Made by a program: the position numbers and the translations under genes. From Gammaproteobacteria bacterium (GTDB lineage Bacteria > Pseudomonadota > Gammaproteobacteria > Pseudomonadales > Pseudohongiellaceae), in contig JAURIJ010000003.1 of NCBI GenBank assembly GCA_030832825.1, positions 1-64,000 of the forward strand: 64,000 nt of DNA, written 5' to 3'. Shown one piece after another: positions 1 through 64,000 of the stretch. The notes under the pieces are model-generated. The model was given only the letters and a program-made list of their open reading frames with translations. It did no database searches and was not told the DNA's origin. Within the stretch, counting starts at the first letter, position 1; each line of letters opens with the position of its first letter.

Positions 1-267
1 GCCTTGCCGTTCCAGTCTCTAGTAGCATATTGTTTGCCCAACAGGTTGTTAACTGTGTTCAGGGGCCCTTCAACCGCCAGGTCGGTGTTCCACCTCGTGT
101 GGTTCAGTACCAAGGGGGCTGTCCGATGGGTTGGCAAAGAGTTCAGTAAGGATTTTTGGACGAAGTCACGCTCTGCGATTGACTGGGACGAATATATCTC
201 TCTGCTAGTCGTGCACCCTAGTACCCCAAGACGCGATGTAGGTGTGCTTTACTCGGCGGAAGATTGA
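1..267 (+). CDS. Possible 3' end of an unrecognised gene
   Basis: The frame is open from the left window edge to TGA at 265-267. It encodes about 88 residues with no signal peptide, no membrane segment and no motif I recognise. A TTG at position 4 could be a start, but there is no convincing ribosome binding site in view, so the real start may lie outside the window. Codon use (TTA, CTA, AGA, ATA present) is unlike the G+C-rich genes further right. It may be a real gene end or a chance frame. Confidence 0.25.
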   Translation, partial: ALPFQSLVAYCLPNRLLTVFRGPSTARSVFHLVWFSTKGAVRWVGKEFSKDFWTKSRSAIDWDEYISLLVVHPSTPRRDVGVLYSAED

Positions 268-364
268 TATAGGGTTTTTATGTCATTTCTCCACATTAGA
301 CTGTCGCGTCTCCTTATCATAGAGTGATCCCCCACATCAAGGGACACCAGAGAAGGAAAGCCCA

Positions 365-445
365 CTGCTGGCGGGTGCTGTACTGGCTTTGATACTGGCC
401 TGTATCGGTGTTCTGGGGTGGAGCCTGTATCAGATCACCCAGTGA
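365..445 (+). CDS. Possible small membrane peptide (26 aa, CTG start)
   Basis: A short frame from CTG at 365 to TGA at 443-445 encodes a single hydrophobic helix (LLAGAVLALILACIGVLGW) with a short polar tail (SLYQITQ). A Shine-Dalgarno-like AAGGAAA at 353-359 sits at good spacing from the CTG, and a terminator-like hairpin with a T run follows at 449-481. No ATG, GTG or TTG is available in frame after the upstream TAG, so the start would be non-canonical. The features agree with a small membrane protein but do not prove one. Confidence 0.25.
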   Translation: MLAGAVLALILACIGVLGWSLYQITQ

Positions 446-448
446 CCT

Positions 449-481
449 AGCCTGCTCTTGATTGAGGGGCTGGCTCTTTTT
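449..481 (+). terminator. Rho-independent terminator-like hairpin
   Basis: The sequence AGCC-t-GCTCTT / AGGGGC-t-GGCT forms a stem with one T-T mismatch and wobble pairs around a GATTG loop. It is followed by CTTTTT at 476-481. It would end transcription coming from the left, just after the possible small peptide frame. Confidence 0.45.
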
Positions 482-496
482 ACTGTCGCAGAAAAT

Positions 497-931
497 TCAG
501 GGATTGCTATCCGGGCAAGGGAACGCTTCAAAAAGTGCATCAACTACAATTATGTGCCCTTCTTTATGCCAATCTTCTGGATGATCAAGGACGTGCTTAG
601 AGGCAACGGAGGCAACTTGGTTTAATGTTGCGTTAGTGGGAATGCAAAAGTACGTGACACTTTGGGCTGGATCGGTGGCTTCTGGTACGAACCTGCCCAT
701 TGACAGATTAGAGTCGACGACTGCAGCTACGAACCCCAAAAACTGCATAGCTTTCAATACTTGATCTGTAACATATTCGGCGGTACTCAAAGCGCGCCCA
801 TCGACCGCTTCGTGGGCTTTTGCCCAGTCTTTGAGCATGTCTCCAGTAATAAACCCAGCATAAGTGACAGTAGGCAAAGCCAAGGCACTGAAAAGGGCTG
901 CACAGGGCATAAGTTTACGAAGGAATATCAT
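497..931 (-). CDS. Rap1a/Tai-like immunity-type exported protein
   Basis: 144 residues with a signal peptide at about 1-25. The mature part fits the Rap1a/Tai family: GFITGDML at its N-terminus, the CIPTNATLNQV segment with Cys96, a VLDHPEDWH segment and a C-terminal FEAFPC with Cys139. The two cysteines are the conserved disulfide pair of the family. Rap1a and Tai proteins neutralise type VI secretion amidase effectors (Ssp1/Tae) in the periplasm. No effector or type VI gene is visible next to it, so it is an orphan immunity-type or domesticated protein. The region around it is A+T-richer than the rest of the window, which suggests transfer. Confidence 0.75.
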   Translation of the reverse strand: MIFLRKLMPCAALFSALALPTVTYAGFITGDMLKDWAKAHEAVDGRALSTAEYVTDQVLKAMQFLGFVAAVVDSNLSMGRFVPEATDPAQSVTYFCIPTNATLNQVASVASKHVLDHPEDWHKEGHIIVVDALFEAFPCPDSNP

Positions 932-1307
932 TGGTTTTGTCCCTTGCCTGACAAGTGGGCGTTGTTTCTCTAGCTCACGCCGCTAGTATACTGGGGAAAA
1001 CCCTGCCAACGCCCGAGCCTCGCGGCTTCAATACGACTGGGAAGGAATTGGGTTTTACGCGAGTCAAGGAGGTGGTCGAATTTATGGTAACACCATTAGT
1101 AACATTTGTTTTTAGGAGCAGGACTAAAAGCAATATTTTTCAGTTATATAAAAACTAAAATCAAGTCCTCTCCTGGCACCACTTGATCGTTCCCCTTGCT
1201 CCTGTGCACTCGGCCGCTCACTCACGGCATGGACTTCGCACGCGTTCGCTTTTACTCTTCGCGTCCTGAAGCACCACTCCCGCTCGCAACTCCTACAGGA
1301 CACCGCC
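932..1307. other. Intergenic region, compositional boundary
   Basis: About 376 bp between divergent genes. A GTG-initiated frame at 955-1158 could encode 67 residues but has no family signature. The end near 1085-1155 is strikingly A+T-rich, and composition switches to the G+C-rich background at about 1160. Promoters for both flanking genes must lie here, but no confident -35/-10 pair was identified. Confidence 0.4.
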
Positions 1308-1862
1308 ATGAAGCACGCACACCGCCATACTGCAGCCAGCTCTGTGCTGGCCCTGTTCCGCTTTGCGCTGGTCAGCGTCATCGCTCTGGCCGCCGGCCTC
1401 GCCCAGGCCCAGGTCGACACCGCCGCCATCCAGAGCGCCGAGATTCTCAACCTCAGCACCCCGGCCGAAAATGTCTTCGCCAGCGGACAGCCCTCGCAGC
1501 AACAGCTGCAGGTCCTGGCCAAGTCAGGCGTCAAGCACATCATCAGCCTGCGCCCCGCCAGTGAAGTGGACTGGGACGAAGCCGAATACGCGCGCTCGCT
1601 TGGCCTGGAGTTCCACAACATCCCGGTGGCCGGCGCAGGCGACGTGACCAGCGAAAACGCCCGCAAGCTGCAGGACCTGCTCAGCAGCCTGGAAGGCCAG
1701 CCGACCCTGGTGCACTGCGCCAGCAGCAATCGCGTCGGTGCACTGCGCGCCCTGAGCGCTGCCGAAACCGCTGGCGAGCCGCTGGAATCCGCCATCGCCA
1801 CCGGCAAGGCCTGGGGGCTGACCAGCCTCGAGCCTGCCGTTCGCGCCGCCCTCAGCAAGTAG
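1308..1862 (+). CDS. Exported dual-specificity phosphatase-like protein (beta-lactamase hydrolase-like family)
   Basis: 184 residues with a signal peptide ending near LAQA (30-35). The catalytic P-loop of cysteine-dependent phosphatases, H-C-x5-R, is present as HCASSNR at 136-142 (Cys137 nucleophile, Arg142), in a fold matching the DUF442/beta-lactamase hydrolase-like phosphatase family. The N-terminal ASGQPS and GVKHIISLRP segments are also typical. A periplasmic location is inferred from the signal peptide; the substrate is unknown. The ATG is preceded by AGGA at suitable spacing. It stands alone, with about 190 bp before the next gene. Confidence 0.75.
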   Translation: MKHAHRHTAASSVLALFRFALVSVIALAAGLAQAQVDTAAIQSAEILNLSTPAENVFASGQPSQQQLQVLAKSGVKHIISLRPASEVDWDEAEYARSLGLEFHNIPVAGAGDVTSENARKLQDLLSSLEGQPTLVHCASSNRVGALRALSAAETAGEPLESAIATGKAWGLTSLEPAVRAALSK

Positions 1863-2056
1863 TCACCACCCTGCGCTGCGCGTGGCCGGCCCCTGCCGGG
1901 CGCGCGCCAGCGTAAACCTCCCGTGCAGGCTCGCGTTGAGCACCCTGGGCAACGCTTGGCCGAGCATTCGCGGCAGCACTTGGTCGTTGTCCTGCGGCTA
2001 GGCGGCCACCACCCAATTCACTAGAATCGAACCACATTCACCCGCCCGGACCGTCG

Positions 2057-2815
2057 ATGAGCACTGCCCACCCCCTTGCCCCGCACCTGTCGCACCGCGC
2101 CCTGCCACTGCTCGGCCTGCTGTGTCTGTGCCTGTTTCCAGTGACCAGTCGCGCTGCCGACGAACCGGCGCTGCGCGACCCGGCCGTCAGTGGCCGGGAG
2201 ACTCCCCTGCGCCCGTTGTTCGCAGGCAGCTGGCAGAAGGACTTCGGCCGCAGTGACAAATGGGAAGAGGAAGTGCAGCGGGTCATCGACCAGCTCAATC
2301 GCGAAATGCAGCGCCAGGGGCGCGGAGACGCCGGATCCATTGGCATGAGCGGCTCGCGCCGCGGCGTGGGCAATCTGATCGCCCATGCCCGTCTGGCAGA
2401 GTTGATCACTCGTCAGACCACCCTGCGCATCATGCAGGATGGCAACGAGGTGCGCATCGAGCGCCAGGGCGATGCCGCGCTGGTATGCAGCACCCTGACC
2501 GACATCGAGAACACCTTCGCGAGCGCGCACGGCACGGAACTGTGTGGCTGGGATCGCCTGCAGCTGGTGTTCCAGATTGTGCTCGCCGAGGGGGTGCTGA
2601 TCGAGCATCGCTTCAGCGTCGACCCAGGCGGCCAGGAGCTGAGCATGCTCACCAGCGTATCCAGCGGCAACTCGCAGCCCTTCAACCTGAGAAGCTTCTA
2701 TACCCGCTACGAGGCGCCGGAGGACGGCATGAACTGCGTGCAGACACTGAGCAGGGGCCTCGTCTGCAGCGCCCTGGATAGCGCGACGCCAGGCGCAGCG
2801 GAGCCGACTCGATGA
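2057..2815 (+). CDS. Exported protein of unknown function
   Basis: 252 residues with a signal peptide cleaved near SRAAD (about residue 34). The mature protein is hydrophilic with four cysteines (CSTL, LCGW, NCVQ, VCSA), which suggests two disulfides and a periplasmic location. No family was recognised. Its stop overlaps the start of the next gene in an ATGA junction, so the two are probably translationally coupled and may work together. Confidence 0.65.
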   Translation: MSTAHPLAPHLSHRALPLLGLLCLCLFPVTSRAADEPALRDPAVSGRETPLRPLFAGSWQKDFGRSDKWEEEVQRVIDQLNREMQRQGRGDAGSIGMSGSRRGVGNLIAHARLAELITRQTTLRIMQDGNEVRIERQGDAALVCSTLTDIENTFASAHGTELCGWDRLQLVFQIVLAEGVLIEHRFSVDPGGQELSMLTSVSSGNSQPFNLRSFYTRYEAPEDGMNCVQTLSRGLVCSALDSATPGAAEPTR

Positions 2816-3963
2816 TGCGCGCCGCAAGCAGACTGGGCCTGAGCCTTCTGCTGACAGGCGTGCTCGGCGCCTGCGGCAGCACTCGCGCCCCCGAGCCCGC
2901 CGGCCCCGCGCCCGTGGGCACGGTCAGCCTGAACATCCTGCAGGGCATGCCCGCCGAGCTGCAGATGCTCGACATCGGCGTGACGGTGTTCGCCACCGAG
3001 GCAGACCCAGAGGACGTCACCCTGCCCGGTGCCGCGATCTTCGCGCAGATCCGGGACACCGAGACGCATTACCTCCCGGTGGCCCTGCGCCACACGCTGC
3101 TGGTCTCGAATCAGTGGGGCGTGGTGCGCGTGCTGCCCGAGGCCGACCCGTCGCTCGACCTGCTCATCAGCGCCACCATCGTCGAATCCACCGGCGCCAA
3201 CCTGCTGCTGCAGCTGCGTGCCGTCGACAGCACCGGCCGCGTCTGGCTGGACAAGGCCTATGCCGACATCGCCCGCACTGCCGATTATCCCGACAGCATC
3301 CCGTCGCTGCGTGGCGGCATCACCGACGGCCCGGACCCCTTCCAGGACTTGCACGCGGCCATCGCCAATGACTTGCTGGCTGTGCGCAACACCTTGACGC
3401 AGCAGGACCTCGCCCGCATCCAGGACACCACCTTGCTGCGCCACGCCGCCGACATGGCACCGGACGCGTTCGCATCGTATCTGCAGACAGATGCCACCGG
3501 CCAGCTCAGCTACGAGCGATTGCCCGCCAGCGACGACCCGCTGCTGGGCCATGTGCGCGACATCCAGGCGCGGCATGAGGTGTTCATCGACACGCTCGAC
3601 GAGTACTACGAGGCGCTGTATCAGGACGTGAAGCCGCGCTATGACATCTGGCGTCAGTATTCCTTCGAGCAGGTCATGGATCAGCGCGACAATGCGGAAC
3701 GTGCGCGCAACGGCGAAGGCGTGCTCGGCACCGGCAGTTTTGAATCCCTCAGTCAGAATTACAACCGCTACAAATGGAGCAAGATCTTCGAACAGGAGTT
3801 CGTCGCACTGTCATCCGGCTTTGTCAGCGAAACAGCACCGGCCGTTCTGGAGCTCAGTCGAAACATCAGTGGCCTCAGCGGCCCGGTGGAAGACCTCTAC
3901 GCCCGGTGGCGGGTCTATCTGCGCGAGCTGTACGAGATCGAGACCGCCACCACCGCCCCTTGA
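2812..3963 (+). CDS. Lipoprotein of unknown function
   Basis: 383 residues. The signal peptide ends in a lipobox (LLTGVLGAC), so the mature protein is probably lipidated at Cys20. The central part (about 55-160) has the look of a domain that evaluates to beta strands; the rest is mostly helical with many acidic and aromatic residues. No catalytic motif was recognised. The start overlaps the previous gene by four bases (ATGA), which indicates one operon. A partner of the preceding exported protein at the envelope is the likeliest reading. Confidence 0.65.
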   Translation: MMRAASRLGLSLLLTGVLGACGSTRAPEPAGPAPVGTVSLNILQGMPAELQMLDIGVTVFATEADPEDVTLPGAAIFAQIRDTETHYLPVALRHTLLVSNQWGVVRVLPEADPSLDLLISATIVESTGANLLLQLRAVDSTGRVWLDKAYADIARTADYPDSIPSLRGGITDGPDPFQDLHAAIANDLLAVRNTLTQQDLARIQDTTLLRHAADMAPDAFASYLQTDATGQLSYERLPASDDPLLGHVRDIQARHEVFIDTLDEYYEALYQDVKPRYDIWRQYSFEQVMDQRDNAERARNGEGVLGTGSFESLSQNYNRYKWSKIFEQEFVALSSGFVSETAPAVLELSRNISGLSGPVEDLYARWRVYLRELYEIETATTAP

Positions 3964-3975
3964 ACAGGTACCCCT

Positions 3976-4395
3976 ATGAGCATGACCCTGTGCCGCTGTG
4001 ACAGCGGCAAGCCCTTCGCCCGCTGCTGCGGCCCGTTCTTCGCAGGCAAGGAGCAGGCGCGCACCCCGAAGCAACTCACGCGCTCGCGCTACACGGCCTA
4101 TGCCCTGGGCGGCCATGGCGACTACCTGATCCGCACCTGGCACCCCAGCACGCTGGGCCCGGTGACCGCCGAAAGCCTTGACGATTCAAGCCTGCAATGG
4201 ACGGGGCTGGAGATTCTTGATGACGACCAGAAAGGCGACCGCGGCCGCGTGGACTTCAAGGCCACCTATGTGGATGCCGATGGCAAGACTCACATCCATC
4301 ACGAGCACTCGGCCTTTCTGCGCGTGCAGGGCCGCTGGCTCTATCTGGATGGCAAGATGCGGGACGTGATCACCGATCAGGGCAGCAGCGCCTGA
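3976..4395 (+). CDS. ychJ: YchJ-family metal-binding protein
   Basis: 139 residues matching the YchJ (UPF0225) family. The N-terminal SEC-C-type zinc motif is CRCDSGKPFARCC (residues 6-18), followed by the typical GPFFAGKEQARTPKQLTRSRYTAYALG and, later, the HEHSAFLRVQGRWLYLDG segment. Members bind zinc through the cysteines; the cellular role is not established. It follows the lipoprotein gene by 12 bp and may be its last operon member. Its 3' end overlaps the transaldolase remnant on the other strand (4377-4395). Confidence 0.8.
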   Translation: MSMTLCRCDSGKPFARCCGPFFAGKEQARTPKQLTRSRYTAYALGGHGDYLIRTWHPSTLGPVTAESLDDSSLQWTGLEILDDDQKGDRGRVDFKATYVDADGKTHIHHEHSAFLRVQGRWLYLDGKMRDVITDQGSSA

Positions 4396-4751
4396 CTCTT
4401 CTGCGCGATGCGCGCCAGCAGCGCACGCCAGGATCTCACGAAGGCGTCGGCGCCCTCCTGCTGCAGTTGCAGCGGCAGGAAGACATCCGCGGCCCGGCAC
4501 AGGTCCTCCAGCGCCACGGCCAGGAACAAGTCTTCACCCGCCAGCCCATCCTGCGCCTTCTGCGCGATGCCGGCGTCATACTGCGTGTCGCTGCCGATGG
4601 CCACGTCGAAGATGGTGGGATTGGAGGTCAGGCCGGTGACGTGGAGCGTGTCGATGTAGCGTTGCAGGGTGCCACTGTCGAGCATTCTGCGTGTGATATT
4701 GTCGACCCACAGGCGCTGGCCCAGGGCATGCAGGGTATGGGTGGGGTTCAT
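4377..4751 (-). pseudogene. Transaldolase with large internal in-frame deletion
   Basis: 124 residues from an ATG at 4751 with a strong GAGGAG ribosome binding site. Residues 1-80 are clearly the N-terminus of a Tal-type transaldolase (LGQRLWVDNITRRML, then VTGLTSNPTIFDVAIG, then LEDLCRAADVFLPLQ). The frame then jumps straight to what looks like the extreme C-terminus of the family (EGADAFVRSWRALLARI). A normal transaldolase has about 320-370 residues, so some 200 or more central residues are missing, including the Schiff-base lysine. It cannot be an active transaldolase. The frame and ribosome binding site remain intact, so a short protein may still be made. Confidence 0.7.
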
Positions 4752-4834
4752 GGTCGACTCCTCATGACTGACCTGCCTGCAGGATACCCGGGCGCTCATG
4801 ACACGCAAGCGGCGCGAGCGCGCAGAGAGGCTTC

Positions 4835-5446
4835 ATGCACGAGATACTGATCACCGGATTCACCCCCTTCGACGGACGACCCGTCAATGCCTCCTGGATT
4901 GCCGCGAGCGCCCTGGCGCGCAAGGGCGAGTGGCGCGGCCACCGACTGCGCGCGATCGAGATTCCGGTGTGCTGGGGTGCTCCACGCCTTGCGCTGGCGC
5001 AGGCGCTGCAGACGGGGACACCGTCACTGATCCTCAGCATGGGCGAAGGCGAACCGGGCATCTTCCGACTCGAGACGCGGGCCCGGAACGTGCGGCGCGA
5101 GCGTGCCGACAACGTGGGCAGAATGCCCGCCGGGGAACCGAATTCGCCGACGGGGCCGGACGAGCGGCGCAGCAGCTTCGCCTGTCAGGCCCTGTGCGAC
5201 GCGCTCTCGGCGCAAGGCATCCCCGTGCGCCTGTCCGAGGATGCCGGCGCCTATCTGTGCGAGGAACTGCTCTACACGCTGGAGGAATTCAAGGAGACCG
5301 AGCCCGCCATCAACCAGGTGTTGTTCGTGCATGTGCCGCCCTGGGGCACCCCGCTGCAGTGGCAGGGCAAGGCACGCGTCTGCGACGAAGCACTGCTGCA
5401 GGAGTTCGGCGAGGCCATGCTGCCGGCGATCCTGCCTCAGCCCTGA
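4835..5446 (+). CDS. Pyroglutamyl-peptidase I-like protein (peptidase C15)
   Basis: 203 residues. The N-terminal ITGFTPFDGRPVNASW corresponds to the GFxPFxx-N-S/W motif of pyroglutamyl-peptidase I. The catalytic triad can be placed at Glu80 (FRLETRARN), Cys142 (DAGAYLCEE) and His166 (LFVHVPP). Family members remove N-terminal pyroglutamate from peptides in the cytoplasm. Divergence from the canonical SAGxYLCN sequence leaves substrate preference open. It reads away from the transaldolase remnant and overlaps the end of the convergent channel gene by about 10 bp. Confidence 0.75.
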   Translation: MHEILITGFTPFDGRPVNASWIAASALARKGEWRGHRLRAIEIPVCWGAPRLALAQALQTGTPSLILSMGEGEPGIFRLETRARNVRRERADNVGRMPAGEPNSPTGPDERRSSFACQALCDALSAQGIPVRLSEDAGAYLCEELLYTLEEFKETEPAINQVLFVHVPPWGTPLQWQGKARVCDEALLQEFGEAMLPAILPQP

Positions 5447-6672
5447 CCCATTTCCCGCATGTCGGCGCCACTGGGGTGCTGGAAGACCCGCAGGCCGAAC
5501 TCGGGCAGGATGGCCAGCAGGTGGTCGAAGATATCCGACTGAATGCCTTCGTAGTCCGCCCACACCACCGTGTTGGTGAAGCAGTAGATTTCCAGCGGCA
5601 GACCATCCGAGGTCGGCTCGAGTTGCCGCACCAGCAACGCCATGCCCTGATGCACGCCGTGGTGGGCGCGCAGATAGCGCTCCACGTAGGCGCGGAAGGT
5701 ACCGATGTTGGTGATGCGGCGCGAATTGACCGGGTCGCGGCCCTGCGCTTCCAGTTCCTGGTTCCACGCCCGGATCTCCGCCTCCTTGAGCTCGAGATAC
5801 TCGCCCAGCAGGCGGAAGCGACGCAGGCTTTCCACCTCGGCCGCGCTCAGGAAATGCAGGCTGTGCTGATCCAGCAGCAGCGAGCGCTTGATGCGCCGCC
5901 CGCCGGCCTCGCGCATGCCGCGCCAGTTCTTGAACGGGTCGGAAATGAAGCGCTTGGTGGGCACGGTGGTGATGGTCTTGTCGAAGTTCTGGATCTTCAC
6001 CGTGTGCAGGGCGATGTCGATCACGTCGCCATCGGCATTGAGCTGGGGCATTTCCACCCAGTCCCCCACGCGCACGATGTCGTTGGAGGTGATCTGCACG
6101 CTGGCCACCAGCGAGAGCAGAGTGTCCTGGAAGATCAGGATGAGCACGGCGGCCATGGCGCCGAGGCCGGAGAGCAGGATCAGCGGCGAACGGTCGATCA
6201 GCGCGGCCACCATGAGAATCGCGGCCAGCAGGTAGACCACGATCTGCACCACCTGGACATAGCCCTTCACCGGGCGGCGATGGGCATCCTCGCGGCGCGC
6301 ATACAGCGCATTCACCAGATTCAACGAGCCACCGATGGCCAGTGCCAGCACCAGCACGATGATGGCGCTGCAGACATTGCGCACCACCTGCACCACGGCA
6401 TCGGGCAAGTCCGGCACCAGCCCGACCCCGGCATAGACGATGAAGGCCGGCACGATGTTGGCCAGGCGCGAGATGATGCGCGAATCCATCAGCACCTTGT
6501 CCTCGCCCAGCACCGAGGCACGCAGCGCGCGGTAGATGCCGCGCACCAGGATGCGCCGCACCAGATAGTTGGCCAGTAAGGCGGCCACCAGCAGGAGTGC
6601 GGCACTCAGCAGGGTGTGGAGGTCGGGATGCTGTTCCAGCCACGCGAGGGCGGCGGTGTAATAGGCTTGCAT
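5437..6672 (-). CDS. ybdG: YbdG-type mechanosensitive ion channel
   Basis: 411 residues, the length of E. coli YbdG (MscM). Membrane helices lie at about 18-40, 68-90, 97-122 and 140-180. The MscS core follows (LILIFQDTLLSLVASVQITSNDIVRVGDWVEMP), then the beta domain with TVKIQNFDKTITTVPTKRFISDPFKNWRGM, which is characteristic of YbdG. The C-terminal domain carries RSLLLDQHSLHFL and ends with YCFTNTVVWADYEGIQSDIFDHLLAILPEFGLRVFQHPSG. Such channels open on membrane stretch to release solutes during osmotic downshift. It follows the TonB receptor gene on the same strand, separated by a GC-rich hairpin. Confidence 0.9.
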   Translation of the reverse strand: MQAYYTAALAWLEQHPDLHTLLSAALLLVAALLANYLVRRILVRGIYRALRASVLGEDKVLMDSRIISRLANIVPAFIVYAGVGLVPDLPDAVVQVVRNVCSAIIVLVLALAIGGSLNLVNALYARREDAHRRPVKGYVQVVQIVVYLLAAILMVAALIDRSPLILLSGLGAMAAVLILIFQDTLLSLVASVQITSNDIVRVGDWVEMPQLNADGDVIDIALHTVKIQNFDKTITTVPTKRFISDPFKNWRGMREAGGRRIKRSLLLDQHSLHFLSAAEVESLRRFRLLGEYLELKEAEIRAWNQELEAQGRDPVNSRRITNIGTFRAYVERYLRAHHGVHQGMALLVRQLEPTSDGLPLEIYCFTNTVVWADYEGIQSDIFDHLLAILPEFGLRVFQHPSGADMREMGQG

Positions 6673-6694
6673 GGCATGTCCGGGGCAAAGGGGC

Positions 6695-6721
6695 GGGTGC
6701 CGGCGTCAGGAGCCGGCACCC
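6695..6721 (-). terminator. GC-rich hairpin after the TonB receptor gene
   Basis: Perfect 10-bp arms GGGTGCCGGC / GCCGGCACCC enclose a 7-base loop, starting 6 bp after the receptor stop codon. There is no T run, so it may be a weak terminator, a 3' stabiliser or an attenuator before the channel gene. Confidence 0.45.
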
Positions 6722-6727
6722 GTCGGA

Positions 6728-8923
6728 TCAAAAGGTGCCGTTGATCCGCAGTGCCAGCTGGCGACCGGCGCCGCCACACTGATCTTCATACTCTTCGATG
6801 ATGCCACTGGTGATCGGACCAAGATAGCGGTGACGCTCGCGGCACTGCAGATTGTCCGTGATGTTGCGGGCATCGAAGCGGAAGGTGATGTTGCCGAAGG
6901 CCACCCACTCCACGAAGGCCTGCACGTTCGGGTCACCGGCGGTCAGCTCGATGTCGTCCACATCATAGCGCTTGCGGCCGCCGTCGAATCGATTGTTCCA
7001 GGTCAGGCCGTAGTTCATGCGCAGACTCGGAATGTCGTGGCGGAAGCCCAGGGTCAGACGGCCACGGTCATTCAGCGCGAAGCGACGATCGATGCCCAGG
7101 AAGGGATCGGTGACTTCGGAGTCCTGCACATTGAACTGCGTGGTGATGAGCAGGTTGGGCATGTCGATCATGCGCATGCGGATGCTGGCATTCAGGTTCA
7201 TGCCGTAGTTCTTGCCATCGCCGATATTGCCGTTGGCGGACTCGAGAACAGTCGGCGAGGACGACACGTCCACGCGGTCGATCACGTCGATGTGCTTGGC
7301 ATAGAACATGTTGCCATCCACCACGCCGATGTCGTCGGGCAGGCGGAACTCGAAGCCGAATTCGGTCTTGATGACCTGCTCCTGCTTCAGGTTGGCGTTG
7401 CCGGCCATGGTGTTCTGGTCGATGTCCTGGTTGTCGGACGCCGCCACGAAGTCGTTGAAGCTGAGCTGACGCACCGTCTTGTCGAGGTTCCACTTGACCT
7501 GGAAGGTGGGCGTCACATCGAAGCGCCAATCAACTTTCGGCTTGAGGAACTGAAAGTCCCGCGAGTTCACCACATCGCCCCACTGGGAGATCTCCGACAT
7601 CTCGTAAATGAGGGAGGTTTCGAGGGTCATGCGGGAATTGAGCTGCCAGTTGTGCACCAGGAAAGGCTCGACACGGATCTCTTCCACGGTCGAGTTGGCG
7701 TTGGAGACGCGCTGCGGCACCAGTCCGCCGTAAGCCGAAGAAGGGGTGCCCGTGCTGGACGCAAGCCCCAGACGCAACTTGGAGTCCAGCGTGGTCTGCG
7801 CGCGCTCGGCGCCGAACTCTATGTCCTGACCGTCGAACAGCCCCATGGTGTAGGACCCGCGCACGATGCGCTCCTCGGTCACGGACGCGGTGTCCAGGAA
7901 CAGGTCCTTGACCTCGGTGCCGTTGGCGAACACGTCATAGCGCTCACGCGTGCTCCACTCGTCGGCCTGGTTGGCGATGAACAGCACCTTGAAGCGATGA
8001 CCATTGGCGAAGTTGTACTCGTAGTCGCCGCCCACTTCCCAGATGTCTTCCTCGCCCGGAATCTCCTCTCGCTCGATGGTGGTGAGCTTGGGGTTGACGC
8101 GCAGATTGCTGGTCCAGCGCGTGACGTCCGTGGGCTCGTCGCCGAGTTCCAGCAGGGCATTCATGCGCAGACTGCTGTTCTCGCTGATGTCGTAGCCCAG
8201 GTTGGTGGCGAAGTTGTAGTTGGTCTGGTCCCCGGTGCGCTCCTCGCGGATCTCGTCATTGAAGGACCAGTCCCCCAGACGGCTGGTTTCCCAACTGATA
8301 TAGGGGTTGTAGCGCGACTGCGCCTCGGCGCTGAACAGGTAGCTCAAGGCACCGGACTGGCCGCTGTAGGACACCGAGCCATTGGGCTTGACCTCATGAT
8401 CGGCGAAACGCACCACTTCCATCTGATAGGCCACGGACGTGGTGTCCAGCGCTTCCAGCAGCACCACGTTGATGACCTGGCTGCTGCCGCGCACGTCGAG
8501 CTCGCCGGACGTGCCACGGATGATCTCGATGTAGTCCACCTGGGACGCACTGATGCGCGAGAGCGTGTCGCTGGACTGATTGCCCTTGCCGGCCATGCGC
8601 TTGCCGTCGATCAGGATCTGGTCGCCGCCGCCGGCCCCCAGGCCACGGCCGCCACCGCCACCACCACGTCCGCCACCGGGGCCGCCAGGACCGCCAGGGC
8701 CGCCAGGGCCGGGCCCCCCGCCTCCGCCACCGGCATTGACGCCTGGAATGCGGCTCAGCATGTCTTGCGCCGTGGTGGGCGCCCATTCAGTGAAATAGGA
8801 AGCGGGGTAACGAACAGTGGAGTCCTCACCCGTGGTGTCCTGCGCCAGAGAGGACGCGGAAAAGGCGGCGCTCGCGACCACGATGGATGCGGTCAGCAGG
8901 GAGGTGCGAAACGGGAATTTCAT
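6728..8923 (-). CDS. TonB-dependent receptor with Gly/Pro-rich plug insert
   Basis: 731 residues from the ATG at 8923, which begins a typical signal peptide (MKFPFRTSLL to SLAQD); an in-frame ATG 30 bp further upstream is less likely. The plug has the usual AQDMLSRIPGVN, QILIDGKRM and VDYIEIIRGTSGELDVRGSSQVINVVL elements, but a run of about 36 residues made only of Gly, Pro, Arg, Leu and Ala interrupts it. The remainder alternates as outer-membrane beta strands with acidic loops, and the chain ends in a terminal Phe (LRINGTF), as expected for a beta-barrel. Such receptors import siderophores, vitamins or oligomers using TonB energy. The substrate is unknown. Confidence 0.85.
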   Translation of the reverse strand: MKFPFRTSLLTASIVVASAAFSASSLAQDTTGEDSTVRYPASYFTEWAPTTAQDMLSRIPGVNAGGGGGGPGPGGPGGPGGPGGGRGGGGGGRGLGAGGGDQILIDGKRMAGKGNQSSDTLSRISASQVDYIEIIRGTSGELDVRGSSQVINVVLLEALDTTSVAYQMEVVRFADHEVKPNGSVSYSGQSGALSYLFSAEAQSRYNPYISWETSRLGDWSFNDEIREERTGDQTNYNFATNLGYDISENSSLRMNALLELGDEPTDVTRWTSNLRVNPKLTTIEREEIPGEEDIWEVGGDYEYNFANGHRFKVLFIANQADEWSTRERYDVFANGTEVKDLFLDTASVTEERIVRGSYTMGLFDGQDIEFGAERAQTTLDSKLRLGLASSTGTPSSAYGGLVPQRVSNANSTVEEIRVEPFLVHNWQLNSRMTLETSLIYEMSEISQWGDVVNSRDFQFLKPKVDWRFDVTPTFQVKWNLDKTVRQLSFNDFVAASDNQDIDQNTMAGNANLKQEQVIKTEFGFEFRLPDDIGVVDGNMFYAKHIDVIDRVDVSSSPTVLESANGNIGDGKNYGMNLNASIRMRMIDMPNLLITTQFNVQDSEVTDPFLGIDRRFALNDRGRLTLGFRHDIPSLRMNYGLTWNNRFDGGRKRYDVDDIELTAGDPNVQAFVEWVAFGNITFRFDARNITDNLQCRERHRYLGPITSGIIEEYEDQCGGAGRQLALRINGTF
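8624..8731 (-). repeat. Gly/Pro-rich low-complexity segment in the receptor plug
   Basis: The DNA is a run of CCN/GGN-type triplets (gccgccagggccgcc-like units) encoding about 36 residues such as GGPGGPGGPGGGRGGGGGG. It lies between the IPGVN and QILIDGKRM motifs of the plug. The triplet pattern invites length variation by slippage. Confidence 0.8.
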
Positions 8924-9272
8924 TCTTTGGACAGTCCTTGCAGGAAAAAACAAGTCGGTACCCTAGTGAAAACGGGCACTTATTGCAATTTATTATCATT
9001 TGGAAGTGCAAAAATCACACTCGCGCTACAGCGTGTTACAGAACTACACAGACTGGTGAAACTTTGCGCTGGCGCAGAGAAATGGCAGGTTCATCCTGTC
9101 ACGATGCCCGGCGACGACCTGAACGAAACTTTGCCAAGTGGTCCTTTCGGGGCACACATTCGGTTCAGGCAGACCCGCCAGCCGCTGTTCGCATGCATGC
9201 CGGGGCAGCGCAGGTCTGGTCAACGCCCACACCCGGATGGCAGTCAATCCGGGCCGCACCGAGAACACACCA
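8924..9272. other. Divergent promoter region between the TonB receptor and ccoN
   Basis: About 349 bp. It is A+T-rich around 8978-9002 on the receptor side. The 10-mer GAAACTTTGC occurs twice in direct orientation at 9058-9067 and 9125-9134. No FNR/ANR box (TTGAT-N4-ATCAA) was found by eye, although cbb3 operons often carry one. No gene is apparent. Confidence 0.5.
8980..9002 (-). promoter_or_regulatory. Weak Fur-box-like site upstream of the TonB receptor
   Basis: Read on the minus strand the segment contains AAATGATAATAAATTGCAAT. The first half matches the ATGATAAT half of the Fur consensus; the second half is degenerate. It sits about 60-80 bp before the receptor start, a sensible place for iron control. 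This is suggestive only. Confidence 0.25.
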
Positions 9273-10714
<1,442 letters not shown>

Positions 10715-10718
<4 letters not shown>

Positions 10719-11320
10719 ACGAATTCATCGAGAAGAATCTGGCCTTGATGATCGTGCTGATCGTCCTCGCAGTGAGCTTCGGGGGTATCGTCGAGATCGT
10801 GCCTTTGATGTCACAGAAGACGGTCACGGAGCCCATCGAAGGACTCAAGCCGCTTACCCCGCTGCAGCTGACCGGCCGCGACATCTACATCCGCGAAGGC
10901 TGCACCGTCTGCCATTCCCAGATGATCCGCCCGCTGCGCGCCGAAGTGGAACGCTACGGCCACTATTCGGTGGCGGGCGAGCTGGTTTACGACCACCCCT
11001 TCGTGTTCGGCTCCAAGCGCACCGGCCCCGATCTTGCCCGCGTGGGCGGGCTCTACAGTGACGACTGGCATCGCGCACACCTGCTCGATCCGCGCTCCGT
11101 GGTGCCCGGCTCCAACATGCCGGCCTACCCCTGGCTGTTCGACACGCCCATCGACACCGAGGTGTTGCCGAAGAAGCTTACCGCCCTGCGCGCCGTGGGT
11201 GTGCCCTACACCGACGAGGACATCGCCACTGCCGGCGCGGGCCTGGACGGCCTGATGGAAGCCGATGCCGTGATTGCCTATCTGCAACAGCTCGGCACCC
11301 TGATCACAGAGAGGCGCTGA
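10715..11320 (+). CDS. ccoO: cbb3-type cytochrome c oxidase subunit II (monohaem)
   Basis: 201 residues with one N-terminal membrane anchor (about 9-30) and a periplasmic domain. The haem c motif is CTVCH at 63-67 in [23 protein letters not shown], a CcoO signature. The axial methionine is probably in [13 protein letters not shown]. It passes electrons towards CcoN. The start overlaps the ccoN stop by four bases, so translation is probably coupled. Confidence 0.96.
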
Positions 11321-11322
11321 CC

Positions 11323-11484
11323 ATGGACATCACCGACATGCGCAGTCTGGCCACCGTGCTGTGTGCCGTGGCCTTCGCGGGAGTGGTCTGGTGGGCCTGC
11401 GGCCCCAGCCGACGCAAGCAGTTTGACGAGGCAGCGCAGCTGCCGTTTGACGACGAGGAAGTGCAGGAGAACAAGCATGAGTAG
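11323..11484 (+). CDS. ccoQ: cbb3-type oxidase assembly/stability subunit CcoQ
   Basis: A 53-residue protein starting MDITDMRSLATVLCAVAF, with one membrane helix (about 8-27) followed by a charged tail (CGPSRRKQFDEAAQLPFDDEE). The residues after the helix, RRKQFDEAAQLPF, are characteristic of CcoQ/FixQ. It stabilises the CcoNOP complex. It starts 2 bp after the ccoO stop and its last codons overlap the ccoP start by 8 bp. Confidence 0.93.
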   Translation: MDITDMRSLATVLCAVAFAGVVWWACGPSRRKQFDEAAQLPFDDEEVQENKHE

Positions 11485-12352
11485 TCTTTCCAGCGGGTTC
11501 ATCATCATCGGCACTTTCGGGTCGCTGCTGGCCTTTTTCCTGATCCTTTACCTGAACCGCAGCACCCGGAATCCAGGGCGCACCACCGGCCACAATTACG
11601 ACGGCATCGAGGAGTACGACAATCCGCTGCCGGCGTGGTGGTTCTGGGGCTTCATCATCACCATCGTGTTCGGCATCGGCTATCTGCTGTACTACCCGGG
11701 CCTCGGCAACTTCGCGGGTTTCGGGGGCTGGTCCCAGGTCGGCGCACTCGAAGCCTCCCAGGACGCCGCCGACGAGCGTTACAGCCCGCAGTTCGCCCAG
11801 TACCTTGGCGTGCCGGTCGATGAACTGATGCACGATGTGACGGCCATGCGCATGGGCCGGCGCCTGTTCGCCACCAACTGCGCCGTCTGTCATGGCGCTG
11901 CGGGCACCGGCAGCGACGGCTTTCCCAATCTGACGGACGCCGAATGGCACTGGGGCGGCAGCGCCGAGCAGATCAAGACCACGATCATGCAGGGGCGCCA
12001 AGCGATGATGCCCGCCTGGGAGCCCGCGCTGCAGGATCAGGGCGTGACCGAGGTGGCGGAATACGTCGAGCAGCTCGCCGGGCGCGAGGTGGATGCCACA
12101 CTGGCGGACGCCGGACAGGAGCGCTACACCATGTTCTGTGCCGCCTGCCACGGCCCGGACGGCAGCGGCCAGCCCATGATGGGCGCGCCGGGCCTGAACA
12201 ACGAGCGCTGGCTGTACGGCAACTCACGCCTGCGCATCGAGGACATCATCCGCCACGGCCGCAACGGGCAGATGCCGGCCTTCGCCGAACGCTTGGGTGA
12301 GGAGAAAGTGCACATTCTCGCGGCGTATGTTCGCAGCCTGAGCAGCCAATAG
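11477..12352 (+). CDS. ccoP: cbb3-type cytochrome c oxidase subunit III (dihaem)
   Basis: 291 residues from the ATG at 11477, which lies inside the end of ccoQ. Two N-terminal membrane helices (about 5-25 and 52-73) flank a loop with GHNYDGIEEYDNPLPAWW, the classic CcoP signature. Two haem c motifs are visible, CAVCH (135-139) and CAACH (221-225), each with a later methionine ligand (MMPAW, QMPAF). It takes electrons from soluble cytochromes for the oxidase. Confidence 0.96.
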   Translation: MSSLSSGFIIIGTFGSLLAFFLILYLNRSTRNPGRTTGHNYDGIEEYDNPLPAWWFWGFIITIVFGIGYLLYYPGLGNFAGFGGWSQVGALEASQDAADERYSPQFAQYLGVPVDELMHDVTAMRMGRRLFATNCAVCHGAAGTGSDGFPNLTDAEWHWGGSAEQIKTTIMQGRQAMMPAWEPALQDQGVTEVAEYVEQLAGREVDATLADAGQERYTMFCAACHGPDGSGQPMMGAPGLNNERWLYGNSRLRIEDIIRHGRNGQMPAFAERLGEEKVHILAAYVRSLSSQ

Positions 12353-12359
12353 GTCCGCC

Positions 12360-13817
12360 ATGGACAGGATTCCTGCGCAGCAGATCGCTTCCGAAGACGT
12401 GGATTCCCGCGTCTTCAATCTTTACGAGAATAAGGAAAAGATCTACATCCGCAAGATGGAAGGCCTGTTCCAGACCATCCGGCAGTACACCGGCTGGCCC
12501 CTGCTGCTGGGCTACTTCCTGGCGCCCTGGCTGCAGATCGACGGCAGGCAGGCCATCCTCTTCGATCTGCCCGAGCGCAAGTTCCACATCTTCTGGCTGA
12601 CCCTGTGGCCGCAGGACTTCGTGCTGCTGATGTGGACGCTGGCGATTGCCGCCTTCGCCCTGTTCTTCGTCACCAATCTGCTGGGCCGGGTCTGGTGCGG
12701 GTATACCTGCCCGCAGACGATCTGGACGGCCATCTTCATGTGGGCCGAGCAGATCACCGAAGGCGAAAGGCATCAGCGCATCGCGCTGGACAGTACGCCT
12801 TCCTTCTTCAAGCCCGAGGGGCGCAACCGCGCAGGCTGGAACAAGGTCTGGAAACGCGGACTCAAGCATGGCATGTGGCTGGGCTTTGCGGCGCTGACGG
12901 GGGTCACGTTCATCGGCTACTTCTACGGCATCCGCGAGCTGCTCGGCGAAGCACTGGCCTGGCAACTGCCGCTGACCGCGAGTTCCTGGTCCCTGTTCTT
13001 CACCCTCGCCACCTACATCAATGCGGGCTGGCTGCGCGAGCATGTCTGCATCTACATGTGTCCCTATGCGCGCTTCCAGTCGGCCATGTTCGATCAGGAC
13101 ACGCTGATCATTTCCTACGACACCGCGCGCGGCGAGCAGCGCGGCTCGCGACGTCGCAACACCGACCACAAGGCGGCCGGCCTTGGCGACTGCATCGACT
13201 GCACCATGTGCGTGCAGGTGTGCCCGACCGGCATCGACATCCGCGACGGGCTGCAGTACGAATGCATCGGCTGCGCTCACTGCATCGACGCCTGCGATTC
13301 GGTGATGGACAAGATGGGCTACCCCCGCGGCCTGGTGTCCTACACCACGCAGCACAAGCTGGCCGGGGGCAGCTGGACGTGGAAGCGTCCGCGACTGCTC
13401 GGCTACGGCGTGGCCCTGCTGGTGATGCTGCTGCTGTTTGCCGGGGTGCTGTTCACCCGCACGCCCCTGCGTCTGGATGTGATGCGCGATCGCGGCCAGC
13501 TCTACCAGCCGGTAGCCGGCGGCCTGATCGAGAACGTCTTCACGCTGAAGATCATCAACATGCAACGCACGGAACAGACTTACACGCTGCAGGTGGACGG
13601 GCTGCCTTCCCCGCGACTGATACCGGACGCCCCCGTGAGCGTACCGGCAGGCGAGATCGTCGAAGCGGTGGTGCGTGTGCAGGTCGACCCGGATCAGCTC
13701 GCCGACTTCAACACAGCCTTCGATTTCGTGCTGGAATCCGCCCCCGCGCAGGGTGCAGACCTGCTGAGGGTGAGCACGCCCAGTCGCTATTTCGGCCCCC
13801 GACCCCTGGCCCGCTGA
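12360..13817 (+). CDS. ccoG: Cytochrome c oxidase accessory protein CcoG
   Basis: 485 residues, membrane-bound, with helices near 45-60, 85-110, 165-190, 205-225 and 345-365. A WCGYTCPQT motif and two ferredoxin-type clusters (CIDCTMCVQVCP and CIGCAHCIDACD) mark the CcoG/FixG/RdxA family, which reduces copper during cbb3 assembly. The C-terminus is the Ig-like domain of the family (TYTLQVDGLPSP). It begins 7 bp after ccoP. Confidence 0.94.
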   Translation: MDRIPAQQIASEDVDSRVFNLYENKEKIYIRKMEGLFQTIRQYTGWPLLLGYFLAPWLQIDGRQAILFDLPERKFHIFWLTLWPQDFVLLMWTLAIAAFALFFVTNLLGRVWCGYTCPQTIWTAIFMWAEQITEGERHQRIALDSTPSFFKPEGRNRAGWNKVWKRGLKHGMWLGFAALTGVTFIGYFYGIRELLGEALAWQLPLTASSWSLFFTLATYINAGWLREHVCIYMCPYARFQSAMFDQDTLIISYDTARGEQRGSRRRNTDHKAAGLGDCIDCTMCVQVCPTGIDIRDGLQYECIGCAHCIDACDSVMDKMGYPRGLVSYTTQHKLAGGSWTWKRPRLLGYGVALLVMLLLFAGVLFTRTPLRLDVMRDRGQLYQPVAGGLIENVFTLKIINMQRTEQTYTLQVDGLPSPRLIPDAPVSVPAGEIVEAVVRVQVDPDQLADFNTAFDFVLESAPAQGADLLRVSTPSRYFGPRPLAR

Positions 13818-13826
13818 GGAATTCCC

Positions 13827-14348
13827 ATGCATTCCAGAACAGACTCAATGCAGGCAGTCGCACACTCCCACACGGCGCTGCCCTGGTATCGCCACCGCTG
13901 GCCCTGGGTGCTGATGCTGGAGCCCTTCGCCGCGGTGCTGTTCGGCGTCTTCATGTTCGTGACGGCACTGTATTTCCCGGATGATGTGGTCGTGGACACC
14001 TATTACCGCGACGGCCAGGCCATCAATCAGCTGCGGGCGCTGGACGATACTGCCCACGCGCTGGGCATCGCCGCCAGTCTGACACTGGACGAGCAGGGCG
14101 CACGCCTGACGCTCACCGGCACGCAGGAGCCTGTGCTGCAGCTGTTCCTGTTTCATGTCACAGACAGCCAGGCAGACCAGGCTTTCCTGTTTCAGCCGCA
14201 AGGGGGGACCCTGTTCCAGAATCCCGACCCGGCGCTGGCGCAGCGACTTGGCAGCGAAGGTGTGTGGTATCTGGAATTGCGCGGGGCCGACAATGACTGG
14301 CGCCTGCGCCAGCGCGTCGTCACCCCGGTGGCGACAGTGAGGTTCTGA
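13827..14348 (+). CDS. ccoH: FixH/CcoH family protein
   Basis: 173 residues with one membrane helix (about 28-48, LEPFAAVLFGVFMFVTALYF) and a periplasmic domain starting DDVVVDTYYRDGQAINQ, a typical FixH pattern. It takes part in cbb3 oxidase assembly alongside CcoG and CcoI. GAGGAA lies just before the ATG. The stop and the ccoI start share one base (TGATG). Confidence 0.88.
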   Translation: MHSRTDSMQAVAHSHTALPWYRHRWPWVLMLEPFAAVLFGVFMFVTALYFPDDVVVDTYYRDGQAINQLRALDDTAHALGIAASLTLDEQGARLTLTGTQEPVLQLFLFHVTDSQADQAFLFQPQGGTLFQNPDPALAQRLGSEGVWYLELRGADNDWRLRQRVVTPVATVRF

Positions 14349-16759
14349 TGCTCGACAAGGTCCGCACAAGCCTGTGCCACCACTGCCAGGCGCCTGTGTC
14401 CGAAGCCGAGCGCTGCGAGGCGCTGATCGGCGGCACCCTGCACAGCTTCTGCTGCCAGGGCTGTGCGGGCGCCGCGCGGCTCATCGACACACTGTCACTC
14501 AATGCCTTCTACGACTATCGCGCCAGTTGCGATACCTCCCTCCCGGCAAGCTCACAGCGCAAGGCCCGCGCGGTGCAGGACTTCCTGCCCGCCGTCGCGC
14601 ATACCCCGGAGGGCGTCACGCTGCACCTGCTGATCCCCGACCTGCGCTGCGTGGCCTGCGTCTGGCTTCTGGAGCAGGTGCTGGGGCGCCAGGATGGCGT
14701 GCAGGAGGTGAAGGTGAATTTCGCGCGACGACGCCTGCAGCTGCGCTTTAACGACAGCTCCCGCCTGCCGGCACTCGTCAACCTGATCGAGCAGCTGGGC
14801 TACAGCCCCGTGCCCGATCTGCCCGATGCCGGCCGCGAGGCGGGCAAGGCCCTGCGCCGGGCTCAGCTGCTGCGCCTGGGCGTGGCCGGGCTGTGCATGA
14901 TGCCGGTGATGATGTTCGCGCTGGCGTCCTATCTGGCCGGGCCGCCCACGGCGCAAAACCCCGCCAGCGGCATGGACCCGCTCTACGAAAGCCTGCTGCG
15001 CTGGGCCTCGCTGGCGCTGAGCACACCCGTGGTGTTCTACAGTGCCGCACCGTTTCACCGTGGCGCCTGGCAGGCTCTGCGTCATCGCCAGCTGGGCATG
15101 GATCTGCCGGTGTCGCTGGCCATCCTCGCGGCCTGGGTGCTCAGCGTCTACAACACGCTGAGCTTCGGCAGTGCCGTCTATTTCGACACGGCCTGCATGT
15201 TCGCCTTCCTGTTGCTGCTCGGCCGCCATGTCGAACTCCTGTCGCGCGAGCACTTCGAGGACAACGCCGACCATCTGCTGCGCCTGCTGCCCACCACGGC
15301 ACGACGACGCGCGGCCGGCAATGACGCCGAGTTCGCCACGGTGCCGATGCACGAGATCGTGGCGGGCGATGTGCTGCAGGTGCTGCCGGGCGAGACCCTC
15401 CCGGCCGACGGCGTGCTGCTGGAAGGCAGTGCCAGCATCAGCGAGGCCGCCTTCACCGGCGAGCCCTTGCCCGTGCTGCGAACCGCCGGTGCCCGGGTGC
15501 TGGCCGGCGCACTCAATCACGACGGCACGCTTCTGGTGCAGGCGGCCAGTGCGCCGCAGGACTACCGGATCACCCGGTTGGCCCGCCTGCAGGATGCCGC
15601 CATGGCCTATCGCCCGCGCTGGTCCCTGCTGGCCGATCGCGCGGCAGGCTGGTTCATCGGCACCGTCCTGGTGCTGGCGGCCGGTGCCGGTGTGGCCTGG
15701 CATCTGGCCGGCAGCCCGGACGCGTGGGTGATCGCACTGACTGTGCTGGTGGTGGCCTGCCCCTGTGCGCTGTCGCTGGCCACGCCCGTCGCCATCACCG
15801 TGGCCACCACGACGCTGCGCCGCCATGGCGTGCTCATCCGCAATGGCGCGTTTCTGGAACGTGCGGCAGCGACCACGACCGTCGCCTTCGACAAGACAGG
15901 CACACTCACCGAGGCCCAGCTGCAGGTGCAGTCCGTCATCCCTCTTGGCGAGCGCAGCGCAGAGGAATGTCTGGCGCTGGCGACGGCCCTTGAGCGTCAC
16001 AGCGAGCACCCCATCGCACGCGCGTTCGCCACCCCCACGACGCTGGTCGCCAGCGACGTGGACGTCGTGCCTGGCGGCGGGGTGAGCGGGACCATCGATG
16101 GCCACGCCTGCCGCCTTGGTCAGAGCGCCTTCGCCTGCCTGAGCGAGCCGGCACTCACGCCGCCCGACGAGGACGGCCTCTGGATTCTGCTCTGCGGCCC
16201 CGGCCCCCTGGCCTGGATCGGCCTGCAGGACACCCTGCGCCCGGACGCCGCCGCCATGCTCGAGGCGCTTCGGCACGACGGCCTGTGCACCACTCTCTAC
16301 AGCGGAGATCCATCCCCCGGTGGTCTGCGCCTGGCTCAGTCACTGCCGCTCGATGAAGTCCGGACAGGCATGAGCCCGGCGCAAAAGATTGCGGCCGTGC
16401 GTACCGAGGGCGAGCGTGGCACCGTGATGATGGTGGGCGATGGCATCAACGACGCCGGCGCCATGGCAGCGGCTGCGTGCTCGATTGCCATCAGCCCGCG
16501 CGACGTGCTGGTACAGAACAGCGCCGACGCCACCCTGGTGACCCCGGCACTGCTTGGGCTGCCGGCCGTGCTGCGCTATGCCCGGCGCGCGCGGCGCATC
16601 ATTCGCCAGAATCTGCTGTGGTCACTGCTCTACAACCTCTCTGCCATCCCGCTGGCGCTGGCGGGTCTGCTGCCGCCCTGGCTGGCGGCCATCGGCATGA
16701 GCCTGTCCTCCCTGCTGGTGGTGTTCAACGCCGGCAGGCTGCGCCGGATGGAGGGCTGA
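14348..16759 (+). CDS. ccoI: Copper-translocating P-type ATPase CcoI
   Basis: 803 residues. An N-terminal cysteine-rich segment (CHHCQAP and SFCCQGC) precedes a heavy-metal-associated domain with LRCVAC. About eight membrane helices carry the metal-gate motif CPC (VVACPCALSLATP). The phosphorylation loop is DKTGTLTE and the nucleotide-binding histidine is in SEHPIAR; the hinge is MVGDGINDAGA. The actuator motif reads TGEPLPV, the usual variant in this subfamily. It delivers copper across the inner membrane for the cbb3 active site, which fits its place between ccoH and ccoS. Confidence 0.95.
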   Translation: MLDKVRTSLCHHCQAPVSEAERCEALIGGTLHSFCCQGCAGAARLIDTLSLNAFYDYRASCDTSLPASSQRKARAVQDFLPAVAHTPEGVTLHLLIPDLRCVACVWLLEQVLGRQDGVQEVKVNFARRRLQLRFNDSSRLPALVNLIEQLGYSPVPDLPDAGREAGKALRRAQLLRLGVAGLCMMPVMMFALASYLAGPPTAQNPASGMDPLYESLLRWASLALSTPVVFYSAAPFHRGAWQALRHRQLGMDLPVSLAILAAWVLSVYNTLSFGSAVYFDTACMFAFLLLLGRHVELLSREHFEDNADHLLRLLPTTARRRAAGNDAEFATVPMHEIVAGDVLQVLPGETLPADGVLLEGSASISEAAFTGEPLPVLRTAGARVLAGALNHDGTLLVQAASAPQDYRITRLARLQDAAMAYRPRWSLLADRAAGWFIGTVLVLAAGAGVAWHLAGSPDAWVIALTVLVVACPCALSLATPVAITVATTTLRRHGVLIRNGAFLERAAATTTVAFDKTGTLTEAQLQVQSVIPLGERSAEECLALATALERHSEHPIARAFATPTTLVASDVDVVPGGGVSGTIDGHACRLGQSAFACLSEPALTPPDEDGLWILLCGPGPLAWIGLQDTLRPDAAAMLEALRHDGLCTTLYSGDPSPGGLRLAQSLPLDEVRTGMSPAQKIAAVRTEGERGTVMMVGDGINDAGAMAAAACSIAISPRDVLVQNSADATLVTPALLGLPAVLRYARRARRIIRQNLLWSLLYNLSAIPLALAGLLPPWLAAIGMSLSSLLVVFNAGRLRRMEG

Positions 16760-16760
16760 C

Positions 16761-16961
16761 ATGGAACTGTTCCTGGTGCTGATCCCCGTGACCGTGGTGC
16801 TGGTGCTGCTCTCGCTCTGGGCCTTTGTGTGGTCCACTCGCAACGAGCAGTTCGATGATCTGGACAGGCAGGCCTGGTCGATCCTGTTCGAGGATCCGGA
16901 TCAGCGCCGCAAGCAGGACACGTCCGGCACCGAGCCGCGCGCGGAGGACGAGCCCCGATGA
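16761..16961 (+). CDS. ccoS: cbb3-type oxidase assembly protein CcoS
   Basis: 66 residues with one N-terminal helix (MELFLVLIPVTVVLVLLSLWAFVWS) followed by NEQFDDLDRQAWSILFED, the CcoS signature. It is needed for insertion of cofactors into the oxidase. It follows ccoI by one base and overlaps the next start by four bases. Confidence 0.93.
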   Translation: MELFLVLIPVTVVLVLLSLWAFVWSTRNEQFDDLDRQAWSILFEDPDQRRKQDTSGTEPRAEDEPR

Positions 16962-17635
16962 ACGATTACCTGCTGGCATTCTCGCTGGGACTGCTGAGCA
17001 CCCCGCACTGCGCCGGCATGTGTGGAAGCGTGCTGGGCGCCCTGCTCGCAGGCAGCCAGCGGCAGGGCGCCGCCGCTGTGCCCATCGGGGCCATCCTGCA
17101 GTTCGGCAGCGGCAAGCTGCTGGCCTATGTGGCGCTGGGCAGCGTGGCCGGACTCGGCGGCCTGGCGCTCTCCGGCGGACTCGCAGGCCCGGGCATGGTG
17201 CTGCGCGGGCTTAGTGCCCTGCTGATGATCGGCATCGGCCTTTACATTGCCGGCTGGTGGCGCGGCATCAGCCGGCTGGAACATGCCGGCGCCCAGCTCT
17301 GGCAACCTCTGTTGCGTCGCGCGGGGAGCCTGCGCCTGGAACGGGCGGGCCATCGCCTGCTGGCAGGCATGGCCTGGGGGCTGCTGCCCTGCGGCATTGT
17401 GTACAGCATGCTGGGGCTGGCGCTGGCCAAGGCCAGTCTGCTGGAGGGGGGCCTGCTCATGGCCAGCTTCGGCCTGGGCACCATGCCCTTCGTGATCACG
17501 GCGGGCGGCCTGCTGGGCAGCGCCCGGCGACTCACGGGCAATGCCCTGCTGCGCCAGCTGGCCGGGGCGGCCATGATCGGCATGGGACTCGTGACCCTGG
17601 GCATGCTGTTCATGCCGGCGCCACACGCACACTGA
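16958..17635 (+). CDS. TauE/SafE (UreH/DsbD-like) family membrane protein
   Basis: 225 residues, about six membrane helices. The N-terminal LLSTPHCAGMCG motif with its HCxGMCG, and the second half GMAWGLLPCGIVYSML, are typical of the sulfite exporter TauE/SafE-like proteins commonly found after ccoS. The cysteine and methionine content suggests a role in copper handling or thiol chemistry during oxidase assembly, but that is inference. ATGA overlap with ccoS places it in the same operon. A short GC-rich hairpin (17648-17663) follows and may mark the operon end. Confidence 0.85.
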   Translation: MNDYLLAFSLGLLSTPHCAGMCGSVLGALLAGSQRQGAAAVPIGAILQFGSGKLLAYVALGSVAGLGGLALSGGLAGPGMVLRGLSALLMIGIGLYIAGWWRGISRLEHAGAQLWQPLLRRAGSLRLERAGHRLLAGMAWGLLPCGIVYSMLGLALAKASLLEGGLLMASFGLGTMPFVITAGGLLGSARRLTGNALLRQLAGAAMIGMGLVTLGMLFMPAPHAH

Positions 17636-17716
17636 TTCACGCAGGACCCGGGCACGCGCCCGGCCATCGAACAACAGCACAAGAGCGCAGACGGCTGCGC
17701 CGATCAGGAGAACGAC

Positions 17717-18316
17717 ATGAAGCACATCCTCGGCATACTAGGCTCCCCGCGGCTGGAGTGGGCACGCATTCGCGATGCCAACGCCAGCATCGCCGGGCAT
17801 TACCTGCAGTTCCTGGTCTGGATCGCCCTGCTGCCGCCGCTGGCCTGGTGGTTCGGGGCGTCGCGCATCGGCTGGCAGATCGGTGATCGCACCATCGTGC
17901 TGACCTCGGGCTCGGCGGCCCAGATCATGGCCCTGTTCTACGTGGCAATCCTGTGCTGCGTGTGCTTTCTCGGCTACATGATCCACTGGATGGCGAAGAC
18001 CTACGACGCCCGCAACAATGACATGGCCCATGGCATCGGGGTGGCGGCCTACATGTGCACGCCGCTGTTCCTCACAGGACTGACCGGCCTTTACCCGGTC
18101 CTGTGGCTGGACATGCTGCTGGGCACTGCGGCAGGGGCCTACACGCTTTACTTGCTCTACATCGGCATCCCCATCGTCTACGACATGCCGCGCGAGAGGG
18201 GGTTCCTGTTCGCCAGCGCCACCGTCGCCGTCGGCCTGGTGCTCACCGTTGCCCTGCTCGCGGCCACGGTCATACTATGGGAGATGGGCGCGATGCCCGT
18301 ATTCACTGACGCATGA
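17717..18316 (+). CDS. Yip1-family inner-membrane protein
   Basis: 199 residues with five predicted membrane helices (about 30-48, 70-92, 105-128, 133-153 and 167-188). The N-terminal ILGSPRLEWARIRDANAS and the later IPIVYDMPRERGFLFASATV fit bacterial Yip1-domain proteins. Their function is not well defined. It has a good GGAG ribosome binding site and is separated by about 80 bp from the oxidase cluster. The next gene begins 7 bp downstream. Confidence 0.75.
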   Translation: MKHILGILGSPRLEWARIRDANASIAGHYLQFLVWIALLPPLAWWFGASRIGWQIGDRTIVLTSGSAAQIMALFYVAILCCVCFLGYMIHWMAKTYDARNNDMAHGIGVAAYMCTPLFLTGLTGLYPVLWLDMLLGTAAGAYTLYLLYIGIPIVYDMPRERGFLFASATVAVGLVLTVALLAATVILWEMGAMPVFTDA

Positions 18317-18323
18317 GGTCCCG

Positions 18324-18812
18324 ATGGCACGGCTCGAATTCGAACACATCATCCAGGTCAACGACCCCCGGCAGCCGCAGCTGGCGACGATGACGCGAAC
18401 CCAATTGTGGGAGGGCCTGCTGTTTCGCACCCGCTACCCGGGCCATTTCAACCCGAGCCTGAGCACGACGCTGGAACAGCTCAGCGCCACGGAGTTCGTC
18501 CGCCACCTGCGGTTCGGCGAAGACAGCCTGCGTGATGTGGTGAGCCTGCGCCCGGAAGAGGAAATCGAGACGCGCACCGACGCCTTGTCCGGGCAGATGT
18601 TCGCGCACAGCATCACCCGCATCGAGGAGCCGGCACCAGGACACCTGGTGGTGCGCTTCTACTATTGCCGCGACTCAGGCAATGAGCCGGGAGGACTGGA
18701 TGTCGACAGCTTTCTCAAGGAGGCCTATCTGCAGAATGATCGCGATGCGATCGCCGAGCTGCGGCGTTTCGCGCGGGAAGGGCTGCCGGGCAGCGGCTCA
18801 TGGCTCCAGTGA
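18324..18812 (+). CDS. DUF1857 (SRPBCC-fold, AtaL-like) protein
   Basis: 162 residues from the ATG at 18324 (MARLEFEHIIQVND), preceded by GAGG. The sequence pattern, LTRxQLWEGLLFRTRYPGHFNP near the start and LVVRFYYCRD with DSFLKEAYLQNDRDAIAELRRF at the end, is that of the DUF1857/AtaL-like branch of the SRPBCC ligand-binding fold. It should be a small cytoplasmic protein with a hydrophobic cavity; no ligand is known. It probably shares a transcript with the Yip1 gene. Its end overlaps the convergent lipoprotein gene by 15 bp. Confidence 0.8.
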   Translation: MARLEFEHIIQVNDPRQPQLATMTRTQLWEGLLFRTRYPGHFNPSLSTTLEQLSATEFVRHLRFGEDSLRDVVSLRPEEEIETRTDALSGQMFAHSITRIEEPAPGHLVVRFYYCRDSGNEPGGLDVDSFLKEAYLQNDRDAIAELRRFAREGLPGSGSWLQ

Positions 18813-19325
18813 GACGCCCAGGGCCAGCGCATAGCGCTGCTCGTGGACATGCTCGGGTGCCAGCCGGGCGCCGAGCAGTTCGCTGACGTCGTGGCGGATC
18901 ATGGCCACTGCGGCCAGGCGATAGTCCGGGGCGAAATCCGCCTGCATCACATTCCCCCACAGGCTCAGCATGGCCGTGTCGATGCGCCGCACCTGATTGT
19001 CCTTCGCCCATTCCCCCGAAATGGCCTTGCCGAGGGCGTCGAGCTCCGCCGACAGCTGCCTGCGCTGCGCATCCGACAAGTCCACCAGCACCGCTTCGAC
19101 GATGGCATTCCAGCCCAGCGCCATGAACTCCGAGCCTTCGTAGAAGCGCAGCACCCACTCCAGGTATTGCTGCTGCGTCTGCAGCGCCTGATTGGGAATG
19201 TCTGCCACGTAGAGGCGCCGGAAATGCGCCTGCGACGGCAGATCGGCCGGCCACGCCAGCAGGTCCGGGCGCTGGGCACAGGCGCTCAGCACGATACTCA
19301 GCAGCAGGAAGGACAGCAGGCGCAT
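18798..19325 (-). CDS. Lipoprotein of unknown function
   Basis: 175 residues from the ATG at 19325, chosen because it begins a lipoprotein signal (MRLLSFLLLSIVLSAC, lipidation at Cys16); longer in-frame extensions upstream would bury it. The mature part is mostly helical with many Gln, Arg and aromatic residues (LQTQQQYLEWVLRFYEG). No domain was recognised. It is convergent with the DUF1857 gene and divergent from the orphan ATPase-domain gene. Confidence 0.7.
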   Translation of the reverse strand: MRLLSFLLLSIVLSACAQRPDLLAWPADLPSQAHFRRLYVADIPNQALQTQQQYLEWVLRFYEGSEFMALGWNAIVEAVLVDLSDAQRRQLSAELDALGKAISGEWAKDNQVRRIDTAMLSLWGNVMQADFAPDYRLAAVAMIRHDVSELLGARLAPEHVHEQRYALALGVSLEP

Positions 19326-19392
19326 GGAGTCGAACCGGTGAAGGAAGATAGCCGCATCATAGCAAAGCGAATCCGCCTCGCCAGCCCTGTCA

Positions 19393-19773
19393 ATGGGACT
19401 CGAAATGGCATGCACTAAAATGAAAGATCTGCGGCAAACCGTCTCGAGATCCAATACGGGCAACACATCGCTCAGCAGCTTCAATCTTCACTTGATCCTC
19501 AAGGAGCTGGTCAGCAACATCATCCGCCATGCCAGCGCCGAACAGGTGCGGGTGCAGGTCGAGTTCCTGCCGACGCAGTGGAACATCCTGATCGAGGACA
19601 ACGGGCTGGGGTTCCAGCGTCACGCCGTGCAAGGCAACGGTCTGCACAACATCGAGACACGGGCCGCGGAAATCGGCGCGCGGGTGCTCTGGCAGGGCGA
19701 ATTGCAGCGTGGAACCCGCTGCCATGTGAGTCTGCCTTTTCATCTGCTGAGGCCGACTTCCCCGCTCGTCTGA
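19393..19773 (+). CDS. Stand-alone histidine-kinase ATPase domain
   Basis: 126 residues made almost entirely of a HATPase_c (GHKL) domain of the NarX/NreB/DesK type: N box LILKELVSNIIRHASAEQVRV (about 34-54), G1 box EDNGLGF (about 69-75) and G2 box GNGLHNIETRAAEIGARV (about 81-98). No dimerisation/phospho-accepting histidine domain and no sensor region are visible, so it is either a single-domain ATPase or the tail of a decayed sensor kinase. Starts at 19393, 19405 or 19420 are all possible and none has a strong ribosome binding site. Confidence 0.6.
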   Translation: MGLEMACTKMKDLRQTVSRSNTGNTSLSSFNLHLILKELVSNIIRHASAEQVRVQVEFLPTQWNILIEDNGLGFQRHAVQGNGLHNIETRAAEIGARVLWQGELQRGTRCHVSLPFHLLRPTSPLV

Positions 19774-19785
19774 AGTGCATCAATC

Positions 19786-19804
19786 GTGTTACCTGATGTA
19801 ACAC
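19786..19804. promoter_or_regulatory. Perfect palindrome upstream of fadJ-fadI
   Basis: GTGTTAC-CTGAT-GTAACAC, with perfect 7-bp arms, lies 13 bp after the ATPase-domain stop and about 130 bp before fadJ. It looks like an operator for a dimeric repressor controlling fatty-acid oxidation. It could instead be a hairpin ending the preceding gene, but no T run follows. Confidence 0.45.
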
Positions 19805-19935
19805 TTCCCCACATTTTCGCGGTTGTCATGCCCAGGGAAAGGTGTTTGAATCCCTCCCCACGTCACCCGGCCGCCCTCCTCTGAGTCCCTGTGTCCGGGG
19901 CGCGGTCCAGCGTGATCATCGAGCAGAATCTGTTT

Positions 19936-21924
19936 ATGAAAGATCAGCTTCCCCACTGTCAGCACTGGCGCCTCAAGCGCGATAGCGACGATATTCTCTG
20001 GCTGTTCCTGGACCGTCAGGGCGAGTCGGTGAACGCCTTGTCGTCCCAGGTGCTGAAGGAGCTGGAGACCATCATCGCCAGTGCCGAGCGCAATCTGCCT
20101 GCCGGGCTGGCAATTCTCTCGGGAAAGACCACCGGTTTTGTGCTGGGCGCCGATATCCGCGAATTCGGCAATTTCACCGATGCCGCTGCCGTCACCGCCT
20201 CCATTCGCAATGTGCATGCCCTCTTCTCCCGCCTCGAAGCCCTGCGCTGCCCCACCGTGGCGGCCTTCGAAGGTTACTGCCTGGGCGGTGGACTGGAACT
20301 TGCCCTGGCCTGCCACTACCGTATCGCACGCGACATTCCCGCCACGCGCATCGGCTTCCCGGAAGTGCAGCTGGGCATTTTCCCTGGCTTCGGTGGCTCG
20401 GCGCGCTCGGTAAGCCTGATCGGCGGCATGAAGGCGATGGAACTAATGCTCACCGCCCGCCAGCTCAGTGCCAGGCAGGCCCGCGCGGTGGGTCTGGTGG
20501 ATGAAGTCATCGGGCGGCACGAAGAACTCTACTGGGCGGCGCGGCGCGCCATCCTCAGCAAGCGGCGCAGCCGCGGCCCGGGTCTGCTGGCCCGCCTCAG
20601 CAATCTCACCCCGGCCCGTCGCCTGCTGGCGCAGCAGATGCGCAAGCAGACAGCCACGCGTGCACGGGCCGAGCACTACCCCGCGCCGTATCGCCTGATC
20701 GACACCTTCGAGCGCTGCGGCGGCGACCGTGTCGCCATGATGACCGCCGAGGCCGAGGCAGTCGGGCAATTGATGGTGACCCCTCAGGCAGTCGGCCTGC
20801 GCCGCGTCTTCGGCCTGATGGATCGACTCAAGCGCGAGGGCCGGCAGAGCGAGTTCCGTGCGCGGCGTGTGCATGTGGTCGGCGCTGGCGTCATGGGCGG
20901 CGACATCGCTGCCTGGTGTGTGCTGCAGGGCCTCGAGGTGACGCTGCAGGACCGTGAGATGAAATACATCGAGCCCGCCCTGAAGCGTGCCGAAACCCTG
21001 TTCCGCAAGAAGCGCCTCGAGCCAGCGGCAGTGAAGTCCGCACTGGCACGCCTGCAGCCGGATGTCGAAGGCAGCGGGGTGAGCAAGGCGGACGTCGTGA
21101 TCGAAGTGATCGTCGAGCGTCTCGATGCCAAGCAGGCCCTGCTTGCCGAGCTCGAGCCCCGGCTGCGTCCCGATGCCATTCTTGCCACCAACACCTCCTC
21201 CATTGCGCTCGAAGCCATTGCCTCCGCACTGCAGGACCCTTCGCGCCTGATCGGACTGCACTTCTTCAATCCCGTGGCCAAGATGCCGCTGGTGGAGGTG
21301 GTGCGGGGCGAGCGCAGCAACGAGGAAGCCCTGCGCCGAGGGGCGGCTTTCTGCGGCCAGATCAATCGCTACCCGCTGCCGGTCAAGAGCAGTCCGGGCT
21401 TTCTGGTCAACCGCATTCTGGCCCCTTACATGCTTGAGGCCATGGTCATGCACGCCGAGGGCATTGCGCTGGAAGCGATCGACGCCGCCGCCGAGCACTT
21501 CGGCATGCCCATGGGTCCGGTGGAACTGGCGGACACCGTGGGACTGGACGTCTGCCTCATGGTGACCGGCACTCTGCAGAATGGCGCCGATGCCCGCGTG
21601 GCGAAGGCCACTGACGCCCTGCGTGAGCTGGTCAAGGCGGGCCATCTCGGTCGCAAATCGGGCAGAGGCTTCTATGCATGGACGAAGGACAAGCCTGCCA
21701 AGCTGCGTGAGAAGGCGGTCGGCCATGACCTCACCACACTCGGCGAGCGACTGATTCGGGTGTATACCGCGGAATGCGAAGCCGCCCTGCGCGACGGGAT
21801 CGTTGCCGACGCCGACCTGCTGGATGCCGGCATGATCTTCGGTACCGGTTTTGCGCCCTTCCGGGGTGGTCCCCTGCATTACCTGAAGAACACCGTGTCC
21901 ACAGCACAGACGGGAGCGGACTGA
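19936..21924 (+). CDS. fadJ: Fatty-acid oxidation multifunctional enzyme, alpha subunit
   Basis: 662 residues from the ATG at 19936 (MKDQLPHCQHWRL), the start typical of relatives; GTG codons upstream are possible. The N-terminal enoyl-CoA hydratase domain (to about 190) has both catalytic glutamates (GGGLEL and GFPEVQLGIFPGFGG). The NAD-binding hydroxyacyl-CoA dehydrogenase domain follows (VVGAGVMGGDIAAW), with the catalytic HFFNPVAKMPLVEVVRG, then the C-terminal dimer domains. It hydrates and oxidises acyl-CoA intermediates in beta-oxidation. The thiolase gene begins one base after its stop codon. A fadB assignment cannot be excluded. Confidence 0.9.
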   Translation: MKDQLPHCQHWRLKRDSDDILWLFLDRQGESVNALSSQVLKELETIIASAERNLPAGLAILSGKTTGFVLGADIREFGNFTDAAAVTASIRNVHALFSRLEALRCPTVAAFEGYCLGGGLELALACHYRIARDIPATRIGFPEVQLGIFPGFGGSARSVSLIGGMKAMELMLTARQLSARQARAVGLVDEVIGRHEELYWAARRAILSKRRSRGPGLLARLSNLTPARRLLAQQMRKQTATRARAEHYPAPYRLIDTFERCGGDRVAMMTAEAEAVGQLMVTPQAVGLRRVFGLMDRLKREGRQSEFRARRVHVVGAGVMGGDIAAWCVLQGLEVTLQDREMKYIEPALKRAETLFRKKRLEPAAVKSALARLQPDVEGSGVSKADVVIEVIVERLDAKQALLAELEPRLRPDAILATNTSSIALEAIASALQDPSRLIGLHFFNPVAKMPLVEVVRGERSNEEALRRGAAFCGQINRYPLPVKSSPGFLVNRILAPYMLEAMVMHAEGIALEAIDAAAEHFGMPMGPVELADTVGLDVCLMVTGTLQNGADARVAKATDALRELVKAGHLGRKSGRGFYAWTKDKPAKLREKAVGHDLTTLGERLIRVYTAECEAALRDGIVADADLLDAGMIFGTGFAPFRGGPLHYLKNTVSTAQTGAD

Positions 21925-21925
21925 C

Positions 21926-23218
21926 ATGAACACCCTGCGCCGCGTCGCCATCATCGGGGGAACTCGAATCCCGTTCTGTCGCTCGAACACGGCCTATGCC
22001 GACCTGAGCAATCTGGACATGCTCGCCGACACACTGCAGGCGCTGGTGAAACAGTTCAACCTGGCGGGTCGCAAGGTCGATGACGTGATCGCCGGCGCCG
22101 TCACCACGCACTCACGGGACTGGAATCTGGCACGCGAAGCCGTGTTGAGTTCCGGCTTGTCGCCGCGCACGCCAGGCACCACGCTGCAGATGGCCTGCGG
22201 CACGTCGCTGCACGCCGCCATGCTGCTCGGCGCCCGCATTGCCAGCGGGCAGATCGACTGCGCCATTGCTGCCGGCACGGACACCACCAGCGATGTGCCC
22301 CTTGTGTTCCAGCACCGTTTCGCCCGCCGCCTGGTGGCTCTGAGTCAGGCCCGCGACCTGAAGTCACGCCTGCGCGCCTTCAAGGGCTTTCGTCTGAGCG
22401 AACTGGCGCCGCAGGCACCCGGCAATGCCGAGCCGCGCACGCGACTGTCCATGGGAGAACATTGCGAGTTGATGGCCCGCCAGTGGGGCATCAGCCGCGA
22501 GGAGCAGGACCAGCTGGCACTCGCCAGCCATCTCAAGGCCGCCGCGGCATGGAGCGACGGCTTCTTCGACGCGCTGGTGACGCCCTATCACGGCGTGGCA
22601 CGCGACAACAATCTGCGCGCGGACAGCACTCTGGAAAAGCTGGCAAGCCTGAAGCCGGCTTTCGACCGCAGCGGCAGCGGCACGCTGACCGCCGGCAACA
22701 GCACACCACTGACGGATGGCGCTGCCGCCGTGTTCCTGGCCAGCGAGGACTACGCCCGCAAGCACGATCTTCCTGTGCAGGCCTGGCTGCTGCACGCACG
22801 CACGTCAGCCGTGGATTACGTCAACGGGGAAGGCTTGCTGATGGCGCCAACCATTGCCGTGAGCGAGCTGCTGCACAGCACCGGTCTAACGTTGCAGGAC
22901 TTTGATTACTATGAGATTCACGAAGCCTTCGCCGCGCAGGTGCTGTGCACCCTCAAGGCGTGGGAAAGCGAGGACTACTGCAGGGGCGTGCTGGGGCGCG
23001 ACGCCGCGATGGGTCGCATTGATCGCAGCAGACTCAACGTCAAAGGCAGTTCGCTGGCCGCGGGACATCCCTTCGCTGCCACGGGTGCGCGTGTGATTGC
23101 CACGCTCAGCAAACTTCTGGACGCCGACCCGAGTGCGCGCGGATTGATCTCCGTGTGTACCGCCGGAGGCATGGGAGCGGCAGCCATCCTGGCCGGCAGG
23201 CAATGTGAGATTAGTTGA
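21926..23218 (+). CDS. fadI: Acetyl-CoA C-acyltransferase (3-ketoacyl-CoA thiolase)
   Basis: 430 residues, the long FadI-like form. The nucleophilic cysteine is in LQMACGTSLHA (about residue 91), with HEAFAAQVL, GHPFAATGAR and the second active cysteine in SVCTAGGMGAA near the end. The segment DNNLRADSTLEKLASLKPAFDRSGSGTLTAGNSTPLTDGAA is the usual thiolase core. It completes the beta-oxidation cycle by releasing acetyl-CoA and forms a complex with the alpha subunit encoded just upstream. Confidence 0.92.
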   Translation: MNTLRRVAIIGGTRIPFCRSNTAYADLSNLDMLADTLQALVKQFNLAGRKVDDVIAGAVTTHSRDWNLAREAVLSSGLSPRTPGTTLQMACGTSLHAAMLLGARIASGQIDCAIAAGTDTTSDVPLVFQHRFARRLVALSQARDLKSRLRAFKGFRLSELAPQAPGNAEPRTRLSMGEHCELMARQWGISREEQDQLALASHLKAAAAWSDGFFDALVTPYHGVARDNNLRADSTLEKLASLKPAFDRSGSGTLTAGNSTPLTDGAAAVFLASEDYARKHDLPVQAWLLHARTSAVDYVNGEGLLMAPTIAVSELLHSTGLTLQDFDYYEIHEAFAAQVLCTLKAWESEDYCRGVLGRDAAMGRIDRSRLNVKGSSLAAGHPFAATGARVIATLSKLLDADPSARGLISVCTAGGMGAAAILAGRQCEIS

Positions 23219-23608
23219 CATAGATCAGGGAAAGCGCGTTTAGCGAAAGCACGAGCTTTGAATTGACAGTGAGGCTATTGCTAAATTCATCGGCATTTCG
23301 CCGGTGCAAACGCGGCGGATTTTGCAGGACAGCAGGAACGCCCATTCGCCCGCAGAGGCGAAGGTGCAGCAGTATTCAGAGCGACAGGGAATGTCGATCT
23401 GACTTGACGGCAGGCAGGCGCTGGCATCACGGAGTGGGTGCGGGTGCAGGCCGGCAGATCAGGCCTTTTCGGGAACTTCTGCGGGGGCAGAACGACGGGC
23501 CGGAGCAGTAAATGGTTTGACCTTGCGGGAAGGCTGAAGTCCTGATTCAATTGGGCGCCTGAATTTCAGCCTTATAAAATAATGTCACTGGTAATGGGAG
23601 TAATTTCA
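23219..23608. other. Intergenic region upstream of the secreted-protein cluster
   Basis: About 390 bp without a credible gene. It has scattered short repeats of GC-rich segments and, at its right end, an inverted repeat overlapping a plausible sigma70 promoter (listed separately). The composition is less G+C-rich than the flanking fad genes. A small RNA cannot be excluded, but no clear terminator was seen here. Confidence 0.5.
23530..23580 (+). promoter_or_regulatory. Promoter with overlapping inverted repeat
   Basis: A -35-like TTGGGC (23551-23556) and a -10-like TATAAA (23573-23578, spacing 16) or TAAAAT (spacing 18) precede the secreted-protein gene. The 9-bp arms AAGGCTGAA (23530-23538) and TTCAGCCTT (23565-23573) form an inverted repeat that brackets the -35 and touches the -10, where a repressor would block transcription. 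Confidence 0.4.
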
Positions 23609-24550
23609 ATGAAGAAGAACCTTAGGACTGTATTCGGTCTCGTGGTGGGGGCCATCCTCGTCGCAGCCAGTATCGTGCCTGTCCACGCGCAGCAATTGCC
23701 GACGATTTCGCGTCCTCTGGGACTGCGTGCGCCGGTCGGCCTTCCGGTCATCCCGATCTTCGAAGGCGCCTACGAAAACGAAGACAACTCCGTCACCTAC
23801 TCTTTCGGCTACCTGAACCGCAACACTGGTGAAGCAGTCGAGATTCCGCTGGGTCCGAACAACCGCATCGAGCCCGCTGAGTTCAGCGGCATGCAGCCCT
23901 CTCGTTTTGAAACCAGCCGTAATACCGGTACGTTCACCGTGACTGTGCCTGCCTCCATGCGTGATGGCGAAGTCTGGTGGTACATCAAGACTGGTCAGCA
24001 CGAAGAGCTGAAGGTGCCGGGTCGTCGTGGCCGTCTGGGCTACACCCTGGACAAGAAGCCGCGTCCTGCCGGCTCCGTCGCTCCTTCTGTGTCCTTCACT
24101 GCTGACGGCCCGAAAGGTCATGACCCCATGGGACTGGTCGCCGACGAGCCCCTGACTGTCAAGGCCGGCTCGCCGGTCACCCTGACAGTGCACGTGGAAG
24201 ATCCCTCCGTACGTGACATGACCGACCCGCGCAACGTCAAGGGTATCCCGGTCCGCGTGTCCTGGTACAAGCACCAGGGCGAAGGCCAGGTCACCTGGGA
24301 GCGTCATTCCACTTCCGAGCCACCGCCCGAATTGTCTGAACTGGCACGCGCCCGTGGCGCACAGCAGGCCGGCCCGGATGAAACCCAGCTGAGCGCCGGC
24401 AATGGCGTCGCAAGCGTCATCGCCACCTTCTCTCAGCCTGGCGAATACATGATCAGAACCATGGCCGACAACTGGGATGCCACTGACAGTACAGAGGCCG
24501 ACCAGTGCTGCTGGACAAACGTCTATCAGCGCGTTACCGTCACTCCGTGA
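23609..24550 (+). CDS. Secreted protein of unknown function, beta-rich
   Basis: 313 residues from the ATG at 23609 (MKKNLRTVFG), preceded by GGGAG. A signal peptide ends at VHAQQ. The mature protein is rich in beta-type segments; the C-terminal third resembles an Ig-like fold (GNGVASVIATFSQPGEYMIRTMADNWD) and ends with a conserved-looking DQCCWTNVYQRVTVTP. The VTLTVHVEDPSV segment also fits a beta sandwich. No enzyme motif was recognised. Its codon use is less extreme in G+C than the neighbours. It opens a run of exported genes that includes a copper-monooxygenase-like protein, so a shared periplasmic role is likely. Confidence 0.7.
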   Translation: MKKNLRTVFGLVVGAILVAASIVPVHAQQLPTISRPLGLRAPVGLPVIPIFEGAYENEDNSVTYSFGYLNRNTGEAVEIPLGPNNRIEPAEFSGMQPSRFETSRNTGTFTVTVPASMRDGEVWWYIKTGQHEELKVPGRRGRLGYTLDKKPRPAGSVAPSVSFTADGPKGHDPMGLVADEPLTVKAGSPVTLTVHVEDPSVRDMTDPRNVKGIPVRVSWYKHQGEGQVTWERHSTSEPPPELSELARARGAQQAGPDETQLSAGNGVASVIATFSQPGEYMIRTMADNWDATDSTEADQCCWTNVYQRVTVTP

Positions 24551-24586
24551 CAGAAGATTTTCCCAGTCGTTTAACAGAGCAAGAAA

Positions 24587-24622
24587 ACAAATAAAAGCCT
24601 GAGAAATCAGGCTTTTATTTGT
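24587..24622 (+). terminator. Strong terminator with 16-bp perfect stem
   Basis: The arms ACAAATAAAAGCCTGA and TCAGGCTTTTATTTGT pair perfectly around a GAAA tetraloop. The T-rich right arm gives termination in the + direction, and the A-rich left arm gives a T run on the other strand. It separates the secreted-protein gene from the cytochrome/monooxygenase gene. Confidence 0.85.
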
Positions 24623-24722
24623 GCGTCACAAATAGTTGCACAAAGTATTATCTAAGAGTGGACAAGCGACCGCAGGAGTTTTAGATTGCGGCGACTGCTC
24701 ACCCATTTACGAGGAGAGGATC

Positions 24723-26102
24723 ATGAAAATCAAGCAGTGTTGGAACAAGCAACGCTCAGGGAAAGCCGCTCTCGGCTTTGCTGTCCTTGCAGTGTTGGGA
24801 TTCACAGGTCAGGCCCAGGCACAATCTTCCTTGTCAATCGACTCGGGTGAAGTGACCTATGCTGACCACGTTGCACAGATCATCACGGACAACTGCGTTG
24901 TCTGCCACCGCGAAGGCGGTGTCGGCCCCATGCAGCTGACCAACTACGAACAGGTTCGTCCCTGGGCGCCGCTGATCGGTATGCGCGTTGCCAACAAGGA
25001 AATGCCCCCGTACTCCTATGACGATCACATCGGCATCCAGGACCTGCAGGGTGACTGGCGCCTGTCCGACGAAGAAATCGCAGCAATCACCACTTGGGTA
25101 GCACAAGGTGCCCCCGAAGGTGACTGGGGCGATCGCAGCCACCCGGTGGCTGACTTGCCTGATCCCGATCAGTGGACTTACGCCGCCATGTTCGGCGAGC
25201 CCGACCTGATTCTGGACTCCGAGCCAATTGACGTGCCTGCATTGGGTAACGACATGTGGCACCGCCCCTATGTCTACACCGGTCTGGATCACGACCGCTG
25301 CATCAAGGCGGTTCAAGTGAAGCCTGCTGGTGGCGCCAAGGCCGTTGTGCACCACGCCAACTCCGACATCGAGATCCCGAATGCTGAAGGCGAGTACGAA
25401 GACTTCGGTCAGCTGACAGAGTACGCGATGGGCAAGTGGGGCGAGATCATGCCGGAAGGCGTGTGCCGCACACTGCCGGCCAATGCACGCGTTCGCTGGG
25501 ACATTCACCTGTTCCCCGGCGGTGTGGGTGCAACAGCTCCTGGTACAGTCATCGAGGACAACGTTGTTGAAATCGGTCTCTGGCTGCACCCGGAAGGCTA
25601 CGAAGAAGTGGCCAAGTACAAGCAGGATCTGAAACTGTACAGACTGAACCACGGTGAGCTGATTGTTCCTCCGAATGGCACTGCCATGACTCAGGGCTTC
25701 CACTCATTCGACCACCCGGTCCGTATCGACAGCTTCCAGCCGCACGGTCACCTGCGTATGCGCGCAGCGTCACTGGAGATCTACTACCCGGCTACTGGTC
25801 GTACCGAGCAGCTGAGCCAGATCTCCAACTGGAGCGCCACTTGGCACCACAGCCACCTGTACGCACCGGACGTCGCTCCGCTGCTCCCAACAGGCGCAGT
25901 GCTGGTGATCAAGCAGTGGTATGACAACACTGCCAACAACCCGAACAACCCCGATCCTGATTTCTGGGTTGTAGAGGGCAGCCGTACAGCTGACGAAATG
26001 ACTCACGCCTGGATCGCGATCACTCACCTGGACGACGCCGGTTATGCCGAACTCGTTGCAGAGCGTGAAGCAGCCAAGCAGCGTTCAGTAGCCGCCGAGT
26101 AA
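24723..26102 (+). CDS. Cytochrome c / copper-dependent monooxygenase-like fusion (PHM fold)
   Basis: 459 residues from the ATG at 24723, with a strong AGGAGAGG ribosome binding site and a signal peptide ending near AQAQS. An N-terminal cytochrome c-type segment has CVVCH (58-62). The rest matches the copper type II ascorbate-dependent monooxygenase fold of peptidylglycine hydroxylating enzymes. The candidate ligands are all present: His210-His211 and His262 for the electron-transfer copper, and His341, His343 (QPHGHLRM) and Met426 (DEMTHAW) for the substrate copper. The DNTANNPNNPDP segment is typical of bacterial members. It should act in the periplasm, hydroxylating an unknown substrate with electrons supplied through its haem. 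Confidence 0.75.
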   Translation: MKIKQCWNKQRSGKAALGFAVLAVLGFTGQAQAQSSLSIDSGEVTYADHVAQIITDNCVVCHREGGVGPMQLTNYEQVRPWAPLIGMRVANKEMPPYSYDDHIGIQDLQGDWRLSDEEIAAITTWVAQGAPEGDWGDRSHPVADLPDPDQWTYAAMFGEPDLILDSEPIDVPALGNDMWHRPYVYTGLDHDRCIKAVQVKPAGGAKAVVHHANSDIEIPNAEGEYEDFGQLTEYAMGKWGEIMPEGVCRTLPANARVRWDIHLFPGGVGATAPGTVIEDNVVEIGLWLHPEGYEEVAKYKQDLKLYRLNHGELIVPPNGTAMTQGFHSFDHPVRIDSFQPHGHLRMRAASLEIYYPATGRTEQLSQISNWSATWHHSHLYAPDVAPLLPTGAVLVIKQWYDNTANNPNNPDPDFWVVEGSRTADEMTHAWIAITHLDDAGYAELVAEREAAKQRSVAAE

Positions 26103-26113
26103 TCGAGGCCAAG

Positions 26114-26137
26114 GGTGAGTCGGCGTTCCGACTCACC
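26114..26137 (+). terminator. Hairpin after the cytochrome/monooxygenase gene
   Basis: Perfect 10-bp arms GGTGAGTCGG / CCGACTCACC around CGTT, 12 bp after the stop. No T run follows, so it is the first of two stacked hairpins rather than a complete terminator. Confidence 0.55.
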
Positions 26138-26151
26138 TGCTGAATGAAAGA

Positions 26152-26188
26152 AGGGCCGTAGATGAAAATCTATGGCCCTTTTTGTTTG
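26152..26188 (+). terminator. Rho-independent terminator
   Basis: Arms AGGGCCGTAGAT / ATCTATGGCCCT (one G-U pair) with a GAAA loop, followed by TTTTTGTTT. It terminates the + strand cytochrome/monooxygenase transcript. Confidence 0.85.
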
Positions 26189-26214
26189 TGCTCGACGCAT
26201 CAGGGATCAGAATG

Positions 26215-26252
26215 AAAAAGGCCGCGTGCTCGTCTTCGAACACGCGGCCTTT
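26215..26252 (-). terminator. Bidirectional terminator between convergent genes
   Basis: Arms AAAGGCCGCGTG / CACGCGGCCTTT with an inner TCG/CGA pairing. The A run at 26215-26219 becomes a T run for transcripts from the minus-strand redoxin/monooxygenase gene, which ends 60 bp away. Confidence 0.75.
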
Positions 26253-26311
26253 CTGTTTCGGCAGCGCTTAGGAAGAGCAGCCGCAATCGGGCTGCAGATC
26301 CTGACAGTGGA

Positions 26312-28003
26312 TCAATCCGCCTTGTGGTACGTGAAATACCCCGTGAACATCTCATCAGTGCTGTTCAATCCGGTACGCACTTCGATGTCCGGGTCCGGAT
26401 TGAAGGGATTGGAGATAGAGTTGTCGAAAGCCCCCGAGACATGCACCTTGGTGCCTGCCGGAATGGTCACAGGCTCATCCAGGACATAGTGCGGCTGCCA
26501 GCCATAGTTGTAGGCCGGCACGCTCAACAGATCTCGCAGCGTGCCATCGGGTAGTTCGATACTGAACCTCATCTTCTTGCCTCGCGCGTTCATCTTGGCG
26601 CGCACGCCCGTGATCACCACCGACTCGTCGAAGACATACTCCGCATGTGCTGGAATCTCATGCTCGTTGGCTGGCAGCACCAGCTGAGCAGATACCGCCT
26701 GAACCAGCCGCTCCTTCAGCCCTTCACCATTCGGAGAATCGGAGAAGTACAGCCCGATCTTGGTGGCATCCTGCAACTCGGCACCAATACCCACAAAGTG
26801 GAATTGCAGCGACAGTTTGTGGCCCTTGGGAATTAAGACTGCAGTCCCTTCGGTGAAGGTGGTCGCGCTGGGCTTGCCAGGTGCATAGCTGTCCAGGAAG
26901 GTTCGGGTCGAGGTATTGCTGTTGCGCTCTTCGCCCCAGAAGTCCTCATCCGGCGCGGTGACGAATCCCATCAGATGGTGCAGCGCGCTGGTGGCATCCG
27001 GCATGTACTGCACTGCGGTAACCCATTTGTCCTCGGTGAAGGGCAACTCCACGTCGGCATAGACATAGTCGAGGATACCCGCGGGCGGAATCCGCAGCGG
27101 TGGTGCACTCACCACCATGTCAGGTTCGCCGAGAATCCACTCCTTGCTCTCCACCCACTTGAGCGCCTCCAGAGGATCAGCGCCCTCACCGCGCGGCGCA
27201 CCGGCATTGAACCAGTGCAGCAGCGTCTGGATGTCTTCCGTCGCCACATAGCGAGCATTGGGTGAATGACCGATGCTGGGATCGATCTGGGCCGGCGGCA
27301 TGCGCTTGTTCAGCAGCACTTCCCGGATCATCGGCGACCAGCCCAGCAGGGACACATACTTGTCGATCGCAAAGGGCCCAACGCCGAACTGCCTGTGACA
27401 GGAGGCACAGTTGTCGATGATGATCGGGGCGATCTCCGTCACGTAATCCGGCACATCGGCGGCATGTCTGTCCCGCACGGGGTAGTCGATGGCGCAGCCG
27501 GAGGTGTTGTCAGTCTTGACCGTGTCGCGCAGATTCTTGGTGAGCAATCCCGACAAGCTGCTATCGAGTTCGTCGCCAACGGCCCCGACGTAAAACATGG
27601 AGAGACGATCCGGATTCAACACCCGAACGTCACCCGCCTGAGTGATGCCTAGCGCTTCGGAAATCAGCTGTCCATTGTCCTGCAGGATTGGCAGCGGCAT
27701 GTTCAACTCACGCAAGGCAGCACGATCCAGATCATGCGAATCGAGCAGCAGGAACTCGATGCCCTGCTCGGCGTAACGTGAATGCAACTCCTGATAGCGG
27801 GCCAGGCTTGCGTCCATGCCAGAGCAGGACTGTGCATAGGACATGAGGACGACGGCCTTGCGATGTTGGTAGCGGCTCAGTTGATGGAACTCGCCATCAC
27901 TGTCCAGCAGCGCGAAGTCACCGGTCCTGTCGAGCGCAGCGCTCGCAGTCCCGGATGCCAGCGCCAGAAACGCGCCCAGACAGGACGCATGAACCTTATT
28001 CAT
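26312..28003 (-). CDS. Redoxin-cytochrome c-copper monooxygenase-like fusion, CuM histidines lost
   Basis: 563 residues with a signal peptide ending near SAALD. Domain order: a thioredoxin/peroxiredoxin-like domain (about 24-160), a cytochrome c segment with CASCH (199-203), and a PHM-type copper monooxygenase region (about 290-563). The first copper site is kept (His342-His343, His402) and so is the late methionine (Met552, DEMFTGY). Where relatives carry P-H-M-H-x-R-G-K, this protein has AKMNARGKK (469-477), so both histidines of the substrate-activating copper are replaced by Lys470 and Asn472. It is probably not a standard hydroxylase. It shares a transcript with the unknown secreted gene upstream at 28047-29168. 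Confidence 0.75.
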   Translation of the reverse strand: MNKVHASCLGAFLALASGTASAALDRTGDFALLDSDGEFHQLSRYQHRKAVVLMSYAQSCSGMDASLARYQELHSRYAEQGIEFLLLDSHDLDRAALRELNMPLPILQDNGQLISEALGITQAGDVRVLNPDRLSMFYVGAVGDELDSSLSGLLTKNLRDTVKTDNTSGCAIDYPVRDRHAADVPDYVTEIAPIIIDNCASCHRQFGVGPFAIDKYVSLLGWSPMIREVLLNKRMPPAQIDPSIGHSPNARYVATEDIQTLLHWFNAGAPRGEGADPLEALKWVESKEWILGEPDMVVSAPPLRIPPAGILDYVYADVELPFTEDKWVTAVQYMPDATSALHHLMGFVTAPDEDFWGEERNSNTSTRTFLDSYAPGKPSATTFTEGTAVLIPKGHKLSLQFHFVGIGAELQDATKIGLYFSDSPNGEGLKERLVQAVSAQLVLPANEHEIPAHAEYVFDESVVITGVRAKMNARGKKMRFSIELPDGTLRDLLSVPAYNYGWQPHYVLDEPVTIPAGTKVHVSGAFDNSISNPFNPDPDIEVRTGLNSTDEMFTGYFTYHKAD

Positions 28004-28046
28004 GACACTTCACCTCTTCATTCACTCGAACGCTGCGCTCAAGGGC

Positions 28047-29168
28047 TCAACGCATCGGGTAGTTGCTCACGTGCTGAGTGGCGGAACGGCCGCGATTGCG
28101 CTCGGACTGAGCCAAACCGCCCAGAGCAGGACCGCCCTGGTTGAAGATGCCCCCACGCAGAACGAACTCGAGATACTTCATCTCGTCGTCGAGGTTACTG
28201 GTCTTGTCGGTGTAATTGGCAACGGCAGCCTCGATAGCCGCGGCGCGATCGGGCACATCCGGATGCGCCAGGAGGTCGCCAATCACCACTTTCAGCAAGG
28301 AAATATTGTCCAGCACATAGGCGGCGCCGGGGTGGAAGCTGTACACATTCGGCGCAATGGCAGGCATCGTCGGAATGTCAGTGGGCAAGCCCATCAGGCT
28401 GCCGTGGGTGGGGGACACCTTCTCCTCGTAAAGCGCCAGCACTGTTGCGATACCGGCTTCCAGATCCGCGTCATTGCCGGCGAGGATGGTTGCTTCCAGG
28501 GCAGCGATCTGCAGCCACTGTGAGGCCCATGTCATGCCACTGAGTTGCGGGAAGCCCACACGGAAAGCGTAGGCATAGGGGTGCTTGGACAGCAGATCCG
28601 GCGATTTGGGCAGCGCGGCAACAGACAGTGCGTCATTGCTCAGGTATTCCTGCAGAGCCTGCTCAACAGCGCTGTGCTTGTCGAGCACGTTGTTGTCGAG
28701 ATAGATGTCCAGCAGGGTGATGCCGAACTGACGACCACGCTCCAGCACATCCACAGCGATCGGCGGGATGCTGCCATTCGCGGACAGCACACTCGCCACT
28801 TCCTGGTCATCGAATTCGTCGCGAATCATGGACTGCAGACCGGGCGTGGCCCGCGTCTCGAACACTCGGAACGGGCCAAGCATGGCCATGTGGTTGGTCG
28901 CTGTGTGGTAGTGCGAGAACTCGGCCTGTGACAACTCTACGATCTCTTCCATCAGCAGCGTCTTGCCAAACTGCGACTCGGGAGATTCGTTGCTGACAAC
29001 GATCTCGTCGAACACGGCAGCCTGGAGCACCTCGGAAGCATTCAGGTACTGGGCCAGTTGAGGGAAACGGGCTTCCATGTAACCCGGGGTCTGAGCCTGC
29101 AGGCTGACTGGAGCAACGACCCCAGCGATGGAGAATCCGAGCAGTAAACCGTGAATGTACTTGTGCAT
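28047..29168 (-). CDS. Secreted protein of unknown function
   Basis: 373 residues with a signal peptide ending near LQAQT. The mature part is helical and acidic, without cysteines or membrane helices in view. Segments such as FSHYHTATNHMAMLGPF and KHPYAYAFRVGFPQLSGMTWASQWLQIAALEATILAG look conserved but I do not recognise a family. It lies 43 bp upstream of the redoxin/cytochrome/monooxygenase fusion on the same strand and is probably its operon partner. The role is likely to be in the same periplasmic process. Confidence 0.65.
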   Translation of the reverse strand: MHKYIHGLLLGFSIAGVVAPVSLQAQTPGYMEARFPQLAQYLNASEVLQAAVFDEIVVSNESPESQFGKTLLMEEIVELSQAEFSHYHTATNHMAMLGPFRVFETRATPGLQSMIRDEFDDQEVASVLSANGSIPPIAVDVLERGRQFGITLLDIYLDNNVLDKHSAVEQALQEYLSNDALSVAALPKSPDLLSKHPYAYAFRVGFPQLSGMTWASQWLQIAALEATILAGNDADLEAGIATVLALYEEKVSPTHGSLMGLPTDIPTMPAIAPNVYSFHPGAAYVLDNISLLKVVIGDLLAHPDVPDRAAAIEAAVANYTDKTSNLDDEMKYLEFVLRGGIFNQGGPALGGLAQSERNRGRSATQHVSNYPMR

Positions 29169-29195
29169 TGCAACCCCCGCGAAAGTCTGATTTTT

Positions 29196-29248
29196 CAGGT
29201 GGTTTGGTCCACCTGCTTAAACGGCCCAAGCATAAAAGCCCGGGCCGT
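29196..29248 (-). promoter_or_regulatory. Two hairpins in the leader of the unknown secreted gene
   Basis: Arms CAGGTGG/CCACCTG (29196-29202 and 29209-29215) and ACGGCCC/GGGCCGT (29221-29227 and 29242-29248) form two adjacent stems between the alpha/beta hydrolase stop and the start at 29168. The distal one may end the hydrolase transcript; the proximal one lies in the 5' leader. Neither has a clear T run. Confidence 0.4.
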
Positions 29249-29298
29249 CCAAGTCCATCCTGAATCAGGCGAAAGGTTTGGCAATATGTGACATTTGC

Positions 29299-30327
29299 TC
29301 AGTCCGCCGGAGGCGGCAACGGCTCTGAGCGCAGGAAGCGAATCAGGTCGGCGTGATACTGCTCCGGAATCTCGAAGTGCGGATTGTGTCCGATGCCGGG
29401 GTAGAGAATCAGCTCGGCATTGGGAATCGTTTCAGACACATGACGCGCCAGTTCGGCGTAGTTGGGCGTCAGATTGTCCTGGGCACCACCGATCACCAGC
29501 GACTTTGCCTGAATGTACTGCCAGTCATACACGACGGGGTCGAGGAACAGAATCTGCTGCTGCCAGGTGCGAATGCGCGCCAGCAGAGGCCACTCGGCAA
29601 TCAGGGTCTGTCCGTACTGGTACCGCACCCACTCGAGGTACTTGTTGTCCCAGGTCGGGTAGTAGCTCATGTGGTTGCGCAGAATGCTCTGGTAGGTGGT
29701 GTTCGTGAGTGTGGCCTGATACAGCTCCTCGAAATCCCTCCATGGACGCCCCTGACGCTGATCGGTAAGACCGATCTGGTTCACCAGCGCAACATGCGTG
29801 GTGACTTCAGGATAGGTCATGGCGAAACGGCTCGCCACCATGCCCCCCATCGAGTGCCCCACGATGGCGGCCTTCTCCACGCCCACGTGGTCCAGCAGAC
29901 GCTTGGAGTCCAGAGCGAAGATATGCAGGTTGTAGGGAATATCGAGTTTGGAGGAGCGTCCGTAGCCAATGCGATCCGGCACCAGCACGCGGAAGCCCGC
30001 CTCGCTCAGAGCCGTGATCGTCACCTCGAAGCCCTTGCCGGCGAAGTTCATGCCGTGGAACAGCATGGCAGTCTGGCCATTCGGGGTTCCCGTCGGGGCG
30101 ACGTCCATGTAGGCCATGCGACCATCCTGACCGAAATGCTGCACATCCAGGTAATGCACCGGATGCGGATACGGGATTTCCTCCAGCGTGGAGGACAGCG
30201 GCCCCCAGTCGGCCGGCGCCTCGGTCGGGGGTGTCTGCCCCTGCGCGTGCAACTGGGCACTGGCGGCCAGCAGAATGCCGGCAAACAGCAGGCTGGCCAG
30301 CCGTTTCATTCGAGATGAGGTGTACAT
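29299..30327 (-). CDS. Secreted alpha/beta hydrolase
   Basis: 342 residues starting at the ATG at 30327, which has AAGGAGT at good spacing; the ATG 18 bp later would also give a signal peptide. The signal ends near LHAQG. The alpha/beta hydrolase fold is clear: oxyanion loop LFHGMNFAGKG, nucleophile elbow GHSMGG (Ser162 region), the acid in GGAQDNLTP and the histidine in GIGHNPHFEIPEQ. Close to the epoxide hydrolase/haloalkane dehalogenase-like branch in layout (VPDRIGYGRSS). The substrate is unknown; it sits next to the copper-monooxygenase-like genes on the same strand. Confidence 0.85.
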   Translation of the reverse strand: MYTSSRMKRLASLLFAGILLAASAQLHAQGQTPPTEAPADWGPLSSTLEEIPYPHPVHYLDVQHFGQDGRMAYMDVAPTGTPNGQTAMLFHGMNFAGKGFEVTITALSEAGFRVLVPDRIGYGRSSKLDIPYNLHIFALDSKRLLDHVGVEKAAIVGHSMGGMVASRFAMTYPEVTTHVALVNQIGLTDQRQGRPWRDFEELYQATLTNTTYQSILRNHMSYYPTWDNKYLEWVRYQYGQTLIAEWPLLARIRTWQQQILFLDPVVYDWQYIQAKSLVIGGAQDNLTPNYAELARHVSETIPNAELILYPGIGHNPHFEIPEQYHADLIRFLRSEPLPPPAD

Positions 30328-30385
30328 GCGTGACTCCTTCTTGTTGTGATGTTCATGAGTAATCCAGCGGCGAAGATCGTGCCCC

Positions 30386-32110
30386 TCACTCCGCCTTGTG
30401 AGCGACTTTCAAGCCTAGTTTCAGGATATGCCCCTGCTCTGCAGCGGCGACCGTCCAGTAGAAGCCCTGCCACTCGATCTGGTCACCGACCACCGGCTTG
30501 CTGCCCATTTTCTCGGCGAAGAATTCACCGATGGTGGCATCAGTGCGGCAACCCTCGAGAGACAAGCCGTAGACCGGGGCAAGATCCACCAATCGGGCAT
30601 TGGCGTCCAGTATGAAATCGCCAAAGAACCAGTTGTCCATATTGGAGACCGGTGCCTGACTGAACAGCTTGCCGAGTTCTGGCAGGTCATGCTCGTGCCC
30701 GATGATACAGAGAATATCGTCCGCCATGAGCTTCGTGCTGCCGCTGGGGTGGAGCAATTCCCTGCCGCGGAACAGGGCCGCAATCCGCGTTCCCTCCGGC
30801 ATGTGCAGACGTCGCAGCTCGGTGTTGATGCACCACTTTTCCGCACCCAGCTTGTAGACGAACATTTCCCACTGGCTCGTCGGGTGAATCTCCAGGCCTG
30901 TTCGCGCAATGGGCGACGGCTGCGGTGGCACTTCCACACGAGCGAGGCGGGTGGCCAGAGGCAACGAACTTCCCTGCAGGATCAGTGACACCAGCACCAC
31001 GAAGAAGGCCAGATTGAAATACAGCTGTGACTGCGGAAGCCCGGCCATGATTGGGTAAACGGCAAGAATCACGGGCACAGCGCCGCGCAGCCCCACCCAG
31101 GAAATGAACCAGCGCTCGCGTGTCTTGAAACGGCTGAAGAAAGCCAGGCTGATCCACACGGCCGCAGGCCGCGCGACGACGATCATCCACAACGCAAGCA
31201 GCAGACCGGGCACTGCAATAGGCGCCAGCTCGGAGGGTGTGAGCAGCAGCCCCAGCACAAGGAACATTCCGATCTGGCTCATCCAGGCAAGGCCGTCGAA
31301 AACGGAAAGTATGGACGAGCGACCGCGAATCGGGCGATTACCCAACAACAGCCCACACAGATAAATGGCGAGAATCCCGCTGCCGCCGAGCATGTTGGTG
31401 AAGGCGAAAAGCAACAGGCCACCGCTTAACGCCAGCAAGGGATATAGGCCACTGGCCAGCACACTGCGATTGATCAATCGCCACAACAGCCAGCCGCCTC
31501 CAAAACCGATGATGACCCCCAGGCCCATCTGTTGCAGCAGACTCAACAGAAACGCGAATCCGATGTTCGTCTCACCGGACGCCAGCAACTCAATGAGGGT
31601 GACCGTGAGAAATACAGCCATCGGGTCGTTGCTGCCGGACTCGATCTCCAGCGTCGCACCCACACGCTCGTTCAGACTTCGCTGCCCCAGCAAGGAGAAT
31701 ACCGCTGCTGCGTCGGTTGAGCCGACGATCGAGCCGATCAGCAGCCCCTGCAGCAGCGTGAGATCGAACAGCCAGGCGGCCACATAGCCGGTCAATCCGG
31801 CCGTGAGCACAACCCCGACTGTCGCCAGCGACAATGCCGGCCCCAGCGCGACACGGAAGGTCGCGGCGCGCGTCCGCATGCCGCCATCGAGCAGGATGAT
31901 GGCAAGCGCGAGGTTGCTGGCGAGGTAGGCAAGCGAGTAGTCATCGAACAGGATGCCGCCGATACCGTCTTCACCGGCGAGCATCCCCACGCCCAGGAAG
32001 ATGACCAGAATGGGGATACCAAGCCGCGAGGACAACGAACTTACAAGGACACTGAAACCGACCAGAATGGCGCCGACTAGGAACAGATTGTTGATGGTAC
32101 CGGCATCCAT
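30386..32110 (-). CDS. nhaP2: Potassium/proton antiporter, CPA1 family
   Basis: 574 residues, matching NhaP2/CvrA. About 12 membrane helices carry the CPA core ([14 protein letters not shown] and [13 protein letters not shown], with the paired Asp residues). The cytoplasmic part holds a TrkA-C domain (about 405-480, [40 protein letters not shown]) and a CorC/HlyC-type domain at the end ([23 protein letters not shown]). It exchanges K+ or other cations for H+ and guards against cation overload. GGGGAG precedes the ATG. It follows purA by 18 bp. Confidence 0.92.
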
Positions 32111-32128
32111 GCATAGCTCCCCGGGTTA

Positions 32129-33448
<1,320 letters not shown>

Positions 33449-33487
33449 TCATTGGAGACAGGCGGCTCATCCCGAGACGGGCACCTG

Positions 33488-34696
33488 TCACTTCACGCTT
33501 TGCACCAGCCACTGAGCTTCACGTCTGACGATGCGCCGATCGCATCCAAGTGCGCTGAGCTCCTCCGCAGCAGGCGGTGTATCCGTCAGATCCATCAGGA
33601 CGCGCTCGCCCTGGGCTCTCAGGCTGGCGATGAGTGCCTGCAGTTGCGGATCGTTGTCGGCAGGGGCCGACACGGCCAGGCGCCGCACGAAAGCCTCCGT
33701 GCTCAGGCGGGCCAGCACTTTCAGGTCAGCGTCAAAGCCGGACGCCGGTCGGGCGCTGCCGAATGCGGCTCCGATATCGTTGTAACGCCCGCCCTGCGCG
33801 ACGGCCCGGCCGTATCCCGGTGTGTAAGCGGCGAAGACGATGCCCGTGTGGTATTCGTATCCGCGCAGCTCGCACAGGTCAAAGCCCAGCGACACGCCTG
33901 GCAGGCGCTGCCTGACGCCTTTCGCGATGGCGGCCAGCTCGGCCAGAGCCGCCACGGCATCCTGGGGGGCATCCTTGAACACGCGCAATGCATCGTCCAG
34001 CACACTCTCATCGCCACTGAGACGCGACAACTGCCACAGCAGGCTGCGCATGCGAGCGTCAGAGACATGCTGTGCGAGCAGCTCGTCAATCTCACCGAAA
34101 GCCTTGCGTTGCAGCGCATCGAACAGATCGCGCTCGGCCTGCACCGACATGCCGCAGGCCTTGACCAGCCCGCGAAACAGGCCGACATGGCCCAGCACCA
34201 GATGCACATTCTGGATGGAGGAGGCCTGCAAGGTCTCATGCATAAGACAGATCAGTTCGACGTCACAGCCTGTGCCGGCATGACCGAACATCTCGGCGCC
34301 TATCCGGATGGGCACCCTGGAGGCCAGGAGCCCGCGCGGCAGGGTATGCAGGACATGATCGGCATAGCACAGGCGCACGGGAAGCTGCCCTGCTCCCCGA
34401 CGAGCCCCGAGGCAATGGGCGTCGATCCGCGCGACCTGTGGCGTGATATCGGCGCGCACCCCCATCATCCGACCAGTCAGCTGATCGGTGATCTTGAAGG
34501 TATGCAGATCCAGATCGTGGGACGAGCCCACCAGCAGAGAATCGAGGTACTCGATGAGCGGAGTGATCACCAGGTCATAGGACCAGCCCGCGTAGAGATC
34601 CAGGATGCGACGGCGCAGCGTCTCCAGCTTGAACGCCTCATCGGGCAGAATTTCTTCCACACCCTCCGGGAGCAACCATCGATTCCGTGCTGTCAT
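33488..34696 (-). CDS. hisZ: ATP phosphoribosyltransferase regulatory subunit
   Basis: 402 residues related to histidyl-tRNA synthetase but without its anticodon-binding domain: WLLPEGVEEILPDEAFKLETLRRRILDLY at the start, then KITDQLTGRMMGVRADITPQVARIDAHCL and LCYADHVLHTLP. It regulates the short form of HisG in the first step of histidine synthesis. HisG itself is not in this window. It lies between hflC and purA as in Pseudomonas. Confidence 0.93.
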   Translation of the reverse strand: MTARNRWLLPEGVEEILPDEAFKLETLRRRILDLYAGWSYDLVITPLIEYLDSLLVGSSHDLDLHTFKITDQLTGRMMGVRADITPQVARIDAHCLGARRGAGQLPVRLCYADHVLHTLPRGLLASRVPIRIGAEMFGHAGTGCDVELICLMHETLQASSIQNVHLVLGHVGLFRGLVKACGMSVQAERDLFDALQRKAFGEIDELLAQHVSDARMRSLLWQLSRLSGDESVLDDALRVFKDAPQDAVAALAELAAIAKGVRQRLPGVSLGFDLCELRGYEYHTGIVFAAYTPGYGRAVAQGGRYNDIGAAFGSARPASGFDADLKVLARLSTEAFVRRLAVSAPADNDPQLQALIASLRAQGERVLMDLTDTPPAAEELSALGCDRRIVRREAQWLVQSVK

Positions 34697-34774
34697 TCGT
34701 CAAATCCTGCATTCAATCCTGTCGAAATGGCGTCCGCTGCACTGCCGGCACCGGCGAGCGGTTTCCCCAGACGG

Positions 34775-34809
34775 AAAAAGACCAGCAGCAAGAAATCCTG
34801 CTGCTGGTC
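34775..34809 (-). terminator. Terminator after hflC
   Basis: Arms GACCAGCAGCA / TGCTGCTGGTC (34780-34790 and 34799-34809), followed on the minus strand by a run of five T (A run at 34775-34779). It ends the long hflX-hflK-hflC transcript 13 bp past the hflC stop, before hisZ. Confidence 0.85.
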
Positions 34810-34821
34810 CTGGCCCGTGCC

Positions 34822-35691
34822 TTACTGTTCTGCTGTGCTGCCGCGCAGATACTTGAAGTACTCGCTGTCCGGATCCACCAGCAGCACGTCGCCCTTGCTG
34901 GAGAAGCTTTCCTGGTAGGAGTTGAGGCTGCGGGTGAAAGCGTAGAACTCTTCGTTGCGTGAGTAGGCGGACGCGTACGTTGCCGCTGCAATGGCATCGC
35001 CCTCACCGCGAATGCGTTCTGCATCGCGATAGGCTTCCACCAGCAGCACAGCCTCCTGACGATCGGCGTCTGCCTCGATGCCGATGGCCAGCTCGTTGCC
35101 GCGCGAACGCAGCTGCTGCGCCTCACGCTGACGTTCGGAGGTCATGCGCTCGTACACGGAGGAGCGCACATCCAGTGGCAGTTCGATCTGCTTGACTCGA
35201 ACATCGATGACCTCGATGCCGTATTCCTCGGCCGTGGACTGATTCAGCTCCCGCGTCAGCTCTTCCATCAGCAGATCGCGCTGGCCAGATACCACTTCCT
35301 GGAGATCCCGCTCACCGAACTTGTTGCGCAGACCATCGTTGATGCGCTGCGCGAGCAGATTGCTGGTGCGGCTCTCCTCGCCCGAGGACGAGGTGTAGAA
35401 CTTCTCGACATCCACGATGCGCCACTTGGCGAAGGAGTCCACCACCAATGCCTTCTGCTCCAAGGTCAGGTAGCGCTGGGCTTCCGCCGTCACGGTCAGC
35501 ACGCGACCGTCGAACTTGCGCACGGTGTTGACCCACGGCAGCTTGAAATGCAGGCCGGGCTCCAGATCGGATTCCACGATCTGCCCGAACTGCAGCAGGA
35601 TCGCGCGTTCAGTCTCGCGCACCACAAACAGGGCGTCCGAGCCTGCAATGAACAGGAAAAACACCAGAATTCCGGCGAATGTGCTCTTCAT
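34822..35691 (-). CDS. hflC: FtsH protease modulator HflC
   Basis: 289 residues with an N-terminal membrane anchor (FAGILVFFLFIAGSDALFVV) and an SPFH/band 7 domain (ERAILLQFGQIVESDLEPGLHFKLPWVNTVRKFDGRVLT). The C-terminal helical part ends in DPDSEYFKYLRG, a common HflC ending. With HflK it forms the membrane cage around FtsH. The start overlaps the hflK stop in a TGATG junction. Confidence 0.96.
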   Translation of the reverse strand: MKSTFAGILVFFLFIAGSDALFVVRETERAILLQFGQIVESDLEPGLHFKLPWVNTVRKFDGRVLTVTAEAQRYLTLEQKALVVDSFAKWRIVDVEKFYTSSSGEESRTSNLLAQRINDGLRNKFGERDLQEVVSGQRDLLMEELTRELNQSTAEEYGIEVIDVRVKQIELPLDVRSSVYERMTSERQREAQQLRSRGNELAIGIEADADRQEAVLLVEAYRDAERIRGEGDAIAAATYASAYSRNEEFYAFTRSLNSYQESFSSKGDVLLVDPDSEYFKYLRGSTAEQ

Positions 35692-36911
35692 CAGCGTACT
35701 CCTCTGGCCGCAGGGGCAGGTTGCAGACGGGCGCGATCGGTCTCTGCAGCGGACAGCTCACGCGAGACCTGCTCGGAAATTTCACGCAGCTGCTGGGGCG
35801 TCAGCGCCGCCGGGCTACTGGAGGCGGCCGCAGCAGTCTGCTCGATGATCTTGTCCAGCGGCACATAGAACATGTTGTTGCCGCCTTCAACGTCGATCAG
35901 CACCTTGCTGGTGTTGCTCATCACCGCCTGCATGGCATCAATGTACATGCGCTCGCGGGTGACCTCTGGCGCCTTTTCGTATTCCGTCAGCAGCTGTTCG
36001 AAGCGAGAGGCTTCGCCTTCCGCGCGGGCGACCACCTGATCACGGTAGGCATTGGCCTGCTCAATGATGCGTTGCGCTTCACCGCGCGCCACCGGAACCA
36101 CACGGTTGGCGTAGGCCAGGGCTTCGTTCTGCACGCGCTGCTCGTCCTCGCGCGCCTTGATGACGTCGTCGAAGGCGCCCTGCACCGCATCAGGCGGCTG
36201 AGCGTTGCGGACGGTGACCTGGGAAATCTGGATGCCCGAGTCATAGCTGTTCATGTAACGCTGCAGACGATCCCGCACTTCCGCCGCGACGTCGGCACGG
36301 CCCTGAGTCAGCACGCGATCCATGGTGGTGCCACCGACCACATGGCGGATGGCGGACTCTGCTGCATGATCGAGACTCACTTCCGGATCGCGCACCACAA
36401 GGGCGAATTTCACGGGATCGTCGATGACGTACTGCACGTCGATCGAGACATTCACGATGTTCTCATCAGTCGTCAGCATGTCGCGGGCGTAGGAGCGCGT
36501 GTTCACACGCGACACGTTCACCTTCTGCACGCTGTCGATGATGGGGGGGTTCCAGCGCAGGCCGGGCGTCACGACTTCGTCGCGCAAGGCACCGAAGCGC
36601 ATGACCACGCCGCGTTCGGATTCATCCACGGTGTAGAAGCCCATGGCCGCCCAGATGACGACCAGAACCACCAGCGCACCGCCGAGCAGGCCACCGGACA
36701 CTCCCGGAGGGTTGCCGGCACCGGCGCCACCGCCACCAGAAGAACCGCCGGACTTGCCGCCCAGCAGGCCGTTGAGTTTGCGGGAAACACTCTTGATGAT
36801 CTCATCAATGTCGGGCGGGCCCTGGTCACCACCGCGACGGCCGCCGCCGCCCCAGGGATCGTTCCCATTGCCTTTGTTTCCAGGTTCATTCCAAGCCATT
36901 GGCTTCTCCAT
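35691..36911 (-). CDS. hflK: FtsH protease modulator HflK
   Basis: 406 residues. The Gly-rich N-terminus (GNKGNGNDPWGGGG, then GGKSGGSSGGGGAGAG) precedes one membrane helix (about 75-93) and an SPFH domain (YTVDESERGVVMRFGALRDEVVTPGLRWNPP). The coiled region AREDEQRVQNEALAYANRVVPVARGEAQRIIEQANAYRD is typical. It pairs with HflC. A second possible start is the ATG four codons in (MAWNEPG), which is the more usual HflK start. Confidence 0.96.
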   Translation of the reverse strand: MEKPMAWNEPGNKGNGNDPWGGGGRRGGDQGPPDIDEIIKSVSRKLNGLLGGKSGGSSGGGGAGAGNPPGVSGGLLGGALVVLVVIWAAMGFYTVDESERGVVMRFGALRDEVVTPGLRWNPPIIDSVQKVNVSRVNTRSYARDMLTTDENIVNVSIDVQYVIDDPVKFALVVRDPEVSLDHAAESAIRHVVGGTTMDRVLTQGRADVAAEVRDRLQRYMNSYDSGIQISQVTVRNAQPPDAVQGAFDDVIKAREDEQRVQNEALAYANRVVPVARGEAQRIIEQANAYRDQVVARAEGEASRFEQLLTEYEKAPEVTRERMYIDAMQAVMSNTSKVLIDVEGGNNMFYVPLDKIIEQTAAAASSSPAALTPQQLREISEQVSRELSAAETDRARLQPAPAARGVR

Positions 36912-36966
36912 ACCGCAAAAATACGGGCGATGAGTTTAACGAATAATTGCAGATTAACCCAGCTTT

Positions 36967-38250
36967 TTACCCGCCAGCCAAGGGGCCCGGACCCTCATCC
37001 TGAAGCAGTCTGTCGAGGTCCGCACGAGGCAGACGGATGGCCAAAGAGACCTCGCCGTCGGCATTCACATCCTCGCGATGAACGGCTCCCCTGGCGTAAA
37101 GACGGGCTCGCAATCGTCCCTGATCGGGACGCAGGGCGATGTTGCGTTCAACGACGTCTTGACCGAGCAATTCACCAATCGCTTGCATGAGCAAAGGGAC
37201 GCCCGCGCCGGTTCGCGCAGACAGCCAGATACGCACGGGCTTGCCCGTGTGATCACGTTCCAGCATCGGCTCGCGCTCTTCGAGCAGATCGATCTTGTTG
37301 TAGACCAACAGACAAGGCACTTGCGCGGCGTCGATTTCCGCGAGCACCTCGTTGACCTGTTCGGTGAAGTATTCATGCTGATCGTTGGCAGCATCGATGA
37401 CATGCAGCAGCAGGTCTGCCTGCGCTGTCTCTTCCAGCGTCGCGCGGAAAGCCTCGACCAGCTTGTGCGGAAGATGACTGATGAACCCTACCGTGTCCGC
37501 CAGGATGGCGGGGCCGAAACTCGGCACAGCGATGCGCCTCAAGGTGGAGTCGAGTGTGGCGAAGAGCTGATCGGCGGCATAGGTCTCGGCACCGGCCATG
37601 GCATTGAAGAGGGAAGACTTGCCGGCATTGGTGTAGCCGACCAGCGAAATGGTGGGGATATCGGCGCGACTGCGGGAACGCCTGCCTTGCTCGCGCTGGG
37701 CCCGCACCTTCACCAGTCCCTTGTTGATGTTCTTGATGCGCTGACGAATCATGCGCTGGTCCAGTTCGAGCTGCGTCTCGCCTGCGCCGCGCAGACCAAT
37801 GCCGCCCTTCTGCCGGTCAAGGTGCGTCCAGCCGCGCTTGAGTCGCGTCACCGTGTGTTCGAGCTGCGCCAGCTCCACCTGCAGCTTCCCTTCATAACTG
37901 CGTGCGCGCTGGGCGAAGATGTCGAGAATCAGCCCGGTGCGATCAAGCACCCGGCACTGCAGCGCCTTTTCCAGGTTGCGTTCCTGACTCGGACTGAGGG
38001 AATGATTAAACAGCACCAGCTCGGCCTGATGCTCCTTGACCGCAGCGGCGATTTCGTCCAGCTTGCCTGTCCCGACGAAATGCCCTGCATCCGGCTTCTT
38101 GCGACTGCATTTTATGAATTGAACCGGAACGGCGCCTGCGGATCGCGCCAGCTCCTCGAATTCAAGGGGGTCCTCCTGATCCTCTTCCGCTTCCAGATCG
38201 ATATGCACGAGGACTGCGGTTTCACCGCCATCGGGTCTTTCAAAGAACAA
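36967..38250 (-). CDS. hflX: Ribosome-associated GTPase HflX
   Basis: 427 residues starting at a TTG (MFFERPDGGETAV) with AGGAG at good spacing; no ATG or GTG fits the conserved start. The HflX N-domain includes GTGKLDEIAAAV and LVLFNHSLSPSQERNLEKAL; the glycine-rich GIGLRGAGETQLELDQR linker leads to the G domain with GYTNAGKSSLFNAM, DTVGFISHLPHKLV and NKIDLL. It rescues or splits stalled ribosomes. It stands between hfq and hflK. Confidence 0.95.
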   Translation of the reverse strand: MFFERPDGGETAVLVHIDLEAEEDQEDPLEFEELARSAGAVPVQFIKCSRKKPDAGHFVGTGKLDEIAAAVKEHQAELVLFNHSLSPSQERNLEKALQCRVLDRTGLILDIFAQRARSYEGKLQVELAQLEHTVTRLKRGWTHLDRQKGGIGLRGAGETQLELDQRMIRQRIKNINKGLVKVRAQREQGRRSRSRADIPTISLVGYTNAGKSSLFNAMAGAETYAADQLFATLDSTLRRIAVPSFGPAILADTVGFISHLPHKLVEAFRATLEETAQADLLLHVIDAANDQHEYFTEQVNEVLAEIDAAQVPCLLVYNKIDLLEEREPMLERDHTGKPVRIWLSARTGAGVPLLMQAIGELLGQDVVERNIALRPDQGRLRARLYARGAVHREDVNADGEVSLAIRLPRADLDRLLQDEGPGPLAGG

Positions 38251-38264
38251 GAATGCTCCTTAGA

Positions 38265-38540
38265 TCAGGCAACATTCCCCGCCGCTTCTTCGTCTTCCTC
38301 GACAGGCTGATCGCCAGAACCCTGAGTCGGAATCTTGACGGAACGGGCGGGGACTACTGTGGAAATGGCGTGCTTGTATACCATCTGATTCACGGCATTC
38401 TTGAGCAGAATCACGAATTGGTCGAACGATTCGATCTGCCCCTGCAGCTTGATGCCACTGACAAGATAAATGGATACGGGAATTCGCTCCTTGCGAAGCA
38501 CGTTCAGGAAAGGGTCTTGTAGAGAGTGCCCTTTTGACAT
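38265..38540 (-). CDS. hfq: RNA chaperone Hfq
   Basis: 91 residues from the ATG at 38540 ([27 protein letters not shown]), with AAGGAG upstream. The Sm1 and Sm2 motifs are intact ([19 protein letters not shown] and [14 protein letters not shown]). The C-terminal tail is short and acidic ([16 protein letters not shown]). It binds small RNAs and mRNAs as a hexamer. It follows miaA. Confidence 0.97.
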
Positions 38541-38603
38541 TTCTTTTCTCCTTGGTGTTTTTAATTGAGCTGGAAAACCCAGCGGTGTGCGTCCAATCAA
38601 ACT

Positions 38604-39587
38604 CTATATTGCGATCCGATCCACGAACTTCAAGATCAGTTCAAGAGTCTCCGGGTTTTCGCTGTCAAAATCCTGCAGATTTTCCCAACTTCGCAGCCAC
38701 GTGATCTGGCGCTTGGCCATTTGCCTCGTCGCAATGATACCTTGTTCCACCATCGCATCAAAGGCCAATTCTCCCACGATGTACTGCCATATCTGCCGGT
38801 ATCCAACGGCTCGCATCGAGGGCATTGCGAGGGTCAGGTCACCCCTTCCACGCAAAGCCTCGACCTCTGCGACGAGGCCTTGATCGACCATGCCGCGAAA
38901 GCGTGCGGCGATTCTGTCATGAAGTACGCCACGTGAACGCGGCTGGATCGACAGGAAGTGAAGATCGAACGGACCGAGGGAGGGGGCCTGCTGGGCATGA
39001 CTCTCCCGATGCCACTGTGTCATAGACTTGCCGGACACCAGAAAAATTTCGAGAGCGCGCTGCAATCTTTGCGGATCATTCGGATGGATGCGCCGCGCGG
39101 ACTCCGGATCCACCGTCTGCAACTGGGCATGCACGGCTGCCCACCCATGCGCCTCGGCTGTCGCGGTGATCTGCTCCCGGATCTGCGGGTCAGCACCCGG
39201 CATGGCGGCCAGACCGTCACGCAACGCCTTGAAGTAGAGCATGGTTCCGCCCACCAGCAGGGGAATCCTGCCAAGAGCGCGGATATCCGCCATTTCCCGC
39301 AAGGCATCCGCACGAAACTGCGATGCAGAATACACCTGCGCAGGATCGAGAAAGCCCAGCAATCGGTGTGGTGCGAGCGCGAGCGTCGCGGCATCGGGCT
39401 TGCCCGTGCCGATATCCATGTCACGGTAGATCTGCGCCGAATCCACGTTGATGATTTCGCAGGGCAGTCTTTTGACCAGCTCGATGGCCAGCGCGGTCTT
39501 GCCGGAGGCCGTGGGGCCCAGCAGACAGATGGCCGGTGTTCGCGACTGCCCGCTCTGCGCGTTGGCTTGTTCGAATGAGCGCTGCAT
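38604..39587 (-). CDS. miaA: tRNA dimethylallyltransferase
   Basis: 327 residues. P-loop GPTASGKTALAIEL (25-38), then VDSAQIYRDMDIGTGKPD and the substrate-binding LVGGTMLYFKALRDGLAAMPGAD; C-terminal ATRQMAKRQITWLRSW is typical. It adds a dimethylallyl group to A37 of tRNAs that read UNN codons. It lies between mutL and hfq, the usual order. Confidence 0.97.
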   Translation of the reverse strand: MQRSFEQANAQSGQSRTPAICLLGPTASGKTALAIELVKRLPCEIINVDSAQIYRDMDIGTGKPDAATLALAPHRLLGFLDPAQVYSASQFRADALREMADIRALGRIPLLVGGTMLYFKALRDGLAAMPGADPQIREQITATAEAHGWAAVHAQLQTVDPESARRIHPNDPQRLQRALEIFLVSGKSMTQWHRESHAQQAPSLGPFDLHFLSIQPRSRGVLHDRIAARFRGMVDQGLVAEVEALRGRGDLTLAMPSMRAVGYRQIWQYIVGELAFDAMVEQGIIATRQMAKRQITWLRSWENLQDFDSENPETLELILKFVDRIAI

Positions 39588-39596
39588 GGAAGAAGG

Positions 39597-41435
39597 CTAC
39601 TGCCCACGCAGGAACAGCTTGTCCAGCTGATCCAACGATTGCAGCACCCAGGTGGGACGCCCGTGATTGCATTGACCGCTGCGCTCGGTGCGCTCCATGT
39701 CGCGCAACAGCGCATTCATCTCGGGAATGCTCAACTGTCGATTGGCACGCACCGACGCGTGGCAGGCCATGGTGGCGAGCAGCTCATCCTGATGCTGGCG
39801 AATGCGTTCGCTGCTGCCATGCTCGCGGATGTCCGCCAGCACATCACGTACCAGTTGCTCGATGTCGGCGGCTGCCAGGATGCTCGGCACCTGCCGCACC
39901 ACCAGCGCTTCGCTGGCCACACGCTCAATGCCCAGACCCAGTGCGAGCAACGCCTCGGATTGTTGCTCGGCACAGTCAGCTTCCGCCTGACTGACGGCAA
40001 GCGAGAGCGGCACCAGCAGCGGCTGCGCTCGAATGCCCTGCTGCTGCACGGCCGCCTTCATGTGTTCGTAGGTGATGCGCTCATGGGCGGCATGCATGTC
40101 CACGATGATCAGCCCCTGCCGGTTCTGCGCCAGGATGTAGATGCCGTGCAGTTGAGCGACGGCAAAGCCCAGTGGGGGCACATCGTCGTCCTTGTGCAGC
40201 GCCTCAAGGGCGGACAGCTGCTGCGCGGTCATCGACAGTGGCGCACGAGAGTCCCAGGTGCCAGTGGCGGCCCATGCTGAAGAGACAGGTCCCGGTTCAG
40301 CGACGCCCAGCGGCATGCGATTCTGCACGGCAGGACCGCTGCCGAAAACAGGGGCACCTGGCGCCCAGGCAGTCGATTCCGCTGGCGGGCGGCCTGCGCT
40401 TGTCTCTGCGGACAAACGGTCCTGCGGGCGCTGGTCGGCCAGCGCACGGTGCAGCGCGCGGAAGAGAAAATCGTGGACCAGCCGCGAATCGCGGAAACGG
40501 ACCTCGTGCTTGGTGGGATGCACATTCACGTCCACCAGCGCGGGCTGCAGCTCCAGATACAGCACGAACGCCGGATGCCGCCCATGGAACAGCACATCCT
40601 GATAAGCCTGCTTGACGGCGTGACTGACGAGCTTGTCGCGGATGATGCGACCGTTGACATAGAAGTACTGCAAGTCCGCCTGACTGCGTGAGAAGGTGGG
40701 CAGGCTCACCCAGCCCCAGAGACGCAGCCCGGCTGCCTCGACATCCACATGCAGGGAGTTCTCGAGAAATGCCGATCCGCACACGAGCGCCACGCGACGC
40801 TGCATTTCCGGCAACGACTCGGCAGCCTGGAGATGATGGGCGACGCGCTGATTGTGGCGCAGCAGAAAACTGACATCGAAGCGGCTGAGCGCGAGGCGCT
40901 TGACGACATCCTCGATGCGCTCGAACTCGGTCTTTTCCGTGCGCAGGAATTTCTTGCGTGCGGGGGTGTTGAAGAACAGATCACGCACCTCGACGCTGGT
41001 GCCCTGCGGGTGGGCGGCCGGCGAGACCGCCGTGACCATCTCCTGACCCTGGGCCTCGACGCGCCAGGCGGTGTCATCGCTGGCGTCGCGCGCGCGGGAC
41101 ACCAGTTCCAGTCGCGACACGGAACAGATGCTGGCCAGCGCCTCGCCCCGAAAGCCCAGACTGGCGATGTTCTCCAGGTCGTCGAGATTGGCGATCTTGC
41201 TGGTGGCATGGCGACTGAGCGCGAGCCCGAGATCATCCTTGTCGATGCCCGAGCCATTGTCCCGAATGCGGATCAGGCGCATGCCGCCCAGCTCCAGATC
41301 GATCTCGACGCGATCGGCGCCGGCATCCAGGCAGTTCTCCAGCAATTCCTTGACCACGGAGGCAGGGCGTTCGACGACTTCGCCGGCGGCGATCTGATTG
41401 GCCAGGCGCTGGCTGAGAAGGGCGATTCGTTTCAT
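39597..41435 (-). CDS. mutL: DNA mismatch repair protein MutL
   Basis: 612 residues. The GHKL ATPase motifs are intact: [50 protein letters not shown] and [15 protein letters not shown], with [15 protein letters not shown] after. The C-terminal dimerisation domain (about 420-600) contains [16 protein letters not shown] and ends [21 protein letters not shown]. The QxHAxERx endonuclease motif is not present in its DQHAxxER form, consistent with a species that uses MutH-type or non-endonuclease MutL, but this needs checking. It couples MutS to strand removal. Confidence 0.96.
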
Positions 41436-41459
41436 GGGCTACGCAGACACAGAGTCCGC

Positions 41460-43049
41460 TCAGGGAGCGGGGATTGTCAGAACCTGCCCCACGTGGATGA
41501 CATCGTTGCGCAGATCGTTGGCGGCGCGCAGGCTGGACAGACTGACTCGGTAGCGCGCCGCAATGCCCGACAGCGTATCACCCCGCTCGGCCTTGTGCTG
41601 CACTTCCGCCGCTTCCGGCAGGCTGAAGCCGCCGGGGATGCGCAACTCCTGCCCGACATGGATGACATCGTTGCGCAGATTGTTGTACTCGCGCAGCTCT
41701 CGCGTGCTGATGCCATTGCGCTGGGCGATCACGGAGAGACTGTCGCCACGGGCCACCACATGGGTGCCGCCGAGACTGCCACTGCTGCTGGAAGCCACGC
41801 TGCGGCCGAAATCCGGCTGGATGTTGTTGACCTTCTGGTAGGCCAGCAGGGTGTCTTCCGGCGGATTCGAGGCGAAATAGCGCACCACGCCCTGCACGAT
41901 GCCATCGGCCAGACGGCGCTGATAGCTGGCGGAGTTGAGCTTGCGCGCCTCGTCCGGATTGGAGAGATAGCCCGTCTCGATCAGCAGGGAGGGAATGTCC
42001 GGGGAGCGAAGCACCCAGAGATTGCCCTGCTGGGTCTTGTCTCGCCGAAGCGTCGCCACGCCCTTGAGCGAGCCCAGGATGTGATCGCCCGCCGTGATGC
42101 TCTGCTCGATGCTCCAGGCCATGGAGAGGTCCAGCAGCGTGCGGGCCAGGTCATCCTCGATGTTGCGCAGACTGGTGTCGCCCGCGACACCACCCAGCAG
42201 ATCGGCGCTGTTCTCCTTTTCCGCCACACGGCGGGAGTTCTCGTCCACCGCGATCTTCTCGGAAAGGGCATAGACGGTGACGCCTTCGGCGCGGGAAGTG
42301 CTGTAGGAATCAGCATGAATAGACAGGAAGATGTCGGCACGCTGCTGCCGCGCGATCTGCGGACGGCGCTGCAACTGCACGGAATAGTCGCCCTCACGCA
42401 CCATCACGGGCTCGAATCCAGGCACCGTCTGCAGTCGTTCGAACAGCGCGCGGGAGATGGCCAGCGCGACGTCCTTCTCGCGGATCTTGCGATCGAAGGC
42501 CAGCGCGCCCGGATCTTCCCCACCATGACCGGCGTCGATGGCGACGATGATGTCGCGCTGCGCCGGACGCTGCATGGGTGCCTCGACCGTCTGCGCCACG
42601 GCGGGAGCCTGACCGGCTTCGTAGAGGTCGACCACCAGGCGATCCTTGTGCTCGGCATTGGCCTCGAGCGTGAAGCTGCTGGGGTTCACCGTGCGCGCCA
42701 GGTCCAGCACGATGCGGATGTCCGTGTCATTGCGCACGGCACTGCGGATACCGGTGACTGGACTGTCCTTGAAGTCCACGGCATTCAGACTGGCAGACAT
42801 GCGGGCATCGCGGATGTCGATCACGATGCGGTCGGGATTCTCCAGCGCAAAGACGCTGTACTGCGCCAGCTCGTCCATGTCCAGCACCACGCGGGTGTGG
42901 TCCGGGGCGCTCCACAGTCGCACGTCCTGCACGTCGCCGGCCAGCGCTGACCCAGTCATGCCGCACAGCAGGGCAACGCCCTCCAGCAGGCGAACGGGGA
43001 CAGAGCGTTTGAGGGCGCGCAGCAAGGCGTCAAGAGTGTTGGTGGGCAT
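41460..43049 (-). CDS. amiB: N-acetylmuramoyl-L-alanine amidase with AMIN and two LysM domains
   Basis: 529 residues. After a signal region comes an AMIN domain (about 40-140, VRLWSAPDHTRVVLDM). The amidase_3 domain (about 165-400) has the zinc ligands in IDAGHGGEDPGA, the glutamate in KDVALAI, and HADSYSTSRAEGVTVY. Two LysM repeats close the protein (HVVARGDSLSVIAQRN and HKAERGDTLSGIAARY). It cleaves septal peptidoglycan during division. The start lies inside tsaE (20-bp overlap). Confidence 0.95.
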   Translation of the reverse strand: MPTNTLDALLRALKRSVPVRLLEGVALLCGMTGSALAGDVQDVRLWSAPDHTRVVLDMDELAQYSVFALENPDRIVIDIRDARMSASLNAVDFKDSPVTGIRSAVRNDTDIRIVLDLARTVNPSSFTLEANAEHKDRLVVDLYEAGQAPAVAQTVEAPMQRPAQRDIIVAIDAGHGGEDPGALAFDRKIREKDVALAISRALFERLQTVPGFEPVMVREGDYSVQLQRRPQIARQQRADIFLSIHADSYSTSRAEGVTVYALSEKIAVDENSRRVAEKENSADLLGGVAGDTSLRNIEDDLARTLLDLSMAWSIEQSITAGDHILGSLKGVATLRRDKTQQGNLWVLRSPDIPSLLIETGYLSNPDEARKLNSASYQRRLADGIVQGVVRYFASNPPEDTLLAYQKVNNIQPDFGRSVASSSSGSLGGTHVVARGDSLSVIAQRNGISTRELREYNNLRNDVIHVGQELRIPGGFSLPEAAEVQHKAERGDTLSGIAARYRVSLSSLRAANDLRNDVIHVGQVLTIPAP

Positions 43050-43569
43050 CAGCGTGCGTGTTCCAGTCTGTAGTCAATTCATCGAGTCTCGCCGCCATGG
43101 CGAGCCCCTTGGGGGAGCGCGCCTGCCAGCCAATGCGGCGGCCAGAACCCTCGGTTTCCAGCGTGATTTCCAGGTCCGGCGGAGGCAAAAACCCCCTGCC
43201 TTTGTCGGCCCACTCGACCACGCAGAGATTACTCTCTTCAAAATATTCTGAAACACCAAGAAATTCAACTTCTTCCGGTGCATTCATGCGATAAAGGTCG
43301 AAGTGGTGGATGGAATACCTTGTGTCCTCGTAGGGTTCGACCAGGGTGTAGGTCGGACTCTTGACCGCTCCCGCATGACCATAGCCCCGCAGCAGACCCC
43401 GTGTGAGGGTCGTCTTGCCGGCCCCGAGATCGCCACGCAGAAACAGACGTCCGCCCAGACAGCGCCTGAGAGCAGGGTCCGACACCCCGTCGCTCGTGAC
43501 GAGGGCGAGCAACCGTCCCATCGCCACCGTGGCGTCGTCGTCGGGCAGATAGCATGTCGATTGGGTCAT
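43030..43569 (-). CDS. tsaE: tRNA threonylcarbamoyladenosine biosynthesis ATPase TsaE
   Basis: 179 residues. Walker A GDLGAGKTTLTRGLLRG (about 46-62), then VKSPTYTLVEPYE and the HFDLYRM and VVEWADKG motifs of the family. It supports the TsaBD transferase that makes t6A37 in ANN-reading tRNAs. GAGGA precedes the ATG. It is slightly longer than E. coli TsaE (153 aa) because of a C-terminal extension. Confidence 0.95.
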   Translation of the reverse strand: MTQSTCYLPDDDATVAMGRLLALVTSDGVSDPALRRCLGGRLFLRGDLGAGKTTLTRGLLRGYGHAGAVKSPTYTLVEPYEDTRYSIHHFDLYRMNAPEEVEFLGVSEYFEESNLCVVEWADKGRGFLPPPDLEITLETEGSGRRIGWQARSPKGLAMAARLDELTTDWNTHADAHQHS

Positions 43570-43578
43570 GGCGTGTCC

Positions 43579-45186
43579 TCAGCTTCGATTGAGCAAGTGT
43601 CGGATATGCGGCAGCAGATCGCTGGCAAGCAGGCCGCGCTCACCATCGGCCTGCGCCGCCAGGTCAGCCGCTTCACCATGCACGCAGACCGCCAGGCTCA
43701 GGGCCTGCGGCGCAGGCAGCCCCTGAGCGAGCAGGGCGCCTGTGAGTCCGGCCAGCACATCGCCCATGCCGCCCGAGGCCATGCCCGGATTGCCCTCGGT
43801 GCAAAGACGCAGCTGCTGCTCACCCTCTGACTCGTGGCAGATCAGACTGCCGAGCCCCTTGAGCAGCACCACCCCGCCCCAGCGCGCCTGCAGCGCCCGC
43901 ACCGCTGCAAAACGATCCGCCTGGATAGCGGCCGTTGTGCAGCCCAGCAGGCGCGCTGCCTCGCCCGGGTGGGGCGTGAGCACCCACTCGCGTCGGTGGA
44001 GCCCATGAGGCGCCAGACCACTCGGAGCCGTGTCTGTGCGCTCCTGCTGTGCCTGCACCAGCAGATTGAGCGCGTCGGCATCGAGCACCAGCGCCTGCTC
44101 AGGGCGCGCCATGCCCAGCACCTCGCGCAGCAGCTGCCGCGCGCGCGGTGAATCTCCCAGGCCTGGCCCGATGACGATGGCCGTTGCCGCCCGCACAAGG
44201 GCCCGCAGGGCGTGATCACCCCCTGTCTCCACGGACTCCATCGTCTGCGCCATGATCTCCGGACGCCGAGCCAGGACGGCTGGCACGTGCTGCTGACGGG
44301 TCAGCAGACGCACGATTCCCGCCCCTGCCCGCCCGGCTGCCTCGGCCGCGAGCAATGCGGCACCGCCCATGCCGGTGTCGCCACCGATCACCAGAACCTG
44401 TCCGGCGTGGCCCTTGTGGGCGCCCAGTGCCCGCGACTGGAGCAGCCCTGATTCCGAGTGAATGTCGACACGGTGCACCGCGGGGGCAGCGCCGATGGCG
44501 CCACGCCACAGGGCCGGGGGCAGCCCCAGGTCGTCCACGACAAGCTCGCCCGAGTGATCGGGCCCCTGCGCTGTCAGCAAGCCCTGCTTGAGAGCGATGC
44601 AACACACTGTCAACGTCGCGCGTACCGCCGCTCCTTGCACGACACCGGTGTCCGGACACAGCCCCGAGGGAATGTCGATGGCCACCACCGGCGCCTGCAG
44701 CGCGTTGAGAAAGGCAATCGCCTGCTGCAGTTCGGGGCGCACCGGGCCTGTCAGCCCGATGCCCAGCAGCGCATCGATCACCACGGTGTCAGCACCAGAT
44801 TCGCAGGCCTGCAGCCCCTGGGGCGAGTCATGAGTCAACAGAGGCACCTGGGCAGCCAGCGCCCGTGTCCGCGCGCGTGCGGCATCGAGCCCCAACCTTG
44901 CCGGGTCGCCTGCCTCCAGCACCACCGCTCGCACGCCCTTCTCATGCGCGAGGGCGGCCAGCAGATAGCCATCACCGGCGTTGTTGCCGGAACCGGTGAA
45001 CACCAGCAGGCGGCGCGCCTGCGGCCAGCGCTGCAGGACGTGCGCAAGCACCGACGCGGCAGCGCGCATCATCAGCTCGAAGCCCGAAATGCCGTATTCC
45101 TCGATGGCCTGACGATCGAGTGCCCGCACCTGGTCAGCGGTATAGAGGTTGCGGGGCAGACGGGCGAGCGATTCTGATCGTTCCAC
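43579..45186 (-). CDS. nnr: Bifunctional NAD(P)H-hydrate repair enzyme
   Basis: 535 residues starting at a GTG with TGGAGG upstream. The N-terminal YjeF domain (about 1-220) is the NAD(P)HX epimerase (FTGSGNNAGDGYLLA, DALLGIGLTGPV, DIPSGLCPDTG). The C-terminal ribokinase-like domain (about 245-530) is the ADP-dependent dehydratase (HKGHAGQVLVIGG, LTPHPGEAARLLG, GNPGMASGGMGDVLAGL). Together they repair hydrated nicotinamide cofactors. It is the first gene of the tsaE-amiB-mutL block. Confidence 0.95.
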   Translation of the reverse strand: MERSESLARLPRNLYTADQVRALDRQAIEEYGISGFELMMRAAASVLAHVLQRWPQARRLLVFTGSGNNAGDGYLLAALAHEKGVRAVVLEAGDPARLGLDAARARTRALAAQVPLLTHDSPQGLQACESGADTVVIDALLGIGLTGPVRPELQQAIAFLNALQAPVVAIDIPSGLCPDTGVVQGAAVRATLTVCCIALKQGLLTAQGPDHSGELVVDDLGLPPALWRGAIGAAPAVHRVDIHSESGLLQSRALGAHKGHAGQVLVIGGDTGMGGAALLAAEAAGRAGAGIVRLLTRQQHVPAVLARRPEIMAQTMESVETGGDHALRALVRAATAIVIGPGLGDSPRARQLLREVLGMARPEQALVLDADALNLLVQAQQERTDTAPSGLAPHGLHRREWVLTPHPGEAARLLGCTTAAIQADRFAAVRALQARWGGVVLLKGLGSLICHESEGEQQLRLCTEGNPGMASGGMGDVLAGLTGALLAQGLPAPQALSLAVCVHGEAADLAAQADGERGLLASDLLPHIRHLLNRS

Positions 45187-45231
45187 GGGGAAGCCTCCAG
45201 GCGATTGCGTGCAGGGGAATGACGACGACGC

Positions 45232-45687
45232 TCAATGTTCAAACTTGTGAATCAGGCGGCGCACCAGCTGCAGAGAGATTTCCAGCTCTTCTACCGGCAC
45301 GTCGCCGGTGTTCTCGATGGCCCAAGGGTCCTGCACACTGCGTAGCGCCGTATAGGCCTCCTGTCCCGCGTCGGTCAGACTCACCAGCACCGAGCGCTTG
45401 TGATCAGGATTGGGTTGATAGAGCAGCAGGCCATCCCGTTCCATGACATCGCAGATGCGCTGGACAGCCTGCCTCGACTGCCCCAGCACGCGCGCGATGC
45501 CAGGCACCGTCATGCCGGAATGCGCGAGGGCCACGACGCCAATGACTTTCCAGCGCGCACTGGTCAGACCCAAGGCCTCGGCCATGCGGTCCCCTTCGGA
45601 GACCAGCAGCCCGTTCAGGCGAAACAGGGAGAGCACGAGATCGAGGAAGAGCTTGCGTTTAGGGGAATGTGCCACGGTAGCCTCCAT
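45232..45687 (-). CDS. MarR-family transcriptional regulator
   Basis: 151 residues from the ATG at 45687 (MEATVAHSPKRKLF); an ATG 15 bp upstream is open but lies in the candidate operator and lacks a ribosome binding site. The winged helix-turn-helix is clear (LTSARWKVIGVVALAHSGMTVPGIARVLGQSRQAVQRICDVMERDGLLLYQPNPDHKRSVLVSLTDAGQEA). No ligand can be inferred. It has its own promoter region, which it may autoregulate through the palindrome just upstream. Confidence 0.9.
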   Translation of the reverse strand: MEATVAHSPKRKLFLDLVLSLFRLNGLLVSEGDRMAEALGLTSARWKVIGVVALAHSGMTVPGIARVLGQSRQAVQRICDVMERDGLLLYQPNPDHKRSVLVSLTDAGQEAYTALRSVQDPWAIENTGDVPVEELEISLQLVRRLIHKFEH

Positions 45688-45700
45688 GCCCAGTCCGGGC

Positions 45701-45724
45701 ATAACAGCAGCATGTTGTCGTTAT
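45701..45724. promoter_or_regulatory. Imperfect 24-bp palindrome, candidate MarR operator
   Basis: Ends ATAAC and GTTAT, centre CATG; 18 of 24 positions are symmetric. It lies 13 bp before the regulator's preferred start and in the region shared with the divergent DUF4159 gene, as expected for an autoregulatory MarR site. Confidence 0.45.
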
Positions 45725-45884
45725 GCCGCAGTGTTGTCAATCTGGCGAGGAGCAGGTCCGACCAGCTGACGGTCTGGCGCGACAGTCGAGCCAGGATACG
45801 TCATCCGGCAACGCCACCTTGCCTTGCCAAGGCCCTGCCTGCACGGTAGCTTACGGGCATCGGGCAATCCCCGCGGAGCTCCCC

Positions 45885-46682
45885 ATGTCAGGCATCGGTC
45901 CCCGCCATTCCCCTCTCTGCGTGCTGGCCACGCTGACTGTTCTTGCCCTGAGCCTGGGCACCGCACCGACACTGGCCCAGCCACTCATCGACCCGTTCGT
46001 GCTCGACACCCATGACACGTCAGGAGAGTTCGCCTTCGTGCGCCTGCAGTACGAAAACTTATACGCTGATGGCTTTCGCTCCGGCACTTGGCGCACCGAC
46101 TTCCCCAGTGCCGATGCCAATTTCCTGCGCGGCGTCTCACGCCTCACCAATGTGCGCGTGATGAGCGAACCGATCGTGCTGCGCTTCGACGACGACGAGA
46201 TTTTCGACTATCCGTTCCTGTATGCGCTGGAGATGGGACGCAACGGCGGCCCGTTCTTCTCCCCTGCGGAACGCGAGAACATGCGCGAATACCTGTTGCG
46301 CGGGGGATTTCTGCTTATCGATGACTTCTGGGGAACGCGGCAGTGGGACAATTTTCACCGCGCCTTCGCGGAGGCTTTTCCAGACAGACCGATCATCGAG
46401 CTGCCACCGGATCACGAGATCTTCCGCAGCTATTACGACATCGACGGTCCGCAGATGATTCCGGTGATCGGCAACCCGGACAACTACCCGGAGCAGGACG
46501 TCGATCGCGCCACCAACCATGCCATCCTGGACGATGCGGGCCGGGTCATGGTGCTGATCAACTGGAACTCGGACATGGGCGACGGGTGGGAGCACACCTT
46601 CGACCCGAGCTACCCGACGCGCTTCGCCAACCTCGCCTATCAGCTGGGCATCAATTACCTGATCTATTCCCTGACGCATTGA
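45885..46682 (+). CDS. DUF4159 domain protein, exported
   Basis: 265 residues from the ATG at 45885 (MSGIGPRHSPLCVLATLTVL), with GGAG upstream; a signal peptide ends near LAQPL. The body is the DUF4159 family: FVRLQYENLYADGFRSGTWRTDFPSADANFLRGVSRLTN, then LREYLLRGGFLLIDDFWG and an INWNSDMGDGWEH segment. The fold resembles class I glutamine amidotransferases, but function is unknown. Its 3' end overlaps the convergent ChaN-like gene by 32 bp. Confidence 0.85.
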   Translation: MSGIGPRHSPLCVLATLTVLALSLGTAPTLAQPLIDPFVLDTHDTSGEFAFVRLQYENLYADGFRSGTWRTDFPSADANFLRGVSRLTNVRVMSEPIVLRFDDDEIFDYPFLYALEMGRNGGPFFSPAERENMREYLLRGGFLLIDDFWGTRQWDNFHRAFAEAFPDRPIIELPPDHEIFRSYYDIDGPQMIPVIGNPDNYPEQDVDRATNHAILDDAGRVMVLINWNSDMGDGWEHTFDPSYPTRFANLAYQLGINYLIYSLTH

Positions 46683-47619
46683 GGGCTGTCTGCTCCCGGC
46701 CCTCGCGCAGCGAGGCGCAGTAGTCCTGGGCCGACACGGCGGGGGAGAACCAGACGTAATCGTGCGGCAGAACCTCGACGAATTCCTGCAGATACTGCTG
46801 CGGCTCCATCCACTGCGCATTGACTTCCAGAACGCCCAGACTGAGCGCGTCAGCACCCTGCGCCAGATAATTGCTCACACCCAGATCGTGCCGTGCGTGG
46901 AAATTGCCGGCGATCAGCACTTTCACGCCGTCGGCATCTCCGCCAAGGCTGGCGGCCATGGCGGCATCGCGCGCCTGCTGCACCCGCACCATGGCAGGAA
47001 ACTGGCTCTGCCGCAGCATGCCGCAATGACTCTCGTCGATCTCGACATGCAGACGCTCCCGTTGTGCCTCTCCAAGGGCCTCAGCAACGGCCGGCTCCAG
47101 CGGTTCGGCATACACAGTCCGCATCTCGTCCATGCTGATGTTCGCCGCCCGCAGAGGAGTGCCTGCGCGAGTGACATCCAGCACGAGGGGGCCGTAAAGC
47201 GCCCAGTCCCAGCCATCGTCATCCCAGCGCAGATGAGCACGTACCGCCTCGTCTGACAGCAGATCGACGCCGTCAAGACTGTCCAGCGCCGACTGCTGAC
47301 TGGAGTCGAGCATCTCGAAGCTGACGAAAGCAAGCGAACGGGTGTCGGTCAGGGAGGCGAGGAGGCGGCGCTGAATGGCGTGGTGATCGGGGTTGTCGTG
47401 CTTTTCGCCAAGGATGGCGATGTCGGCTGTGCGCAAGGCGTGCAGCAATTCGTCCTCGCTGATGAAGCGTTGCCCGCGCACGTCCCAGATGCGCCCGACC
47501 AATGGATGCTCGAGCAGCAAAGGCGATTGCCACTGCGGGCCGGCGACAGGCGTCACAGCGCCCGAACTGCAGGCCGCCAGTATGCAGAATGAAACCAGCG
47601 TGGCGCACAATGTCTTCAT
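46651..47619 (-). CDS. ChaN/Tiki-like haem-binding lipoprotein
   Basis: 322 residues from the ATG at 47619 (MKTLCATLVSFCILAAC, lipidated at Cys17). It matches the ChaN family (haem-binding uptake, Tiki superfamily): ADIAILGEKHDNPDHHAIQRRLL near the start, FEMLDSSQQSAL, and GNFHARHDLGVSNYLAQ further on. Such outer-membrane lipoproteins bind haem or act as metal-dependent hydrolases. It probably shares a transcript with sixA upstream (16 bp gap). Confidence 0.85.
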   Translation of the reverse strand: MKTLCATLVSFCILAACSSGAVTPVAGPQWQSPLLLEHPLVGRIWDVRGQRFISEDELLHALRTADIAILGEKHDNPDHHAIQRRLLASLTDTRSLAFVSFEMLDSSQQSALDSLDGVDLLSDEAVRAHLRWDDDGWDWALYGPLVLDVTRAGTPLRAANISMDEMRTVYAEPLEPAVAEALGEAQRERLHVEIDESHCGMLRQSQFPAMVRVQQARDAAMAASLGGDADGVKVLIAGNFHARHDLGVSNYLAQGADALSLGVLEVNAQWMEPQQYLQEFVEVLPHDYVWFSPAVSAQDYCASLREGREQTALNASGNRSGN

Positions 47620-47635
47620 GGCAGTCCAGCTCCAG

Positions 47636-48130
47636 TCAGTCGGTATTTTTCGGGTACTCGAAACTGCGCAGGCTGCCGATGCCGGGGAGCAGCTCGGCCC
47701 AGTGCTCGATGGGCAACTCCAGCGTGACCAGCCCGCAGGTGGGAATATTGTCGATGCCGGCATGGGCGAGATCATTCGCCAGATCGGTGAGCGCCGGGTT
47801 GTGCGCCACGAGCATGGCGCTGGCGGCCGATTCGTCGAACAGACTGACCAGCTGCTGCAGCTTTGGACTGCCGGCCAGGTAGATCTGCCGATTCTCGATG
47901 ATCCCCTCAAGCGGCCTGCTCAGTGTTTCGCAGACAATGCGTGCGGTGCTGAGCGCGCGCAGCGCAGGACTGCTGACCACCATATCCGGAATCTCGCCGC
48001 GCGCCAGCAGGCGCGCGGCCATCTCCGGCGCTTCCTCGAGACCGCGCTCATCGAGGGGTCTGTCGAAATCCTTTTGCTCGGGCGCAGCCCAGCTCGATTT
48101 TGCGTGCCGCAGCAGATACAGCGTCTTCAT
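47636..48130 (-). CDS. sixA: Phosphohistidine phosphatase SixA
   Basis: 164 residues with the histidine phosphatase motif LLRHAKSSW (7-15, His9 catalytic), VSSPALRALSTARIV and the second histidine in LVAHNPALTDLAN. SixA removes phosphate from phosphohistidine of phosphotransfer proteins in the cytoplasm. It lies between the ggt terminator and the ChaN-like lipoprotein gene. Confidence 0.9.
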   Translation of the reverse strand: MKTLYLLRHAKSSWAAPEQKDFDRPLDERGLEEAPEMAARLLARGEIPDMVVSSPALRALSTARIVCETLSRPLEGIIENRQIYLAGSPKLQQLVSLFDESAASAMLVAHNPALTDLANDLAHAGIDNIPTCGLVTLELPIEHWAELLPGIGSLRSFEYPKNTD

Positions 48131-48234
48131 GAAGGGGAGACTATCCTCGACGGGCTGGCGCCCGTGACCGGCACAGGCGGGGAAAACGAGTTGCGGGGCA
48201 TTTTACGCGAATGGCCGGTGCTGGCCAGAAAAAG

Positions 48235-48270
48235 CGGCAAAAAAATGGGAAGACCCTTGCGAATCTTCCC
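48235..48270 (-). terminator. Terminator after ggt
   Basis: Arms GGGAAGA / TCTTCCC (48247-48253 and 48264-48270) with a 10-base loop; on the minus strand the stem is followed by ATTTTTTT. It lies 48 bp past the ggt stop and ends the oxidase-ggt operon. Confidence 0.75.
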
Positions 48271-48317
48271 AAAGAAACGTCACTACAACGTCTGTGAGAG
48301 TAATCAGGTACTGCGGT

Positions 48318-50042
48318 CTACCAGGCGGCTGCGCCGCCAACACTGCGGGGGTCCGAGGTCGCTTCGATCGTCTCGTCGCGAATCACGATGGAGTTGGCGT
48401 CGCCGAAAGCGAAGCCCGCCTCCCGGAAGCCGCGATGGCCCATGGACTCGAGCGTGGCACGCGTCTCGGCACTGATGGAGTCGCGCTCGAAGCGAATCTG
48501 ATCCGGCTTCCACTGGTGATAGAAGCGCGGACTGGCCACGGCCTCTTCCACCCCCATGCCATGATCTATCACGTTCATCACCACATGGAGAACGGTGTTG
48601 ATGATGGTGGAGCCGCCCGGCGAGCCGGTGACGAGCACGGTGGCGCCGTCCTTCACGACGATGGTGGGGGTCATGGAACTGAGCATGCGCTTGCCTGGCT
48701 CGATCTTGTTGGCCTCGCCACCCAGCAGGCCGTACATGTTCGGGCTGCCAGGCTTGGCCGAGAAGTCATCCATCTCGTTGTTGAGCAGGAAACCGGCGCC
48801 GGGCACCACGATGCGATTGCCATAGCTGCCGTTGAGCGTGGTGGTCACCGCCACCGCATTGCCCTGGCCATCCACTACAGAGTAGTGCGTGGTGTCCTGG
48901 CTCTCGCCTACCCAGTTGCCGGCGAAGATGGTTTCGCTGTCGCTGGCGGCCGCAGGGTTCATGTCCGCGAAACGTTCCACGGCGTAGTCCTTGCTGATCA
49001 GTTTGTCGATGGGCACGGGATAGAAATCTGGATCGCCCAAGTGCTCGGCGCGATCGGCGTAGGCGCGGCGCAGCGCTTCCACCATCAGATGCACCGTCTG
49101 CGAGCTGCCCCAGCCCAACGTGCCGATCTCATAGGGTTCCAACATGTTGAGGATCTGCATCAGCACCACGCCGCCGGAGGAAGGCGGCGGCATGGACCAG
49201 ATCTCGTAGCCACGGTAGTCGCCCCGGATCGGCTCGCGCCAGACCACGTCGTAGGTCTGCAGGTCCTCGTGACTGATCAGGCCGCCATTGCGCTGCATCT
49301 CGGCCACGATCATGTCGGCGGTCGGGCCCTTGTAGAAGCCGTCACGCCCTTGCGCCGAGATGCGCTTGAGCGCCTCCGCCAGATCGCGCTGCACGAAACG
49401 ATCCCCGGCGCGATACGGCGCGCCATCCCGTGTGAATACTGCGAGGGAGGCTGCATGACGCTCGAAGTAAGGCATGGTGTCATTGAAATCGCCGGCCAGG
49501 TCGTCGTTCAGGATGAATCCTTCCTCTGCCAGCGCGATGGCCGGTGCCAGTACCTGCTCCCGGGTCATGGTGCCGTGTTTCTCGAGGGCATCGAGCATGC
49601 CGGCCACGGATCCAGGGACGCCTGCGGCCTGCAGACTGAACAGCGACATCTCACGATCCACGTCGCCATTGGCATCCAGGAACATGTCAGTGCTTGCCGC
49701 CAGCGGGGCTTTCTCCCGGTGATCCTGCGTCAGCACCTCGCCATTGGCCAGACGCATGACGATGAATCCGCCACCGCCGATATTGCCGGCCGACGGATAG
49801 GTGACCGCAAGCGCGAAGCCCACGGCCACAGCGGCATCGATCGCATTGCCCCCCTGCCGCAGGATCTCGACACCCACCTCGGAGGCCAGCGCCGAACGCG
49901 AGCTGACAGCGCCATGGCTGCCCGTGACGGTATTCGCCAGTGCTGCACCACCAAAGCCCTGGAGCACCACCAGCACGATGGCCAGCAGGCGGAACGCAGG
50001 GCGGCGCAGACGCAGACCCGACAATGAACGGATGGAAGACAT
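48318..50042 (-). CDS. ggt: Gamma-glutamyltransferase
   Basis: 574 residues from the ATG at 50042 (AGAGGAG upstream), with a signal peptide ending near ALANT. The autocatalytic cleavage site and nucleophile are in SQDTTHYSVVD: the first Thr (384) becomes the N-terminus of the small subunit. Arg109 (DHREKAP) and the PPPSSGG and SSMTPTIV motifs are present. In the periplasm it cleaves gamma-glutamyl bonds (glutathione, gamma-glutamyl peptides or amines). It starts 29 bp after the Tat-exported oxidase and shares its promoter. Confidence 0.95.
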   Translation of the reverse strand: MSSIRSLSGLRLRRPAFRLLAIVLVVLQGFGGAALANTVTGSHGAVSSRSALASEVGVEILRQGGNAIDAAVAVGFALAVTYPSAGNIGGGGFIVMRLANGEVLTQDHREKAPLAASTDMFLDANGDVDREMSLFSLQAAGVPGSVAGMLDALEKHGTMTREQVLAPAIALAEEGFILNDDLAGDFNDTMPYFERHAASLAVFTRDGAPYRAGDRFVQRDLAEALKRISAQGRDGFYKGPTADMIVAEMQRNGGLISHEDLQTYDVVWREPIRGDYRGYEIWSMPPPSSGGVVLMQILNMLEPYEIGTLGWGSSQTVHLMVEALRRAYADRAEHLGDPDFYPVPIDKLISKDYAVERFADMNPAAASDSETIFAGNWVGESQDTTHYSVVDGQGNAVAVTTTLNGSYGNRIVVPGAGFLLNNEMDDFSAKPGSPNMYGLLGGEANKIEPGKRMLSSMTPTIVVKDGATVLVTGSPGGSTIINTVLHVVMNVIDHGMGVEEAVASPRFYHQWKPDQIRFERDSISAETRATLESMGHRGFREAGFAFGDANSIVIRDETIEATSDPRSVGGAAAW

Positions 50043-50071
50043 GGCTTGCTCCTCTGACCCAGACGGGTCTG

Positions 50072-51640
50072 TCAGGCTGTCGCCTCGGCACGGACGCGGG
50101 CGTCCAGGTCGGCCAGGGCCACGTGTGCGGACTGGATCGCACTCTCCATCCAGGCCGTGTGCTTGCTGACCTGGTCCCCGATGCACCAGTAGCGGCCGTC
50201 CACGGAGTTCTGCAGACGAGTGAAGATCGCTTCCTCTTCCGGTGTCTCCACATTCCAGCGGGCGGAGCAGCCCAGCATGTAGTTCATGCGGTGCCACGCG
50301 ATGGTGATGCCCTTCTCGACCTGCTGACGGTAATCGGCGTGCACCTTCTCGCCCTGGGAGATCATCGCCTCGATACGCTGTTCCTGGGTCATGCGGGTGA
50401 AGGGCATGCCATTGCCGTAATCATAGGCGGCGAGCACAACGCCCTTGGCCTGGTGAATGCCGTGCGGCGGATACCAGATCTGACGGATGGGCTGGTTGGT
50501 CCAGCTGATGCCGCCGTAGATGCCCTGCTTCTCCCAGAACCGCTCCTTGGCCTGGAAGGCGCCCTTGTAGGCAGTGCCGCGACGGATGTACTTCATTGCC
50601 TGCAAGTAGTCGGCGGGCAGGTTGTTCGTGATGCCACTCATGAAGTGGCTGGGGATGCAGTTGAAACAGTAGTCGGCCTCGATGGCGTGAGTCTGACCGT
50701 CCTGGCGGTATTCCACGGTGACGCCACTGTCGGTCAGCGTGGTGCTGAGCACGAAGGCACGGTACTTGATCTTGCCTTCGAGCTGGCGCGTGAAGCCGGC
50801 CGGGATGCGGTCCATGCCGCCCTTGGGCTGCATCAGCATGGGGCCGGTCTCGCCCTCGTTGTCACTGAGCACCTGACGCGCGGCATTGGCACGCAGCAGA
50901 TTGCGGACATCGATCATGTCCTTCTGCACCGTATGCGTCACATAGTTGCCGGAGGCGTAACCGGCGCGTGTGCTGCCGGTGTAGCGATTGTCGGGACCCA
51001 GATCACCGAAGGCACGGATCATGTTCATGACCAAGCCGGCCTCTTCGTCGGTGAAGGGCTGGTCCAGTTCCAGGTCGGTCATGGCCTTGGACATCAGCTC
51101 CGCCATGAAGCCACGCACGTTCGTGGTGAATTCGGCGTTGCGGATGGGCTTGCCGCCCATGATGTTGTCATCCTGTATCCAGGCCATCTTGTTTTCGTTG
51201 ATGAACAGCTCGAGCTCGACACCCAGCTCCTTGCAGTAGTGCAGGACATTGCTGTGGGTGCTGGGGATGCGGGCGGCGCCGGCGTTGAAGAACATATGCG
51301 GTTCGTCGTCCCATTCGCAGTACTGCGGATTGCCGATCTCGTCGATCAGGGTGCCTGCGCGTACCGTGAAGATGCGTCCGCCAGCCCGGTGCGACCCCTC
51401 CAGCACCGTGCAGTCGTAGCCGGCCTTGCCCAGCTCGTACGCGACAGTCAAACCGGAAATGCCGGCGCCAAGGATCACCACCTTCTTGTACTGGTTCGCC
51501 AGACGCAGCAGATTGGGCACCGACGCCGAGGCACTCGCGGGGATCATGCCCAGCGCCCCGGTAATGCCAAGGATGGCAGCGGTGCCACCAGTGGCGGCGA
51601 TCAGGTTCAGGAATTCTCGACGACTAACGGGTTTGTTCAC
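50072..51640 (-). CDS. Tat-exported flavin amine oxidase, L-amino-acid oxidase-like
   Basis: 522 residues starting at a GTG at 51640 with AGAGGA upstream. A Tat signal (SRREFLNLIAATGG) implies export after FAD loading. The dinucleotide motif is VVILGAGISGLTVAYELGKAGYDCTVLEGSHRAGGR (54-89). GAARIP (121-126) matches the GPMR-P motif of L-amino-acid oxidases, where the arginine (Arg124) holds the substrate carboxylate. The C-terminal flavin motif is YWCIGDQVSKHTAWMESAIQSA. It should oxidise an amino acid or amine to an imine plus reduced electron acceptor in the periplasm. Exact substrate is inferred, not shown. Confidence 0.8.
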   Translation of the reverse strand: MNKPVSRREFLNLIAATGGTAAILGITGALGMIPASASASVPNLLRLANQYKKVVILGAGISGLTVAYELGKAGYDCTVLEGSHRAGGRIFTVRAGTLIDEIGNPQYCEWDDEPHMFFNAGAARIPSTHSNVLHYCKELGVELELFINENKMAWIQDDNIMGGKPIRNAEFTTNVRGFMAELMSKAMTDLELDQPFTDEEAGLVMNMIRAFGDLGPDNRYTGSTRAGYASGNYVTHTVQKDMIDVRNLLRANAARQVLSDNEGETGPMLMQPKGGMDRIPAGFTRQLEGKIKYRAFVLSTTLTDSGVTVEYRQDGQTHAIEADYCFNCIPSHFMSGITNNLPADYLQAMKYIRRGTAYKGAFQAKERFWEKQGIYGGISWTNQPIRQIWYPPHGIHQAKGVVLAAYDYGNGMPFTRMTQEQRIEAMISQGEKVHADYRQQVEKGITIAWHRMNYMLGCSARWNVETPEEEAIFTRLQNSVDGRYWCIGDQVSKHTAWMESAIQSAHVALADLDARVRAEATA

Positions 51641-51949
51641 GGACTGGTCCTCTTGTGGTTCGATGCGACTACGATGCGACTTGACAAGCTGGCGAAGCTG
51701 CACGCCGACTTGGACAGGGGTGCATGCGGGTATTCGACAGCTTCCGATTAAACCGGCCAGGTTGGCAAAAGTCCTCCCAAAAATCTTCTGAAAACCTACT
51801 AAATCCCCTGCCACCGAGGCTTTGCGCGCGGCTCTGCCGCCTGCACCCTCCTTGACCCAGAAGGCTTTCTGCGCTCTACTTCCGGCCAACGCAGACCCTT
51901 CCGACAACGCGGACGAATCCGGTCCATACACTCGAAAAACGGTTTCACC
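51641..51949. other. Divergent promoter region of the oxidase operon and its regulator
   Basis: About 309 bp. It contains the three 11-bp direct repeats (51765-51797) and a -10-like TTTAAT on the minus strand about 15 bp further on. The part nearer the regulator (51800-51949) shows no clear promoter. No gene is apparent. Confidence 0.55.
51765..51797 (-). promoter_or_regulatory. Three 11-bp direct repeats upstream of the oxidase-ggt operon
   Basis: Read on the minus strand: AGGTTTTCAGA, AGATTTTTGGG, AGGACTTTTGC in tandem. They end near where a -35 would lie, 15 bp before TTTAAT, and about 125 bp before the oxidase start. Bases 51768-51797 match the element at 54119-54148 at 27 of 30 positions. 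Helical-turn spacing of direct repeats is what PhoB/OmpR-type winged helices recognise. Confidence 0.75.
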
Positions 51950-54022
51950 GTGGCATCCGACAAGACAAACAAATACAGGATCGGCGACTGGGACGTGTCG
52001 CTCACCTCTTGCACCCTCGCTCAGGGCGACGTCGAAGTGAAAGTCACCCCGCGCAGCATGGACGTGCTGGACTGCCTGGCGCAGCAGCCCGGGGATGTCA
52101 TCAGCCACGAGGAACTGCTTGGCCGCTTCTGGCTGGGCACCTTTGCCTCCGATCATGCCGTGCACAAGGCCATCGCCGAACTGCGCAGCGCGCTGGGCGA
52201 CGATGCCCATCAACCACGCTACATCCGCACCATTCCGAAGCGCGGCTACTCCCTCATCGCAGAGGTGATCCGCCCGCAGACCTCCGTCGACACCCCCGTC
52301 GAGTCACCGCCCCTTTATGCCGGGCCAGCGCCCTGGCATGTCTTGCAGGATAAGCGCGTGCTCGCGAGTATCGGTGCCGCCGTGGTGACGCTTGCCCTGC
52401 TCGTCTGGCCCGGCAGCAATGTCGTCAGCGACAAGGACGAAGTGGTGCGCCTTGCCGTGCTGCCCTTCGTCAATCGCGGCCTCAACACCGAAAACCAGTT
52501 CCTCACGGACGGGCTGCGCGAATCCCTGGTGGATGGCCTTTCCAAGCTCAGTCACATGGAGGTCCTCTCCCCGGCCCGCGGCCTGGCGGACAACGAGGAG
52601 AACCGCCGCTCCGAGCGCATTGCTGACCGCGGGCGTGACTTGAATGCCGACCACGTGTTGCACGGCAGCGTGCAGACCGCTGAAGGGCGCATGCGAGTGA
52701 CGGTGCAGCTGACGCGTGCCAGCGACGGCGTGCATCAATATTCCGAGCAGTTCGACCTGCCCATCGAGGATCTGTTCGGCCTGCAGGACCAGATCGTGTC
52801 CAATGTCGTCAGCGCGCTGAGCGTGCATCTCGATGAGGAAGAACGCCGCCAGATGCTGGACTGGGGCACCACCGATGCCATCGCCTACGAGCGCTTCCTG
52901 CGTGCCGAGTTCTACTACAACCAGTTCAGCCCCGACGACTTCCAGCGGGCCATCGACTATTACCTCTCCGCGCTGGAAGCAGATCCGGACTTCATCAACG
53001 CCTATCAGGGGGCAGCAACGGCCGCCAACAACATGGCCGTCTACAGCGGCAGCGCGCGTATCGCCGAACTGACTGAGCTGATCAGCAGCATCCACCGGGA
53101 AGTCGCCCGTCTGGCGCCGGACAGCGAGGCCCTGCAGTCCATCAATGAAATGAAGCTGCGCATGAGCGGCACCAGCCAGATCCAGCAGGAGATGCAACTG
53201 CGCGAGCAGATTCTGTCCGGTAAGCCCCCGGGCTATGCCATGGCCCACTATGCCCTGTTCCTGATTGGCGCACGGATGTACGAGGAAGCCTCCCAATTCC
53301 TGGATCGCGCCAGCGATGTAGGCCCGTTCGAGATCTCGCCCGATGAAGCGTGGAGCTACCGCAGCAACATTCAGGCACCGCGCGCCATGCTGCTGTCGGC
53401 CAAGGGTCAGTTGCAGGAGCGCCCCTACCATGTGGGCTTCCTGGGCACGGTCGCCACCAATCTGGCGCTGGCAGGCGACTTCCGCCAGGCCGAGATGTTC
53501 CTGAACCGGCAGCGCGATGTGGACAAGGACGGCCTGCTGGCACATTACAGCGAGGCGGTCATCGGGTTCCTCAGCGGCGAGATCCTGCTGGGCAACAAGG
53601 CGTATCACGCCATCATGGACGCCGACGAGGACCACAATTTCACCAAGGGCGCCCTCAGCTTCATGCTGGGTGACGTGGAGACGGGCGTCGAGCTGTGGCG
53701 GCACATTCCGCCGCTGCAGAAACGCCGCCTGTTCAATGTCACTCACAGCGCCGAGAAGTACTTCCCTCCCGCCGTTCTGGAAGACCCGCGCTACCTGGCC
53801 GTGCTGGAGGAACTGGATTTCGGCATTTCCTGGCAGCGTCGGCTGATGGAGGGCGTCATGGCCATGCAGCCCATGACCGGCGTGGCTCTCAGCGAACCCG
53901 CCCGTGCTGCCTACGAGGCCGGGACCTTCATGTCTCGCAACAGCCTCTGGAGCGAGGAAGACTGGGCCGAACTGGAGTCCCGCAAGCTCGCCGGCATGCA
54001 GGCCCAGAACATCCTCGACTGA
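51950..54022 (+). CDS. Membrane-anchored CadC-like transcriptional regulator with TPR-rich periplasmic domain
   Basis: 690 residues from a GTG at 51950. An OmpR-type winged helix occupies about 8-106 (VTPRSMDVLDCLAQQPGDVISHEELL, then SDHAVHKAIAELRSALGDD and the wing RYIRTIPKRGYSL). One membrane helix follows (about 137-153). The outer part begins with a TolB-like fold (LAVLPFVNRG, then LNADHVLHGSVQ) and continues with helical TPR-type repeats. This is a one-component regulator that binds DNA from the membrane and senses on the periplasmic side. Its neighbours, the oxidase operon and the TonB receptor, carry matching direct repeats and are its probable targets. Confidence 0.85.
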   Translation: MASDKTNKYRIGDWDVSLTSCTLAQGDVEVKVTPRSMDVLDCLAQQPGDVISHEELLGRFWLGTFASDHAVHKAIAELRSALGDDAHQPRYIRTIPKRGYSLIAEVIRPQTSVDTPVESPPLYAGPAPWHVLQDKRVLASIGAAVVTLALLVWPGSNVVSDKDEVVRLAVLPFVNRGLNTENQFLTDGLRESLVDGLSKLSHMEVLSPARGLADNEENRRSERIADRGRDLNADHVLHGSVQTAEGRMRVTVQLTRASDGVHQYSEQFDLPIEDLFGLQDQIVSNVVSALSVHLDEEERRQMLDWGTTDAIAYERFLRAEFYYNQFSPDDFQRAIDYYLSALEADPDFINAYQGAATAANNMAVYSGSARIAELTELISSIHREVARLAPDSEALQSINEMKLRMSGTSQIQQEMQLREQILSGKPPGYAMAHYALFLIGARMYEEASQFLDRASDVGPFEISPDEAWSYRSNIQAPRAMLLSAKGQLQERPYHVGFLGTVATNLALAGDFRQAEMFLNRQRDVDKDGLLAHYSEAVIGFLSGEILLGNKAYHAIMDADEDHNFTKGALSFMLGDVETGVELWRHIPPLQKRRLFNVTHSAEKYFPPAVLEDPRYLAVLEELDFGISWQRRLMEGVMAMQPMTGVALSEPARAAYEAGTFMSRNSLWSEEDWAELESRKLAGMQAQNILD

Positions 54023-54118
54023 CCCCCCCACACGATTCACAGGACTCTGCGCGCCAGCCTCCCAGTCGCTTGCCATTGCCTGAAAACCCAATGAATTCAA
54101 ACCTCGAACAGTTATGGG

Positions 54119-54151
54119 AGGTATTCAGAAGGTTTTTAGGAGGACTTTGCA
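54119..54151 (+). promoter_or_regulatory. Three 11-bp direct repeats upstream of the TonB receptor
   Basis: AGGTATTCAGA, AGGTTTTTAGG, AGGACTTTGCA in tandem, 110 bp before the receptor start, with GATAAT 16 bp after GGACTTT as a possible -10. The spacing and orientation relative to the gene mirror the copy at 51765-51797. It is the best candidate binding site for the regulator encoded between them. Confidence 0.75.
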
Positions 54152-54260
54152 CCGCCCCTGTGCAGATAATCGTAACGCTATCAAGGTCGAGCCCCCATAC
54201 CCACAGTAGCGGGCGCACGGTCTCTCTTTCGCAACTCAAGAAACGAATGAAAAGGGATAA

Positions 54261-56804
<2,544 letters not shown>

Positions 56805-56839
56805 GTTCATTGTGAGATGAACCGGATGAGTTAGTCCAC

Positions 56840-56869
56840 GAAAGGGCGCCACTTCGGTGGCGCCCTTTT
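56840..56869 (+). terminator. Terminator after the TonB receptor
   Basis: Arms AAAGGGCGCCAC / GTGGCGCCCTTT with a TTCG tetraloop, then TTCTC. A very stable hairpin 36 bp past the stop. Confidence 0.85.
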
Positions 56870-56890
56870 CTCACCTGGAGACACAACCGT

Positions 56891-57520
56891 ATGTTACCCA
56901 AAGCTTTTCTCCCTCTGCTTACCATCATCACCATGACCACCCTCTGTGCGGGCAGCTGGGCAGCGGAACCGCACGAGCCAATCAATCACCGATTCTGTTT
57001 CACCTGCCATGGCACCGACGGCATGGGCAGCGAGGGCATAAACGGCCCGCGCCTGGCCGGCATGGAGCCCTGGTATCTCAAGCGTCAGCTGGAGCTGTTC
57101 CGCGCCGGCGGGCGCGGCAAGCATCCCGACGACTACCACGGCATGGAAATGCAGCCCATGGCGGCCATCCTGACCGACGAGAACATCGCAGACATTATGG
57201 AGTGGGCAGCCACCTGGGAGTACGTGCCGACAACCCCAACCCTCTCCGGCGGCAATGTCCAGCGCGGCCAGCAGCTGTATCAGGCTTGCGCCAGCTGTCA
57301 CGGCGCCAATGCCGAAGGCAGCGAGGCGATGAACGCCCCACAACTGGCTGGCCAGAATGACTGGTACCTCGTCACCCAGCTGAAGAACTTCAAGGCCGGG
57401 TACCGCGGTGTTGATCCACTGGATCAGTACGGCGCGATGATGCGCACCATGACGTCCGGGTTGGCCGACGACCAGGCCATCGTGGATGTCGTGAGCTATA
57501 TCAATACGCTGGGGCGCTGA
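56891..57520 (+). CDS. Dihaem cytochrome c (c4-like)
   Basis: 209 residues with a signal peptide ending near SWAAE. Two class I cytochrome domains: CFTCH (36-40) with Met ligand in GMEMQPM, and CASCH (133-137) with Met in MMRTMTSGL. The layout and length fit the cytochrome c4 family. It carries electrons in the periplasm, and its place just after the receptor and before the RidA genes suggests it could accept electrons connected with the exported oxidase. Confidence 0.88.
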   Translation: MLPKAFLPLLTIITMTTLCAGSWAAEPHEPINHRFCFTCHGTDGMGSEGINGPRLAGMEPWYLKRQLELFRAGGRGKHPDDYHGMEMQPMAAILTDENIADIMEWAATWEYVPTTPTLSGGNVQRGQQLYQACASCHGANAEGSEAMNAPQLAGQNDWYLVTQLKNFKAGYRGVDPLDQYGAMMRTMTSGLADDQAIVDVVSYINTLGR

Positions 57521-57561
57521 GTCGCCCCTCCAACAGACCCTGACTTTCGGAGGCCAGACCC

Positions 57562-58038
57562 ATGACACGATTCACCAAGGCAGTTTCCCTTTCCGCAGCC
57601 CTGTTTGCCGCCGCCTTCGCGGTGACCAGCAGCGCGCAGGAGATCATCCGTACCGGCGAAGGCCGCAACTTCTTCAACAACATCTTCATCCCTGCAGGTT
57701 CTGAGACCCTGTACCTGAGCGGCGCGGGCGCTGACCCTCTGCCCGATGGCACTTACGGCGACATGGAGCAGCAGACGGTCGACACCTTCAACAAGTTCAA
57801 GGACACTCTGGAAGAGCAGGGCTGGTCCATGGGCGACATCGTGCAGGTGCGCGTGTTCGGTGTGGCCGGTGACGATGGCGAGTTCGACTTCGCCGGTTTC
57901 AACCGCGGTTATCAACAGTTCTTCGGCACCGAGGAAAACCCGCTGAAGCCCGTGCGCTCCGTCGTGGAGATCGCCGATCTGGTGGTCGACGGCTGGCTGG
58001 TCGAGATCGAGATCCGCGCTGTCAGAATGCCCAAGTAA
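57562..58038 (+). CDS. Exported RidA-family protein, copy 1
   Basis: 158 residues with a signal peptide (ending SSAQE). The body is a RidA (YjgF/YER057c/UK114) domain: YLSGAGADPLPDGTYGDMEQQTVDTFNKFKDTLEEQGWSMGDIVQVRVF and KPVRSVVEIADLVVDGWLVEIEI. Arg132 aligns with the catalytic Arg105 of E. coli RidA and the glutamate of VEIEI is kept. RidA hydrolyses reactive 2-imino acids; most members are cytoplasmic, so export is unusual. A hairpin follows. Confidence 0.85.
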   Translation: MTRFTKAVSLSAALFAAAFAVTSSAQEIIRTGEGRNFFNNIFIPAGSETLYLSGAGADPLPDGTYGDMEQQTVDTFNKFKDTLEEQGWSMGDIVQVRVFGVAGDDGEFDFAGFNRGYQQFFGTEENPLKPVRSVVEIADLVVDGWLVEIEIRAVRMPK

Positions 58039-58049
58039 ATCCTCCCTCG

Positions 58050-58083
58050 CCGGTGGTCGGGGCTCACGCCCCGCCGCCGGTTT
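58050..58083 (+). terminator. Hairpin between the RidA copies
   Basis: CGGGGC / GCCCCG pair around TCAC, extended by CCGG/CCGG-type outer pairs with mismatches, followed by TTTC. A terminator or 3' stabiliser after the first copy. Confidence 0.5.
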
Positions 58084-58218
58084 CTCGTCCGCTCCCCACT
58101 TGCGACACCCTCGTTCCCCCTTCTCCTTTTTCTCCGGCAGATTATTGGCAGGTATTTTAGCTCTGGCACGCGCCACACTGCGGCTGAATTCGACCATCCA
58201 CCCCGCGAGGAAACGCCA

Positions 58219-58695
58219 ATGAGAGCCCTGTTCAAGACTGTCTGCCTGAGCCTTGTCCTGTCCGCCCTGCTGCCCGCCACCTCCGTCAGCGCCCAGGAGA
58301 TCGTGCGCACCGGCGAGGGTCGTGTACTGTTCAACAATATCTACGTTCCCGCCGGCGCCGAGACGATGTACCTGAGCGGCGCCGGGGCATCGCCGGCGGA
58401 AGACGGCAGCTGGGGCAACATGGAAGAGCAGACCATCAACATCTTCGAGAAGTTCAAGGCGACACTGGAGGAGCAGGGCTGGTCGATGTCGGACATCGTG
58501 CAGGTGCGTATCTTCGGTGTGACGGGCCCTGATGGCGAGTTCGACTTCGCCGGCATCAACAACGGCTACCTGCAGTTCTTTGGCACTGAGGGGAACCCCA
58601 CCAAGCCCGTGCGCACGACGGTGGTGGTGGCCGACCTGGTGAACGAGACTTGGCTGGTGGAGATCGAGATCCGCGCCGCGCGGATGCCGCAGTGA
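58219..58695 (+). CDS. Exported RidA-family protein, copy 2
   Basis: 158 residues, the same length as the copy upstream and clearly its paralogue (QEIVRTGEGRVLFNNIYVPAGAETMYLSGAGASPAEDGSWGNMEEQT). It has its own signal peptide (ending VSAQE) and keeps Arg132 (KPVRTTVVVADL) and the VEIEI glutamate. Its ribosome binding site (GAGGAAA) and the 180-bp gap suggest separate transcription. A tandem duplication that has diverged mainly in the signal and surface loops. Confidence 0.85.
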   Translation: MRALFKTVCLSLVLSALLPATSVSAQEIVRTGEGRVLFNNIYVPAGAETMYLSGAGASPAEDGSWGNMEEQTINIFEKFKATLEEQGWSMSDIVQVRIFGVTGPDGEFDFAGINNGYLQFFGTEGNPTKPVRTTVVVADLVNETWLVEIEIRAARMPQ

Positions 58696-58784
58696 CGGGT
58701 GTTGCACGTTAGCCTTCCCGCGTGCCGCCGAGTAGAATGCCTTTGGTCAAATTTTCGATAAATCAACAACAAAGGATAGCGACC

Positions 58785-59513
58785 ATGCGCAAGCTTTCAG
58801 GGTTTGCCCTGCCCACATCACTCTGCCTGCTGCTGGCGGGGACTGGCTCCGCGGTACTGGCTCAGGAGACAGAAGACAACCTGTCGACAGAGCTGGAACT
58901 TGGCGCCATCTTCACCGGCGGCAACACCAAGGACGAGAACATCAAGTTCACGGGCACCGTGGTGTGGATGCAGGAGGCATGGGAGTACGGGCTGTCACTG
59001 GACGGTTTCCGCTCGTCCAAGGAAGACGAGCTCGCGGCCCAGCGTCTCTACACCGTGGGCGCAGCCACCTACAACATGACGGCAGACATCTTCATCCAGA
59101 CCCGCGCTGCCCACGAGGATGACCGCTTCAGTGGCTATGACAGCCAGTCCGACCTGTCCATCAACTATGGTCAGAACCTGTTGCGCGAGCACGCCACGAT
59201 GGACTGGAACTACAGCATCGCTGCCGGTGTGCGCACCTCGCGCACCCCCACCGAGGACTTCGAGGAAGCCATCGTGCGTGTAGCCACGGAGTACCAGTGG
59301 AACATCGCCGAGAACGCCTTGTTCAGCCAGACGCTCAGCGTGGAAGCCGGCAACGAGTCCAGTATCGGCCGTTCCGAAAGCGCCATCCAGTCCGACATTT
59401 CCAACAGGATGTCCACGAAGTTTTCCACCAAGCTCAAGCATCAGACGGAAGTGCCCATCGGGCGCGAGAAGACTGACAGCGAGGCGTCTGTCACTCTGCT
59501 GTTGAAACTCTGA
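58785..59513 (+). CDS. DUF481 (YdiY-like) outer-membrane protein
   Basis: 242 residues from the ATG at 58785 with AAGGA upstream; signal peptide ending VLAQE. The family pattern LELGAIFTGGNTKDENIKFTG is followed by amphipathic beta strands to a terminal SVTLLLKL. Predicted to form a small outer-membrane barrel of unknown function. It is next to the RidA genes on the same strand, and the next gene begins 11 bp downstream. Confidence 0.85.
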   Translation: MRKLSGFALPTSLCLLLAGTGSAVLAQETEDNLSTELELGAIFTGGNTKDENIKFTGTVVWMQEAWEYGLSLDGFRSSKEDELAAQRLYTVGAATYNMTADIFIQTRAAHEDDRFSGYDSQSDLSINYGQNLLREHATMDWNYSIAAGVRTSRTPTEDFEEAIVRVATEYQWNIAENALFSQTLSVEAGNESSIGRSESAIQSDISNRMSTKFSTKLKHQTEVPIGREKTDSEASVTLLLKL

Positions 59514-59524
59514 ATGAGGCGGCC

Positions 59525-61144
59525 ATGACTCCAACTGTTCGCTTCTTCTGGATCACCAGTCTGCTCTGGATTCCCGTGGCCTTCTACACGGTGTGGGGCG
59601 CCACGGACGCCACTCTCACTCCGCTGGCCCTGGCCGAACACCCGGGCCCGGTCACCTTCTTTGTCTGCGCCCTGATGTTCTTCGGCGTCGGCGTGCACGA
59701 CATGTATTTCAGCGACAGCAATCTGCGCCGCAACTACCCGGTGTTCGCCAATCTGCGCTACCTGCTGGAGAGCATCCGTCCGGAGATTCGTCAGTACTTC
59801 ATCGCGAGCAATCTCGAGGAAGCACCGTTCAACCGCGAGGCGCGCGATCTGATCTATCGTCGCGCCAAAGGGCTGAATGACACGCTGCCTTTCGGTACGG
59901 AACAGGACCTCATGGCCGAGGGCTACCTTTCCGTCTTCCACTCCATTCAGGCGAGGGTGGTGCCGAAGGACAAGTCCCGTGTGCTGTTCGGCGGACCGCA
60001 GTGCCAGAAGCCTTTTAGTGCGTCCCTGCTGAACATCTCCGGCATGAGTTTCGGGGCCCTGAGCGGCAATGCGATCGCCGCACTCAACAAGGCAGCTGCC
60101 TTGGGCGGCTTTGCCCACAACACGGGCGAAGGCAGCATCAGCGCCTATCACCTGCAACATGGTGGCGACCTGATCTGGCAGATCGGCACCGGCTACTTCG
60201 GCTGTCGCAATCTGGATGGCTCGTTCAATGACGAAGCTTTCGCTCGCAATGCGACGCCCGACGTGGTGAAGATGATCGAGATCAAGCTCTCGCAGGGCGC
60301 CAAGCCGTCCCACGGCGGGGTGTTGCCCGGTGCCAAGGTGACCGAGGAGATCGCGCGCATCCGGCTGGTGGAGGTGGGCAAGACGGTGGCCTCTCCGGCC
60401 AATCATCCGGAGTTCGATTCCCCGCAGGGACTGCTCCGGTTCGTGGAGCACCTGCGCGGGCTGTGCGGCGGCAAGCCCACTGGCTTCAAGCTCTGTGTGG
60501 GCCGCAAGAGCGAATTCATGAGCATCGTGAAGGCGATGCTGGCCACGGGAATCCTGCCGGACTTCATCACGGTGGACGGCGCCGAGGGCGGTACCGGAGC
60601 GGCGCCGGTGGAATTCTCGGATCGCATCGGCATGCCCTGTCTGGAGGCCACCTATTTCGTCGATCAGGTGCTGCGGGGGGCAGGCCTGCGTCAGCACATC
60701 CGCATCATCAGCGCCGGCAAGACGGCGTCGGGCTTCGACATGCTGAGCAAGATCGCCGTGGGCGCGGACACCGTGAACGCGGCACGCTCCATGATGCTCG
60801 CCATCGGCTGCATCCAGTCCAAGGCCTGCAACACCAACAAGTGCCCCACCGGCATCGCGACACAGGACCCGGTTCGCGGCAAGGCCGTGGACATTGAGGA
60901 CAAGTCGCGCCGGGCAGCCAATTATCATCACGGCACCGTGGAGGCCTTCCTGGAATTGTGCGGGGTGCTGGGCTATGACGATCCGGATCAGATCCGGCCA
61001 TCGGATCTGTTCCAGCGGGTGGGCAAGGACTTGAAGCACTTCGACCAGATCCACACGCCGCTTGCCGACGGGCAGCTGCTCACCGGCAACATTCCGGAGG
61101 ACTATGCCGAGGACTGGGCACGCGCGAGTGCCGAACGTTTCTGA
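59525..61144 (+). CDS. Membrane-anchored FMN-binding glutamate synthase-like protein
   Basis: 539 residues. Two N-terminal membrane helices (about 7-25 and 42-62) are followed by a GltB-type FMN/iron-sulfur domain: PFSASLLNISGMSFGALSGNAIAALNKAA, DLIWQIGTGYFGCRN, ITVDGAEGGTGAAP and CIQSKACNTNKCPTGIATQ. The last carries the C-x5-C-x4-C ligands of the 3Fe-4S cluster. The glutaminase and regulatory domains of GltB are absent, as in the stand-alone family. It may handle ammonia or glutamate made by neighbouring enzymes, but this is inference. Confidence 0.88.
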   Translation: MTPTVRFFWITSLLWIPVAFYTVWGATDATLTPLALAEHPGPVTFFVCALMFFGVGVHDMYFSDSNLRRNYPVFANLRYLLESIRPEIRQYFIASNLEEAPFNREARDLIYRRAKGLNDTLPFGTEQDLMAEGYLSVFHSIQARVVPKDKSRVLFGGPQCQKPFSASLLNISGMSFGALSGNAIAALNKAAALGGFAHNTGEGSISAYHLQHGGDLIWQIGTGYFGCRNLDGSFNDEAFARNATPDVVKMIEIKLSQGAKPSHGGVLPGAKVTEEIARIRLVEVGKTVASPANHPEFDSPQGLLRFVEHLRGLCGGKPTGFKLCVGRKSEFMSIVKAMLATGILPDFITVDGAEGGTGAAPVEFSDRIGMPCLEATYFVDQVLRGAGLRQHIRIISAGKTASGFDMLSKIAVGADTVNAARSMMLAIGCIQSKACNTNKCPTGIATQDPVRGKAVDIEDKSRRAANYHHGTVEAFLELCGVLGYDDPDQIRPSDLFQRVGKDLKHFDQIHTPLADGQLLTGNIPEDYAEDWARASAERF

Positions 61145-61163
61145 GAGGGAGTGAGTGTCCCGG

Positions 61164-61196
61164 GCGGCGCTCTCTGCACAGGCGGAGCAGCGCCGC
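61164..61196. terminator. GC-rich hairpin between convergent genes
   Basis: Arms GCGGCGCT / AGCGCCGC with a 17-base loop, between the stop of the glutamate synthase-like gene and the end of the lipoprotein gene. No T run; a weak candidate. Confidence 0.3.
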
Positions 61197-61217
61197 TGGG
61201 AGCTGTGACAGCGGGTC

Positions 61218-61583
61218 TCAGCGACGCACGCCGGTGACGGGGATCGCACCGAAGTCGGTGTCGAAATTGCCAGCCAGGGAATCACCGTCGATGGTGCCGG
61301 CGAAACGCAGTGTCAGAGACTGACCCTGGGCGCTGACAGTCGTCTGGAAGCTCACGGCGTTTTCCTGCACGGTCACACCGCTCAGCGTGGCAGAACCCAT
61401 TTCCGCAGAGGACATGGTGCCGGTCAGCTCGGGCGTGATGTCGAGAGCAGCGGACAGAACCCCTACCGGTGTATCAATGGTGACGTCCCAGCCGCCCACG
61501 AAGGGATTCGGTGGTGTAGTCGCGCAGGCAGCCAGGAACAAGGTGGCCACTGCAATCATCAAGCCCTTGTAAAATCTTTTCAT
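61218..61583 (-). CDS. Small lipoprotein of unknown function
   Basis: 121 residues from the ATG at 61583 with GAGGAA upstream. A lipobox (ATLFLAAC, Cys19) is followed by a small all-beta domain (FVGGWDVTIDTPVGVLSAALDITPELTG to DFGAIPVTGVRR) that looks like a lipocalin- or calycin-sized barrel fragment. No ligand or function was recognised. It is convergent with the glutamate synthase-like gene. Confidence 0.7.
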   Translation of the reverse strand: MKRFYKGLMIAVATLFLAACATTPPNPFVGGWDVTIDTPVGVLSAALDITPELTGTMSSAEMGSATLSGVTVQENAVSFQTTVSAQGQSLTLRFAGTIDGDSLAGNFDTDFGAIPVTGVRR

Positions 61584-61898
61584 GTTTTCCTCGATTGGTC
61601 TGTTCGGCAAAGTGTCTTCAATGTTGTGTTTGTCTCGCTGCGTCGTGGCGACCGTCTGTCCATGCGCAACGCCGGGCTATTTTCGCCGGATGAGTGGGCG
61701 AGTCAACGACAATCTGGACGCATCGCCTGTATTGCGCGACGCACGTATGCCTGAATCCTGCAATTTCAGTTTTCCGCCAGACATGCCGGGTACACGCGGA
61801 GAAGCGAAATTGCCGCGCAGGTCGCGACTCGGCTATGCTGCCCGCTCATCACACGGCTCATCACACCGCTCATCACAATCAGCACGGGGGGAAAGGTC
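61584..61898. other. Divergent promoter region before iorA
   Basis: About 315 bp, moderately A+T-rich. It ends with three tandem 12-bp repeats next to the iorA start (listed separately). No gene is apparent. Confidence 0.45.
61844..61879 (+). repeat. Three tandem 12-bp direct repeats upstream of iorA
   Basis: GCTCATCACACG, GCTCATCACACC, GCTCATCACAAT without gaps, ending 19 bp before the iorA start. Each unit shares GCTCATCACA. Tandem sites this close to the start could bind a regulator or form slippage-prone spacing in the leader. Confidence 0.7.
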
Positions 61899-62360
61899 AT
61901 GGCTCGCTTTCGCGTCAATGGCATTGCACAGGAACTGGATATCGAGCCGCAGATGCCGCTGCTCTGGGCACTTCGAGATGAACTGGGGCTGACCGGCACC
62001 AAGTTCGGCTGCGGCATCGCGGCCTGCGGTGCCTGCACGGTCATCGTCAACGGCAATCCGGTGCGCAGCTGCGTCACCCCGGTGAGTGCCATCGAAGGCG
62101 CCGAGATCACCACCATCGAAGGTCTGGCCGTGAACGCGGCCGGCGGCCTCACACCGGTGCAGCAGGCCTGGATCGAGCATCAGGTGCCGCAGTGCGGCTA
62201 CTGCCAGTCCGGCATGATCATGGCCGTGTCCGCCCTGCTGGCGACGAATCCTGCGCCCAGCGATGCCGAGATCGACGGCGCGATCACCAATGTCTGCCGC
62301 TGCGGCACCTACCCGCGCATCCGCAGCGCCATCCGTTCCCTCACCGGCGCCACCGCCTGA
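61899..62360 (+). CDS. iorA: Isoquinoline 1-oxidoreductase-type small subunit (2Fe-2S)
   Basis: 153 residues with both clusters of the xanthine oxidase family small subunit: plant-type 2Fe-2S ligands Cys38, Cys43, Cys46 and Cys58 ([16 protein letters not shown]), and the second cluster at Cys99, Cys102, Cys133 and Cys135 ([13 protein letters not shown]). No signal peptide, so it probably rides out with the Tat-targeted large subunit. It transfers electrons from the molybdenum site. GGAAAGG precedes the ATG. Confidence 0.92.
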
Positions 62361-62377
62361 GCCACTAGGAGCCCGCC

Positions 62378-64000
62378 ATGCCAATGAATCGACGTCGCTT
62401 TCTGCTGGGCACTGCCATTGTCGGCGGCGGCCTGCTGCTGGGCTATGCCAGCACACGCCCGAGCAAGCATCAGCAAGCCAATGCCACGCTTGCCGGAAAT
62501 GCCGCACCGTTCCTGACCACGTGGTTGAGAATTGCTCCCGACAATACCGTCACCGTGCTCGTGCCGCACTCCGAGATGGGGCAGGGCGTGCTGACGGCGC
62601 TGCCGATGATGGCCGCCGACGAACTGGATGCCGACTGGAATCTGGTGCACGTCGAGCAGGCGCCGGCCACGGACCTCTTCGCCAATGGCGTGCTGGTGAA
62701 AGGTTTCGCCACCTCACTCGGCGTCAGCATCCCCGGCTTTCTGGATGGCCTGGCCACGTCTGCCACCATGAAAGTGGCTGAAATCATGAACATGCAGATC
62801 ACCGGCGGCAGCAGCTCCGTGCGCTTCACCGGCGAGCAGGGCATGCGGGTGGCGGGCGCAGCGGCCAGGAAGATGCTGCTGCAGGCAGCGGCGCAGCAGC
62901 TGGAAGTGCCCGAATCCGAGCTGAGCACGCGACTCAGCCACGTGCATCACGAGGCCAGTGGCCGCTCCCTGAGCTACGGCGAACTGGCCAGTGCGGCAGC
63001 GCAGTTCGAGCCACCTGCCAACCCCGTGTTGAAGCGGCCGGAACAGTACACGCTGATGGGTCGACCCATCCCGCGTATCGACATCCCGGCCAAGGTGGAT
63101 GGCACGGCGCCCTTCGGCATCGATGCGCGCCCCGCCGGCATGCTCTATGCGGCCGTGAAGACGGCCCCGGTGTTCGGCAGCCGCCTCGCCTCGGTGGACA
63201 GTGCCAGCGCGCTGCAGCGGCGCGGCGTGGTGCGGGTGGTCGAGTTGGATGACGCCGTGGCCGTGGTGGCCGACAATTACTGGCGGGCACGCCAGGCACT
63301 GGATGCCATGGCCGTGAGCTTCGATTCAACAGCCAACGATGCCGTGACCACGCAGTCGATCTTCGCGCAATATGACCAGGCGCTGCAGGGCGAGCTGAGC
63401 GAGGACGTCGAGAAGGGCGACACCCCGGCGGCCATCTCCGCCGCCAATAGCGTCGTGGAAGCCACCTACCGCGTGCCCTATCTCGCGCATGCCGCGATGG
63501 AGCCGATGAACTGCACGGTGCATTTCCACGACGGACGCTGCGATGTGTGGACTGGCACCCAGGACAACCTTGGCATTCGCGGCCGCGTCGCAAGCCTGTC
63601 CGGTCTGGACGAGAACGCCGTGACGGTGCACGCGCACTATCTGGGTGGCGGCTTCGGCCGGCGCCTGCCCAATGCCACCAACACCATCGACCAGGCCACC
63701 CGCATCGCCATGCAGTTCGATGTCCCGGTGAAGACGGTATGGAGCCGCGAGGACGACATGCAGCAGGACTATTACCGTCCTGCCGTGACCAGCCGCTTCC
63801 GCGCCGGCTTCGATGCCGCGGGGCAGCTCACGGCCTGGGAGAACCACTACATCGGCAAGAACGAACCGGCCGAAGCCGCGCACACTCCCTACAGCATCCC
63901 GAACCAGTCCATTGCCTACGCCGACAGCCCGACGCACATCCCCTTCGGCGCCTGGCGCAGCGTGGCGCATTCGCAACACACCTTTTTCCTCGAATCCTTC
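62378..64000 (+). CDS. iorB: Isoquinoline 1-oxidoreductase-type molybdopterin subunit, partial
   Basis: 541 residues to the right window edge, still open; full members have about 720-750. The start MPMNRRRFLLG is a Tat signal, with AGGAG upstream. The molybdopterin-binding pattern of this subfamily is visible: VLVPHSEMGQGV, YLAHAAMEPMNCTVHF, VWTGTQDN and HYLGGGFGRRLPNAT. It hydroxylates an aldehyde or N-heterocycle at the periplasmic face with electrons leaving through IorA. Substrate cannot be told from sequence. Confidence 0.9.
   Translation, partial: MPMNRRRFLLGTAIVGGGLLLGYASTRPSKHQQANATLAGNAAPFLTTWLRIAPDNTVTVLVPHSEMGQGVLTALPMMAADELDADWNLVHVEQAPATDLFANGVLVKGFATSLGVSIPGFLDGLATSATMKVAEIMNMQITGGSSSVRFTGEQGMRVAGAAARKMLLQAAAQQLEVPESELSTRLSHVHHEASGRSLSYGELASAAAQFEPPANPVLKRPEQYTLMGRPIPRIDIPAKVDGTAPFGIDARPAGMLYAAVKTAPVFGSRLASVDSASALQRRGVVRVVELDDAVAVVADNYWRARQALDAMAVSFDSTANDAVTTQSIFAQYDQALQGELSEDVEKGDTPAAISAANSVVEATYRVPYLAHAAMEPMNCTVHFHDGRCDVWTGTQDNLGIRGRVASLSGLDENAVTVHAHYLGGGFGRRLPNATNTIDQATRIAMQFDVPVKTVWSREDDMQQDYYRPAVTSRFRAGFDAAGQLTAWENHYIGKNEPAEAAHTPYSIPNQSIAYADSPTHIPFGAWRSVAHSQHTFFLESF

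Follow-up and report, generated by a model that had tools for sequence, protein, structure and literature searches.

A putative periplasmic copper oxidation module with a cytochrome-fused PHM/DBH-type protein and a homologous twin lacking CuM in Pseudohongiellaceae

Background

PHM and DBH, the copper type II ascorbate-dependent monooxygenases (PF01082/PF03712), are chiefly known as animal enzymes that draw their electrons from ascorbate. Gene B of the locus described here shares with them a two-domain jelly roll and the copper ligand set HH, H / HxH, M, but is only about 10-14% identical to them, and it carries an N-terminal c-type haem in place of the ascorbate-dependent setting, in a bacterial periplasm. 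The bifunctional PAM of peptide amidation has in addition a PAL lyase, whereas a domain search of the five proteins of this locus (A-E) found no PAL domain. The three-domain order of gene C is also found in redoxin-cytochrome c-PHM proteins (L305 5139-7460, L306 5265-7370) from a genome outside the order of the analyzed bacterium; these retain full copper ligands, while in C, which is grouped with D and A/B, the CuM His pair is gone. Periplasmic copper proteins such as CopA, PcoA and CueO possess Met-rich loops, and similar MxM, MxxM and His-rich loops occur in a sister type of gene D. The D of the present locus, in contrast, is all-helical and has a conserved three-His loop only. The enzyme class is already known, and the present set is a new form of it.

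Results and discussion

Layout and recurrence of the locus

The window (64,000 nucleotides; contig JAURIJ010000003.1, positions 1 to 64,000) contains five confirmed open reading frames at 23609-30327 (Table 1). All five proteins start with a hydrophobic, signal-peptide-like leader that can be read directly from the translations, in agreement with the export proposed in the sequence-only reading.

Table 1 Features of the locus (positions in the window)
Feature	Position	Strand	Description
Gene A	23609..24550	+	313 aa, exported, Ig/PKD-like, conserved QCCW.N C-terminus; putative partner of B
Hairpin	24587..24622	-	Terminator-like, between A and B (scored on this strand)
Gene B	24723..26102	+	459 aa, exported, c-type cytochrome and putative PHM/DBH-fold copper monooxygenase domain
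B haem-c motif CVVCH	24894..24908	+	Residues 58-62, read directly; invariant in alignment
B CuH-type His-His pair	25350..25355	+	H210, H211; invariant
B third CuH-type His	25506..25508	+	H262; invariant
B CuM-type HxH	25743..25751	+	H341, H343; invariant
B CuM-type Met	25998..26000	+	M426; invariant
Gene C	26312..28003	-	563 aa, exported, redoxin, c-type cytochrome and PHM-like domain, CuM lost
C former CuM HxH	26588..26596	-	Now K-M-N (K470, N472); [KR]x[NS] in 45/45 of clade
C CuH-type His pair	26975..26980	-	H342, H343, retained
C haem-c motif CASCH	27395..27409	-	Kept in 45/45 of clade
Gene D	28047..29168	-	Exported, all-helical, new family; probable copper-binding/copper-delivery protein
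D loop SHYHxxxxHxxMLGP	28872..28916	-	Residues 85-99, low pLDDT, between helices
Gene E	29299..30327	-	Alpha/beta hydrolase, exported; adjoins the module but is not conserved in it

All 14 genomes sampled from the genus share the order A-B-C-D in synteny, and the same four genes recur elsewhere in other orders, which places the cluster far beyond chance. These include a B-A-D-C operon order with overlaps or short gaps (L166, L167, L168) and a B-A-D-D-C order (L193); the cultured relative LSUCC0112 carries the B-A-D-C operon. The earlier suggestion of a functional cluster is therefore upheld for A-D; as to its expectation that all five genes would be found together, A-D do recur jointly, and E occupies the locus in 6 of the 14 genomes of the genus. 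A terminator-like hairpin between A and B in the window tells against the module proposed below. A scan for terminators and promoters gave results at chance level. The flanking genes fadJ/fadI and nhaP2/purA belong to the conserved chromosomal backbone and were for that reason discarded as candidate members of the pathway.

Gene A gives a marginal Pfam match to PKD (E=5e-5). A same-strand B was found within 600 bp of 24 of 25 A genes, the two overlapping or abutting in 12 of those 24 pairs, and from its sequence and linkage A is assigned as a putative Ig-like exported partner of B.

Gene B has a PHM/DBH-type fold with a linked haem

B has a Pfam match to Cytochrom_C (E=2e-4) and none to Cu2_monooxygenase or Cu2_monoox_C even at E<=1, nor did any of 23 members of the B family match the Pfam PHM models at E<=0.1. 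B is evidently too divergent for these models, and the claim is accordingly made at the level of the superfamily only. The predicted model of B, which is of moderate confidence (mean pLDDT 67.7, with the CuM loop at residues 372-375 and the haem domain low), shows the two-domain jelly-roll fold and superimposes on DBH (4zel) with a VIA Z of 18.2 (rmsd 3.5 over 263 residues) and on PHM with a VIA Z of 17.6 (5wja), PHM also being matched at a Foldseek E of 4e-10, as compared to Z values of 8.4 and below for unrelated jelly rolls. The full HHHHHM copper ligand set (HH, H, HxH, M) is present in 43 of 43 non-redundant B relatives, all of which also keep the haem, and both CxxCH and an axial-type Met (MPP motif) are invariant in the B alignment and in that of C. 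The window's genome carries ccmE, for cytochrome c maturation. It is plausible that electrons reach the copper site through the c-type haem.

Gene C is a homologous twin that has lost CuM

Gene C combines an AhpC-TSA match (E=1e-9) and a CxxCH motif with a domain that aligns with B along the PHM region. Window C itself has no match to PHM models in Pfam or NCBIfam, but Pfam Cu2_monoox_C (PF03712) recognizes 9 of 20 members of the C family (best E 1.8e-8). Searches of PDB sequences with B, C and their profiles returned redoxin and weak cytochrome matches only, and no PHM. The PHM assignment of B and C consequently rests on the fold and on relatives, single-protein Pfam/NCBIfam searches having given no PHM match. 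On these grounds the PHM fold, the haem linked to it and the fusion of one such protein to a redoxin domain, all proposed from the letters alone, are supported.

The proposal that both proteins are copper monooxygenases fits B, with its complete ligands, and is not supported for C, whose CuM HxH is missing, as it is in all 45 members of a clade comprising the C relatives that lie beside D or A/B. In terms of its residues, C is PHM-like by descent with the catalytic CuM His pair lost; the CuM Met is still present in window C. By comparison, 45 long C proteins located elsewhere have the complete copper ligand set, and no full-ligand C was found beside a same-strand D among the C relatives compared. 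Three genomes of another genus (g5) have a C without CuM and no adjoining D. On the tree the CuM-lost C proteins need one change by label count, with an SH-aLRT of only 47 for the branch. The loss was probably one evolutionary event, and the link between C and D is then one observation repeated by descent.

C is not decaying, since its dN is low relative to dS (dN 0.019 and dS 0.62 between the window and L152; dN 0.12 with dS saturated for L154) and its reading frames are open in orthologues. The redoxin domain has a CxxC active site in none of the 45 clade members, which makes a thiol-disulfide role unlikely; one Cys of this domain is kept in all 45.

Gene D is a new helical family with a probable copper role

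D represents a new all-helical family. It has no match in Pfam or the PDB, and a fold search gave nothing above Z 4.4 or better than a Foldseek E of 0.3, although the fold may still be a known one. The SHYHxxxxH loop is conserved in D proteins of the window type, which adjoin C in 42 of 48 cases; the sister type adjoins C in 0 of 37. At the same loop the sister type is Met/His-rich, with 18-38% Met+His versus 4-7% in the remaining protein, and in five loci it adjoins a multicopper oxidase. The Met/His-rich loop of the sister type, together with the His loop of D, suggests that D is probably copper-handling.

Proposed function and alternatives

We favour, as moderately probable, a periplasmic oxidation module composed of A-B-C-D. 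B would be the working enzyme, its c-type haem handing single electrons to a two-copper site of PHM/DBH type, where O2-dependent substrate hydroxylation would take place outside the cytoplasm. C, a member of the same superfamily that appears to have lost the oxygen-activating CuM and retained its haem, would most likely act as an electron-transfer or docking partner of B and not as a second oxygenase, while D, as a helical copper-binding protein, would most likely deliver or hold copper for the B-C pair and A would be the Ig-like exported partner of B; the proteins may form a physical complex. A pathway of the kind envisaged in the sequence-only reading would instead have B and C carry out PHM-type hydroxylation, with E then hydrolysing the product, for example by amide or ester cleavage. 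E is indeed a hydrolase by its Abhydrolase_1 match (E=3e-24), and it lies next to the other genes of this pathway, all of them exported, in the window and in five relatives. However, E is missing from the locus in 8 of the 14 genomes and accompanies none of the non-syntenic module copies, which leaves the hydrolytic step unsupported. With C lacking CuM, and with PQQ-type alcohol dehydrogenases rather than hydrolases encoded near B, C or D in eight loci, we regard this pathway as very improbable.

It is also conceivable, if unlikely, that C is still an enzyme, acting through CuH alone or through haem and a mononuclear copper, and that A-B and C-D are separate neighbouring systems. The HHH ligands of CuH are retained in window C and many relatives, the [KR]x[NS] replacement is conserved and not drifting, and many A-B pairs lack C-D, just as C-D pairs are found without A-B. 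Nevertheless, several C proteins have lost CuH ligands as well (HNH, HHQ, HQQ), which speaks against their acting through CuH. The two pairs are also joined in different orders, even in a single B-A-D-C operon, and window-type D lies beside B at loci that lack C (L177, L179, L187, L190). A sensor or storage role under copper or redox stress, with the PHM-like proteins as copper sinks protecting the periplasm, would agree with the copper-binding features of B and the D family and with the multicopper oxidases beside sister-type D, but six ligands and a haem in every B relative fit turnover better than storage, and no copper-efflux gene was recognized among those recurrent neighbours for which a family assignment was sought; we consider this role quite improbable. 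Within the favoured oxidation module, a heteromeric copper oxygenase may be tentatively envisaged, in which the pseudo-enzyme C would be the dedicated haem donor of B and D a copper-delivery family, the whole having multiplied as substrate-specific sets in one aquatic family.

Distribution and significance

The window's 2.7-Mb genome encodes at least 10 PHM-type copies (five C-type and five B-type proteins). The Pfam model finds PHM-type proteins in 95 of 119 genomes of the family, and in a phylum-wide sample it matches 2 of 398 genomes, one of them the window's own. The class is strongly expanded in Pseudohongiellaceae-like bacteria; the family is aquatic and has received little study. Many oxygenases (P450s), not the A-D genes, have been described in the sister family HTCC2089 (PMC8371827). 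A literature search covering few subscription journals returned nothing on cytochrome-fused PHM proteins or A-E, and no paper on a PHM expansion in Pseudohongiellaceae/OM182.

As LSUCC0112 is cultured and carries the B-A-D-C operon, the module is testable. If the pairing of an active with a CuM-less copy is functional, it would offer a direct route to study electron delivery to the PHM copper pair, and would point to an oxidation capacity so far overlooked in bacteria that are common in fresh and sea water.

Gene content and fold

The five predicted exported ORFs reported at 23609-30327 by the sequence-only reading are all present.

Predicted exported ORFs of the locus
ORF	Position	Strand	Domain or motif
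A	23609-24550	+	Marginal PKD match (Pfam)
B	24723-26102	+	c-type haem motif CVVCH; Cytochrom_C match
C	26312-28003	-	Redoxin domain (AhpC-TSA, E 1e-9); haem motif CASCH
D	28047-29168	-	Without Pfam match
E	29299-30327	-	Alpha/beta hydrolase

Pfam searches of the window B and C proteins gave no PHM domain. B was modelled without a template from 23 relatives (mean pLDDT 67.7). The model aligned with dopamine beta-hydroxylase over 263 residues (Z 18.2, rmsd 3.5) and with PHM (Z 17.6), the next folds reaching at most Z 8.4, and Foldseek returned a PHM-fold match at E 4e-10. In the C family, 9 of 20 members match Cu2_monoox_C in Pfam (best E 1.8e-8), and all six copper-ligand positions coincide in the B/C alignment. 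Judged by modelled fold and relatives, B and C are PHM-type proteins, as had been proposed.

Copper ligands and phylogeny

In a survey of 151 non-redundant B and C proteins, the complete ligand set (HH, H, HxH, M) was found in all 43 B. The CuM HxH is replaced by [KR]x[NS] in 45/45 C of the D- or A/B-linked group, made up of 42 adjoining a same-strand D and three of another genus adjoining A or A/B. Every one of the 45 retains the haem motif, and the redoxin domain has a single Cys in each and CxxC in none. Of the two copper monooxygenases proposed, B has the ligands for that role, and C, lacking the CuM HxH, does not count as a second. C proteins from other sites have full ligands in 45 long proteins and most short PHM-only proteins, the exception being a distinct clade of some seven proteins in which the CuH ligands are gone (HSR...), a second, independent copper-site loss. 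These redoxin-cytochrome-PHM proteins (L126 17533-19362, L264 3185-4945, L271, L278, L292, L296, L300) have partly lost CuM too. The short proteins (about 320-350 aa) lack a haem motif, have full ligands in most cases and form tandem arrays in loci L280, L274, L266 and L294.

Maximum-likelihood analysis (quick-mode tree) recovers B and the CuH-lost group each as a single clade with support 100. One change suffices for the CuM-lost group, its own branch being weak (support 47) and a full-ligand protein from locus L285 being placed at the same fork; the link between CuM loss and D may be a single event.

For C, comparison of the window with locus L152 gave dN 0.019 and dS 0.62, and with L154 dN 0.12 and saturated dS, values that indicate purifying selection; C is therefore a maintained protein that lacks the oxygen-activating site, not a decaying gene. 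Synonymous divergence of B is below that of its neighbours (dS 0.17 vs. 0.28-0.62 against L152; 0.45 vs. 1.1-1.9 against L154), which suggests that B is highly expressed or that its paralogues exchange sequence. The B gene is broken in two genomes: in G010 (L145 6988-8236) it falls into two frames, and in G011 (L157 12966-14066) an in-frame TAG interrupts it; the breaks are either real or draft-assembly errors.

Gene order

A-B is convergent to D-C in 14/14 sampled genomes of the genus, flanked by fadJ/fadI on one side and nhaP2/purA on the other. Elsewhere, A adjoins B in 24/25 cases (12 overlap or abut), and D of the window type adjoins C in 42/48. Same-strand B-A-D-C runs occur at L166, L167 and L168 (isolate LSUCC0112), a B-A-D-D-C run at L193, and D-B-A-D runs at L177, L179, L187 and L190. 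This repeated linkage in varied orders makes A, B, C and D a recurrent four-gene module. The clustering proposed earlier thus holds for these four. The hydrolase E, found at the locus in 6/14 genomes of the genus and not once in the other arrangements, is a bystander outside the module, and the proposed hydrolysis after hydroxylation is unsupported, E being missing from the locus in the remaining eight.

Tandem B genes number two in the window's genome (contig C39, 15064-18212) and four in genome G007 (L141 8179-14977), with large neighbours, among them, in the window's genome, a TonB-dependent receptor and an M16 peptidase. In genus g5, large NACHT/NB-ARC-type proteins, possibly defence genes, adjoin the A-B pair (L137 11605-14271; L146 6125-8809). 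A public MAG titled 'Klebsiella pneumoniae' (L153, CAMCRC010000005.1) has the locus (D identity 84%), groups with the genus of the window and is apparently mistitled.

The D family

D is predicted to be all-helical and has no match in PDB fold searches or Pfam. The family comprises two types. The one adjoining C has a conserved loop, SHYHxxxxHxx(M/L)LGP. The other, which adjoins C in 0/37 cases in this sample, has at the same site a loop of typically 25-38% Met+His (18-38% over all D not beside C), the remainder of the protein having 4-7%; a multicopper oxidase is its neighbour in five loci. This type (L199-L231, loci lacking C; for example L207 9893-12920) appears to be a copper-binding family not described before, and D probably acts in copper handling. 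Beside D genes, a cytochrome c fused to DUF5916 occurs in 22 loci (e.g. L229 3237-6176); the DUF5916 part is possibly an outer-membrane barrel, and the protein could transfer electrons to the outer membrane or away from it.

Distribution

Of the eight family genera sampled, five or six gave about 10-26 matches per genome with each of two PHM-type queries, whose match sets overlap; the other genera gave none, or a single fragmentary match at the most. The Pfam PHM model matched 95/119 family genomes, 2/398 sampled across the phylum, the window's own genome among them, and 0/14 named controls. The window genome has at least five C-type and at least five B-type proteins. Named relatives are Pseudohongiella-like, OM182 and Pseudomonadales MAGs, lake and marine samples among them, and isolate LSUCC0112 (PMC6606908). 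Outside the family, L307 encodes a cytochrome-PHM protein, and one genome of the same phylum encodes redoxin-cytochrome-PHM proteins (L305, L306), so this architecture is not unique to the window's group; they share all three domains with window-type C but retain full ligands, whereas C has lost the CuM HxH.

Proposed function

In B, electrons would pass from haem c through CuH to CuM, with O2 activation and hydroxylation of a periplasmic substrate, a chemistry we infer from established PHM/DBH knowledge and the conserved ligands. C is probably a haem electron donor or docking partner, D probably supplies copper, and A, on linkage alone, would be a partner of B. By raw count, PQQ-type alcohol dehydrogenase genes lie nearby in 8 loci, which would be consistent with an alcohol product being oxidised.

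The original finding is real and, as a recurrent four-gene module and an expanded family, exceeds its description, while being weaker as regards C and E. With a D family that has no assigned relatives in Pfam or PDB, the module presents a known enzyme class (PHM/DBH) in a new form.
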